Positions 1-64,000 of a DNA stretch of 64,000 bases are shown here, piece after piece (the stretch's first letter is position 1; each line of letters starts with the position of its first letter). The DNA comes from Cloeon dipterum (taxonomy: Eukaryota > Arthropoda > Insecta > Ephemeroptera > Baetidae). A program made the position numbers and the translations under genes. The stretch is taken from NCBI RefSeq assembly GCF_949628265.1, contig NC_088788.1, positions 25,778,335 through 25,842,334 on the forward strand, in the 5' to 3' direction. The notes beneath the pieces are model-generated. The model worked only from the letters and a program-made list of their open reading frames with translations. It did no database searches and was not told where the DNA came from.

Positions 1-23
1 GGGGCATGCGATCTGGTACTTAC

Positions 24-173
24 GTCAAAGGGCACTTGTCTGGCGAGCGCGTAGACCAGGGTGACGGTGAGCAGGCCGCTCAGGGCCAGCAGCAACACCC
101 CCAGGGCCAGCGCCCACAGCTTGTTCCATCGGCATCCTTGAAGCTTCTTTAAAGCACTCCTTCCTGAGAACAT
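24..173 (-). CDS. 5' exon of an unidentified membrane protein (runs off left edge)
   Basis: Read on the minus strand, an open frame runs from an ATG at 173 to a consensus donor (GTAAGT) at 23-18. The 50 residues start with a short basic stretch (GRSALKKLQGCRWNK) followed by a hydrophobic span of about 25 residues (LWALALGVLLL...TLVYALA) and the start of a polar segment. Positive charges before the span suggest a signal anchor with the N-terminus in the cytosol. A possible acceptor (TTCTCAG, exon from 163) lies inside the same frame, so the ATG may be the true start or the segment may be an internal exon. The rest of the gene lies left of the window. I do not recognise the family; a teneurin-type or other type II protein is only a guess. 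High GC relative to the flanks supports coding. Confidence 0.6.
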
Positions 174-2768
174 TGAACATAAAATGATTATGCAATTATG
201 TCAACGGATTTTATAAATGTTAGTTTGTTACCCATCTTTTTTAACAAAAATAATAGCCACAAAATGATAACGTAAAATTAAACGTATTTTAATTAAAATT
301 ATGCTGTAGAACTGACTTATTTATGCTAGACAACCTCTCGTTTTACTTATTGTTAGTTGTAAAATTTAGATACTTTTTAAAGCTGATGCTCGCAAATATC
401 TCTAGAAAAAGTTAAAAATCAGTTGAAACTTTTACTTCTTCGTGTGTAAACATGATAGTTATCCCATTTTCCCTCCTGTTTGGACCAGTTCAGGAGTGGC
501 TGAGTGTCGATGTTGTCGTGGTTCAGCATGATCGGGCCGAGACTCTCGAGCCGAGTGTGTACCAAAAAAAGGTACACAGTTTTGAGAGAAAAGATAAGAA
601 CAAATCTAAAAACGCATCCGATTTAGAGACTAATCAGCATCTTTTGATTGCGATAAAAATGCTGAAATTCACGGAGGGCAAAGTTTGACCGATATTGTTG
701 CACGATTTTTTAAAGCAGCAAAAATAAAAAAATCCCCGCGTGGTTTTTAAAAATTTACTAAATGCATCTCTCAGGAAAAGTATGCAACTATGATCTCACT
801 CCAAAAGGTCCTGTGCTTGGGTTCGGAGGTTGTTGCGAGGGTGGCGGTTGAACTGCCCAAGTCAGAAGTGGTGGTGTGCGCCATGCCACCCCGGAGTCAA
901 CTGACACACCGCTCTCGCTGGCAGATTGATAGTCGCCGTCAAAGTGCGTTCACCGGTTCATCGACCAACGTGTACGGCCGCTAGACACATTAAAAATAGG
1001 CACAATACACGCTGTTTTTGTCAATTTAAAAATCAATTCCGGTCACTTTTTACGGCCCAAACGAGCAACCAGCCTTGCAGAGAGTGCTGCGAGAGTTTTA
1101 ATCTTTCCTCTTAAATGCACGCAATAATTATTTCCTGACAATATAGGGTTGCCGCGTGCTTTAAATGAAGCGGTTTGCTAGAGGTGGATATTGTTTTATT
1201 TTAATTGTATATTGATAATTGAATTATGTCAATTAACGCATGCAGGAATTCGATGAAAAAATCAACAGGAGGCTAGATTTAGTTGCTGCTTGGAATTGAT
1301 TTAGACCAAGTCGAATATTGGCAACACTATCTCATGCATTCGGACTGTTTATCTGTTTTCTGATCGCATTATACACTGGCGTGTCTGTGGGAATTTTCAC
1401 ACAATTACTGCCGTTGTTATGTTTACATTTGAGCTACAAAAGCAAAGCATTGTGTATCCACTCTTAAGTTCATCACTTAAAATGTTTTACTGAAGACTAT
1501 AATTTGAAAAAGAGCATATAAATATGTAAAAACAAACTTGACATGCCCTCGTAAAATTTCCTGTCGTGAAAAGGCACTTTTTGGATTTTTGGTAAGTTCA
1601 AATAAACAAGCATGTTTTTGTTTACCCTCCACTTTTAAAATCTTAAAATTCATTTTGCTATACAGCCATACCCATTCTTGACTAATTCTAATTTGAGACA
1701 TTGAATAGATTTTCTTATTTTTCATTAAAGTTTCAGAAGGGAAGGTATCAAATAAATTTAATATATATGGCCTGTCTAATTTCTCTATTATCTTAATAAA
1801 AATTTGAAATTAGTAATGGAGCAAAAATATGACGGTATTGAACGTACGTTTTTCAAATAGTTGGAAATTCATCTTCAATTTTAACATGCACGACAGAGCC
1901 AACTCGCTTAGAATATAATTTAAATTAGCTGCTGCGCTGTAACCACCAATAAAATTTGGACTAATTCCAAGCTTATTGCTTGTTTATTCTCACCAAGAAA
2001 AAAAATGTACATACATGTTAAAAACAGTTTGTCAAAAATTCATCACTCATAAGCAAGACTAAACTGATTGAGAGCTGACATATCGCTCATCATGCTGACC
2101 AAAAGGAATTCTAATTATGATCATAGTTGAATTTATTCCCAGGGTTGAGGATAGCTTATTTAAGCAGATGTTACACTATTTTTGCAATAAAAAAAGATGT
2201 GATTTTTATGAAATTCTCGAAATTCTTAAACTTGAGGTTTACATATATGCACTTTTGCAAGTTATTATAACAAAATTAGAAAGTCAGTCCAAATTCAATG
2301 ACACTGCTGGGTATGAAAAATGAAAAGGTGCGGACCTTAATTTTATTATTAAAGAGACCGTAATAAGAACGCTAATTAACAGCGCTATATGAGCTTCGAT
2401 TCTCGCTTATACATGTAGTTAGTTCCCCTCGCGCCATCACCAGTGAACTGAAGTGCCGCCCTATCGGCAGTTATGAGAAACACTTGCAAACTCCCATCAG
2501 CGGCGGTATTTTTGGAAACCAAAACAATGTGAAATTGAGCTGTTCGCCAGGGTAATGTGGGAAAATTTTTCAAAAAACGCATATAAAGCGCATTCTGAGT
2601 TTTGAAATAGACATCAAACACAAATTAGGTGAGATTTAATCCTGTTAGCAACGCTGTCATAGATTTTCTAAACGGATTTGAGTTACATAATAGGTCTTAA
2701 AGACTTGATTTGATTTGTGAAAAAATATCTTAATTATGAGATATTTATTTGACATTTTCTCCCACATA
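174..2768. other. Intergenic spacer between divergent genes
   Basis: No exon was found. The stretch from about 790 to 980 is richer in GC than its surroundings and may belong to the promoter of the minus-strand gene at the left edge. A small perfect hairpin with 8-bp arms and a seven-A loop sits at 556-578. The remainder is AT-rich without recognisable structure. The end of the spacer, at 2750-2769, reads as a pyrimidine-rich acceptor (ctcccacatag) just before the ZNG1 start codon, so a non-coding first exon of ZNG1 probably lies somewhere in this spacer, but I could not place it. Confidence 0.5.
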
Positions 2769-2776
2769 GAATCTCG

Positions 2777-5542
2777 ATGGATTCGGACAATGAGGAAATC
2801 CCTGAGTTGGTGGAGGCGGATTTGAAGCCAGTTCCAGTCACAATTGTTACAGGGTTCCTGGGCTCAGGGAAAACGACCCTGCTAAACTACATCTTGACCG
2901 AACAGCACTCAAAGAAAATTGCCGTCATTCTTAATGAGTTTGGAGAAGGTTGATTCAATAGAAGCAAAAATAAATTCAAAATTTGATTCAAATTTGAACG
3001 CAGGGAGTGCCGTGGAGAAGAGCTTGACAGTTGGACAGGATGGAGAGCTTTTTGAAGAGTGGCTTGAACTTCGGAATGGGTGTCTGTGCTGCTCAGTCAA
3101 GTAATTTTGTTATCACTCCCGAATTGGAATTAAAAAAAAATTACAATAATCAGGGACAATGGAGTAAAGGCGATTGAAAACCTCATGCAGAAAAGAGGAA
3201 AATTCGACTACATCTTGCTAGAAACAACTGGACTTGCCGACCCTGGTATTGTTGGAAAAATACGAAAAATACAATTTGATTTGAAGGATTGATCTTGTTT
3301 TAAAATTCACAGGTCCCATAGCCTCAATATTTTGGCTTGATTCGGATTTGGGAAGCAGTGTTTTCTTAGATGGTATATTGAAATAGATTTTTATAATTTT
3401 TGTGTATTGAAATAATTTTTTCAGGGATTATTACTGTAGTGGACGCAAAATACGGATTAAAGGTAAAATATCGGGCTTTGAAATATTTTTAATTTAACAG
3501 AGTTGATTAATAACCAATATAAAATTTGGAGAAAACAACTAAATTAGTTCATACAATTTGTCTACAAATTTTTCCTGTACAGCCCATCTAGATAAAAATA
3601 CACCATTTCTAAAACGAACTGAACAAAATTATAGGATATAAAATACAAACAAGGTTTCAGCATTACAGAGAGCATATACAAAAGTTGTTGATTAATGTCA
3701 ACGGGCGGCGATGTTAGCCGCAGTTGTCATTTCGCTTACTCTTTGTCAATCGAACATGTCAAATGAATTAACCGCGCCGTGTACAAATGTTGCAGAATCG
3801 CGAAATTACGAGCGACACAGAGGCGGCGATCAATGCGGCCGAGCGGTGAGTTTTCGCATCGTTCACCACTGCATTCGAGAGAGCGGCTTGTGGTGGAAAC
3901 ACGCTCTCCATAATATGTCCCCTGCACGCCCTATTGATCCCCGTCCACTCTCGCTCTCTCTCTCTCTCTCTCTATCCTGTGCTCGCATACACACTCACAC
4001 AATGGCCCCAAGTTGTCTAAAAATATTCGTGTCTCCGCAAACAACGCAAAACAGAGACAAATAGTGTTCCCTGCACCATGCGCGCTCCTGAATACATCAG
4101 ATGCTGCAGGGGCCTCCTTCTGCGTGGGCCGCATTGCCACATCTGACAATGAGATTAATCAATGAGTATGTAGATGTGGGGTACGAGTTAAAAATTCAAT
4201 ATAATTTGCATTCCACTTGAACATTATTAATAGCATGATTATATGGAAGGGCTAAATGTATAGTTTTACCAGAAAACTAGCAGTTTTTGCCTCATCACCA
4301 CCATTATTATTTGGTACCATAATTATTAAATTAGTAATTATTTGCATCATGGGTGATTTTTCTTGATTTCGCGTCTTTTTTATCTTGATCATTTTTTTCT
4401 CTGCAAAGTAGGCAGCGTTAAAATTTCTAATTAAAAATTATTTTTTTCGGACAGGATTATATTTTCTTTATTCATGTTTCTTTGCGACAGTAACATAATT
4501 TTAAATTATCCATTTCGCTCACTGAGATCTCCAGCCCTTCATTGCAAAAATTTAGATAATTTCAAGCTAATTTTGAAAACTTAGCTCACTTTTAGAATTT
4601 AGATTCAAGGTAATTTGTAGATAAATGAATCTACTGCAGCAAACTGCGCTCTAAATAGTCTAAATATGCTGAGTCGTCAGCGAATGAGCGGTAGTAAAAA
4701 GGCGAACAAGATCGTGAGAAATTACGGGCTCTTTTTCACGATGAAGTTAATTTAACATTAAGATTATTTCAATGACTTCATGATTGTGATTTTTCGGTCC
4801 GATAAATTTAGCCCAAAAATTTTCACGCGCGTTTCTGGACTGGAGTGCCCCTCGGATCTCATCAGCAGTACAATTTCTGGAAAAAGAGCGCAAGTGTCGG
4901 GGTTTCATGAGATTCGATCTTTTAAAAGTATAATACTTTTATTTTATCCAGGACTGTTTCCTTAGCCGTAAAATCAAACCAAATAACCATGTTAAGATGA
5001 GCCTTCTGTAAAACTCTTCTAACTTGAATTGAAATCAAATAATATGTTCGGATATAGAATATTAAATATCAATTAAAAGCCGGACCTGTTTTCTAATTGA
5101 TCATAGCATTATAGCAATCAATACCAGCTTTTTTTTGTTAAATCTCTTAATTGATAGTAAAAGCGAAATATCAACAAAAATTAAAGCAGGACTTGCAACC
5201 GACACCAGCGAATGTAGCAGGCCGTACTTGAGTTGGTCTCGGGAGGAAAATTGTATATTTGTAGTCAGGGCGAAAGGCAGAAGTCGGCGGCGGCACATAT
5301 GGCTATACTCTGGCGCGCGCGTTATGCAAAACAAATAATTGGAGTTGTTGACTGTGGAAAGCATTATATTGCAAAATATACGTATAAGCGGCGCAGCAAG
5401 CGAGTGAGCGATGAATTTTATTTGGTGGTACATTCAAACAGCAACGGCAGCAGCAGCAGATCTATATTAATGTTTACTGTGTAAGCAAATAAAAGAGTGA
5501 GGCTGATTCAACAATATAAAAGGAATGTTTGCTGGAGGCTGT

Positions 5543-5592
<50 letters not shown>

Positions 5593-8500
5593 GTTGTATA
5601 TGAGAATTGCGAGTATATATGAGCCGAGAGAGAAGAGAGAATTCGCCGGAATACTCACTCATTCGCTTGGCACAGCGGCGCGCGCGGGTGAAAAGCAGTT
5701 TTGCCGTGAAAAGTATAAGGCGCGCGCTGTTTCAAGCAGCACTTGGCTGCCTTTGTGGTCGCAGTCAAGATGCAATAATCTGCTCGGCGGCACCGCCAAC
5801 CCCAATATGAGCAAAGATAGAATTGTCAGCATAATGGGGGTAAAAATAATCCGCTGCTCTTTGATTGTTGTAGCGCGACACTTTTCGCTCGCTCCCCAAA
5901 CCCTGCTCTCGCTCGCTCTTGTTCCGCGGCGGCTCTTTCCTCGCCCGCTTCCGTCGCCTGCCAGATTTTCACGCTGACGCCGCGAACGCTAAAAAACATG
6001 TTCGTTGTTGGAGAGGATTGCGCTCCAAGTGGCGGGCAATATTGTAAAATCGCGATTTTTCGAGATTGAAGCTCGATTTCAAAGGTTAAAATTTCAATCA
6101 TTTGGTTTAATAACGATATTTCAAGAGGAAAATATTATCTGAAATGACATGATTTCTTTTAAATACACTCAAAGTTAAACGTTTTATTCGACTTATCAAT
6201 TATTTTGATGTAAAATTATTTTAAAATGGAAGTAAACATATAATTAAATGGAACAAAAGAGCAAAAAAGAGAGTATTTTTGCGAGGACCAATTATGAATT
6301 GAATAATATAAAAATCTTGATAGTATGGTTAAAAATTTATTTTTTTTACCAAAAAATGAATTTAAAATCACACGCATTTTCAGTAGGAAAGGTATTCTAA
6401 CCAAGAAAGCATCACAAACCATATTTAGTTCCCTAAATGTTTTTCTTTTAATAAAAACGTAATAATTGAAATTTTGGACAGTGCGCTGATTTTTTTATAC
6501 ATTTTTGATTAATTTTGTTACAAAACCTTAGCAATTATAGGTGTAGCATTTATTATTTTAACACATTTGTTTTGTTTCAACCTCATTTCGTTCTATATAT
6601 TGCTCTTATTTGCACTTCAAAAACTCGTTCTTATAATGTGAAACTTCAAACGTTTATCATATATCTCAGTTAAAATAATTTAGTCAGCAAACCACCAATT
6701 CTTTTTGACCCGAAATAGCTTCCTGAACAGGCTCTGCTGCTAAATGAATAGCTCAAGGGTCGTCCATAGCCTTTATTGATGAAATTTGGATTTTTTGGGT
6801 TTCAGGCAGATCGCGCTGGCAGACCTACTAATTTTAAATAAAGCTGATCTTACGAATGAGGCTGAGTTGAACGGGCTAAAAGAGGCGGTCAGGTAACTAA
6901 AATTTTTGAATTAAAAAGCAAACTATATATATATGGAAATTCATAATTTCAGGCAACTAAATGGTGCAAGCGATATTGTTACTTCTCAGAGATGCAGGTA
7001 ATGGAATCCATTTAAAAATTCCTTAATTTTCATAAAAATTATCACAACCAGTGAAAAATATTTAAAATGTTCATTTTGCAGGGTTGATTTGGACAAAATC
7101 CTCGATTTGAAGGCGTACTCAGGAAACGGATTTTCAAGGTAAGAGAAAAGGGCTGCGAGAAAAATTTCTTTATGAGAAAAAAAATCGCGTTTGGAAGAGT
7201 CATCGACCTTTGCAACCAAGCCGGAATACTTTGTTTTAATTTCTGCTGGCCATTGTTGCAAAATCAAAGGGTATTCTTGAATAAGTGAGAGAAAAGGGTT
7301 TTTGATATTTGTGAGCTAGCAGTGGACACTCGAGGAACAAAAGGGCGAAAAGTGCTCACTTGGTAAAAATAGAAGGAGTCTTGCTGGAAGTTGGCCTTGC
7401 TCTTGCTTTGACACGTCCCGCTGAGCACATCAAAGGCGGACAGAAAAAAATGCACAGGAACTAAATGTATGCATGCAATCAGTCAAGTGCGGCCGTAATT
7501 ACACTCTCGGCCACTCGAGAACAACGCTCAACACTAACTTGTTTGGCTCAATACTAAAATTATACATCCTGCAAAATCGCGCGCGCGATATTGCTCTTAT
7601 GAATGAGCCTTCTGTGTAATTATGCTCGATTATTGTGTTCTCTCGCTCACTCGCTCGCTCTTTCTCTCCTTCAAAACCTCTGCTGATAACAAAGCCAACA
7701 ATTACACAATCCCCCTTCCTTGCCCGTGCTCAGCGCGATTTCACGCTGCATCGGCGAAAGCTGGCCACCGCGGGGGTTGTGATCCGCTCACGAATAATCT
7801 TCAACTGGAGTCTGCAGACTACCACCACATACAAATTTTAAAATACGCTGGGAATTCCAATTTGTAGCTGAAGAATTTTCTTTCTGGAGGTAATCAAAAT
7901 TGCTAGGCTATTTTCCAGTCTGGCTTAAAATAATTTATCTATATATTAAAATAGAATAGTGTTTATTAGACACCAATGGTGATCAACAATAAGAAATTTA
8001 CCATATTACAAACAGGATTGCGGCTTGAAATAACGTAATACTACTATTTTTACAACTATGTAAACAAATAATACATATATATCGGTACATTCTTCATCAC
8101 AAAATTGGTATGTATTTACAGTTTACAGTTTGCATAAACATCCAGATGAAACAAATTTATTGTTACGCATCAGAAAATGAGAACCATATGGAAGGAGTGT
8201 CTTGTGAAAACATACCAATCATTACCACGAGGAAGCCACCAGTTCTTATAATCATTGCTGGTGTGCTTTAAAAATTCGGATGGATATTTTGTTTTTGTAG
8301 ACCATTTTCCCAAAAATTTGTTATACAATTTTTTTATACACATTTTTATTACATTTATAAAATTATCAGTCTCCACTAATTCAAAGACCATTCATTTCAT
8401 CAGTTTATCTACGCTTAAAGCTTTTTAAAGTATATTGTCTCAGCACATTCAAGATTGTTTAAATTAATCATATTGAGGATTCAATCCAAACAGCCTCAAT

Positions 8501-11500
8501 ACCATTTGTGGCAACAGGAAAAATGGCTAAATCAAACAATCTTTTGGCTGTATCGATGGAGTTCTTTGTAAAATTTTAACCTTGCCCGCGAAAATGGATA
8601 CTTTAACTTTTTTGCCAATTATGTTTACAGAAACATAAACCCAAAGCTTTTATCTATATATTAAGATCTTAAATATTTTTCCAATGCTAATTTTACAGAT
8701 TACGTTCGTTGATGGACGATGTTTCTAAACTGGATGGCTTGTCACACATTGACTCGGTATGTTCCCCTTCAATTTCGAGTGTTTAATTTCATACCCATCT
8801 TCTCAGAGCATCAACACAGTCACTTTTGAATGGTCCACCCCGCTGAGCGAGGACGTGATCAACTTATTTGCGCAGAGGATACTGTGGGAAAACGCTCTGC
8901 ATCCAGCAGCCATCATTCGAATGAAGGTAATTTTATTTTTCATTATTTTGCCATAATTATATGCATTTTAACCTTGTTAAATTTCATACTTTAAAAAATC
9001 TTATGCGCAAAGAACTATAAAGAGCAGCAATAGTAATATTTTTACTGCACAAGAGCAATTTTTATTAAAAACTCGTATCAAAACCAAAATGCTTTGATGA
9101 TTTTTTAATAAATCGACAGCCTTTACATAAAAAGTCTATATTTTTACGCTGCTGCGACCAATTTTTCCCTGAACGTTTTTCAATGGTTGTAAAAAGGTTG
9201 TGGACTAAACTAAGCCTGTTAATGTTTTGAATTAAAAAATCTCTTCGCTATTTCTGGCAAGTCCTTAATGGGATTTGAACGGTGGTTTGTGAAGAGTTTG
9301 AACTGCCAGTTTTAGATGTGTTTAAAATTTTTTGCATGGCCTTCCTAAGGGAGACAAAATTTCCCAGCCCTCGTGTCAGTCATAAATAGCTCTAAAAGAC
9401 CGCAAAAGTGGAAAGCGTGTGCCTATCAACGTGTGCCCGCCCCCTAATTTCAATAAATAATAATAATAACCTGCACGTCGTGCCGGGCCAATATTCGCGG
9501 CGAAGAGGCAGCGGGATAAATATTTGTGAGCGCTGCAGACAAATAATTAATACAGGGCCGAGACCACCCTGCACCCTCAGATGTAATGACAAATAATTTA
9601 AAGCTAGTCGGCAGCATTTTCGCCGCAGGGGTTGCCAAGGGAGCGTCAAATATTAATTTTAAAGGGCATAGGTAACGAGGGGAAGGGGTTGGGGGCGCGC
9701 GGGCGAGAGAGCGAGGTATTTATTGCAGCAGCAGCCACCCTCATGAATTTAATAGGGGTGGCTGGCGAGCACGCCTGGCCGGCATTCAACAAGCGTATAG
9801 GGTAAATAGACAATGGCCCGGCACCAACACAATTGTGCCTAGTGTCGTGCGAGCGTGTGCCGCGAATGCTAAACAGACACTCGTCGCTCGCTCTCCATGC
9901 AATAACATTGCATTATTTCCACGCAACACCCCGGAATTTTATATTTCGGGCAGCGCCACATTTATGACGCCCAGTGTGCGCGCCGCTTTGCGCGTGAATT
10001 CCGCGCGTTCAGCTCAATCCGAGTGGAAAACGGTGCAAAGCACCCACGGACAAAACATTTGTTCTGCCAAATTTCGATTTTCGCTCGCTCGATTGTAGAA
10101 TTATTTCCCCAAAAGTATAAACAGTATTCGTTCTAATTTCGTTTTTACATAATTAAAAAATTTCTATTCAATTTGAAGTGAAGTATTGATTAATTTTTAA
10201 ATAGTTTTAAATTTGAATGAACAACATGCAATTTTGTAATAACAACACACTCTTTGAACAAAATAATTTTTCTCTTCATTATACCTCAAATTTAGCTTTA
10301 AAATATAGTTTTATTTTAGTTGGTTTAAATTAATAAAAATGGGTTTAAAATTTCCATTTTAAGTGATTTCAGATCGGACTATTTTTTAAGTAATGTGATT
10401 GATATAACCACATCTAATTTTTTAGCCTCGCTGTCAATTAACCAGAAACCTAACGATTTTCCAATTTTTTGTAGTCATTGGAAATAACAATTCACCGAGA
10501 TAACTAATGCAAATTTGTACGTTAAAACGCGAGGTATAGATACTTGATTCATTAAAATTCTTTATTTAGAAGCAACATTTTTTGCGTTCCTGCTGCGGCA
10601 TAACAGAGTCGACCGTTGGTTACGCTCCAGGTATAAAATATTTTCAGAAAAAATCGCCGTTCCTTAGGTAAATGTATCGTTACTGATCCATCGTGTGTTA
10701 AGTCAAAAGATAGCTCAAGCGAGTCAAGTTACGCGTAGCTCATCTTCTTGGTAAAGGCTTTGAAACCAGCTTTGCCGGACTGGTTATCAAGCGAACTGGT
10801 CGTGGCAGTAATCTCAACTTTAATTAAACATTACTTGAGCTATGAAATGCTCTATGTTCCCGACAATATTAATGGGGACTGACGGAGATTTCAAGCTCAT
10901 TCTGACAAATGCTACCAGTTTATATGTTAAGCCTGAGCGTGAGTGCCTGATTAATAGAGCGCTTATTTTTCCGGTGATATTTATACAATTTATGTTTCAA
11001 TTTTAGTTAAATAGTCAGCCGCCAGCCGCTGTGACTTTGGCAACGCTGCGCCAGTCACGGCAGCCGCCGGCCAAAAAATAAATCGAAAAAAAGCTAAAAA
11101 CATCGGTGTCCTGCCCTTCAAGCCAATATCCACCTTCCAAATTTCCTTTTAAAATTTTGTTAACCGCCGCCGGGCTAAAATTCGGCTTAAGCTGTTGAGC
11201 CAGCCACCACCTCAAAATTGCGCGGCTGAGAGACCCCTAATTTACCGTCCCTGAGGGTTTGAGCTTTACATAAAAAAATTAACCCCCATAGGAAGCACTT
11301 CGCTTCAAAGTTTGTGAGCTTTTTCAAAGGCGAGCACAGTCCGACTTTATTTCATTTAACAAAAATTTCCACTTCTTAAAAGCATTAATTCACCTATGGC
11401 TACGGGTAATAATAGATTTCGACAAGAGGAATATAAATCAGCCATATTTTAGAGTAAATTGGTAAAATGTGACATTAAATGCAATGACAATTGGCCGCCG

Positions 11501-14229
11501 AAACTTGATACCCTGCGATGAGAATTGCATAAAAGGTATCAACATTGAAAGTACTTTTTTCGACTTTCCTAACGCACTGAACGGTGTTATTATTCTGAAA
11601 AAAAAAATCAAACAGTAGCTTAATGAAAATTCATCAACAATGCAAAAATTAATTGTTACCTTAGAGCCCTTAGAGAAATATTTTTTATTACACAAAATAT
11701 CCTGCTAAGATGACAAAGGTTAAGTACCATTTCTACCTTAGTTCCTTTTAGTGACTGTGATTTTGAAAATTAATCAAATTTTAATAATTATAATCGGTTT
11801 AAAGTTGTTACTGGAAAACCAGCAAATTTGGAGTGTGAGAAATTGCCAAGTTCGGGTGGCTGTTGTTAGGCAGCAGAAAGTAATAAAACGCTCTCGACGC
11901 CAGCTCCTCCGGGAGTTTCGTTTCACCGCACTTTTGATGGTGTGAGAAAAGGCTGGATGCGGATGCATACGTAATTGTTGATTGAATCATCAAGTGGCGC
12001 GACAAAGCGAGAGAGCGAGCGAGCTAGCATGCATTTGTTTAGCGTGTGTGCGACTAAGTTGTAATGAAAAACGAGCTTGTTTGGCTGGTGTGTCAACATA
12101 ATAGCAAAATCGGGCGCGGCGAGCATTTATTATTTGGCCCGTGAGTGTCCACACGCCTCGAGTGTCGCTACAAATGCCTTTGATCCCTTTGTTGGCGGCA
12201 ACTTTAATGAGAATCGGATGTGTTGCATGCGAGGACGAGTCACGCGGAAAATTAATGAAGTGCTCCTCTCTCCCCCGCGCGCTGCATCCCCCGGCGGTGG
12301 CTCCTGCACTCGGCACACGCGGACAGGGTGTCGCAACAATAATATCCTATTTTTATTGAATATCTTTAGCAAATGTTATAAAGAATTTTTCTGCCACGCT
12401 GCGCGGCCGCTATTTGCAATATTGAAAAGCGATATCGCATGCAGCCCCCGAGTCCATTCACCCGGCGCTAACGCACTAACAACCGGCACCGGCGCCAATA
12501 TAAATGTATTCAAACGCGGCGCGAGAACGGCCGCCCACCCACCAACCCGCCTCTCCTTTTCTTTTCATCCGACGCGGACCAAGAATGCTACAAAGAAAAT
12601 GTTGTCGTTTGTTTCAAAGACCGTAGCCAAAGACGCGCTCCGCCTGTGCTGAATTTATATTATGTTTTGAGTAATCATTTGCCTGCTTTAGGGACTAATA
12701 AAAGCAAAGGAAAACGGCGGCGGCGACGACGACGGTGGTGCTGCTTTTTTCATGCTGCAAGGCGTCTACGAGATGTACGACCTGCAGCCGGTGCCCGGCC
12801 AGTTCCTCGACGACGCCGACGCAGCCGCTGCCTGCCGCTTCATCATCATCGGTGAGTCTCGGAAAATGCTTTCCTCCTTTTCTCTCTCAAGCTATATTAA
12901 AATCGGAGTTTTTTTGTAAAAAATTAGGAAGTGAATTCGAGGTCTCTGATTCTTCCTTTACAAACCCTTTTATTATGACAGTTGTTTAAAATTATCGCAA
13001 AAACATTCAAAGTTGACTTAATTGGTTGAAAAACTGGCTAGTCGCATAGATGGTTAAATATCTCAGTCCTTATCATACGTTCTCCTATTGGTCGCAACGT
13101 TTAAAAAGGATTTTTAAAAATATTTTCATTTTCATTAATTCATATAATTTTTTCAGTTTAATTGTTTCTGTTACTATAGTCTATTCAACAATTTAATACT
13201 CAATCATGACACATTATTAGTAGTGGTTAAATGTTATGAAAATCACGAAGAACTGATATTCAAGACTTTTTTCCTCAAAGCGAACAAACATCATCTTTAA
13301 TTGCTCTACTATAGTTTCCGAATTTCAATCTTCATAAAGGGCCTCGCTAGGATTGTAAATCAAGGCATAAAAATCTGCAAAATTAATCAAGTTTTTCTTT
13401 TATTTTCTTATTTGTTTTTTTCAAAAAAAAAAAAAAAAAAAAAGAACGCAGCCATTACTAATTATTTGACAAAAAAATACTTTTCTTGACAAGAATGGGG
13501 ATAATATTGGAGAAGCAGCCCAAGGAATGTTCAGTTGTTGAAATTTAATCAGGGCAATTTTTTTCCTTGTCCTTTATTTTCCTACGAGTTTCGGCTTACC
13601 CTTTTAGTGATATTTCATGTTGTGTTAAAATGGTGCAAATCAGCAAGATTGTAAGTAGTCATTCTTGTCAATAATTGAAGGTAACAAATGCTTGACTTTC
13701 TTTCACTTCCACAAGAAAAAGGAACATTCTGAGAAGTTCCCTTCATTTTTTCTGCAAATTCCAAAGCCTTTATTTATAGAAAAATCTCCCCTTTGAATCA
13801 ATCCCTTCTTTAAAGATAAGGCGAATGATTTGAATGAATGATTCGAATGATTGAAAACCGGATATATTTGTAAAATTGTTCTTATAGCTAATTTCTTTGT
13901 ACTGTTGAATTTAAGTTAGAATCCCTATATTGCATGGTAATATTACTATTTATATTATGTTTAGGAAAACAGGAAATTACTGAAAATTTAGTTTCAAAAT
14001 TTTAAGCCATTCTATGTGTGTGTTTGAAGGAAGTGTTTCAATTTTAATTCTTCCAGCCTTCAATGTTCCAACTTTTAGTGTAATTTGCAGAAAAATCGAT
14101 CTAATTTTAAATTGCAACGATCAAACCGTCTTCTATACATTTACATTTTCAGGTCGCGGAGTGAAAAAGGATGAGGCAATGGACTTGCTGCGAATATGCG
14201 TGTCTGACTCAAGTTCTTCCGCTAGATAA
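2777..14229 (+). CDS. ZNG1: Zinc-regulated GTPase metalloprotein activator (ZNG1/CBWD, COG0523 family)
   Basis: Predicted 370-residue cytosolic G3E GTPase; the vertebrate relative hands zinc to methionine aminopeptidase 1. Thirteen exons: 2777-2948, 3004-3100, 3154-3245, 3313-3372, 3425-3462, 3796-3845, 6806-6892, 6953-6997, 7082-7138, 8699-8756, 8807-8926, 12692-12851, 14153-14229. All phases join and the sum is 1113 nt. Visible motifs: Walker [10 protein letters not shown] (residues 26-34), metal-binding CLCC (84-87), ETTGLADP (113-120), guanine-specificity NKAD (181-184), then a CobW C-terminal domain with GVYEMYDL. The sixth exon (50 bp) is poorly conserved but fits phase exactly and ends INAAER before QIALAD. 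The N-terminal METAP1-docking motif of vertebrates appears only as IPELVEA. A Gly/Asp-rich insert (GGGDDDGG) interrupts the C-terminal domain. Two introns exceed 3 kb and carry GC-rich islands. Length is close to the human protein. Confidence 0.95.
3954..3973. repeat. (TC)n microsatellite
   Basis: A short run of about ten TC units in ZNG1 intron 6, inside a GC-rich block. It could bind a GAGA-type factor but is otherwise a simple repeat. Confidence 0.85.
5544..5590. repeat. (CT)n microsatellite
   Basis: An uninterrupted run of about 23 CT units in ZNG1 intron 6. It gives rise to long serine/leucine or arginine/glutamate open frames on either strand that are not genes. As a GA-repeat it is also a potential GAGA-factor platform next to a GC-rich block. 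Confidence 0.95.
13423..13443 (+). repeat. Poly(A) run in ZNG1 last intron
   Basis: Twenty-one consecutive A residues between a T-rich stretch and AT-rich intron. No retroposed body is recognisable upstream, so it is listed only as a homopolymer. Confidence 0.8.
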
Positions 14230-14241
14230 TTTGGAAATTTA

Positions 14242-14247
14242 AATAAA
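14242..14247 (+). terminator. ZNG1 poly(A) signal
   Basis: AATAAA lies 12 nt after the ZNG1 stop codon, giving a very short 3' UTR. Confidence 0.75.
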
Positions 14248-14249
14248 AC

Positions 14250-17200
14250 TCCCTTGGTGAAACTAACAGCGACTAGTTTAATTCCACGAGACAATTATAG
14301 CGGTGGTCAATCGATGCGACGGCATGCGAAATCGGAAATCTGGCGCGGGGCGAAGCTTTCTCGCACACACCGCATCAGCCAAAACGGAGTGCTCTGCTGG
14401 CTTTCATTCAATATTCATGCGCCGGAAAACATTTCAAAGCACTCAAAAGTTGGAAGTAAATACGCATGTAACGTGCAGATGTAACAAATACCACACCCGC
14501 GACAAAGGTTCGCACACATGCATTTGCAGGTGCATTATTTCACATTAGGCGTCGCTCGCTCGCTCTCGCTCACATCAGCCGCGCGTCGGAATGGAGCGCG
14601 GGAGAGGGAGGCAGGGAGGAGCCGCTCGCTTTTCTCTCGTTCCCCGCACACTCACTCACTCTCTCACTCGCCATTTTCTCTGCGTTAGCATATACATATT
14701 GATTCAGCAGCGGCGACGGCGGAGGCGGCGGAGTCAATCTGTTCTGCCGGCAAATCAACCACGCCACTTTATTGTATACAGGCACAATTTTCTGCGCTGC
14801 AAATCTCCGCTTGACTTTTCTTTCGAAAAGAGATTTATTTGGCGGCGCTATGCGCTCATCCAATCTGGCCTGTCTGTCTATCTTCCGCCTCGGGAATGAG
14901 GCGCGCACCTTCTTTCCCCGGCGTTGTGTGTGTGCAAAGTGGATTTTGCTCAAGATGACTTGAGCCAGCAGGGCATTTACTCAGCTTGAAACATCAAGAA
15001 ATGCTTGCTCGCTCGCTCACGGCTCGCAACTTTTCCTCGCTTCGTAGACCCTTTGTAGAAAATGAGTTTCCAACAATGGGTAATGGAGTTTTCTGAAGCT
15101 CGCCGAGTTGAAAGCGCAGAAACTTGGATAACAAGTATGCGATTGGAATTGAGTTTGGTTCAAAAATTGGTCCGGAAGTTGAAACGCGATTCAGTGCATC
15201 AGCCACGACTACAATATTTAAGTATTTTAAACGACACTCTTCTCTGAAAATGATGTATTGAAATTTTAATGATATTTATAAAAATAACCATCACGAAAAA
15301 TCTTCCACTTGTTCAATTTATATTTAAAACAAAATAGTGATTTAATAATAAGTGAGGCGCTTTTATTTCTGACTGAAGTAAAAATTGGATTTGTGTGTTC
15401 ATTTGAGGAATTCTATCAGTTCAGTAAATATCTAGCAGGCAACCTGCTGAAATATGCCCATTGAAACGAAAACCTTTTTTACAAGAATCACTCTGGGAAG
15501 CATCTTTTGTCCACGTTATCATAATTAATTTATTCATTTCTATATTAAAAGCGCCTTTTCCCAAGTAACTTTTGCAATGAAGTACATATTTGAGTGTTGC
15601 AAAAATTGATGCAAAAATCAGAAGTTTACTGGGAAAATGCGCTGCCACAACTAAATGCCAAAATTAAAAAAAAATGGTGTAAATAATTGAAAAGAAAATA
15701 TATGCAAGAAAAGCATGAACCAAACTAGCAACTGATAGATTTTAGATTCAAAATTTAATGCTATTGCTGATCAGCAGGGTAGCTTTACTCCATACATCCC
15801 CACGCATTCAAAAGAGACTAAATATTTTAAAACGTCATATACATACTTTTTGGTAATTCTTAAGACTTTTCTTCCACATGACATAAATTTCAAAAACAAT
15901 AATTGCTCATTTTTAACTTTGTCGCTGAAATCAAAACTCAACTTAATCCGTAAGACTGGATTTTAAAACGTTTCTCTAGAAAATTTTAAAATCTGCGCAT
16001 ATTATGGATATTTTATGATTTGAAATATTGTTGAAATTTCTTGCTAAAAATTATTAAAAATGCAAAGTATCGTGAATGAAAATGATTTTCTGATTTTTTT
16101 ACAACTTCCCTCAACAACTTGAGATTTGAGATGCTCTTTAATGTAGAATAATTGGTGAAATGTTAAAAGCAAAAGGCCAAGATAGCACTAAGTAAAGTAA
16201 AACTTTTTGTCTAACCTTTAGCCAAATAAATTAGTTTGAAGGTGGCATTGTTTAATGTCAACTCAATTTTCTTGTAAGTTTAACTAGATTTAAAATTTCA
16301 ATAAAAACGTGGTTATCACGGATTTACGTTACCCTCCAAGTTGCGCTGTATCATAGCTAAATATTCTTTGTGTTGACCATAATGACAATATTTTGCAACT
16401 TCACCGAAACGGCTAGACAACCATTTTATTCGGCGATTGGTCCTACTGTGATATTATTATATATTTTGCTTAGAGGCCATTTGGACAAATTCAAACTTAA
16501 AATATTTTCCTGCGTTAGAAGGTGTTAAATTTCGATTTAAAAAAGGTTTTACTGTATAGAGAGCAATATAATTAAACTAAGTGCATAATTAAACCGAAGA
16601 TTTCATTAGAGAAATGAAACAAAATTGTCCCTGAGACTGAAATATTTTTTAACAAAATTTTACTTAAAGAGCAAGCAGAGAAAATTAAAATAACTGTCAC
16701 CTACTCATTATTTTCTCTTGTTCTGTGGTTTAATACAAGTTAATTCATTATCTTAAGAAAATCAAACTTCAAACTGAAAGAATCTGATATGCAGAGCTCC
16801 TGCGCAGCAATTGATGAAATTTGGAGAGAGAAAATAAATAATTGCAATGGAATCAATGCCAGCCGGTAAGAGGTTGTATTTTTATGTATTTTCGCAAGCA
16901 AAACTGCTTGTCCGCACTTGGAGGGCTTAGCAAATCCACTTGCTCCGCAGCGGGTGCACAAGCGGATCGGCGACGGCAGCAGCCACAATCACGCCCAATT
17001 AAGCCGGCAATCGCTGCTCAAACGCAAATTTCACGCCAGATTAGCCGCGCGAGCCTGCTGAGCAATTACGGCGGGAAACTTCATTGTTTTTTACGCGGCG
17101 GTGGCAGCGACGACGGAGGCAAGAATCAAGCGAGGCGAGCCGGTTCGTGGGGGAGCGGCGGCCGATCTGGCCAGATTGAGTCATGACTCAGCTAGGGGTC

Positions 17201-20200
17201 CGTGTGTGGCCTGAGAGCGAGCGAGGCGGCCGATCTAACCACCTGCCACCGAATTCTCGCAGCTTCCGTCCCTAACGAGTAAAATCAATACGCGCGCACT
17301 TGCGACCGCTCTTCCTTTTCCGAGTTTTTTTCCTTCCGCCGGCCCCCGACAGCTCTATTATTAGTTTAGCACACGATAGAGCAGAAGAGAAAGAAGTAGT
17401 AGGAGACATGAGTGCGCTCGATGAGACAGCGCCTGCAGGAATCGCCGTTATGCAATCCGCGCGCCACTCGTGTTGCCCCGCGTGCCTACCTCGCTCGCCG
17501 AGAGCCACTCTTTCATGTTGTCCCGACTTCATTGAATTAGCGTCCAATTTCAACCACTTACCAACACTAATTGGTTATGCGGCAGATTTTAAACTGAGCT
17601 CTTGAGGGGGAGGCATGTGTGCGCGGCTGCTGCTCTTGAGAGTTTTCGCATTAATAGATATAAATATGCGCATCATCTTATCTCCCTGAATATTTCGAGA
17701 ATTTCCTGCTCTCAAAATTTACAAAGATAATTTGTGGCGTTGTTGTCTGATATAAGCAGGTAAATGGTATATACTATATAATAGGGCTCAATACGGCGTG
17801 AGATAACATTTTTTTGTCAATCGTTTTTGCAGCATTACTAGTGTCTACAGCCCATTTCTTCCCTGCGTGATGTTGTGATAGGTCGTTAATTAAAGACGTT
17901 ATTATTTTATTTCAAACTTTGTATTTGTATGACTTGTTGGAAAACAAATGAAAATTAAATTGAAAAAGGGGTTTTTACTCAGAGATTTTTTTTAATTTTA
18001 TTGATATAGTGTTTATATATCTCCAAATTAATTTAAATTTGAGGATACTTGAATGCGATTAGTTCCGGATTTTAACCAGGGTGGTTTAATCTAGGGAATT
18101 TTAGCCTGGGTGAAATGACCGTATTGGTTGTTATATAAAAAATCTTAAAAATACTAAAAATTCACTAGTCAATTTGGGCGAAGTTGAAATTGAAACTAAA
18201 AGCAGCAGTATAGTGAAGAAATCCCCTGAATACTCCAACTCTTAACGGAGAATAGAACAAAAAACAAACAATATTCTTGTCTATGGAGCAAGATTCCATA
18301 AAATATTAGGAAATCTGGATATTATAAAAATATATATATTTTTGATTTCATCATTAAATTTGTAAAAATCAGAATGTTCCCATAACTTTTCAATTTGCAT
18401 AGCAAATATACATACTCATAGTTCTATTTTAGAAGCATCTATAAATTATGGCTGTGGTGTAATTTAAGGGTTTGGTGAATAGCCAATCATTTTTACCAAA
18501 ATAATTGGTCAAAACTATTTTTAAAAAGACTGGCTTCTTTAAAGCACTCATCAAATCTAACGATTAATAGATGTCTGGAAATTTTATTGATTATGCCTTT
18601 GGAATGATTAACAGCTTGAACAAAATGACAGCTATTTAAGATAATACATAAATATTTAGATGGATTTTGACCCTACAACAACGAAAACAGCGCTTTTAGA
18701 TCAATACTTTTAAATTCGTCCCCAAGGATATTCTTTTGTTCGTTGTGTCAACGGATTATTTTTGGTTTGATCATTAATGTTATGCACAGACTTTTTAGTG
18801 CATATACATCAGTTTTTCTTTATACAAATATGTATTGATTCGGGTCTCTCTATATTTATCAATTTTTTTGCAGAGTCTGCAGGTGAGAAAAAAATAAGCG
18901 AACTGTTCCGCATCTAACACGTGCTACAAATGAAAAATATCCATCTAACAGATGCAACAGCAACAAATAATGAACATCAAATGATTTTAGTAGTGATGGA
19001 AAATTGCACACACACGAGATGAATCCCCGGCCCGGCAGATCGCGGTCGGAACAAAGAGAGACAAAAGGCAGCTGACAAATCTGGAGGCGTGTGATTTACG
19101 GCGTGCGATATTGCAGGCACGAAATGAGCAGCATATTGGCCGCGGCGACCGCGCGCATAATTCGCCGCCTAAATCGTTTTGCGGGCGTCAAGCACTAATG
19201 GTGTTGACACTGCTTGCTAAAAGGGGAGATCGCGAGAGCAAATAAGAGGATTGTGCTGCAGCCTGCACAATTCAACGCCGAGTCGATGAATATACTCACT
19301 TGGCGCTCGCACAATGCGACAGCGGGGGCAGTGATAAACGGCCGGAAATGATTTTCACAAACTCTCTAATTCAATGCATTATATATTTCACGAATTGTTG
19401 GTAAAATAAAAACTATTTAACTAGCGTCGAAAATTAAAACAAATAAAATCACTCACAATCAGCTAAGAAAATACTAAGAATCAGCATTTTAAAGAAAATC
19501 TGAAATCATCAGTTTTTCCAAAATGACATTTACATAGCTCTCACATGTACTAGCAGTTTGTTTTGAAAATCCATTCATTTTTCAACCCCGTAGTTAAAAT
19601 TAAAAATCTCCTACGCAAACCTAGCAAATTAGTGTCTCGAGGATTTGCAAATTTGGTCCTACAAGCTATTTCACTAGATGGAAAACTTTTGACCCGGTCT
19701 TTATCACAGAGAGGTGATTTTTTGTCCTGAAAGGGCTCTTTTTCACATCCCTGCTTGTGCGACAAATAGAGGCAGGCGGAGAGTGTTGCTTAAAGCGGAA
19801 CAATACAAAAACCGCCCTCTTCGGTCCGCCTTTTGTGATTCAAATGCACTGCTGGGAACAATCGCCGGCCGCCCGCGCGCTCACTCGCGTCCGCCCTAAT
19901 CGCCTTTTCTTATTTGTTTGCCGACTCAGACATGATTAAGAAATACCTAACCGTTTTACTTGTCGCCAAGATTAATGACGGGACAACGAGTCAGGCGTCT
20001 GCCGCCACGCGTGCACGAGCTAGGGCAGATGGCCCGTGCGGATGCGGCCAATAGGTTTCGTTTGCACTGCAAGAATGCCAATTTATTCATGATCACGGGT
20101 GGGCGCGAGCGCGGGGGTGTCTTTTTGACTGCAGTGTGCGCGTGTTAATTAAAAGGCCCCGCTGCCGACTGCATTTTTCCCGCTTAAAGGGAGAGAGTGA

Positions 20201-20205
20201 GGCCA
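14250..20205. promoter_or_regulatory. ZNG1-FoxD spacer with GC-rich islands
   Basis: No exon was found in this six-kilobase spacer. GC-rich, CpG-bearing blocks at about 14280-14960, 16840-17640 and 19010-20200 alternate with AT-rich sequence (15250-16800 and 17700-18990). The blocks contain CT/GA tracts and short CGCTCG-type repeats but no recognisable protein. Their resemblance to the blocks in the ZNG1 introns and downstream of FoxD suggests a shared regulatory landscape for FoxD. This is inference from composition alone. Confidence 0.4.
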
Positions 20206-20210
20206 GAGGT

Positions 20211-20377
20211 TATAAAATATTCATCAACGCATCCGATTACAGCGATAATCCTCGGCTCTCGCGTTGAGCACGGTTTATTAGTTTGGATCAAGTGTCTGAT
20301 ATACATACGACGAGAGTCGATCAATTGAAATCAAAAGGCGTTTTTTGGAGGTCCACGAGAGAGCAAATCAAGCAGTA
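20211..20377 (+). promoter_or_regulatory. Candidate FoxD promoter and non-coding first exon
   Basis: A TATA box (TATAAAA at 20211-20217) is followed about 165 nt later by a consensus donor (GTAAGT from 20378). A pyrimidine-rich acceptor (ggttttgcag) occurs at about 22001, upstream of the FoxD ATG. Together these would make a non-coding exon of roughly 135 nt spliced to the FoxD coding exon across a 1.6-kb intron. Only the three signals are seen; the linkage is inferred. Confidence 0.4.
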
Positions 20378-22000
20378 GTAAGTTAAAAGTTTATAACAAT
20401 TAATATCTAAAATCAAAATTGATTTAGTCGAGCAGAAAGTTATCACTTATTTACATCTCAATACCAGAATATAACATAAATAATCATACAAAAGTTGTTC
20501 GTAAACCATACTTATTTCAAGCTCTTTTAAATTACATCTTTATATGCCCATAGTGTAAGATGTATTAATAAGTTTCTCACATAAACGGTCGTATATTAAT
20601 TAAACAAAAAGATAAAAACATACATTATATTTTAATGCGGAATCTGAATATTGTATTACAGAGATGAATAATTGAAACTCTGTTTGAGGAAAATTTTTCA
20701 TTCGGATCGGTTTTCACTGATACTGAAAAACGTTTGGTGCCTCAATACTCAAAATTTGTTATAGTATAACACTTCTTTGATTAAAAAATTGACTTTGTGA
20801 AAAGCTTAATATTTTCTATTCGCAGCAGCAAAATGAGTCTCGATTAAAATTATAAAGAGGTGGGATGTGTAAAAAATTAAAATTATAATGATGAAAATTA
20901 TATCAATCTCTTCACAACATAAGAACATTTTTTACTCTTAAAAAATAATTTGAAAATGAGTTATAAAAGAATCGAATTAAATTTTGAGAGAATATCTGGA
21001 ATTTAATCCCGAAATTCCTGTTCCGTCAAAATTAAAAATATTTTTAGCGATCACCGCGTATGCACTTAGAGGAACATTAAGTATTTAGCATTATAACATT
21101 GTTTTTTTAGTATAAAATTACTGCCTTTTCCATGCAATGAAGCCACGTATACGTTTTTGACAAGAAGCGCTTTTTAAATGTTTGTTGATTCCTGATTTAT
21201 GAAATATTTCACCCATTATCATAAATCAATCTCATATCTAACAAAAATCTATGTTTTAAATAAAGCGTCAGGTGATTTCTCATGGTGTTGGAGGATGATC
21301 TTGAAAATAAAGTTTGCGTCAAAGAAATAAGCGATAAAACTTATAAGAAATCTCTTAGTTCGGTAAATAGCAGAATTTAAGCATCATTGAAGTACATCAT
21401 GTGTTGGTTCAAAATTCATAAGTTTTGAGATATTTGACGCCGATCAGCACATATTTGCTTGGGAAGGGAACAACTGGAAGCGGACTGGCGCAGTTTACAC
21501 GCACACAGGGAGAGAGAACGAGACACATATTAATACTTTCGAGTGCGAGATGAGAACAACAGCGCAGCTCACAATAAAACAGAGTAAACACGATATAACA
21601 GCGCGCGCTGCTGAGCGAACTATACATCGCTTTATACACAGTATATAGATGTGTGCACGCGCGTGTACATATACACATAAAAAGCTTGGCTTATCATGTG
21701 CGAATGCGGGGCCTCTCTCTCTCTCGCTCTTTCACCATGGCTGAGAGTGCTATAGTGTGCGTGTGTCGAAACAGCGCGGTAAAGAACACACACACCCCTA
21801 CTCATTTTTTGCATCAACCCCATAACATTATCTATAAGCGGCGGCGGCGGCAGTGGCGGCGGCGGCGGCACGATAACCACGCCCACTGCAATGTAAACTC
21901 TCCCTTTTACATTAAGTAACACGCAGGGGTGGAGCTTCGGAGAACCACCCTATGTGAATGCGATTTAACCCAGAAAGTTTGCGTTTCGTGCGGTTTTGCA
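20378..22000. other. Spacer or 5' intron upstream of FoxD
   Basis: From 20378 to about 21410 the sequence is AT-rich with no feature I can name. From about 21420 to 22000 it becomes GC-rich, with a short CT run near 21712-21730 and GCGGCG repeats near 21838-21868, similar to the other islands. No exon was identified. Confidence 0.5.
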
Positions 22001-22207
22001 GGGGGTAGCCGAGTCGTTAGCCAATGAAAAGGCCCGTTGTCAAAATCACAGGCGCGCAGAATGTAGTGTGTTTGTCGAGGCTGCAGCCCCGTGTGTCGGG
22101 GTGTCTCGCTCGCCCGGCCAGCCTGCCAGCCAGCCAGTCCGTACACACGCACATACAAATAGAGACAACACGTTTTAACAGCGCGGCGCGTCAACACCAC
22201 TTGCCCA

Positions 22208-25200
22208 ATGGCTGACCTCGCGTGGCACCAGCAGCACCTTGCCGGCGCCGCGTACCCCGCCGCCGAGCCGGCGCCGCTCGACCTGCGGGGCCCGCCGGCC
22301 CCGCAGCCCTTCCGCAGGCACCAGCACGAGTCGTCCGACTCAGAGTCCGAGGACATCAACGTCGACTCGGACGACGACGTGACCGTGGCCTCGCGCCACC
22401 ACTCGTTCAGCGCGGCCGCCGTCGCCGCTGCCGGCGCCTCGGACGTCGCCGCCGCCGCCAAGGAGCAGCAGCTGGCCGCCAAGGGCACCAAGGCCGACGA
22501 CGCGGCCAAGGGGGCGACTAACGTCAAGCCACCCTACTCGTACATCGCGCTCATCACCATGGGCATCCTGCAGAGCCCGCACAAGAGACTCACCCTAAGC
22601 GGCATCTGCGAGTTCATCATGTCCAGGTTGGTGCTATGACCACACAAGAAAATGCCATAATTTCAACACCCCTTATATAGAGATACAATCTGTTCCAACT
22701 GTTATTCTAAGAAAAAAACTAAAATTGAAGCTTATATTCCAAATTTATTCATTTGCTCGGGAATTTACGGAATAACGCCTGAACCGATAAAGAATGATGT
22801 TAAAACAAGTAGAGGAAAATTTAGGAATTTAATAATTAAATTTTCAAATACTGATTGTACAAGCGAATGAAAACTTCAATTTTAATTTAATTGAATTGGC
22901 CAACATCTCGCTAACACTCTATACCCAGGAGGGCAGAGCCGAAATGGGCCTGGTCAAAAGGGGAATTAAGCTGCACTAGAAACACGCACTCATATACGCC
23001 TTACACTTGGAAGGAAACTGTGCCGCCGAACAGTCTTTCAATGCGGGTGGTGTAGCATTCCAAAAATTATTTCATTGATCACAAAAATTTGACGAATAAC
23101 GTCAGAAGCTCGCATTGTTAAGGCACTCTCAGGAGTGTCAAAGCAATGAGAGGTATTTGAGCAGTTCGGAGATCTAATACTGGCTACCCAATGTCAGAAA
23201 TGGCAAAAAGTGGTTAGTTTAGTGACTCGAAATGCTCAAATTGCTCAAGGGGCTGGGAGGCGCACCGGCGCCGACTCGCTACTTGCTGGTTTGCACCTTT
23301 CCAGCATGCGTGATTTGGCTTCACGGCACGAATGTCTAGCGTTTCAATGCAGTCCTCGGTGCGAAGGCAAGTGGCCCTTCAGTGGGCTGGGTCCCTGTGC
23401 GGCCTGGTGCGCTTATGTTATCCGTTCGCGGTGTTATTGGGACCCGGGTTTCAGCATTCGTGCTAGTGCAGTGCGCGCCCTTCCCAGTCCGAGAGGACAG
23501 GGATAAAAAGAGCAAAAAAGAAGATAAACTGTTTTGAAATTTCCCTTCAAGTCTACTTATACACGAAGTTTTGAAAAATATCATTCAACCCTCTCCGTGA
23601 AATGGCAAAATTAAATTGTAACTGCTCTTTCACTGTGTGGTTGAAAATCCTTTGAATTATATTATAGAATTCGGTTAAATTCCCAAGGAATTTGGATCAA
23701 GATCCACATTTTTGTTCAGGATCCGTGTTGTCTATAGTTTAATAATATATGATTTCCCCACAAAATACATCTTCACGTATATTTGTATGAAAAGTAAAGT
23801 TTCGCATATCATTCATTTACCCCCCCCCCCCCCCCCCTATACAAGCTGCAGATGAGTATTAAGCGTTGGAAATTGATGCACCTTCAGGATACATGCTTTC
23901 GGTGTACATGTCTGCACGTGAAGTCTATCGTATGAGGGTTTAATCCCCAAAACAGCCCATCCTATAATTGGGTTGCTGGCAAAATTAATAATGCCTAATA
24001 AATATTTTTACTTCATTTCCGCCCTAGCTATAATCTTGAAAAATTTGTATTTTTTTTATGTTCCTTGTTATTCCTCAAAATGGTTTGTATACGTTCCTTG
24101 AGCTTCTTCCGATATTAAATTTTTATTTATTTTAAGATTAATTATGCTAAATCATTTTCGCAGCTTGAGAAAGTAATATATTTTTATTTTTAACATTTAT
24201 CTTTTATCGCAACTGTAGAAAATTTCGAGAATTTGCAAAATTAGATACTATACTCATTTGATTCCTGCGTGTATGTTTGATTTAAAAAATCTTATGTTTT
24301 GCAAAGTTGTAGCCAGCGCAAAAAATTAGCAGAAATAATTCAAAAATAAAGAAATCAAATTGAGTAGAAAATAGAAGATCAAAATATTTACTAGTGGGGG
24401 AGGAATCCACATATTTCTGCAGTTTCAAGAAACTGATTTTTCGAATTTGTACATTTTATGTAGAAAACTATGGAGTTATTACTTGATAGGAGACTAGAAA
24501 ATAAACCCCTGCAAATATCAAAAAAATTTAGTGTGTCGTTAAAATTTTCATCTAAAGCTACACATGTATTTTATAGAAATCTAACATCCATGGTGTCTGC
24601 TAATTTTATATTAATTGTGTAGTCTTTACTAAAAAAAATCATTCATTTCTATTTTATAATATTTTTGTGAGATTTTTTGTCAAATAATTTTTAAATACCA
24701 TTACCTTTTTTTATCAAATGTACTCCTTCCATTTATTTCTACAAAAAGGGATTAATAAAAATTAGCGCAAAATAACAAATCCCATTACAGGAAACAATAC
24801 ACTGTGTGGGAAAGGGGTTGGAATCTTATAGTGAGCTTAATTCACGCACTTTTCGTGTCCGACAGGTTTCCCTACTACCGGGACAAGTTTCCCGCGTGGC
24901 AGAACTCGATTAGGCACAACCTGTCGCTGAACGACTGCTTCATCAAGATTCCGAGAGAACCGGGCAACCCGGGCAAGGGTAACTACTGGACCCTGGACCC
25001 GATGGCCGAGGACATGTTCGACAACGGAAGTTTCCTGCGGCGCCGTAAGCGTTATAAACGACAGCAGCCACCGGCCTTCCTGCAGAACCATGCTGCCATG
25101 GCGGCTGCCGCGGCCGCCTTCCTGGGTGGAGGCGCGGGGGCCGGCGGGGGCGACCCATACCTGTCACATGGTCTGCCCCCGCACCACCTGCCGCCCCCGT

Positions 25201-25736
25201 ACGCATACCTGCAGCCGCCGTCGGTGCCACTGCTGCCACGCCTCTCGCTGGCGCCGCTCGGCCTCAGTCTGCACGCCGCCGCCGCCCCCGGCGCTGGCAG
25301 CCTCCACAAGCCCGTGCCCACCCTGTACCAGTGCAAGACAGCGGCCACCCTCAAGTCAGGATTCACCATTGACTCGTTAATAGGCAAGGTATGATTAAAT
25401 AAATTTCGGAGTTTTTCTTTCTATAAGGAAGCCTTCTTGCAATCAATCAAATGAAAAGAAAAATAATTGCTTTTAGTTTAGGTTTAAATATTTTCGTGAA
25501 ATTCTGTCCTAAGTTGAATTCACAAAAAAGCAGTATATTGTCACTTTAATTAGCCATAAGTACTATACCAATCCGGGCCTTGTGTTTGTTTTCAGGTGTT
25601 GAGAGGATCGTCGCATGTCGGGGCTGGGGGCCGGCAGTCTCCGCCCGCAGTCACCCGTAGTACCGACTCGGCCTTCACACCTCTCGGTGGAGAGCGTGCG
25701 TCGCCCCTGCCGGAACACGCGAACACCACCTTGTGA
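22208..25736 (+). CDS. FoxD: Forkhead transcription factor, FoxD subfamily
   Basis: Nuclear sequence-specific DNA-binding protein of 360 predicted residues; FoxD factors pattern neural and mesodermal tissue. Exons: 22208-22626, 24866-25388, 25596-25736 (1083 nt, phases agree). The N-terminus has an acidic Ser/Asp/Glu segment ([15 protein letters not shown], about residues 43-58), then Ala-rich sequence. The forkhead domain spans about 105-205, from [13 protein letters not shown] through helix 3 ([13 protein letters not shown]) to [12 protein letters not shown], a typical FoxD ending. The rest is Ala/Gly/Pro/His-rich and ends exon 2 with FTIDSLIG, matching the FoxD eh1-like Groucho-binding motif. 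The first intron (2.2 kb) splits the forkhead domain after FIMSR and contains a SINE-like repeat. The start is the first ATG in frame and lies in a GC-rich block. Drosophila fd59A is the likely relative. Very long non-coding flanks fit a developmentally regulated gene. Confidence 0.95.
23365..23520 (+). repeat. SINE-like dispersed repeat, copy 1
   Basis: About 155 bp in FoxD intron 1 that matches 51940-52094 nearly base for base in the same orientation. It begins aggcaagtggcc, contains gtgttattgggacccgggtt, and ends gggataaaaagagc followed by an A-rich tail. A GTTCG core in the middle weakly resembles a pol III box B, so a tRNA-derived SINE is possible but unproven. No coding function is claimed, although both copies happen to be open in one frame. 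Confidence 0.75.
23820..23837 (+). repeat. Poly(C) run in FoxD intron 1
   Basis: Eighteen consecutive C residues. Such runs are prone to length error; no other structure is associated with it. Confidence 0.85.
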
Positions 25737-28700
25737 GACCCCGATTCACCCTCACAACCACAACGAAAATATAGAACATTTTAGAACGGCAAGTTGATGA
25801 AATTTCTTTAATTTTCATCTGGTTTACTGTGTGTTTTTGCCAAAACAAATTTGAATATCGCTTCGCACTCCATGTTGTTCGAATTAACAATAGAGCTTTT
25901 CCCCGTTTTAATTTCAGGTATTGCGAGATTGAGAAATTCAGGATCATGTGCGAATGCGAGAATTTACGTGATCAAGTTAGCTTGAGTCTTTTGCACTTCC
26001 TTCTTGCGCTTATTGTTTGTTAAATGTCTGTTCCTCTTGGCCGCATTCGTTCATCTCAGCACTCATATTTCATTATAGTATTGAATAATGTCTGTGATAA
26101 TGCTCCTACAAACACATACACGACGCGCAAGAAAGAGTATATACACTGCAGTTAAAAACCTCCTCATTTACGTGTATATATAGAGCGTGACAAATGTGCC
26201 CAAACACAAAACAACATCTGACGCTTCGTGTAATTTACTGACTATACCTGTATGTGGAAATTGTACATTAAATATAACATGTTTAATTGATAGAAAAAGA
26301 GAAGTTTCCTTTCTTACCTGATTTTTTTTATTAAAATATAAGTATTTCAGTTAATTCGGTTGAACAGTTTTTCAATAATTGAAAAGAGATAAAGGGTGAC
26401 AATGAGTTGAGAAGATTAAAATTTAAATTCTTGATTCTTCAGCAGTGAATGGAATCACATAAACATGTATTTAAAACATAATACATAGCTCTACATAACT
26501 GTCCAGATAAGAAACATTTTACTTTTTCATTGGTGAATCGCAACAACTCTACGATGAAAATTATTTTTTTAATTTCAACCATTTTGACCAATCGAAACTT
26601 TAATTGAATATGTAAAATTGAGATTTTTGCACTGTCGAAAATCCAATGCATATTTCATAGTAAAACAAATTGTTGGTAGATGATGCTCATAGATTCAAGT
26701 GCACTCCAGAAGGTCACAATGCACGTATACAGTTGAAATTAAATGTTGCTTCCTTGGTGTAAAGCGGAGCTGTTTATCCATCGAGGTAGATTAATTTAAT
26801 TTCAAATAAAAACAAGAAGCAAACTGTTTTTAAGCAAATCAATGAATTTTATCAGTAAATAAATTTAACTGGACAAAACTCAATGTTAAGTTTTGGGTTA
26901 AAATGTAAACCATCAGGCTTAAAGAGAGTGCTTTTCATCACATCGAAGTTGAGCTGAAACATTAGTCAGCACAGGGTGAAATTTCAGCAAACATACGGCG
27001 AGGCTCATCAGAAGGAAGAATGGCGAGTCGAGAGCAAGCAGATCCCATACTACTGGAGATTTGATTGCGGACGACTGCGAGTGGAGAGAAAAGAGAGAGG
27101 ATAACTCGTCGGCAGGAAACTAATTACACCAACATTGTTCCACTGCGCTCGGTGCCCTTCTTCCTCGCAATTAAATCGCTCTTATCCTTTTCGCTGGCAA
27201 CAAAACATTTTTCAAACTCTGCTCCTCTGCTGCTATTCATATCAAATTGCTTGTGTTTTAATGCGGCCAACAAAGAGGATGATAAAAGAAGCGGACGAGC
27301 GAAAGAGAGTGAGGGAGCAGAACGGATGAAACGCGAGAGCGAGGAGATGGCTGGCGGGCATCAAACTTTTCCAAGCAGGAGGGTGGTCAGGGGTGATTCT
27401 TCCTCGGCGAAACAAGTTTTCTGCTTTTCAGACCTCCTCCAGGCCCTGCCGCCGCCGCGCTGATGATAAGAATAAAAATGTTCCTCTATTTGTTCACGTC
27501 AAGAAGCCAAACTTTTTATTCGAGTGCGAGACCAGAATGAAATGTTATCCAACTCTCTTACTTCCTCCACCCTCCTCCCTTGCCCCCTGCAGCCGCGCCG
27601 TGGAAAAGGCGAGCTTTTAAAATTAAAAAGTTGCTCTTTAACTCTCGGCGTGCGCGCCTGCTTTGATGTTTGCCGCGCGCATTATGTTTTTCTGTGCGCC
27701 GTGTAAATAACGTGCAAATACTAAACTACATTGCGCCTTCTTATAATCCCCCAGTCGGCCAACATTTAGCTCGAGTGGGAATGTGCACGATGGGGTAGAG
27801 TGTGTGAACGCGCGCGCGCGCCGAGAGCATAGTATGTGTGTGTGGCAGGTGGCCTCAAGTGCCCCTGCTCGCAGAAGCAGCCGACGAGGGATGTCCGATT
27901 TTTATTCAATTCAAGCACTGCTTGCATCTCTCCTGACTGAAATCGAATATAATATCAGATTCATTTCTATTCAGAATGATGAATCTAATGCTAAAATTGA
28001 ATGCATCTATAGACGATTACAGTTAGAATTATTTGGTTGACAGCTCAACACTTTGTATCATGTGTTAAAACGAAGCAGCAGAATGCTCAAATGCATAAAC
28101 TAAAAAAAAAATACGAAGCATTCAATAAAAAAATATGGCTTTGTAATGCGATAAAATTTTCCTTTTCAACGATCATCGGACGGTTTATCTCATAACATGC
28201 ATGAAATCATTTACCATAGCAATGCAACAGAAGAAATTCTTTTAAGAAAAAAATTAATGCATCAAAAATGCTTTACACAGAAATGATATTTCAACTAAAC
28301 TGAGAACGGCACAAATACTCATTTTTAGGCCATAAACATAAATTGATCGATTTTCTCTCTCAACACAAAAAACGATTTTAACATTGGGATCATGGAAAAA
28401 TGGTTAAAATTTAAATCAAAGACGTTCTGACAATCTATCTCTTTTAAAAACATTTTTATATATTTTAAATCGGGCAAACAAATACGTAGGAGAAAAATTA
28501 AACTGTATTGCCAACTTAATTCAACTCTTTGTGCCGGTATTTTTTTGTAAACCGGGTAAACCATTTGGATATGAATTAGACGAAACTGATTATGATACAA
28601 GTTTTAATAATAACTTATAAATTGTGTCAACTTCCTTAAAATTGATTTTTTGGGCGCTGTAAAAAGACACATTAAAACATAGACAGGATAATATAAAGGC

Positions 28701-31700
28701 TTAGTCTTGGTTTGACGAAAAAAGAAGATCCAATGTAGGTCATTTTTCTTTTTTAAACTGTTAGACGCAGCACATGCATCCATGCGAGCTAGTTTTTCTT
28801 TAGCTTTTCTTCTCATAGAGAGCCTAATTAAAGCGAATCAGATGAAATACCATCCCGATAACAATCAAGATTGAGCCAATTTTGAGGGTTATGCAATACG
28901 CTTCGCAAATCAGTCAGACGGGTTGCCTAGTAAAATTTTGTCAGCTGAATCTGTTCATTATTTTTGAAGTAAATAATTTCACTGCTGTTGAAATAAGCTT
29001 TACATCCCCTAAATAAGTTACTCATTTTCCTTTTTAAAACGACTGAAACAAAGCAAAAATCAGATCAGTACAAAATGTGTAAGCCTGGGTAAATAATGGT
29101 GTTCGCAGACTCCCACATGCAAGGGTCATCTTGAAATCCAATTTCGACGTAATCAGACTCACTCAAATAATAAACCCAGCTGCGGCTCGGGAAGCAAATT
29201 TGTATGCACGCATTTGGTTTGGCAAAAGAGATTAAGAGACAGATTTTCCGGCGGCAAGAGCGCGCGCGGAGATCGATAGCGGGCGCACGGTGGATTTGCA
29301 AACACTAACGAAATCAGCAGCAGGAGCAGCGGAACGAAAAGCGTTTTGCATTTTCAAACGGCCGGGTTGTCTTTCTCTGGATGTTGGCGGCCGAGCGAGC
29401 GAGCGACAGCACGAGGGAGAGAGAGACAAGATGATTGGATTTAGAGCCTTTGAGTGTGGCCTGACGAGAACATAATTCGATCTGCCATCATATCATTTTC
29501 ACGTCTCTTCACAACAAATAATGAAATAATAAAAATCCGACTCTCATCTGTCTCCTTATCACATTTGAATAGCGATCGTCACAAGTGCCAATATTGAATT
29601 ACGTGCCGAAAACATCGAGGAAAGTGAGAGAGATATAGAGAGAGATCCGTATAACTAGATTTGGCAAGGGGTGTGCGGCGATTGGTGCTTCGTCCCGAGG
29701 AACAACCTGGCGCAATGTGCTTGATAAAAATTCCGGAGCTCTGATTGGTTTTCTGCTGCTCCAGCGAGAGATAGAGAGGACACTCAGGCAGCACACACAC
29801 ACCGATACGTTTCACCACATTTTCATTTCATGGTAAATTGTTAGCAGAGGGGGAAGAAGAGCTGGCTGCATAGCTTGATTAAAGTTCGTCCAAGCGGTAA
29901 AAACAGTTTTCGAGCAACGGCCTGAGCTGAGCGCGTGCAAAAACCCAAGGCTGGCTTGTCTAAATCGGGCTTTGCCAGAAACGAGCTCCGACCAGATAAA
30001 TTATCGGGTTGGGGTGGAAGCCTCCGTTTCGTTTCACTGGATTGGTGCTCCATATATATATACTTATCGTTGGAAGCACCTTTCAGCCTTCTGACTGACG
30101 TGGTAGATCGCGCAACATTTTATACGGCGTTTGGCAACTCATGCTGACAAAAACGTGCAAAAAATACAATCAAGTACTGAAAAAGCTGCAAAGTTACATA
30201 GTCAAAAAAGAGATTGTTTTAAAAGGCATATAATGCGATTGCAGCAACAAATAATATAAGAAAATAATTAAAATGATTTTCTTAAAATCCACATATACTG
30301 CCTTAGTAAAGTTTCACATTTTTTGTGATGAAAAGGGTTTTTTGTCCCTCAAACTATGGTCATAAATAAATTAAACGAACGTCACTAACCTTTGTTTAAT
30401 GAATTGAGTGCCTTCAGTATTGATTCAAGTAAAAACGTAACGTGGGAAGGTACCCCTACTGTATGGTCGGGTGAAATCCACAAAACAACAAGTTTGAAAA
30501 GAGAGCCAACCAAAGTTATAATCGCACGGGGCCGGCATCAAGCAATGTTCCATTAGTGGCGAGACGGGAAACTTCTTTAAATGCGGGAGGGAAAAGTTTT
30601 GTTGGGAGGTAAACAATTAATAAGTTGGACCGGGAATAAAGGAGACTCGATTTGAGTGCGAAACGCCTGCAGAGTGAGCTCGGAAGCTGGCTCGCTGCTG
30701 GTGTATAGGCGGAAAATTAAAAGGCATTCCGCGGGCTGAATACATTAGCGCGCCAAGACGGCTGCTGATAATTAATATTGCCAACGCCTTAATATTGCGC
30801 GCATTCCAAGTGTCTCTCTCACGAAAAAGCAGCAGATAGATATATCAGCCGCCGCCGAAGCATTCATCCATCTCTCTCAACGCTCATTGCATTAATTAAT
30901 TTTTCCTCGGCTCTTTCCCCTTTCCCACACCCCAACGGCAATCAGCAGCTCAACCCGCCAAAATAATAATGTTTTGTGATGCGCCTCTTTTGTTTTCCGT
31001 AATTCTCTATTCACCATTCACATCGCTGGTAAGAATCTTCATTTAAAACAGGCTAAAAATTAAGGTGTAAACCAAAAATCATTTCTGTCGCCATAGTTTG
31101 AGTTATTTTCTTTTCTTTCTCGGAATTTAAAATTTTACAAGTAGCACAACGCTCGTTCAAATCTGAAGTTTCAGTATAAAAATTATGTTGAACCGAAATA
31201 TAAAAACCTTTATCCTGCTATTTTTTACTATCACTGATTAATTCAAACGAAGAAAATTCTTATTATATTAATTTTTGCACACATTTGTGGTTAACGGTGA
31301 TATTATTCTGTCATTTATTGCACTCTTTATGCTTCATTTGACAGTCCAAATCCGAGTTTTGAAACAAGCACTATTTTATAAAATTTGCCCTTATAAATCG
31401 ACGAAAATTAAGAAAAATTACCAAAGAGTTCGAAATTTGTCTCTAGTGCATTTAAGAGGACATCAAATTGAAAACCTATTTCATCCAAATTCCAAATATA
31501 AGTACAAAGAACGTCAAAGAGAAAATTAGCCTCAGACTCTTCCATCAGAGTCGCTACTCACTACAGGAAGCGTCTCGTTTGAACTAAATTGTCTGTCGTC
31601 ATCCGCGCCAGCCGGCGTTAATTTGCTGAGACTTTGTTTTAAAATAATTGTATGGAGAGATCGGCAAAAAACTGTTTTTATACAACCGAATGAAATTTCT

Positions 31701-34535
31701 CTCCAATGCCCTCAATATCAAGAAAAGATGCCTTTTACAAAAACACAAGGCAATCAAATTATTTGAAAATAATGTGACACACTCCACTGAATAAGCATTT
31801 GTCATCATTGATCATTCACTCAAATTAAACAAATAAATAAAAATCAAGCTACACCGATAAAGCCAGATTTGGAAAATCAATCTGAGCCAAGCTAAAAAGT
31901 CATTATATCAACTTCAAAATGAAAATTAATTGAAAAATTAATGTTTGTTTCAATTTTTGAATTTTACCGATCCTTGTCCAGTTATTTAAAGTAGTAAAAC
32001 ATCTCTGGAGCATTATTCTAAAACGAAATGGTTGAAAATGCGTATTGCGTTCCCACTGTGTTTGTTACTCTCGGTGGTACGCACGCAGGGCACTATAATA
32101 TTCTCTTCGCTGCTACATATTATGCTCTCTTTTTGCCGCGGTGGATCAAAGGTTTTAGCGCTCTTTGTGCGCCGGAGAGATTTTAGCAATAAAGAGTGGT
32201 TGTTTGATATTATGTTATTGACATCGCAAGAGCGGCGCGGCACGCGGATACACGGGAACGAAACATCAGCCAGCAGTGAGATGCTGTGCGCGCACAAAAA
32301 CCACTCTGACGAGAAGAGCAAACTCGGGGAAAAGTTCATAATATACATCTCGCGCCCTGAGCACGCGTTTCGGCTTTTTTATTACAAAGGTTGCATTGAG
32401 CCACCCGCGAAGCATTGTTTCACAAAAAGGTCTCTTGCTCCCAGTTTCTTTCTCTTAACATTTTCAATGCTTTTCTTTTCTGCGCGTACTAAAAATATTT
32501 TTGGTTTTCGCCAAACAGTGGTTTTAAATTTTGGCTAATGGTAATGTATTTAACAATAAGATCTCCAAAGAAAAAAAACGAATGAAGTAGGGAGTAGGGC
32601 CTTTGCCAATCCTTCAATAATTACTCATCATAAAAAAGGTTTGATCAAACTGTACACAAAAGACAAATTGTGGCCTTCTGTATTGTAGGACACACAAATC
32701 GTAGAGAAGTATACACATATTGAATGGATATGGAACGAAAATTTAGTCGACAAAATAAACTTTCGTTCAGACGTTTTCTCTGAATATGAATCAATGTATC
32801 ACAGATTTATAGAAATAATCATGTTACAAAAACTCATAATCAAAAAATCGTAGCCACTCGACTTAATTTATTTCTCATTTACTTCTGAGCAGAAAAGCGA
32901 TTAATTAGATATTTTGCAATAGGAATAAGCGCTATTTAAAGATAATTTTTTCAACATTTCATTTCGCATCAATTTGGTTTAAAATTTATTTTAATTTCGT
33001 GCCATTCATGTTCCGATGGTTGTTTATTCCAGCTAATTTACTGTAAAATCAATAATAAGCATAATGAGCTTTTTATACCGTGCGGGTAGCATACTGTGAA
33101 AACAAATACATTTATGATCATCCTGCTAAAATTGGCCTCGTTGCTGTGCTCACAGCATCGCGGCTTGTGTACATACATGAGATCTCTCTGTTGGCGATGA
33201 CATATATTAATCTCGGCGCAGTCAGTTTGACGTGCAGGAGAGTGAGTCGAGATTTGAGCAAACAAGACTGCTCCTTAACAAGTGTGCTTGCGTAAGCTGG
33301 TTTTCATATTATATTTTTTGCAAGCACTCATTGCCTTACCCCGGCACGTCAAGCGCTTCACTCTCTCGTCTCCACGCTAAATGCACAATCAGCTTTTCTA
33401 AAATTTTACCGTGCGAGCAAGCAAACCCTCGCGTTATTGTTTTTTCTAATTTTAATCTCATGAAGATGTGGCTATTTTTACACCATTTTAATTAATATGA
33501 AGCCAAAAATTTATATAAAAAAGGTAAAAATATATTGGCAGAAAGGAAAGCAAAAAAGAATTAACGGCAGAGCTGAATTAACAAAAACTCGCTATAATTT
33601 GATTATGAATCAAATTCATCCTGCCATTTGATTACCTGACTGTCTCAACAATTTTTAATTTACTTCCTGAATCTTGCGGAATCTTATCCTTTTTATTCGT
33701 AAATAATTAATGTGCTTGTAATTGAAAAGATTATATTATATAAGTGTATGTAATCTATAAAATTTTCTTAAATACATATGTAAATAAAAAATTAAAAGAA
33801 GACAAAGACAAAACATGTATATGATTTTTACTTATGTAATAGCGTTCGTTAGTTGTTGCCCCCGCAATGGAAAAATCAAAACTTCATACACGTCACACTT
33901 CATCTCGGCCGAATAGTGCGATCACTGCGATCCCTCTGTTATTCTTATCTCAAGGAGGAAACGTGAAGTGAGTGAAAAAATTTTGTGATTTTAGCATAAA
34001 TTTGTGTATGCATCGTTAATCATAGTATGATTTAATTTATTTCAAACTGTAATAATTTTAACAAATTTAAAACTCCTACAATTTTCTGCTATACAGTCTA
34101 CAGTCATACTCCACCCCGCCGGATTTACTAGTTGAACCAAGCCACCTAGCGGACGTGTTTCGAACCTCGTCACCACATGCACCGGTAGCCATATTGGATT
34201 TTACATTAATAGCCTTGTGTTTGTTGATGTTGTGTTTGGATGTCGTCTGTTTTCGCCGGGCACTCGCTAATTTGCCGTTTTCTAGCTTAAGTACAATAAA
34301 TTGAGACATTTTCTATCTTGGATACTTGAGGTAAATTCCTTTTTCGAAATTAGCTTGTATATAATGTCGAATTTCTGCACTTTCCATTCAAATTTGATAA
34401 CATTTGTTGCTCCTGTTTCGCACTCGTCAAGCTTTGTTGATTTCGAGAAAGCAATGTAATAAAAAATTTTCTTCTAGGTCGTGGTCGAAGTTTGTTTCCC
34501 TTGTGTGGGAGTAACAACCTATTCCTTGTGCAGCC
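25737..34535. promoter_or_regulatory. FoxD-snf spacer with GC-rich islands
   Basis: No convincing exon in almost nine kilobases. A possible FoxD poly(A) signal (ATTAAA) is at 26267-26272. GC-rich blocks at about 27040-27900, 29060-30060, 30640-30990, 32040-32480 and 33120-33430 alternate with AT-rich sequence. They resemble the blocks upstream of FoxD and may be further control elements. The last few hundred bases, at about 33850-34500, should hold the snf promoter; an acceptor-like site (ttccttgtgcag) stands directly before the snf ATG. Confidence 0.4.
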
Positions 34536-35920
34536 ATGGATAACAGGCCGAATCACACTATTTACATAAACAACCTGAATGAGAAGATCAAGAAGGAAGG
34601 TACTATGCAACAGCATCTTTACAACTAATGTGCATCTATCTCAAACATTGAATGTTGCTTTATGATGATAACCATCCTTGTACTGGATAAGACGCGAACC
34701 ATTTCTTCATTTTTCTCAATTTACTTATCATTTTGTAATATGTATATTAAATTGAATGCGAAAAAGGAGATTTGAATCGAGGCTCCTGAAGAAAAACTGG
34801 CCCCCCTTGGCTGCTGGTCGAGGGGCTGAGAGCAACACTGAATTTAATTATAATGTTGCAAGTTTAGTCTGTATTCAAATGCTAACACTATTTATTTCCA
34901 CAGAGCTGAAAAAGTCGCTGAATGCGATTTTCTCGCAATTTGGTCCAATCCACGACATCATAGCTCTGAAAACCCTGAAGATGCGAGGACAGGCGTTTGT
35001 AATATTTAAGGAAATCAGCAGTGCAACAAACGCTCTCAGATCCATGCAGGGATTCCCATTCTACGACAAACCTATGGTAAGAAATATTACTTTCTAGAAT
35101 TCAATGCTTTGCCTTTGACTAAATCCAACTTTTGCTATGTAAAATTCAATTATTAGGTTTCTTTAAATTTCCTAGACTGATATCAAAAACAATTTTTATC
35201 AGTTTAATTGATTTGTTAAGGATTTTGCAATTAAATGTGTCCCAACTAAAATTTACAGAGGATACAGTACTCAAAAACTGACTCGGACGTTATTGCCAAG
35301 ATGAAAGGCTCGTTCGTGGAGAGGCCAAAGAAGCCAAGAAGAGAGGCTGGCAGTGGTGAGCTCAGCAAAAAGGCCAAACGCAAGGCAGCCAAAGAAAACA
35401 TGGCCAAGCAGCAGCAGATGGCCGCCGCGGCCGCCAGCATGATGTCTCAGGGCATCCCGTTCAACCAGCAGACCATGCAACTCTGTAAGCCACCCTAACC
35501 CTGCTGCGTTTCACAGAGTTAAAACCCCTTTTCCCCTTAAACAGTGCACGCTGCAGCTGCCGTGGCCGAGCAGCCACCCAACCAGATCTTGTTCCTGACA
35601 AATCTGCCAGACGAGACTAACGAGATGATGCTCTCTATGTTGTTCAACCAGTAAGCGTTTTGCTTCCACTTGCTTAGAATTTACATACTTTGCTTCTAAC
35701 CTCTTCATCTTAAACCAAGTTAATTGTCAAGCAGTGCATTAAGGATGTCAATTTTTTCAGGTTCCCTGGTTTCAAAGAGGTGCGTCTGGTGCCAGGCAGA
35801 CACGACATTGCATTTGTGGAGTTTGAAAATGAGATTCAGTCATCTGCAGCAAAGGAGGCGTTGCAGGGATTCAAAATCACTCCTACAAACGCAATGAAGA
35901 TATCCTTTGCGAAGAAATAA
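34536..35920 (+). CDS. snf: U1A/U2B'' small nuclear ribonucleoprotein (Snf type)
   Basis: Spliceosomal RNA-binding protein of 242 predicted residues. In insects a single Snf protein serves both U1 snRNP (as U1A) and U2 snRNP (as U2B''). Exons: 34536-34599, 34904-35076, 35259-35484, 35545-35650, 35761-35920 (729 nt). The first RRM has RNP2 IYINNL and RNP1 RGQAFVIF; the second begins [10 protein letters not shown] and ends ALQGFKITP...MKISFAKK at the stop. The two are joined by a basic linker ([11 protein letters not shown]) and a Gln/Met/Ala-rich stretch. The match to Drosophila Snf is close through both RRMs, while the linker differs, as is usual. An AATAAA follows 42 nt after the stop, and the large transposon-like element starts right behind it. 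Confidence 0.96.
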
Positions 35921-35961
35921 CTTCTGCCAACTTTTTGTACTTTAGTTATGACGTGTAAAAG

Positions 35962-35967
35962 AATAAA
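35962..35967 (+). terminator. snf poly(A) signal
   Basis: AATAAA 42 nt after the stop codon; the left terminus of the 2.15-kb element lies 23 nt further on, so cleavage must occur at or inside that terminus. Confidence 0.8.
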
Positions 35968-35989
35968 TGAAGAGTGAGTGGTGTGACTG

Positions 35990-38143
35990 CCCGCATAAAA
36001 AAATATCACCTGAGAATGTTCTAAGAATATACCGATTTCGCCCAGGATTAATCTAAAAAATTAATTATATATGAACTTATGATACGGTTTTTCGTGATAC
36101 TGGATTAATCTGTAGATTAATTTAAGAGAATATCCTTAGAATGTTCCAGGATTATTCTGCCGGGGTTTGTTTCAAAAAGCTCTAAAGAATGATCCTAGAA
36201 CATTCTCAGAATATACTTATGGATTAATCTTTGGATTGATCTGGGATTCATATTTAGCGTATCAAATCTTTACATAGGATTATTCTTTTTTGATCATCCT
36301 GGAACATTCTTTGGTTAATCTAATATTATTTTAAGGTCAATATTAAGTGTGACAAATATTATCCCTAAGTTATTTTTAAAATTACTTCAGATTGTTCCTA
36401 GAATATTTCAAAATATGTTATAACTGCGATTTAATTGGGAATTACTTAAATAATTACAAACTTATTTAGTTAAATTTTTAAAATTTATTGGTTTTTCATC
36501 ATATCAGGTACAAAATTTTCTCTCATTCGATGCCAGCACCGCCAATCTTGAAGCCCAAACTGCAGAACTTAAACGATTGTATCTTTTCCCGTCGTGCAAA
36601 ACATCTGCGGACGGCTTGAAGCTAAAAAAAGGGAGCGACTCGTAGAAAAAAAAATAAAAGCTTTTTTCAATCAGCTTTGCTTGGAAAATGGAAGGTAGAA
36701 GTATGTAAAGTTCATGCAAAATATTTTTCCATTTTCCATGCGAAGCCAATTGAATCAGAATGTGTAATACAAATTCTCGTAAGCGTACAAAAAAAGCGAC
36801 CGCGATTTACATGGAAAAATTATATTTTTCATCACCGATTTACAGTTTCCGCCACCCAAACTTATTTATAGGGTTCTAATTAAGAACATTTGGGACTGGA
36901 GAGGATCCCATATCAAAATATTGGTGGCGAAAACCGTACAAGTAGCGGCGAAAAGTGTAATTTTACGAATTTTACCATAAATCCGTTGGATTTGAAAGTT
37001 GCGCGATCTGTTCTTATTTCTTTGGACGCTAATCTATAAAATGAGACTTACCCTGTTAACCGTAAGATCCCAGGCCATCCGTCCGAGTCCGCGGGACGTC
37101 CGTGATGTCCCTTATTGGCGGCGTCCGGCGTCCTGCGTCCGTTAATAACTTCGATTTGAACGGCGGTTGACCGTTGACGCGTTAGACAAAGAGAGCGAAG
37201 CAGGATTTTGTAAGTCTCTTGCTGCTGCCACCGCCCGTCGCCCCTCCCCCGCTCCACAACAGAGGCAGGCAGCAGGCATTCCATGCAAGTGCGTGCATGC
37301 ATGTGCAGCCGCCGCTACCACGCGCACACTAAAATCGCCCTTTTAACCCTTTTTTGTCCTTCTGATTTTTTATTCAAATTGGCCCGTTTGTCGGTAGCAT
37401 TAATTAAGACTCCTTGTGTTAAGAAATTAATTTATTCAATCGCATTTATGATGTTTACCCTTTTTAATCTGGGCAGATACTTTGAAAAATAAAGGCATCA
37501 TAATTTTGTGTTAAGATAATGAAAAATTTGTTAGGTTTTAATATAAAAATTGAATCCATCGCATTAATTAAAAAATATTTGCGAGAAAAAATAATTTTTG
37601 TGATAACGATTTCAAAATATTTAACAGTACATATGGCAGTTCATTTTCTTGATTAAATTATGTTTCATACTTATTTTTATGTTTTTAATTGTAAGAAAAA
37701 TATCTAAGTTCTTCTCTTTTAGGGGTTTTTTAAAGAATATTCTAGGAACATTAAAAAAATATTGAGAATTCATCTCAGAATGATCCATAGAATAATCTGG
37801 GGATATTCTATTAACTATATTCAAATTTCCCCTTTGGGATTATTCTAGGGATATTCTTGTAATTTAATCTCTAGATTAACTTTAAAACATTTTAAGGTTA
37901 ATCTAGATTCATTCTAAGAAAATTCCAAAAATTATTTTTTTGGATTAATCTCAGAATGATCCAAAGAATAATCTGAGGATATATTTTTAGATTAATCTCT
38001 AGATTGATCTTAAACCTTCATAGATTAATCTCGATTAATACAGTATTCATCCTGGATCATTTTTTTGGATTAATTTTTTCGGGTAAATTTTGATTAATCT
38101 AAGATTATTCCGGATATTCCTGGGTTATATTTTTTTATGCGGG
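35990..38143. mobile_element. 2.15-kb DNA element with inverted ends and foldback arms
   Basis: The left end (CCCGCATAAAAAAATAT, from 35990) is the exact inverse of the right end (to 38143), and similarity continues imperfectly for about 40 bp. Both subterminal arms (about 35990-36430 and 37720-38143) are rich in a repeated GATTAATCT-type motif and TTCTAAGAATA-like half-sites. The interior (36430-37720) is different and includes a small palindrome (36841-36938) and a GC-rich patch (37040-37330). No transposase is recognisable, so this is a non-autonomous or foldback-type element. I could not define a clear target-site duplication. Family unknown. Confidence 0.75.
36841..36938. repeat. Small palindromic repeat, copy 1
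   Basis: Left arm tacagtttccgccaccc (from 36841) is inverted at 36902-36938 (ggtggcgaaaaccgta). The same sequence family recurs at 38708-38781. It lies inside the larger element. Confidence 0.65.
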
Positions 38144-39960
38144 TGATTAAAAGGAACAACTATGGCTTGGTTTTTGTTCAACAGAAATTCAAATAAGTGA
38201 TAATACTATCATACAAGGTTGAGTTTTGATGGTAAAATTAATTAATTACGCTCAAAATACAAAATACTATAAAGGGAGCCTTTAACTGCTACTATAAATG
38301 CTTGAAGTTGTTTAGAGAAATACGCGGTAGTAAGAGCACGATCTCTTCGAGTCTGAAGTAGAATTTCTAAACTACAATTTGATTAAAAATGTACTTACCG
38401 TACTTTTCATGAAGAGCACAACGAGAAATAGTCGCACGCAGAGGAAACTTCTTGACACAGTCATCATTGTTTGATTGACGCGTGGTGATGTTATAGCAGA
38501 TAATATGTGCAGTGCACTCCTGAAAAATACCATAAATTAAATTTTCCACACATAAAATAGCTGATATTATATTTTAAAAGTAAAAATGAAATAAAAAATG
38601 AAAAGCGCAAAAAGAGAATGCGCTAGTTCATAGTAATTTTTTCATAAAAATTAATATTATGAATATATTGTTCATGTATGCATGGCATGGAAAATTAGTT
38701 TTTGCCTCCGAGTTACAGTTTTCGCCACCTCTACTTGTATATGGGATTCTCATAAGAACTGGCGAGATATGTGTAACTCGGCTGAAACTGAAACCTTATT
38801 ACCATATTATTAAAATATTACAGCCATGACAATGTGGTAACTTGAAAAATTTGGAATAATTTGGAGCGCTGTTAATTTTAAATTTCAACTCAATGAACAT
38901 AATCTTTGAATAAAAATTAGTTTCGCGGTTCTCGAATTCTGCAAAGAATTAAAAAAGAAAAAGAGATAATAATATGGTTATTGGTTATGGACCAGAGATA
39001 AAAAAGGAGAAGAGGGAGGATAAAGCAAAAAGCAACCACCACCACTACTCCAGTTCATGCTTCAACTTGTTCAAGGTCGTCGTTGAAGTGACGTAGGCTT
39101 TAGTCCCCACCCCCGTAAAATATTTAACTTCGGAAGCGGGTGTGTGATTCGTGAACTAGTCGTGAACACAAGAATGGTTTCGTGACGTAGGCAACAGAAG
39201 GTAACAGAGGCAACATAGCAAACACGCGTATGGTCGAAACGTACCTCCCAAACCAAGTCCGAACCAGCTCAGTGCTTGTTCTTTATGTTAGGAGCCCCTC
39301 TAACTCCTGTTTTACTCTGATACTCTGGCTCGCGCGTCTGGCACTAGCACACAACTTGTTGATTTTCCCATCGCTTCTGCCGGTTCTGTTATTTTTGTTT
39401 TATTTTTTAAAAGCCACTTTTTGTTTCTAGAAATTTTAATCACTTTAGAGTGGACGTTCAACTTATGAAAGATCGATTGTTTGACAGAAATCTGTCAAAT
39501 TTTGTGAGGGTTCGAGTTGCTGAGCTGATGCAAAAATCGGTAAGCCAAAAGCCAAGCCATACATACTGCTGTTGCCATGCTTGTTTGTTGCTATGATAAA
39601 ATTCCGTTTTCTGTCTCTTCTTTCGATCGTTGGGTCGTGTCAACAGGCAAAATTAGCCCTGGCCTTAGAGTTATATACATATTTTAGAAATTTAATCGTT
39701 TTTCCAATAAATACTCGTGTAATTATTTAACCCTTCACGATATGAAGATTCACGGACGCTGTGATTGCGTCATGCTAAAAATTGCGATATGACTTATGTA
39801 TGCGTGCATCCTCAATTTTTTGCTGTTTTCTAAACTTCTTGCCTTTATCTTTTAAACAGTGAGACGATTTTTTAAGACATTGTTTTTTTAGTTTTCTTGG
39901 CCATTTTAATATTATGAAAATTTTCAATTTTTACTCAAAATAAAAATTTTCACCCTTTTT
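38144..39960. promoter_or_regulatory. Upstream region of the HRI-like kinase gene
   Basis: No exon was placed here. GTGACGTAGGC occurs twice, at 39088-39098 and 39182-39192, each holding a CRE/ATF-like TGACGTA core. A strong acceptor (cacccttttttag) ends two bases before the kinase ATG, so a non-coding first exon probably lies upstream, plausibly near the duplicated motif. The rest is AT-rich. Confidence 0.5.
38708..38781. repeat. Small palindromic repeat, copy 2
   Basis: Left arm ccgagttacagttttcgcca (38708-38727) pairs imperfectly with the right arm at 38760-38781. The left half also matches 36841-36876 in direct orientation over about 37 bp. A miniature foldback element or conserved hairpin are both possible. 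Confidence 0.65.
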
Positions 39961-39964
39961 AGCT

Positions 39965-42900
39965 ATGGATCAAAGTGACGACGTATGTTTTGAGGATGAC
40001 TACGATGAGTCCAGGTTAGTATCTTATCATTGGCACAACTTATATTTTGACATTAGATACATATTCAATAACTGCGTTTGCATCTTGTAGCAATGATTCG
40101 ATGGGCTACTACTGGAACGCGCATTCGAAAGTAGGCTCATCTTCGAGGTTGCTTAATGATTTCGATGACTTCTCCCTGATTGCACGAGGTGGTTGTGGAG
40201 TAGTTTTCAAAGCCACAAACAAAACTGATGGAAAAGAATATGCTATCAAGTTTGTCTGCAGAGGGTAAGTTCAATGCCGCGTCACACACGAAAATCTAAA
40301 ATGCTTATTTTGATTAAAATTTTTATTGCTATTCAACACAATATTCTGAGTGTGGATATAAATGGATACAGCCACCTGTTCATGCACTTAAAGTGTGTAA
40401 ACAGTAATTAATTCGCTTCTTAATTATTAATTTGGTTTTAAAATGGCTTTTCCCATAGGCATCTGTTATAGGAATGGAAGACTAATAGGTCAAAAAATCA
40501 TAAATGTAAAATAATATTACACGCTCTCATATTGTGCAGAAGAAGTTTTTGGCTGTTTTCAAGCCTTGTCAACTGAATTTTACCTCCACAACAAAATTAA
40601 TAGCCACCATATTATCTGCAGAGGATTTTGGAATCAGTAATCGTTAAAATAGTCTGCCTGCACTCATCTCTGACAATGAGTGCAAACGAAAAGTGAAACA
40701 AGCAAAGAAAATAACAACACACCGCAACTTGAATTTCCCTGTGGCAGAAATTTCTCTTTCAAAAATTCATCCGAGCGTGTGATATTTTATATGATTTTTG
40801 ACCATTTAGCATACCATTCCTATTAATTGCCTATTGGAGTGGCCACCATTAAAAAATAAATTAATAATTTATCGTTTTCAAACAATTAATGTGTTTCAGA
40901 CAAATTGATGATGCACTCAAAGAAGTGAAGATCCATGCTGAACTCAATCACTGTTGTGTTGTCAACTACAAGACATGTTGGATTGAGTCAAGCTTGATGC
41001 TGAAAGAGCTGCTTGAAAGGTATAAGAATTTCCCTGTCTTTCCAATCTAGAAATTTTCCTTACAAAAAGAACTTGCTAATTTGTCACATGTATCCATTGT
41101 GCAGTTTTTGTTGCATTGGAGCGAAGATTGTAAGTTCTCTGTAGAGGTCTCAGCCGCGTTCGCGGTGGCTGGCTGATGTGTCTTTGGCACTTCACCCTGG
41201 CTGCTTTTATCCCTTTATGCGCGGTTGACTCAAAAAATTGGAACATTGTTCAAATTTGCAGTGCGTACATGTCAGCCAAATTTTAAATAACAAAGCATAT
41301 GGATGCATATTTTGATTAGCACGTTCTAGTCAACAATTTTTTACTTTGAACTGTCACACCCCAGCTTTGAATCAAAATATGCCTGGAATTTACATCCAGC
41401 CGGCCTATGCTTTGTTAAGTCCACAGTAAAATCGCCCGAAAACTTGAATTTGCCGCATCGCCTGCCGCCTGGAATGGTCGACTCAGCCTTCTAGACTTTG
41501 ATGGCTGGTCGGCTAATCTCCTCTGGCTGGTTTGGCTAACTGAGACCTCTGTTTTGGTCACGTGAGTACTTTTGAGGACATGATTGGTGTGAAACCAAAT
41601 TCTAAATAACCATTTAAATATTACAAGATTAATTTACATTGCTGATTTATGTCTCTATTTGTGCAAATTAATTTCAAGACCAAGACATGTTGGCCTGTCC
41701 TTCTATTAGCTATGGAGGAGAATGAATGCGTTTTTTGCTTGTATAGTTACCCTTTATTTAATCTGAAATTGATTCAAGATTGGGTTTGATCTGTAACTAC
41801 ATTCAAAATAATTAATCCTTTTTGGCTGGCGAGATCTTGAAATATGTGCAAGTGCATATAAGCGGCGAGTTGGTAGTGTCTGTTGCGGTTGGGAGTCTTG
41901 TGTTAAGAAAATTATAAATAATTTGTTCAACTTAGACGAGTAATGCACCCAGGAAAATTAATTAACAGACAGATAAAGTTGATGAATAGATCCCTACTCT
42001 GTGGAAATGTAACGATAGCATAGATGACTATAACTAAAATTTATGGAGAGAGGAATATAATGTTTGGAAACCTTAGGTTCTTAGCTTCAAGCTCCGAATT
42101 TCTCATCATAAAATTGCGATCTCTCAATTATTCAACTGCTTAGCTAACACAGTAGTGTCTTTGTCTTGTAACTTGCAAATGCACAGTTTCATCCTAAACG
42201 TTATTTGATTAAATAATTTCCATGGTTGAATAGGTTGACGTTTCTATCAGTCATGTCCTTAGAAGCTTTCTCTCACCTAACAGAAGTATAGCGTAGTTGA
42301 ATGCAAAAATTTGAAAAGATACAAGAATCATGCGTTAAAATTCCTCTAGGATTCCATCTAAATAAATCGCGATAGGACGTCTAAATTCGAAACCATCTTG
42401 GAAAGTTTCGTTGGCGAAGTGATGGCAGACAAATTCTCCTTTGCGCGATGTCTGCACAGGTTTGACTTGGAGCCTGAGCCTGGACGTTGAAGAGGTTTGC
42501 TGAATGCGAACAGAAATGGCACAGACACTGCAGATTTTATATGTTCTGTTTGCAAATTTTGCCTAGGGTGCGTTCATGAATACTTCAAATGTGTCCGACA
42601 AAAATTGATCTGTTCTTATTTTCACTGACAGTTGGTTGTTGGTTGTGCCACTCAAATTTTATGTACACTTTTCCTAATCAAAATTTTGAGTGCTTTTTTC
42701 CATAACTAACACAATTCCACCCAGTCAACAAACCACTTTAACACCCCAGAACTTTGAACTGGAAATATGTAGATCAAATTTGAAAACATATCAAACAGCA
42801 AAGTTGTGTTGATCAGACAGTTTAGATTTTTGACTGATGTACTTAAAATATACATGGACGCGCCCCTAACAAAATGCATTCACTGCCCTGCATGCTTTTG

Positions 42901-44363
42901 GGCTTTAACACACACCCCCCTTATTTTTTTTCTAATTTTTGTGGTGTTAAGTGCGGTGCTTGATCTCACGATTTCTCTGCTGCTTCTAATGCTCAAATGC
43001 TGATATAGCTCAAGCCAACAGGGTTCTGAAGATTGCAGTTCTGAAGAATGTGCATCTGAGCCAGTACTGTTCGAAAACTGGCCTGACCAAAGTGAAAGCA
43101 ATGATGTTTCTTTTGAAGACAGCAAAACAATAATTCCTGAGGATGATGCGAAGGTTTGTTAACTTTTCTATTCCTTGTTACTTATCAATTGTTAAGAGTG
43201 ATTTATTTTATAACGGCTTGTGGCATTACAAATAACATAAATTAATAGATGTGTTGTTTCTAGTGGAACGATCCAGATGATATCATGCTGATCATTCAGA
43301 TGGAGTTAGGCGGACAGACTCTTCAAGAGTGGTTGGACAATCCTCGTCCAAGCGATATCAGCCGAGAGCTGTGGTTCACTTACAGGAGGTTGAGGGTGCT
43401 AATGATATTCTGGGAGGTGATGAATGGGATCGAACACATCCACCTTAAAGGCATCGTTCATCATGACATCAAAGTACTTAGTTCCTCTTGGTTATTTTTC
43501 TGCTAACTTTAAATTTTTAAATCTTTTCAGCCAGCAAATATACTTGTTATGCAAGGGTTGGGGATCAAAATTGGGGACTTTGGCCTCTCATGCCGGGGTG
43601 AGAGAGGCGCAAATATCCATCCTGGTCTAGGAACTGAACTGTATGCAGACCCGCAGCAGTACAAACATGGCTTGTGTTCATCAAAGGTTTGTCTTCAATC
43701 TATTACGCTTGAATTTCAACTACCTAATTCGCTGATCTAGTGCGACATATACAGCGCTGGACTGATTTTGCTTGAGATGCTGCTGTCTCCTTTTGATACC
43801 ATCTCCGAACGCCATGATGTTCTCCAGAGTGCCAAGCATCTTGGGAAAATCCCTAGCATGATCTCATCTGAGCTGGTAATTTAAAATTTCATCCTAATCT
43901 TTTTTGACTAAAAATTTTTTCATGTCAGTGTGATCTCATCGGAGCTATGATTGACGCAGATCTGGAAAGACGTCCATCAGCCTCCGAAACGAAAGATCTT
44001 CTTGTTACCTTAATGATTCCGATCGCGGAAGAAATTTACTCGGAGCTTATGAAAGCCATGACCTCCGCAATTGTATCAAAGTTGAATACCAGCGACCCCA
44101 CCACTCGGGCTGGGCCGGTTTCTGGTTCTGCAGCCTTCATGCTCAACATCCTAGATGACCTCACTGCCATAGGTTTCATCAAGCAAAAGCAAAATGAAAA
44201 TGCGCAAAATACCGCTGGTTTAACTTGCAAGGAAATGCAAAGGCAGAAAGAACTAGAAGTGAAGGTTTGCGCACTTGTTAATGGTTGCGTTAAATTGAGT
44301 GTTAAAACTTATTTGTTTCAGGTGATGCTGCTCAGCAAGATCTGTAATCCACAGATACTTTGA
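39965..44363 (+). CDS. HRI-like eIF2alpha-family protein kinase
   Basis: Predicted 455-residue Ser/Thr kinase; HRI-type enzymes phosphorylate eIF2alpha to slow translation under stress. Exons: 39965-40014, 40091-40264, 40900-41019, 43009-43153, 43264-43473, 43531-43686, 43741-43875, 43929-44264, 44322-44363 (1368 nt). The N-lobe starts LNDFDDFSLIARGGCGVVFK with ATP lysine K70 in YAIK. An acidic insert of roughly 50 residues separates the N-lobe from IIQMELGGQTL, as in eIF2alpha kinases. Catalytic loop VHHDIKPAN (D231), DFG at 249-251, then GLGTELYADPQQ and DIYSAGLILLEML. The C-terminus holds a short helical segment with Gln/Glu/Lys like the HRI tail. Oddities: HRD is HHD, the first P-loop glycine is alanine, and the N-terminal regulatory part of vertebrate HRI is almost absent. 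Introns 2 and 3 each carry a foldback element. Confidence 0.85.
40421..40871. mobile_element. Foldback element in kinase intron 2
   Basis: The arm 40421-40526 is the imperfect inverse of 40773-40871 over about 100 bp, including the shared stretches ataggaatgg and cacgctc. The spacer between the arms has no ORF and contains a perfect 9-bp palindrome (tgcactcat ... atgagtgca, about 40659-40684). This is a MITE-like hairpin with no transposase. Confidence 0.75.
41143..41550. mobile_element. MITE-like element in kinase intron 3
   Basis: Perfect inverted ends AGAGGTCTCAG (41143-41153) and CTGAGACCTCT (41540-41550) bound about 408 bp. Internally, acaaagcata and gcatattttgat reappear inverted as tatgctttgt and atcaaaatatgc, so the whole unit can fold on itself. 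It has no ORF. No clear target-site duplication is seen beyond a possible GT. Confidence 0.7.
41551..43008. other. Remainder of kinase intron 3
   Basis: AT-rich intron sequence without exon candidates. It ends at the acceptor gatatag before 43009. A competing AG (ccaacag at about 43020) would put the next exon out of frame and lead to a stop, so the upstream one was chosen. Confidence 0.6.
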
Positions 44364-44480
44364 AGACACTTCAGCTAGACTTCTCTCTGTATCACTGACT
44401 TTTAAATGTCTATTTTTCTGACTGTTTCTTCTATGATGACTTGTTGTGAGTCCCTGTCTCTCTTTATTTTTTATATTAGG

Positions 44481-44486
44481 AATAAA
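44481..44486 (+). terminator. Kinase gene poly(A) signal
   Basis: AATAAA 118 nt after the stop codon of the HRI-like kinase. Confidence 0.75.
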
Positions 44487-44660
44487 AAGACTACAAAATA
44501 CCTTCAAATTATTTTATTTGAAAGACTTAATTTAAATCAAAATGTGAACTTTGCTGAGCTGAAGACAAATATTTCTGACTCTTAGTGCTGTCTCCTACCA
44601 GAATAAAGCCGACGTCTCATTGAAGTTGACAACTATTTAATATTCTTTAAACCGAAGTTA

Positions 44661-44666
44661 TTTATT
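44661..44666 (-). terminator. Dynein light chain poly(A) signal
   Basis: TTTATT on the plus strand reads AATAAA on the minus strand, about 165 nt beyond the stop of the Tctex-type gene. With the kinase signal at 44481 this gives two convergent genes whose 3' ends are about 175 bp apart. Confidence 0.6.
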
Positions 44667-44831
44667 TTGATATATTTTCCAAGTAGCGCTATAATTAAGA
44701 ATTAAATAAGATATTGTTACTCCCAACGCCTGTCACCTGGGCAGTTAGTTCCCATTCATGATTAAGAGGTAACAATGCTGGGGTACATGATTAAGAGTGC
44801 CAAAATGCTTCATGGGATCTGCTGGCGGAAA

Positions 44832-45398
44832 TTAGAGGGCCAGTCCATAGACGGACACAATCACATACATTGATTTGTTCTCCCAGCGAACTGTGCAGCT
44901 TCCATCAGTGCTGTTGTCCCAGAAGCAAGAGCTTGCTGTGTGAAGACCTGCTCCGTTCTTTTGCATTACCGTGCAAGTGACTAAAATGAGAAAACAGATA
45001 TTTCCCCAGTGATTCTCAACAAGTGTTTCACATACCAATATATTTGAAAGGTTTCTGGCTCTTGCAAAGTGCTCCTAAACAAGTTTCCACGACTGAATTA
45101 GACCAAGCGTTCACTTTCGTTTGATCATAATTGTTTCCGCCTATCACTTTTTCTACTGCTTCTTTGATAATTGGGCTCACTTCATCAGCATCAAACATGC
45201 TCTGAAAATTGACAATCATTCACTTTAAATTAATTTTAGCCAAAACAGAAATATCGAAAATTAAATAACAAAAGTGGAACACCCAAAGAGCAAAAATATT
45301 TGTAGTGATATCGAATGTTTAACTTTTGCTGTAAATAAACTGCATTTAAAACCTGTTATCAAATTTAATACCTCTTCCGCTGTTTCCTCGGTAGCCAT
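44832..45398 (-). CDS. Dynlt1: Dynein light chain, Tctex-type (DYNLT1/Dlc90F family)
   Basis: A 113-residue subunit that dimerises and binds the dynein intermediate chain, helping attach cargo to cytoplasmic dynein. Exons in transcript order: 45372-45398, 45036-45201, 44832-44980 (342 nt). The short N-terminus MATEETAEE is encoded by the first exon. The body has the family signature [43 protein letters not shown] and [10 protein letters not shown], and ends YGLAL. Length equals that of human DYNLT1. The gene converges with the HRI-like kinase gene. The 5' UTR may include further sequence at 45400-45720; a GC-richer patch near 45700 could be the promoter. Confidence 0.97.
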
Positions 45399-46659
45399 GG
45401 CTTCAGCTCCAGGTTTGATGTTCATCAAAATTTAGTTGCTATAAACAGTTGCTCACTCAATTCAGGATTTTGACTGATTGCTCTTACTTGCTCTTCTTTG
45501 GAGAAGCCTGCAGAAAATAAATCACCCATGTAATAATTTCCTGATTTAGCACGTACCATCGGTACCATCATGCTTTTTCAACACAAAGCCAGTTTAGGTT
45601 GTTTTGATATCTCAGGGGTTCAGTCAAAAGATTGAAAATACTTACCAAATCTTGGAAAATAAACAAACTGCAACTTTTGACTGCTACTCGGCAACGAAAC
45701 TTTCCATGAACCACGCCCACGCCCCTTTCTTTTGACTGTAGGGGACCAGGGAGAGGATGGTTAAATTTTTAAATTTGCGCGCGATCACGCGCTTGAGGAT
45801 TCATTGAAGGAATATTTATTTTATGCTCACAATTGATCTAACAATAAGAATATGAAGAATAGTATAGAGATTAGGCTCCGACCATAAATTCTTTTAATCT
45901 CTGCTTAAAAATTTCATTGGGGGTAACAGGATTTCACTACTATCTTTACAATTATCAAAGAATTGTTCATCATTTCAGCATATTTTACGCATCGTTTTAT
46001 GATGCGTTTTTTTTATTTAATTTCTCTAGAAAATAATTCTACTACTGAAATTTTGCGCAGTGTTTCAACAAAGCAAGTTTGCAACTACTCTTTCCTTTTT
46101 TTCAGTCCACCTCTCTCTAGATGGGCAGCGATCCCTTGATAGTGAACAACTCGCAAAAACTCCTTGTCACAATAACGTCGCAAACAAATAACAAGGGTGC
46201 ACGGACTTCATTGAATTGGAGGAATTTAAGTCCAGAAAAGGATCAGAAGATTAACCATAATTTTATAAAATTTGTTATTTAACTTTTAACGGTTTTTATT
46301 ACAAACATTTTCAAAATAAGTAAATCTCATTTTATTTTACCAACAGTTGGAATGGAACGCAATTAGTGGCGGACTCCATTTCAAATAATTAAAAAGTGCA
46401 TGACATTGTCTTACATATTATTTTAGTTAAATCATGTGACCACTTTACTGACAACTCACTCTACTTAACAACAGTAAAAAATTATATATAATTATAACTA
46501 TGTATGCAAGAAATTTTATTTTTCTAGTTTTCTACACCTAACACAACCAGGAAGCCGCATTTAATTTCTTCTGACAATTATGAGAACCTCGCGTGCTTCT
46601 GCCTTCATTGGCATCGATCAAGAAATAAATATATTTTGATAAATAAACCATCTACACAT
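45399..46659. other. Spacer between dynein light chain start and OSTM1 3' end
   Basis: The part near 45399-45760 should hold the dynein light chain promoter and 5' UTR. The remainder is AT-rich with no exon or repeat that I recognise. Confidence 0.5.
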
Positions 46660-46665
46660 TTTATT
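46660..46665 (-). terminator. OSTM1-like gene poly(A) signal
   Basis: TTTATT on the plus strand (AATAAA on the minus strand) lies 167 nt beyond the stop. Other matches exist further on, for example at 46515-46520, so the choice is uncertain. Confidence 0.45.
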
Positions 46666-46831
46666 TTTTAGCTGGAATCACGTAATTGGTAAGTCTTAAC
46701 AGCTATTTAAGTGTTTTTGCTATACAATATTCAGTTAATCTATTACTTACTAATTAAAAATAATTTTAGCAGTACCTTCTGCAAAAATCCTAGTGACTGT
46801 TGAAGAGATATTTTAAGTCAGTATTACCTCT

Positions 46832-47882
46832 CTAGTGGCTAGGTATAGAAAAATAACGACTTCTAATGTAATGGGAGAAAAAAGAAATACCATAGAGCCA
46901 GAAAGGCAATGACAATATTAATGATGAAACAATGACGAGTGGGACTTGCGAATTCCTGTGTGGCAAGCATAGCAGATCTCGGCTCCAAATGCTGCGAGTC
47001 GCGTTCATCTACAAATTAGTTCAAAGTATTTAGGTTTATTCCAGCATTTTTAATGTTGAGCTTCTACCAAATCAATTATGTCCATGCAGACATTGCCGCT
47101 TTCATATTCCTCTGCATTCAGTTTGATATCATTGTTGTAAAATTCGTTCAGATTGTGATAAGGCTTTTTGCAAGTTTCACAAACGCTAGTTGAATCGTTT
47201 CGGTGTTCATCAATGCAGTCTTGAGCAATTTTATGCCGCCTGTTGAATTCAATGGTCGAATTCCTGAGGTTTTTGGTCAGGGTTCCATTTTTGTCCAGCT
47301 CGAAACAATCTAGAGAGTTGAAAATTAATTAATCCGTATCTTTCATAGGAAATAAAATAAAGATCTTACAATCACAAGAGCTTCGTCCCCAGAGCTTTGC
47401 CAGAGACTTAAAGGTTTCTTCTAAAATTTCCACCCTGTCTCGATTCAGCAATTTATCTTTGCACGACTGACCTGTTTCATTGTCTTTGCTCTGAAGAAGA
47501 AAAATGAATTATTTGTATGACAGATGCAAAAAAGGCGAAATACCTCATAGATATCTAAGTATGTTGACAAGACTTCAAAGTATCCTCCAACGCATGATTC
47601 GCAAAACGTGAAGGGTCTTGCATTTAGGATTGCGCAGTACATGTATGTGGCACTTTTGTCCGCGTAATCTTCCAGCAGCTTTTCGCAGTTGCCCTCTAGG
47701 TCGTTTACCAGTTGAAATTTCCTGAAAATAATTAAGTTTATAAAATTTAAACCACGTGTTCGTTAAACAAATCAATATACATACTCTTCTAATTTGTCCC
47801 CAGTTGTTTTTGATGTCGATACAATCAGAAAAATTGCTAAAACGATTTTTGAATTGGAAATCGAACTCCTGGATGTGAGCAT
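46832..47882 (-). CDS. Ostm1: OSTM1-like lysosomal membrane protein
   Basis: OSTM1 is the heavily glycosylated beta subunit of the lysosomal chloride/proton exchanger ClC-7. Exons in transcript order: 47785-47882, 47544-47721, 47370-47490, 47068-47309, 46832-47008 (816 nt, 271 residues). An N-terminal signal peptide is visible (KIVLAIFLIVSTS). The luminal part has paired cysteines (FCESC, SCDYC, VCETC, VCMD) and several N-glycosylation sites (NGT, NST, NDS, NAT). The last exon carries NATRSIWSR, matching the family segment NITRKLWSR, then a transmembrane span at about 236-258 and a short basic cytosolic tail. At the end of exon 4 an alternative read-through would stop within six codons; the splice at 47068 restores the family C-terminus. 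It is divergent from the aldo-keto reductase across an 0.8-kb spacer. Confidence 0.88.
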
Positions 47883-48669
47883 GTTCGCCTGATAAATTGA
47901 AGAATAGCAACAACTGTCAATAAACAAATATATTATCCGAAAATATCAAATCAGCTCCATTAGCTCAGGTTTAATGAGTCAATAGATATTCTCGAATAAA
48001 AGTTTTGTAATGAGTCAGGATGTCACAAGGGCTCAATCCATCAGACGATTTGGAAAAATATTATTATTTGCTTACTAACAACAAACTTGTCAGCTGGCTG
48101 GGGGCTTCCTTACGTCTGGCCAATCAGAATTCCCCTATTCCCCACCCCCACAGCTGACACGGACACCACAAGACCACAACCCACAACCACAGCTGGTGGA
48201 TAATTTCGCTCTACGCTCCCGTTCCCAATCAGAATAGAAAACACTTAATGGTGAGAATTTTGCACTGTTTATCTTTTTGAAGGATCTTTGAGAAAAGTGA
48301 AAGGGAAGAGCGTGAGGTTTGAAGTTTCTTTGTCGTGTATGTAATTAGAGTAAAAATAGGTTTTGGAGAAGCTCGTCTATATGTGAAGAAGAACATCAAT
48401 AATTCAACAATATTTTTAGTAAACTTAATGATCCTCTTAATTGTATGTATTAAATTAATGTTTAAATTCATTTGGCATACAAATTTATTTTGACTAATTT
48501 TATGTAAATTGGTGATTGGCTTTTCTTCTAATGAATGTTTTAGAAAGTTATCAAATTTTTAATTGCTGAAATGTGTTTCAGAAAGAGATTAATACTTTCT
48601 CGCTGTCGTGTGCTTGTTTGTGACATATTTAATATTGGGGAAGACAATTGAAATTGATGATTATTTGAG
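47883..48669. promoter_or_regulatory. Divergent promoter region, OSTM1 and aldo-keto reductase
   Basis: CCAATCAGAAT occurs twice in direct orientation (48120-48130 and 48225-48235), an NF-Y-type CCAAT box. CAGCTG E-boxes occur near 48091, 48152 and 48190. The GC-richer patch at 48080-48240 is the likely shared promoter, roughly midway between the two start codons. Confidence 0.5.
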
Positions 48670-49869
48670 ATGGCTTGCAGCTCACTGACAATTGCACTGA
48701 ACAATGGTGTGCAAATGCCAATGATTGGATGTACGGTCTAGATCGAATTAAAACCAAAGTATATTTTCTTTCTTAATTATTCTGATTTTATTTCAGTTGG
48801 CACATTCACAATTCAAGGACAGTCATTGATTACCAAGGTCTTGGATGCTGCTCTAGCCTCTGGATATCGGTCTATTGGTAAGGAAAGGTATTGACCAAAA
48901 TTTTGCAGTTTCAATCTTTTAACTTTACTCTAGACACTGCCTGTGTGTACAGAAATGAAACAGAAATAGGCAAAGCTCTAAAAGATTTGCTGCCCAAGTA
49001 CAAACTGCAGAGGTCTGACGTTTTTATCACCTCTAAACTTGGTAAAACAACTCGCTTAAACTATTGCTGATTCAGTTTAAAAGAAAAGTTTTCTTCAGCG
49101 CCTTCGGACCATGGGAAAGAGAGAGTGCGGCAGGCGGTGTTAGACTCCCTGAATAGGCTGAACACACCTTACCTCGACCTTTATCTGATTCACTGGCCAG
49201 GGGCGGGGCGGATTGCATCGCAGAGTCCATCAAATAAGAATCTCAGAATCGAAACTTGGCTGGAATTGGAAAAACTACAGAAGGAAGGGAAACTTCGCTC
49301 AATTGGAGTGTCAAACTTTCTGGAGTCTCACTTGAAAGAACTCTTTGCCTTTTGCACCATCAAACCTGCTGTCAACCAGGTATGCTGTGGTGTTTAATTA
49401 TGTACACATGTAAAGCAAGAATTTTAATTACATAATATGTCAAACAGGTTGAGTTGCACCCTCATTTCCCGCAAAAGGAGCTTGTAGTGTTTTGTAGACG
49501 CGAAGGAATCCTTGTTCAAGCCTACAGCTCCCTGGGGGGACATTCATCACACCTTTTGCTTGCCGATCCTGCTGTCCAAAAAGTAGCAAAGAAGGAGGGC
49601 AAGACTGTGTCCCAAATTTTACTCCGCTGGGCTCTGCAGCAACAAATTGGTATTTAACAGCACTTTTCTAATTTATATATGAACCTGGAATTTTTAAAAT
49701 TAATATTTGATCTTATTTTTCCGCAGGTGTGATTCCAAAATCAACACACTCTGAAAGAATCAAGGAGAACATCAGGCTTGACTTCACCCTCTCGAGTGAA
49801 TCCATGAGCGCTTTAAGCTCATTAAAGACAAATCAGAAGTACGCCTGGGATCCCAGATCTGTTGTCTAA
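48670..49869 (+). CDS. Aldo-keto reductase
   Basis: Predicted 291-residue cytosolic NADPH-dependent reductase of carbonyl compounds. Exons: 48670-48730, 48797-48877, 48934-49041, 49099-49379, 49448-49649, 49727-49869 (876 nt). The catalytic tetrad is in place: D48 and Y53 (DTACVY), K82 (TSKL) and H115 (LIHWPG). GVSNF, NQVE and the cofactor motif IPKSTHSERIKEN follow, ending YAWDP. The first exon end was placed at GGAT/gtacgg because this gives MPMIGFGTF, the family N-terminus. The protein is shorter than AKR1-type enzymes and resembles the glyoxal/diketogulonate reductase branch, so the substrate cannot be told. Its stop codon lies only 10 bp before the ADAT1 start, and no AATAAA lies between the two. 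Confidence 0.93.
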
Positions 49870-49879
49870 CTGAAATAAG

Positions 49880-51679
49880 ATGTCTGAAGGTAGGATCTGT
49901 TTCTTTATTACGTGCCACCATTGAAATGCGTGTTCAGAGCTGGCTGATAAAATCGCAACCGTCAGCATTCAGCACTATCTGTCCCTGCCGGGGAAATCCG
50001 GCAAACCGACAAATCCCAGTGAATGGACTTTGATGTCTTCGATTGTATTGGAAACGGGAAACAAAGACCTGAAAGTCGTTTCACTGGGCACCGGCTCCAA
50101 ATGCTTGGGAAAAAACGAACTGAGCAAAGACGGTGGCCTTGTCGCTGACAGCCACGCGGAAGTTTTGGCCCGGCGCGCGCTGCTTCTCTATCTCTACGGC
50201 CAAATTCACCTTTTGCAAAATCAGCTGGAGTCGGATGTTTTTTCCAAGGTGGAAAATGGTAAAGCGTTTCTTAAATCGGACGTTCGGTTCCACTTCTTTA
50301 CCAGCCACACTCCTTGCGGTGATGCATCAATCATTCCAAAAGGTAGTGGAATTTTCATCTTTCTAAACATTTTTATGGTCTCAGCCGCGAGCTTTTTAAT
50401 CATTTGGTGCCAAAATAAATTTCGAACTAACCAAAATAATCTAAATATTTAGAACAATTTAAATTGGAAATAATCTCTTAGGGATCATTGATAACTTCAA
50501 TCAAGTTTAAAATGACATTTTAAATAACCACAAGAATAACAGTCTGAAATAAAGGGCGCATGGTTTTAATTCTTCAAGGATTGGCCTGCATTAATCTCAC
50601 TTTTTCCAGGATCATGGTCAGACTTAGAATGGGGCACCTAGGGTCAATATTTGATTGATTTTCTCCGTGATTTTTTTTTTATTCAACTGTGTTTGCGAAG
50701 GGTTCAATTCTAAAAAAAACTGCTTAAATTGTTTACCAATGCAAGTGGTTTACATCAGGGCCGCACAAAATTCGCAAAATTCAATGGTTTCGTCAAAAAC
50801 TAAAACGTTGAATCCTAAGAGTTTCTTTCTTAGAAAAGCCTTGAGCGCAAATTTTTCATTATTTTTTAATGGCTGAGACTTTGTATATTGTTATTTAAAA
50901 ACCGTCGCATCTTCTCTGTCTACATTTCCGTTTTTTAACCAGATGAGCCGCCGTGCAAAGTGGCCAGATTGTCTGAACACGCGGACGTTCACCGGACAGG
51001 CGCGAAATGCGTGCCCGGTGCGCGGCAAGACCCAAAACTGGCCGGTTGCGAGTACCACGTAGTGCAGGTGGTGCGCACCAAGCCGGGACGGGGAGACCCG
51101 ACCGCTAGTCTAAGCTGCAGCGACAAACTGGCCAAGTGGAGCGCCGTCGGGGTGCAAGGAGCGTTGCTGTCTTTGCTGTTAGACCGGCCAGTGTTCCTCG
51201 CCTCGATCGTTCTACCCTCCAACTGTCCATATTCGGAAGCCTCCTTGCGCAGGGCTGTAGTTTTCAGACTGCCTGAAAACTGCACCAATTTCCCAAAGTT
51301 TTTCAGGAGCAGTGTCCCCTTCCCGCACTGCAAGTTGCTCGGCGGCAAGCCCTGTCCCACCAGTCTTCTGTGGAGTGACTCGAAACATTTTTTGGGTGGG
51401 AATAAATCGTTGGAAGTGGCGGTGGACGGACGCAAACACGGTCTAGGGAAATCCAAAGCCCTAACGAAAGCTGGGAGATTGAAGGTGTGCAAAGCCGAGT
51501 TGGCGGTGATGTTCAAAGAGGTGGCCGCGAAATTGTGTGTCAAAGTGGACGATTGCAATACTTACCGAGACTTAAAAGACAAAGCTAATTTGTACAACAG
51601 TGAGTGGAAGAGCATTAGGGAAATCGCTTTTCCTGAGTGGCCTGAGAAGGATAAAACATTTGAGCAATTTTGCGTCTGA
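49880..51679 (+). CDS. Adat1: tRNA-specific adenosine deaminase 1 (ADAT1)
   Basis: Deaminates adenosine 37 of eukaryotic tRNA-Ala to inosine. Exons: 49880-49889, 49938-50342, 50943-51679 (1152 nt, 383 residues). The zinc-dependent deaminase core is complete: proton-relay HAE (H76, E78), PCG cysteine C130 in SSHTPCGDASIIP-like sequence, and the third ligand C197 in SCSDK. KPGRGD, GVQGALLS, CPYSE and a late WKSIREIAFPEWP also match the family. It lacks the long insert found in human ADAT1 and is therefore shorter. The first coding exon is only 10 nt (M-S-E plus one base), directly preceded by AG (ctaactgaaataag/ATG), and sits 10 bp after the aldo-keto reductase stop. Confidence 0.93.
50343..50942. 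other. ADAT1 intron 2
   Basis: AT-rich, no exon seen. It contains AATAAA at about 50414 and 50546, the first such signals downstream of the aldo-keto reductase stop and thus possible 3' ends for that transcript. Confidence 0.5.
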
Positions 51680-52815
51680 AAGCAATATTTTGATATGATT
51701 TTATTTGTGGCCTTAGTTTTCAATTTATTTTTAAAAATTTATGAAACTTTGTACAAATTTTCAAGCAATGTTATTGAGACTATCTAATTTGTTTGATAAC
51801 TTACCGTCAATTAAAACAACATCATTTTGGTTGTGGTACTCTAGTTCTGCTTCAATAATTAGATGCTATGCATTTATATTTTACCTAGCAATTTTTTGTT
51901 TAAAAAAATACCACGCAAGTTTAACAAATCCGATTACGGAGGCAAGTGGCCCTTGAGTGGGCTGGGTCCCTGTGCGGCCTGGTGCGCCCATGTTATCCGT
52001 TCGTGGTGTTATTGGGACCCGGGTTTCAGCATTTCAGCAGTGCAGTGTGCGCCCTTCCCGGTCCTCGGACAGGGATAAAAAGAGCAAAAAAAAATTATTG
52101 AAGAAATTTCTGAATCTAAAATAAATCTTTAAATATTAAATTTTTATTGATTTCATAATATATTATTTTAAATAATAACATCTGTTGTGGGATATGGATT
52201 TTGTTGTAAATAAAATATAAAATGCCAGCAAAGTTTTTTATTGCATTTTAAATGTGCATAACAATAAGTAAATTTGCTACATTATATATATATTGTAAAT
52301 GATCAACTTTCGCATAATCAGTTGCTTTTTGAAATGATGGGAATGAAAGAGTTGTTAAAATGTGCAGCATGCAATTCTTGCATCTTTGTAAATGTAGGCA
52401 GGCATTCGTTGGGGCTCAACAACTAACGACAGAAATTTAACCGAGAGAGCTCACACAGAAGGGGTTTGGTCAACGAGCGGCCTCGGCCGTTGTGTCAAAT
52501 TTGTCTTAGTACTCAAAATTAGCTCTTGGATACGGCCGAAGACCCCTCGAGATGGTTGGCTAAACACCACACCGAGTTAACGTTATTTGTACAACACATT
52601 AATTTAATGCACAAGAGCCGTTTTCTTAAGAAAGAATTTATCGCTTCAAGTACGAAAATACAACAAGAACAGCAACAAGCATACTTTTCCTTTCATTAAT
52701 TTTCCCATCAAATCTCAACATTTTATCTGCTACAGCCGGTCCATTTGTACAATATGAGACAACCAAATTAGACTCTCAGCGTAGCCGCTTACCTGATGTC
52801 AGTGTTTAAAAATTA
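51680..52815. other. Spacer between convergent ADAT1 and Patsas-like genes
   Basis: Holds the second SINE-like copy at 51940-52094 and otherwise AT-rich sequence. No AATAAA stands near the ADAT1 stop; the first candidate is at about 52120, so the repeat may be part of the ADAT1 3' UTR. A GC-richer patch at 52430-52560 has no recognisable content. Confidence 0.5.
51940..52094 (+). repeat. SINE-like dispersed repeat, copy 2
   Basis: Matches 23365-23520 over its whole length in the same orientation, with scattered substitutions and a small deletion around cagcatttcagcag. The right end (gggataaaaagagc plus A-run) is shared. Divergence is low to moderate, so the family is probably not ancient. 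Confidence 0.75.
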
Positions 52816-52821
52816 TTTATT
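52816..52821 (-). terminator. Patsas-like gene poly(A) signal
   Basis: TTTATT on the plus strand reads AATAAA on the minus strand, about 207 nt beyond the stop codon. Confidence 0.5.
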
Positions 52822-53027
52822 GCCACGCGTGCCAATTTGAAATAGGAAGCCGTCTCGTTGCATATAATATATTCAAATCGAACGGACGTGCCTTAAGAGC
52901 GCAGTGTGAAACCGGAGGCGATTCGACGTTTGCAAAAATCTTTGGAAAGACTGCGATTGATCAGCAGAAAAGTGTGAAGTGTGTGCTATTTTTTGAGGCG
53001 CCTCAGCGGCTGGCCCGAAGGCTCTGG

Positions 53028-56000
53028 TCAAATGGCTTCTTCGTCGAGGAAATCTTCCTCTTTATTGACATTGGCCGAGCACAAAAAGAACTCCATCAGG
53101 TTGAGCAACGGCCCCCGCGAGAAAGGGTTGTGGTAGCGGCCCCTTTTGTCCCGCAAGTACGGGTAGCGCTTGTAGTTAAACATCTCGTTAGTTGTTAGGT
53201 TCATTGCGGCGTGAAGCACCTGTGCAGAGTGTCAAGTAAAGTGACAGCGTTAATCACAGAATCAGACAAGACAGATAAAATAATGTAAATGAAATACGAG
53301 TGAGGAGATGAGGAACAGTAAAATTTCAAGCAACAAACAGGCTTGGGGATATATGGTACACAGTATCTTTAACATTAGGAAGATGCAGAGAAGGGTGGAA
53401 CTTGGAAAAGAGATCAAATAAATATAGTGGTTTGATTGATATTTTTTCATTCATTCGCTTAATATTTGGAGAAAATGGAAGATTTCATTTTATAAAAAAA
53501 TTAAAATATTTTATGGCTTCTGTCGTAATAATTTATGAAGAGATACGTTAAAGGAAATCAGAAGTTTGTAATTTGAATGCTTTATAGGAAACTGTTCAAT
53601 CAGAAATCACAATTCTGATTATTTTGTGCGCACTTTTCTGATAAGTAGAGGCTCGGCAACAAGAATTCCCGGAAATTCAGTCATTATTTTTGTCCATCTT
53701 AAAAGTATTGCGTTCTAGGACTTCTATTTACTCTTAAAATTCACAATTTTCGTTTCTTTCAACTGATACGTATCGTTCAGTCGAATGCGGTTTTCTTGAA
53801 AAACTCCCCAAGCCTGCGTTACTGATTGTACTTGCAACTAATTCGTACCGAGGTGCAGGTAAGAACCCATCCGAGTCCTGAGAAGACGAGCGCCTCGATC
53901 AGGCCCAGTATGTACATCATCTCCCAGCCCTCGAGGGCGATGCAGTAGCACGCGAAGTAAATGGTGTACGAGCAGTTGATCGCGATGCTCACCACGAACA
54001 TGAAGAACCACATTCTGCGCGACAAACGAGTCAACTTTACGGCTCCCGTGTGTCAAGTTTCAATGGTGGCGATTACCTGTTCCTCAAGCCGACGCAGTTG
54101 TAGATGAAGGGACAGTGGTGGTCGAAGTACTGCACGCACCGGTTGCAAATGCGGCAGTGCTTGGCCCGCAAAGGTCGCAGGCAACGGCACGTGTGGCACA
54201 GGCGGGACAGCACTATATTGCGCTGTTTCCACTTGTCATAATAAGGAATCTGAGGAAAATACCAATTGGACTTTAGGGTTGGAAAAGCCCAATATGCCTT
54301 TTGATATTTAAGACAACGTAAAATCAAGTCTAGATATTAATTTCAGCACTTTATAACAGTAATACCTTCTTTCGTCATTTTAATTGAGCTTTTTCAAAGG
54401 AAGATTATTATTTTATATTAAACTACCCATTTATTGGTATAAGTAAACTGATCAATTAAACACTAAATATATGTATTAATTATTAAAACTAATGTAAGAA
54501 TAACATTCATAAATCAAAACTGCTGATTTAAAAATAATAAAATAAAAATCTTATTAAATCACGTCTTTTTCTCCCAGCGTAAAAAAATCAGGGAAAACCT
54601 TGTTTGTTAAAATTGTTCATTTTATTTTGTGTTCCGACCTGTCTTATGGCTCTGTGGTAGCTATCCGTGTTGAGAGGGACGCAGCCAGGATCTCTTCGGT
54701 TAGCCACGATCCAACTGATCCACATGACCAAGTTCCAGTAGATGAAACAGTAGTGAGATCCGCGCAGGACGTTCCATGTTATAGGGATGCACTGAAAAAT
54801 GGTAAATTTTTTTAAAAAATTGCAATGAATTTAAAAATTCAGTAGTCTTTGACTTACCCTCAGCAAATACATGGGGTAGCCCCACAAGAGCACGGACCCC
54901 ACAAAGAGGAGCAGGGGGCCTTTCGAGTCGCCAGCTCCACCGAAGAGCAGACCCCTTGTGAGAAATCAGAGTTCAGTAAATTGCGGTTAATTCACGTGAT
55001 TTCTTACCAAATTTCGTTGACAGGAGGCACGCATCGGGCTCTGCGCTTGTATTCGGACTGCAGGACCTGCACCACGTCGTGGTGGCGGTGGCTTTTCGCC
55101 AGCATCAGTGGCGTCTTCCCGTTTTTGTCGCGCGGGTCAAGCTCGATTTTGCTCTAAATCAGAAAGTTTTTGTTAATGTTTTTAACGGAATACGTTTTTT
55201 TCTTCAAATATTATAAGTACTAGAGATGCTTTGAAAACATTCAGGAGTGATTTATTTTTCAAAAATTATTGCATTTTGAATATAAATATACGATTTTTGG
55301 GTGACATCAACTTTTCGCCTCTGATATGGGTATTCATATCAAGAAAATCAGAAAAATTGTCGGCCTCAGAATAGCTAGAAAGATACTATTTGCTTAAAAA
55401 TGTTCATTTCTTTTTCATTTTTTTGATAAAAATCCGGGATTTGGGTGAAATATTCGGTTTGAAAATTATATGCTCCAATGAGACAACAATCATGACACAT
55501 CACCAGTCAAATATGCAGTGAAGATTTCGTCCCAATTAATTTTGTTTTTAAAAATTATTTAAGAAAAAAAATAAATTTATATTCACCTTTTCACATAGCA
55601 TTTTTACGCAGTTGACATTTCCAGAAAGGCAAGCTAGGTGTAAAGGCGTAGAGCCGAAGTTGTCGGGCTTCTGAAGGTCCACGCCCGAGTACATGAGCAG
55701 GCGGATCAGCTCAGGGTGGCCTTTGTAGGCAGCCCAGTGCAGAGCGGTATCGCCGTTGATGTCCGTGAGGTGGTTCAGGGCTGTCATGCCAAGCAGGTAG
55801 GCCGCGGTGGCCGCCTTGCCAAACATGCAAGCCGTCATCAGGGGCGTCAAGCCTTTGAAGTCGGCTGCGTTGACGGCCACGCCAGCCTGGAATCAAGTTC
55901 TTCTCTCACAAAAGGGCATATGCAGCACCTCTGATTTAGATCAAGTTGGTGCTCTTAAAGCGCTGAGCAAAATACAAATTGTCTGAAGCAAACATTTAAA

Positions 56001-57250
56001 ATTCTATTTAAATTAATTACTTTTTTTTATAAATTTGGCCAAAAATTATCCAAATTTTCAAATGCAATTCTTTTATATAATTTTTTAAGATTTACCTCGC
56101 ATTGGGAAACCCCAAAATAAATGGGACGAATTAGTACAATTTTTCTTTTGCAATACCACCTCTAAGGGTATGAGGGTAACCGCACCTGCAGAAGGACTTG
56201 CACGACGGCGACGTGGCCCTTGCGGCAGGCCCAATGGATGGGCCGCGGCCCCTGAGTGCCCAGGCAAGGGAGGTCAACGGGGGCCGACCGCTCGACCAGG
56301 TAGCGCATGACGTTAACGTTGCCATCCAGGGCGGCCCAGTGTGCCGGCGTGTAGCCCCACTGGTCGCGCGAGCTCAGGATTTCCGAGCCCACGTTCTCCA
56401 CCAGAGCCTCGATGTCACGCAACTCCCTGTAAAAAGCCTCTGTTAAAGCTGCCTGCTGAATGAGTGGTGAGGCATTTCCAATCAAAGTTTTCAGCATCTT
56501 TGCGGTTGTAGAATTCTCTAGTTGGCGCCGAATCAAAGAGGCGTTTAGGCATTGCGTGACTAACTTTGTTCCTTGTGCAATTTAACGTGGTAGTTCAGCG
56601 TCGGTTTCGTTCTGCAGAAACGCGATCTAAATATTTTTTCGTAGCACTTTTTTCGAGACAGAGAAAAAAAGCAAATTTTCTTCAGTTATAAGCAGAAACA
56701 AGCATGAAATAAAAAATGGCTTCTACTTAAAATTTCCCTTATCGTTGCATTAAAATTTTGTGAAATAATCGCTATATTTTTAGCTTTAGGCCATTTAAAA
56801 ACGGTTTTTGGGAATGGGGCGAATACAATATTATTTTAATCTATCACATGTGCGCAAAAAACGCAAAGCAAATAATGCACTAGACGTTTTAATTTAAAAT
56901 TGATCTATCTAAATTATAATTTAAAAATTATCAAGGTCAGGGTTTCTTTATTTGCAGCAAATATGTAAGTTTTTTTACTAAGCTGTGCATATATGCGTAG
57001 TTAAATTTCGCTGCTTCTGTATATTACGACCTGTGGGTGACATCCAAAATTACTAAAACACGCACCCGGTTCGGACGAGGTCGAAGATCGACTTGCAGTT
57101 CTCCCTGTCCATGTGGACGTAGTTGCAGCAAAGGGCGTCCTTTTCGTCCCTGCTGGCCGCGGCCGAGTGCTGTTCCATGTTGCACGAGTGGCCCTGCAGG
57201 CCCCACACGCTGCGAGCCGCCCCCGGGCTGGGGTACACCTTGCACAGCAT
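53028..57250 (-). CDS. patsas: Ankyrin-repeat DHHC palmitoyltransferase, Patsas type
   Basis: Membrane enzyme that S-acylates protein cysteines, probably at Golgi or related membranes. Exons in transcript order: 57066-57250 (start uncertain), 56186-56426, 55587-55886, 55008-55153, 54858-54954, 54639-54791, 54077-54249, 53849-54014, 53028-53219 (1653 nt, 550 residues). At least five ankyrin repeats ([79 protein letters not shown]) precede two membrane spans, the cysteine-rich [18 protein letters not shown], the catalytic DHHC (about 417-420), two more spans and a [14 protein letters not shown] tail. The order and sequence match Drosophila Patsas better than Hip14. The start could be ATG 57250 or ATG 57178 (better context); an ATG at 57577 opens the same frame but lies in AT-rich sequence. 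Confidence 0.93.
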
Positions 57251-59015
57251 GCCCCCTGTAGAGGTGCCCGCTTGGGGCACCTCCAGGGAGCTGCCGCCGC
57301 CCAAAATCAGCTCAATAATGACGGCTGCGACTAGGACTATTAGAGAGGAAAGTACTGGAGTACCAGAAGGGTTGCTCTCGTCCGACTCAGCAGCTGGCGA
57401 TCGATCACCATACAGTCTATCCGCACCACCGCGACGGCGAGGGGCATGCGCCACGACCGCAGGGGCTATGCTGCCAACCCCTTGGCTGCAACTTTTGGCG
57501 CCACTCTCCGTGACTGCAAAGTTTCGCACACTAAAACCTTTGACTTTTATTTTATTGGGAATTTTATGTTTTATCATTAAATTTTCATGATTTTAGGCCA
57601 GTGTGAGAATTTTAATTTGAGCACCCAAGTCAGCTGAGAAAAAAATTAAAACAAATATAAGAGGCCATAGAGTAATCGCATATTAACATTTTTACCAAAC
57701 GGGACTGCATCAATTTTTTTGGACAAACAATTTTCAGAGGCTTATTTTCAGATCTAGGCTATCTTTTCAAAAGTTCTCTGTTAACCCTTGTGTATGCGGG
57801 AATTCACTCCACCCAGAAAATCCGTCTGTCAATTTAGGTCTACATTATTCAATCGTCTAATAAACTCTTTTATGCAGCTTTGCGCAAAGCCCTACTTTTT
57901 AGTCCTTAAAATTCAAATTAAGCACCTCCGCTGTATTATTTATTTTGTGGATTGTGTAAGCATTTTTGATCAATCTTTTTTTCGAAAATGAAGAAAGAAG
58001 AAAAATTACCTAACATTCAACCTATATTTTATTATTCATTAAATATATTTTAGCATGAATTTGAATTGATCACGAAGTAAGAGAATAGCTAAAATGAAAG
58101 TGATAACATCCAGTTCCGCTTTTGAACTGTAGCCAGGAAATCCACTCAGTACTATTATTTACCACAAATGGAATTTTTTTAAAAAATAAACTAGCTCCCG
58201 TCCAGTTATAATGTAGCATCTATTAAGTTTGGAATTTTCCAAAAAGTATTTTTAATTTGGAAAAATTACGATTTTATGAAGGAAAAAGGATGAATGAAAG
58301 GAATGGTATTTCGGCGGCCTCCCAATGAAGCCTTCTATGCCCCCTCCTTTTTTAATTCTGCTGATGGCAGGATTTTATTTAGACAACAGCCTAAAATTGT
58401 AAAATTATTTTCATACGATTCATATTTATTTATCAAATTTCATTTAATTAAAAAATAATTAAGCGAAATGTTCACAACGTCTCGTTTCAAAATTTTCTGC
58501 GAATGGTGTCTACCTTGCGATTTGGCTATCACCTTTACACTATTATTACGATTCAGATGAAAGCTATAGGAATATTTTCAATTATAATTTTTCACCAAAA
58601 CTAGTTGAGTTATTAAAAATAATCTTCCATCAATGAGGATGATGAGAATAAAGTCTTAATATTCCGATCAAGTATTACACCATACATTTAATTTAACAAC
58701 ATACTTTTACAAAAATTATTTATTCTTTTGTCAAAACAAAATATTGAGAAAAACCAAACAGAAGATTAATTAGAAAATGATACCATCGCTTTTTTGTGAG
58801 AAATTTTTGAGAAGTTTCGGGTAGTTTTAAAATATCACGAATTCATGAAATATTGCAACGATGAAATGTGGCTGGAGCGGTAACTGCAATCATCTTTCCC
58901 GAAAGAGTATATTCAGAAAAGGAAATTCCAATTATTCGAATATATTAACTTGCCACTTTTTTAATAAAAATGGTGAAGGAAGGCAAACATCAAGATTGTA
59001 TTTCCTTAAAAAAGT
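57251..59015. other. Spacer between Patsas-like start and receptor kinase 3' end
   Basis: From 57251 to about 57490 the sequence is GC-rich and in frame with the Patsas-like first exon on the minus strand, so it may be 5' UTR or N-terminal extension. From 57600 to 59015 it is AT-rich and I see no gene or repeat. Confidence 0.5.
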
Positions 59016-59021
59016 TTTATT
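59016..59021 (-). terminator. Receptor kinase poly(A) signal
   Basis: TTTATT on the plus strand gives AATAAA on the minus strand, 87 nt beyond the stop codon. Confidence 0.65.
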
Positions 59022-59107
59022 TTAATAATACACGGATTTGATGCATGGTGAACATGGTACAAATGAGGCAACAATGATAACAGTGAAAATACTTGTAAAA
59101 ATACTGT

Positions 59108-62100
59108 TCAATCAACATTGTCTATTTTAGCTGCTTCTTCTATCAGCAAAGGCGCATCTTCGGAGGGAAAATTTCTGCGGCAAAATCAATAGATGCATAT
59201 TATTACACACATTTCAGTAAACTTGATCGTACCTGTTGTTCTCTTTAACTGGCAAATAAGAATTGGCTTCTATCATGTTTTCCACTAGCGACCTGAACTC
59301 GCTAAATGTTGGTCTCGAGAGAGGAATCTCTGACCAGCACTGCAACATTATTTTGTACCTGCGAAAAATATTAGAAGTGTCAGCAGCTATTTAACATAGG
59401 AAGTTCCAAAGAAACTCACAAGTCGACTGGACACGCTTCTGGCCTGGCAAGTCGGTGGCCTTTTTTGAGGGCATCCAAAACTTGCGCCCCCCTCAGACCC
59501 GCGTATGGCTCCTTGCCCATCGTCCAGACTTCCCACAATAATACTCCAAATGACCACCTAAAAGTTTAAATTTACAAATTAATGTAGAGCTCCAGTTTTA
59601 AGCCACGTATTTTTAATGTTATTGATGATAAAATAGTTTAATTGCAAAATTATTATGGTCTGAAAGTGATAATTGGAACATAAAATAAAAATGCCCTTCA
59701 TTGGCAACTAGAAATTAATAAAAATTGCAACCATTTTTGTAAGAAGCCCTAAGAAATGCCCTAAGAAAGCGTAATATTTCAAATTTTAATGAAACTTACA
59801 CGTCAGATGCGCTGGTATACATGCTTCTCTCGATAGCCTCCAAGGCCATCCATCGGAGGGGTAGGCTGGCTGGGCCCTGATGCTTGAAGTAGATGCTACC
59901 CTCGTAGACGTCCCTGCTTAGGCCAAAGTCGGCCACCTTTAGCTGCATGTCTGACGTCACAAGCACATTTCGGGCAGCCAGGTCGCGGTGGACAATTCTT
60001 ATGCTGGCCAAATATTCCTGTTGCAATAAGCCATGAATTTACGATTTTTCAAATCAAAAATTAACCCGTTTACTCACCATTCCGAGTGCAATTTGCCTGG
60101 CGAATGACATCAGGTCCATGGCTCTCAAGGGAGTTTTGCCTCCTACCGTGCTCCCTGCAGCACCAACAAAATTTTTATAATTAGATTTATTTAATAATTA
60201 AAAAAGTACTACTATTTACAGGAAAGAACGTATAGTTAAATTTTTAGCTATTTTACTTAAAGCTGTGAAAGCCTTTTTAAATATTTTCTAGCCTGATTTT
60301 TTATTTTAAGAAATTTATCTGAATTTTTGGACGCGTTAAACACATCAAATCGTTAACAGCTTTTCATCTGTAGTTAATTTAAAAATATTTTGCTTGGAGC
60401 AGGACTCACATTTTTCATATCCCTGGTTTGAAACCATGTGCAGGTTGTTCGAGATTTGCTGGTCGTTGACGTAGGCACGCTCCTCGTCCATCAACAGGTA
60501 GTGCGAGCGCAGGAGGTTGAGTAGGTCACCGCGTTCGCAAAACTCCACCGCCATGTAGTAACCGTCGTTGTGCGGCAGCTCGCCCTCGCCTAGCAGACTG
60601 ACCACGTGCGGGTGTCGGCCCACCTCCTTCATCAGCGAGCTCTCCTGGGCAAATTGGGACTTTGCCACGTCGTCCCCACTGCCTGCTAAGGTTAAAATCA
60701 TGGTCAGACGAGACTAATCAGCATGGTTAAAATTAAAACAGGGCAACCGGCTAAAATCTTCGTAGGAAAATTTTACATCATTTCTTCAAGCGAAAATTTT
60801 TTTAATTTAAGAAAAACTGAATGACTACTCTGTGTGGCCCAAGTGGCCGCAGAGGAGCTTGGGCCCAATAGTTGCACCAAGGTCTTTTATTGAAACGCCA
60901 AATATTTGGCCATAAAGCCGCTGGAAGGGTGCGAAAACCAGCAAAAAATAGATTTGGCGCCGGTTCACCTTCCAGCCAATGGAGTTTTTTGAGCACTAAA
61001 CCAACCACCTTGGCACTCATAGGAATGCCTCGTAATGCGAGCCAATTAAAATTTCTTTGTGCAATTATATATTATTCAATGCGAACTCACATTTTAGAGT
61101 TTTGACCGCGACGACGGCCCAAGTTTTCTGCTCTGGCTGCCACATATCGGCCTTGTAGACGACGCCAAAGTGTCCTTCGCCGAGTTTGTGTCCAAGTCTA
61201 AGCACACTCGTCTTCTCTGTGGTGACATTGACTCGCTTCCCAAAAGATCTGGCGTTGTTCAGCTGACTGTCGAAGTGCATCCCCCTTTTCTGTTCAAGCA
61301 AACGTTTAAAATGAGACCCACTGCGAGATTATGCCCAACGAACCCTTCTCTTGGCATTTGCTCGTTTCTTGTGCGCCACGAAGGCGATGACGAACAGGCA
61401 GACGGCCACAATCACCACCCCTGCGCCCGCGGACACTACTGGTACTGACGAGTTGTTGAACAAAACTGCTTCTGTCACTTTGTTAATAAATTCTCCTGAC
61501 GATGGACAGTTATTTTTGCTCTGAAGACAAGAAAAAAGCAAGTTTATCAGCACTTTAAAAAGACAAAAAAAATTCTATGTTTCTGAGTTTAAAGGTACAA
61601 ATAATTATGATTATATGTTTATTAAAGAGATAAGCAACAACAAAATTTTATTGCGTAAAAGGTTTAAAAGAGCTGGAAATTGTTTATACCACAAAGCAAT
61701 TGTTTTTCTTGTCGATATAGCGGACCACTCTGTTTTTCGGGCCGATCGCTGACAGGCTCTCTGCTGCAATTTCGATGGTGTAGCCGTGTTTGGTCGCATT
61801 GGCAGGAATTACTGTTGACCAACTCGGATGATTTCCTTTTCTCGTCGCCTGTCAATTCGTTCATAAGTTAGCAAAAATAAACCAAAATTTAAGATAATCT
61901 GGGCCTACATCGATTGAGACAATGCCAATATTTTTCTGGCGCGTGTTGACAAAATGTGTAAGTTTAAAAGAATATATATGCGGCGCCCTTAGCGGCTGCA
62001 GCGCAGCTGTCCACGTCACGTTGATTTTTATGCCTTCTGGAACGCGATGTTCAATGCTGCACAACTCTGTTGGCGGCAACGGCTCTGCTCACAGAGATGT

Positions 62101-63482
62101 AAATTAATATGATTTTAATTACTCTTCAGCATATTTTCTATCAAGGATTTACTTTTACTTGCGATAAACATTTTTTCAAATTATTCAAAAAAATAAATTA
62201 TTTTTATGTTTCTAATATAAAAAGCTGTTAGATAAAAATAAACAAAGGAAGTAAAATAGTTTTGTTTTTATTTCTCTGGACCCGCAGCATCATTAGGCGC
62301 AATCAAATTAAAAAGATAATTTTAACCAGTTGCAGTTAGGTCGAAAACTAAATCAAGAAAATAGGATTATATCGCAAACTCACGACAATGGACGTGGTTG
62401 GGAGGAAGAACGTTTCCCTCAGGGTCTGTCAGTGTTTCTGGGCAAAGAGGAACCTGGTTCCTGAAGACGGCTGGCTTTCCTTCTTTATTTCCGAACTTTG
62501 GAACCACTACGAAGGCAGCATTCATTCCCAAAATCACCTTTCGCAACTCAAACCCTCGTTTTACGGGCTGCAACAAAAACCAAACGCATTCTTTGGAAGT
62601 TCCAAAAAGCAGTGAAAAAAAAACTTTAAAATTATTTTAGCTATGTGTTCACTGAAAATAACACAAAAAGTATAATGAGCACCCAGAGTTATGTGATTTT
62701 TGTTCTATGTCTTTAGATGGTTATAACATTAAAGTAATTCAAGTTTTGAAGGGGGTGCCCTATAGTTACCTCGTAGTAATCTGTGTCATCGCTGTTAACC
62801 AAGATGGAGTACTTACAAGGACGATCTGTAATTATAAACAGGAGATCATTTATTGAATAACAGTTGCATCTTCATTGAAGAATCGGTGATGAAAAAATAG
62901 GCTTTACGAATATTTTAATAGCTGAAGAGTATGCAACCTGCGTAGCATCAGCGATCAAAGAATAAAATAAGAAATCCGAGTTGACTTACAATTAACTGGC
63001 GTTTTAGTTATTACGTCAATGGTGCGATAATTTATTCAAATGTAACATTTGCCCCACAATTTGAATTCAAAGACTATGGAAAGTCGCTTTGCATGCCGCC
63101 ACTTTGCCTTTGAATGGCTCTTCAAAGCAGCTAAGAGCAACGTATGCGAGATGCACCAAGAAAACGTGATGTTGGGTCAATGCGCTCGTTCATTCACTTG
63201 CAGGTCGAGGTGTGCAAGCGGATGTGTGTATTGAGTAATGAGAAACTAAAAGAGTGCAGCTCACTCACCGGCAGCCGGCGTCCAAGAGATATTTGCGTAC
63301 AGAGCCTCATCAGCTCCAGATACATAATTCGAGATGTGCACTCCTGTGACCTCAAGCGGCGTGTGATTGCGGCCCAGAGTGCTGAAGAAGCCGTGCGCAA
63401 AATCGCCGTCCTCGGAAGTCAGACGCACTTCGTACCTTTCCGAGAACGTCAGATTTGTCAGACGAATCCATGGCCTTATTTT
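59108..63482 (-). CDS. Receptor tyrosine kinase with fibronectin-like ectodomain, torso-like (partial)
   Basis: Single-pass receptor tyrosine kinase; the N-terminus lies beyond the right edge. Exons in transcript order: 63269-63482, 62770-62825, 62384-62567, 61909-62084, 61690-61848, 61344-61520, 61091-61289, 60410-60685, 60078-60154, 59800-60017, 59420-59557, 59233-59358, 59108-59174; all phases agree. The ectodomain has fibronectin-III-like segments (LTFSERYEVRLTSEDG, YANISWTPAA, PPTELC...INVTWTAAL, YTIEIAAES) and N-glycosylation sites. A membrane span (VVSAGAGVVIVAVCLFVIAFVA) is followed by the stop-transfer HKKRANAKRR. The kinase has P-loop LGEGHFGVV, AVKTLK, an insert after LLNLLRSH, catalytic HRDLAARN, DFGLSRD, PLRWMALEA and WSFGVLLWEV. 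The split kinase plus this ectodomain fit Torso best, but other insect receptor kinases are not excluded. Confidence 0.8.
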
Positions 63483-64000
63483 CTGGAAATTCACATTTTT
63501 TGCTTAGAAAGAAAACTAACAAAGAATGAAGGGGCTTTAATTTATCACAATTTAACCTCCTGTGATTGTTTTGGGGGAAATTATCAATCATTTTCCTCGT
63601 TGATGGTTAAGAATAAGTGTTTCAATTATTGAAAATTGATAATAATCTAGAAAGAGGCCATGACCACATCTGGCTCCTCAACAAATGAAAATATTAAAAA
63701 AATACTACTAGAGGCAACTTTCAGACAGTTTAGCAATATTTAAAAAAATTGTTTGAAAAATAAAAAAATTTATCCACACCTCTATGTAAATATCTCAGAG
63801 AAATTAAAAAAATTAAAAAAATTACTTATCAATTGATTCCTCTCTTCCAGAGGAATTTTCATTCAAAAAATCATCACGATTCAACAAAAATTGCACTTTT
63901 TTAATTGATTTTAAAGTTTTTCCTAAAAAGATTTGTCGATTCTGTAATTTAAAATCAATTCTAGATTGGAAATTTAGAACTGGTGGTTCATGAACGTCAC
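63483..64000. other. Intron or upstream part of the receptor kinase gene
   Basis: AT-rich sequence upstream of the first visible exon. I see no further exon before the window ends. Confidence 0.5.

Follow-up and report, generated by a model that had tools for sequence, protein, structure and literature searches.

In the human genome, the genes listed for a 9p deletion are WASH1, FAM138C, FOXD4, CBWD1, C9orf66, DOCK8, and KANK1 (PMC4306731). On one side of Dmrt1 in Xenopus tropicalis lie Kank1, Dock8, Cbwd3, a Cyp2j6-like gene, and FoxD5a, the last of which the same source names once FoxD5a and once dopamine-receptor-like (PMC12467463). In the caecilian Rhinatrema, Kank1, Dock8, and Cbwd3 are kept and are followed by Pgm5 and Tmem252 (PMC12467463). 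Together, the human and X. tropicalis data indicate that the neighborhood is at least as old as the mammal-frog ancestor.

CBWD proteins, also known as ZNG1, are zinc-transfer GTPases of the COG0523 family with a Walker A motif, a GCxCC motif, and a CobW C-terminal domain, and their N-terminal extension binds METAP1 (PMC10642216). For some Fox genes, microsynteny has been reported to persist across metazoans (Irimia 2012, cited in PMC7859237), and in planarians microsynteny of Fox genes was not found in an incomplete assembly (PMC7859237). Among the papers surveyed, none mentioned CBWD together with microsynteny, or CBWD1 and FOXD4 together with synteny. The term "cobw" beside FoxD in two arthropod Fox papers proved to be "cobweb spider" and not CobW.

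A first-pass annotation of a Cloeon dipterum locus noted a ZNG1 gene followed by a FoxD gene, in the order and orientation of human CBWD1-FOXD4, and read this as an unusually old linkage that points to a regulatory constraint. Here, we compare this locus with the vertebrate neighborhoods.

A ZNG1 gene lies upstream of a FoxD gene

The window is the whole stretch of 64,000 nt that was analyzed (C3:25778335-25842334); coordinates are given within it unless a contig is named. The assembly comprises 190 Mb in 10 contigs, five of which are 33 to 43 Mb long, and contig C3 makes up 19.5% of it. No telomere-type tandem repeat was detected at 10 contig ends (5 of the 10 contigs, 2 kb each), and a TTAGG run of 30 bases had no match in the genome in a search that ignores simple repeats. 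The two genes and the DNA between them are as follows.

2777-14229, + strand: ZNG1 (CBWD), 13 coding exons, 370 aa (exon model, Pfam, YjiA match)
2777-2948, 3004-3100, 3154-3245, 3313-3372, 3425-3462, + strand: ZNG1 exons 1 to 5 (exon model)
3796-3845, + strand: ZNG1 exon 6, the least certain (phase and GT-AG fit, weak similarity)
6806-6892, 6953-6997, 7082-7138, + strand: ZNG1 exons 7 to 9 (exon model)
8699-8756, 8807-8926, 12692-12851, 14153-14229, + strand: ZNG1 exons 10 to 13 (exon model)
14230-22207, no strand: ZNG1-FoxD intergenic spacer, 7978 bp, without a convincing coding exon
22208-22626, 24866-25388, 25596-25736, + strand: FoxD, 3 exons, 360 aa
23108-23502: dispersed repeat of approximately 395 bp inside FoxD intron 1

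The ZNG1 model runs from an ATG at 2777 to a stop codon at 14229, with GT-AG borders at all introns and consistent phases; its two largest introns measure 2960 and 3765 bp. Pfam analysis, with a query that carried 11 extraneous residues ahead of the true N terminus, revealed a cobW domain (E value, 1.7e-52; profile positions 1 to 179 of 180) and a CobW_C domain (E value, 5.7e-6). The top relative of solved structure was Escherichia coli YjiA (E value, 2.5e-34). Furthermore, the model contains GFLGSGKTT (Walker A) and GCLCC (the GCxCC metal motif). With its CobW GTPase domain, these motifs, and the CobW C-terminal domain, the product is a member of the ZNG1/CBWD family. In vertebrate ZNG1, the METAP1-binding motif is CPELVPI-like and includes a cysteine. 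An N-terminal extension is also present in the C. dipterum product (2777-2860; 10 protein letters not shown), but, in contrast to vertebrate ZNG1, it lacks this cysteine.

Exon 6 requires a separate comment. The initial pattern search gave no candidate for it, and the segment at 3796-3845 ranked 15th among the best 15 scored (18 versus a top score of 23). It was selected on the fit of its two phases, its splice sites, and its last residue, R. Its residues fall within the YjiA alignment; we regard the assignment as doubtful.

The cobW family search of the genome gave four matches, of which three were ZNG1 exons (two above the cutoff) and one was a weak match on contig C2 below the cutoff. All seven matches obtained with the second half of the ZNG1 protein lay within the same gene. 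Since both searches point only to the gene in the window, apart from the weak C2 match, no second ZNG1 copy was found in the genome. In the viral contigs, relatives of neither ZNG1 nor FoxD were found.

The forkhead domain of the downstream gene scored 216 bits against Genesis/FOXD3 (2hfh) versus 161 bits against the next class, FOXC2. The first-pass annotation had suggested a FoxD tree, and we built one of 24 rows, comprising 11 reference sequences and 13 domains from the C. dipterum genome; L018 was excluded for its short length, and no further domains of the forkhead census were included. The five FoxD rows grouped together with a support of 100/98. Judged by its sequence, the gene at 22208-25736 is a member of the FoxD class. 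Thus, the identities of both genes were borne out, and so was their arrangement, with ZNG1 and then FoxD on the + strand about 8 kb apart. The exon model also ends at 25736, as had been annotated. On the human side of the comparison, the adjacency of CBWD1 and FOXD4 agrees with the 9p gene list cited above. We take human FOXD4 to lie downstream of CBWD1 in the same orientation.

Intron 1 of the linked FoxD gene (22627-24865) interrupts the forkhead domain, and the second intron lies near the C terminus. Clade I Fox genes mostly have no forkhead-domain introns, with exceptions (PMC9539403). The linked gene departs from this usual structure, a common trait that does not decide the class. Copies of the repeat at 23108-23502 occur in L063 and L021 (95 to 96% identical) and, in part, at 51937-52064.

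In the spacer, the top open reading frame reached a codon-usage score of 14.3, versus at least 120 for the complete FoxD frames on contig C1 described below. This test is weak, because the background was drawn partly from the spacer itself and short exons would escape detection.

The genome contains at least two further FoxD genes

The forkhead census of the genome gave 40 matches, 38 of them above the cutoff. In the correct orientation, 30 forkhead loci, including overlaps, were compared with FoxD as well as other classes. Among these 30 loci, only the window gene and two genes on contig C1 matched FoxD at 90% or more. The genome therefore has at least three FoxD genes, a lower bound because seven weak forkhead matches stood outside this comparison. 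The C1 genes are as follows.

C1:13115819-13116073, + strand: FoxD copy (L010), intronless
C1:13146157-13146411, - strand: FoxD copy (L011), intronless

The two C1 copies, separated by 30 kb (13.116 and 13.146 Mb), form an inverted pair. Over roughly 950 bp their DNA is approximately 90% identical, and no inverted match within the 69 kb examined is longer. Both frames stay open, with no intron, across the forkhead domain and the C-terminal motif (FTIDSLL or FTIESLL). They conform to the clade I norm of a forkhead domain without an intron, whereas the ZNG1-linked copy does not. Their forkhead domains do not differ from one another and share 94% identity with that of the C3 copy; the identity of the C3 and C1 copies to rat FOXD3 is lower (89 and 91%). 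In the tree, the C3 and C1 copies clustered with a modest support of 88/81.

Three histories fit these data alike: the C3 gene is old and gained introns; the pair on C1 is the old form; or an intronless copy of the C3 gene gave rise to the C1 pair. The presence of at least three FoxD genes and the forkhead intron in the linked copy weaken a simple reading of the ZNG1-FoxD pair.

Other Fox genes were also found near each other. A second inverted pair, FoxB-like, is located on contig C5 (C5:5681103, + strand, and C5:5772608, - strand; 91 kb apart) and resembles the C1 FoxD pair in layout. A FoxF-like gene (C1:19760599) and a FoxC-like gene (C1:19813889) lie 53 kb apart and may be left over from the old FoxC-F-L1-Q1 cluster.

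Six 9p24 families have no match on contig C3

Upstream of ZNG1, we identified genes for GDC-P, MFS_1_like, VMA21, and an RRM protein. An exon of the glycine decarboxylase gene (GDC-P) is located at L061:1274-1561 (C3, approximately 25.7396 Mb), about 41 kb upstream of ZNG1. Human GLDC is located at 9p24.1, near CBWD1 and FOXD4, which we count in favor of an old linkage; the other neighbors identified are not known to have human counterparts at 9p24. Downstream, the window between 34756 and 63632 contains an RRM gene, a kinase-like gene (below the Pfam cutoff), and an OSTM1-like gene (OSTMP1, - strand), followed by aldo-keto reductase-like, adenosine deaminase (A_deamin), ankyrin-DHHC (- strand), and receptor-kinase-like (- strand) genes; the reductase, DHHC, and receptor-kinase names were assigned by eye.

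Six families of the human 9p24 neighborhood were searched for in the genome. RFX3 and RCL1 we assume to be located at human 9p24; DMRT, DOCK8, KANK1, and SMARCA2 (QLQ) were taken as 9p24 neighbors from published work. The numbers of matches were 10 for DM, 5 for DHR-2, 1 for KN, 2 for QLQ, 4 for RFX, and 3 for RTC_insert, and none of these 25 matches, weak ones included, was on C3. We conclude that, with respect to these six families, the ZNG1-FoxD pair stands alone. A larger inherited block of the 9p24 type was set aside on the same count. The sources for the published neighbors are PMC12467463 and PMC4306731.

Common descent is favored over coincidence

The ZNG1-FoxD neighborhood was seen directly in C. 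dipterum and, for human and frog, in published papers. The first-pass annotation had also drawn a parallel to CBWD2/FOXD4L1 on human 2q. This copy belongs to a segmental duplication that arose recently in hominids and is homologous to 9p24.3; the authors of that work place its source at a locus with synteny to 9q21.11 (PMC10496407). The parallel is therefore not independent evidence and adds no age.

The match could be a coincidence, the two genes having met independently in both lineages and the match having been noticed since many pairs were inspected. The pair was indeed chosen after the fact, the several FoxD copies of this genome raise the odds of a chance match, and the six tested 9p24 families are all on other chromosomes. 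To these points we opposed a random-order simulation (20 runs; 7000 common families and 15000 and 20000 genes assumed). Immediate same-strand adjacencies common by chance had a mean of 0.05 with one-to-one families and of 0.2 with paralogues. When one intervening gene was permitted, the corresponding means were 0.15 and 1.25, and the highest count in any of the 20 runs was 5. These estimates are low and optimistic, because real gene orders have common linkage groups and the gene numbers were assumed. Still, well under one immediate adjacency per genome pair is expected by chance, which favors inheritance, and we consider coincidence unlikely. Less likely again is a lineage-specific duplication of FoxD that placed one copy downstream of ZNG1, with the intronless C1 pair representing the ancestral FoxD. 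The clade-typical structure of the C1 copies is consistent with this scenario, and so are the higher identity of the C3 and C1 domains to each other than to rat FOXD3 and their grouping in the tree. However, an origin of the C1 copies from the C3 gene, by retrocopying or duplication, would fit the same data equally, and the landing beside ZNG1 would remain a coincidence.

Microsynteny of great age is well documented. Across 49 animal genomes, 256 blocks were new in the bilaterian ancestor, versus 45 to 56 in shuffled genomes; the loss of bilaterian blocks amounted to 84% in vertebrates and 50% in ecdysozoans, and the vertebrate ancestor inherited 70 old blocks, fewer than the 110 to 124 in shuffled genomes (PMC8851819). 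Given these losses, such gene order does not as a rule survive in both lineages; the blocks contain at least three genes and are therefore no direct measure for pairs. Ancient microsyntenic pairs are reportedly known in the hundreds from the 2012 study of Irimia. Weighing these data, we think it probable, with moderate confidence, that the ZNG1-FoxD adjacency was inherited from the common ancestor with vertebrates. Slightly more probable is inheritance in the broad sense, which includes a variant without a regulatory cause. In that variant, taken by itself, the ancestral adjacency was kept by chance or by locally low recombination. Small pairs can survive by luck; however, the pair does not appear unusually tight, considering the spacer of about 8 kb and the moved neighbors, and we regard retention of this kind as very improbable.

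Accordingly, the interpretation that came with the first-pass annotation is partly supported. Its first half, an old linkage, is plausible and probably right. The whole is less clean than proposed, because FoxD is multicopy in C. dipterum and there are vertebrates without strict adjacency of the two genes.

A proposed regulatory model for the pair

For an inherited pair, a regulatory cause would be the most likely reason for its retention, as is usual where a housekeeping gene stays beside a developmental transcription factor gene. ZNG1 and FoxD would have been neighbors in the common ancestor, and the pair would have been kept while the surrounding genes were reshuffled. According to this model, FoxD enhancers, which are purely proposed, would sit in the long ZNG1 introns and in the 8-kb spacer. 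Breakage between the two genes would then cost FoxD expression, as in the genomic-regulatory-block (bystander) model. In its full form, the model describes a block of bilaterian age, in which embedded FoxD enhancers kept order and strand since before the protostome-deuterostome split and outlasted both the copying of FoxD to another chromosome and the scattering of the neighborhood. We put this forward tentatively, at somewhat less than an even chance.

A comparison of the surroundings of the C3 and C1 FoxD genes revealed only matches in coding DNA, the dispersed repeat, and a few short ones of 37 to 113 bp. This comparison says little about enhancers, which turn over and which need not be the same in paralogues that are regulated differently.

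An ancestral pair would make the interior of ZNG1 the place to look for deeply conserved FoxD enhancers, and the arrangement would then be relevant to copy-number changes at human 9p24 that affect CBWD1 and FOXD4 jointly. Furthermore, the multicopy FoxD set provides a natural test of which copy retains the old regulation.

Comparison with known systems

The closest counterpart is human CBWD1 (ZNG1A)-FOXD4 at 9p24.3, where the same two families are listed as adjacent (PMC4306731). There, CBWD1 is followed by C9orf66, DOCK8, and KANK1, whereas in C. dipterum no match to the DOCK, KANK, or DMRT family lies on C3. X. tropicalis shows the same neighborhood, but the Cyp2j6-like gene intervenes between Cbwd3 and FoxD5a, and in Rhinatrema FoxD is absent from the five genes named on that side (PMC12467463).

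In a wider context, described Fox microsyntenic pairs and genomic regulatory blocks likewise place a general metabolic gene beside a developmental transcription factor gene, the two having stayed together for long periods (PMC7859237, PMC2745767, PMC8851819). The published FOXD3 block is from vertebrates and involves a different FoxD gene, and the blocks of PMC8851819 have at least three genes. In summary, we regard ZNG1-FoxD as a candidate further case of known ancient microsynteny and not as a new phenomenon.
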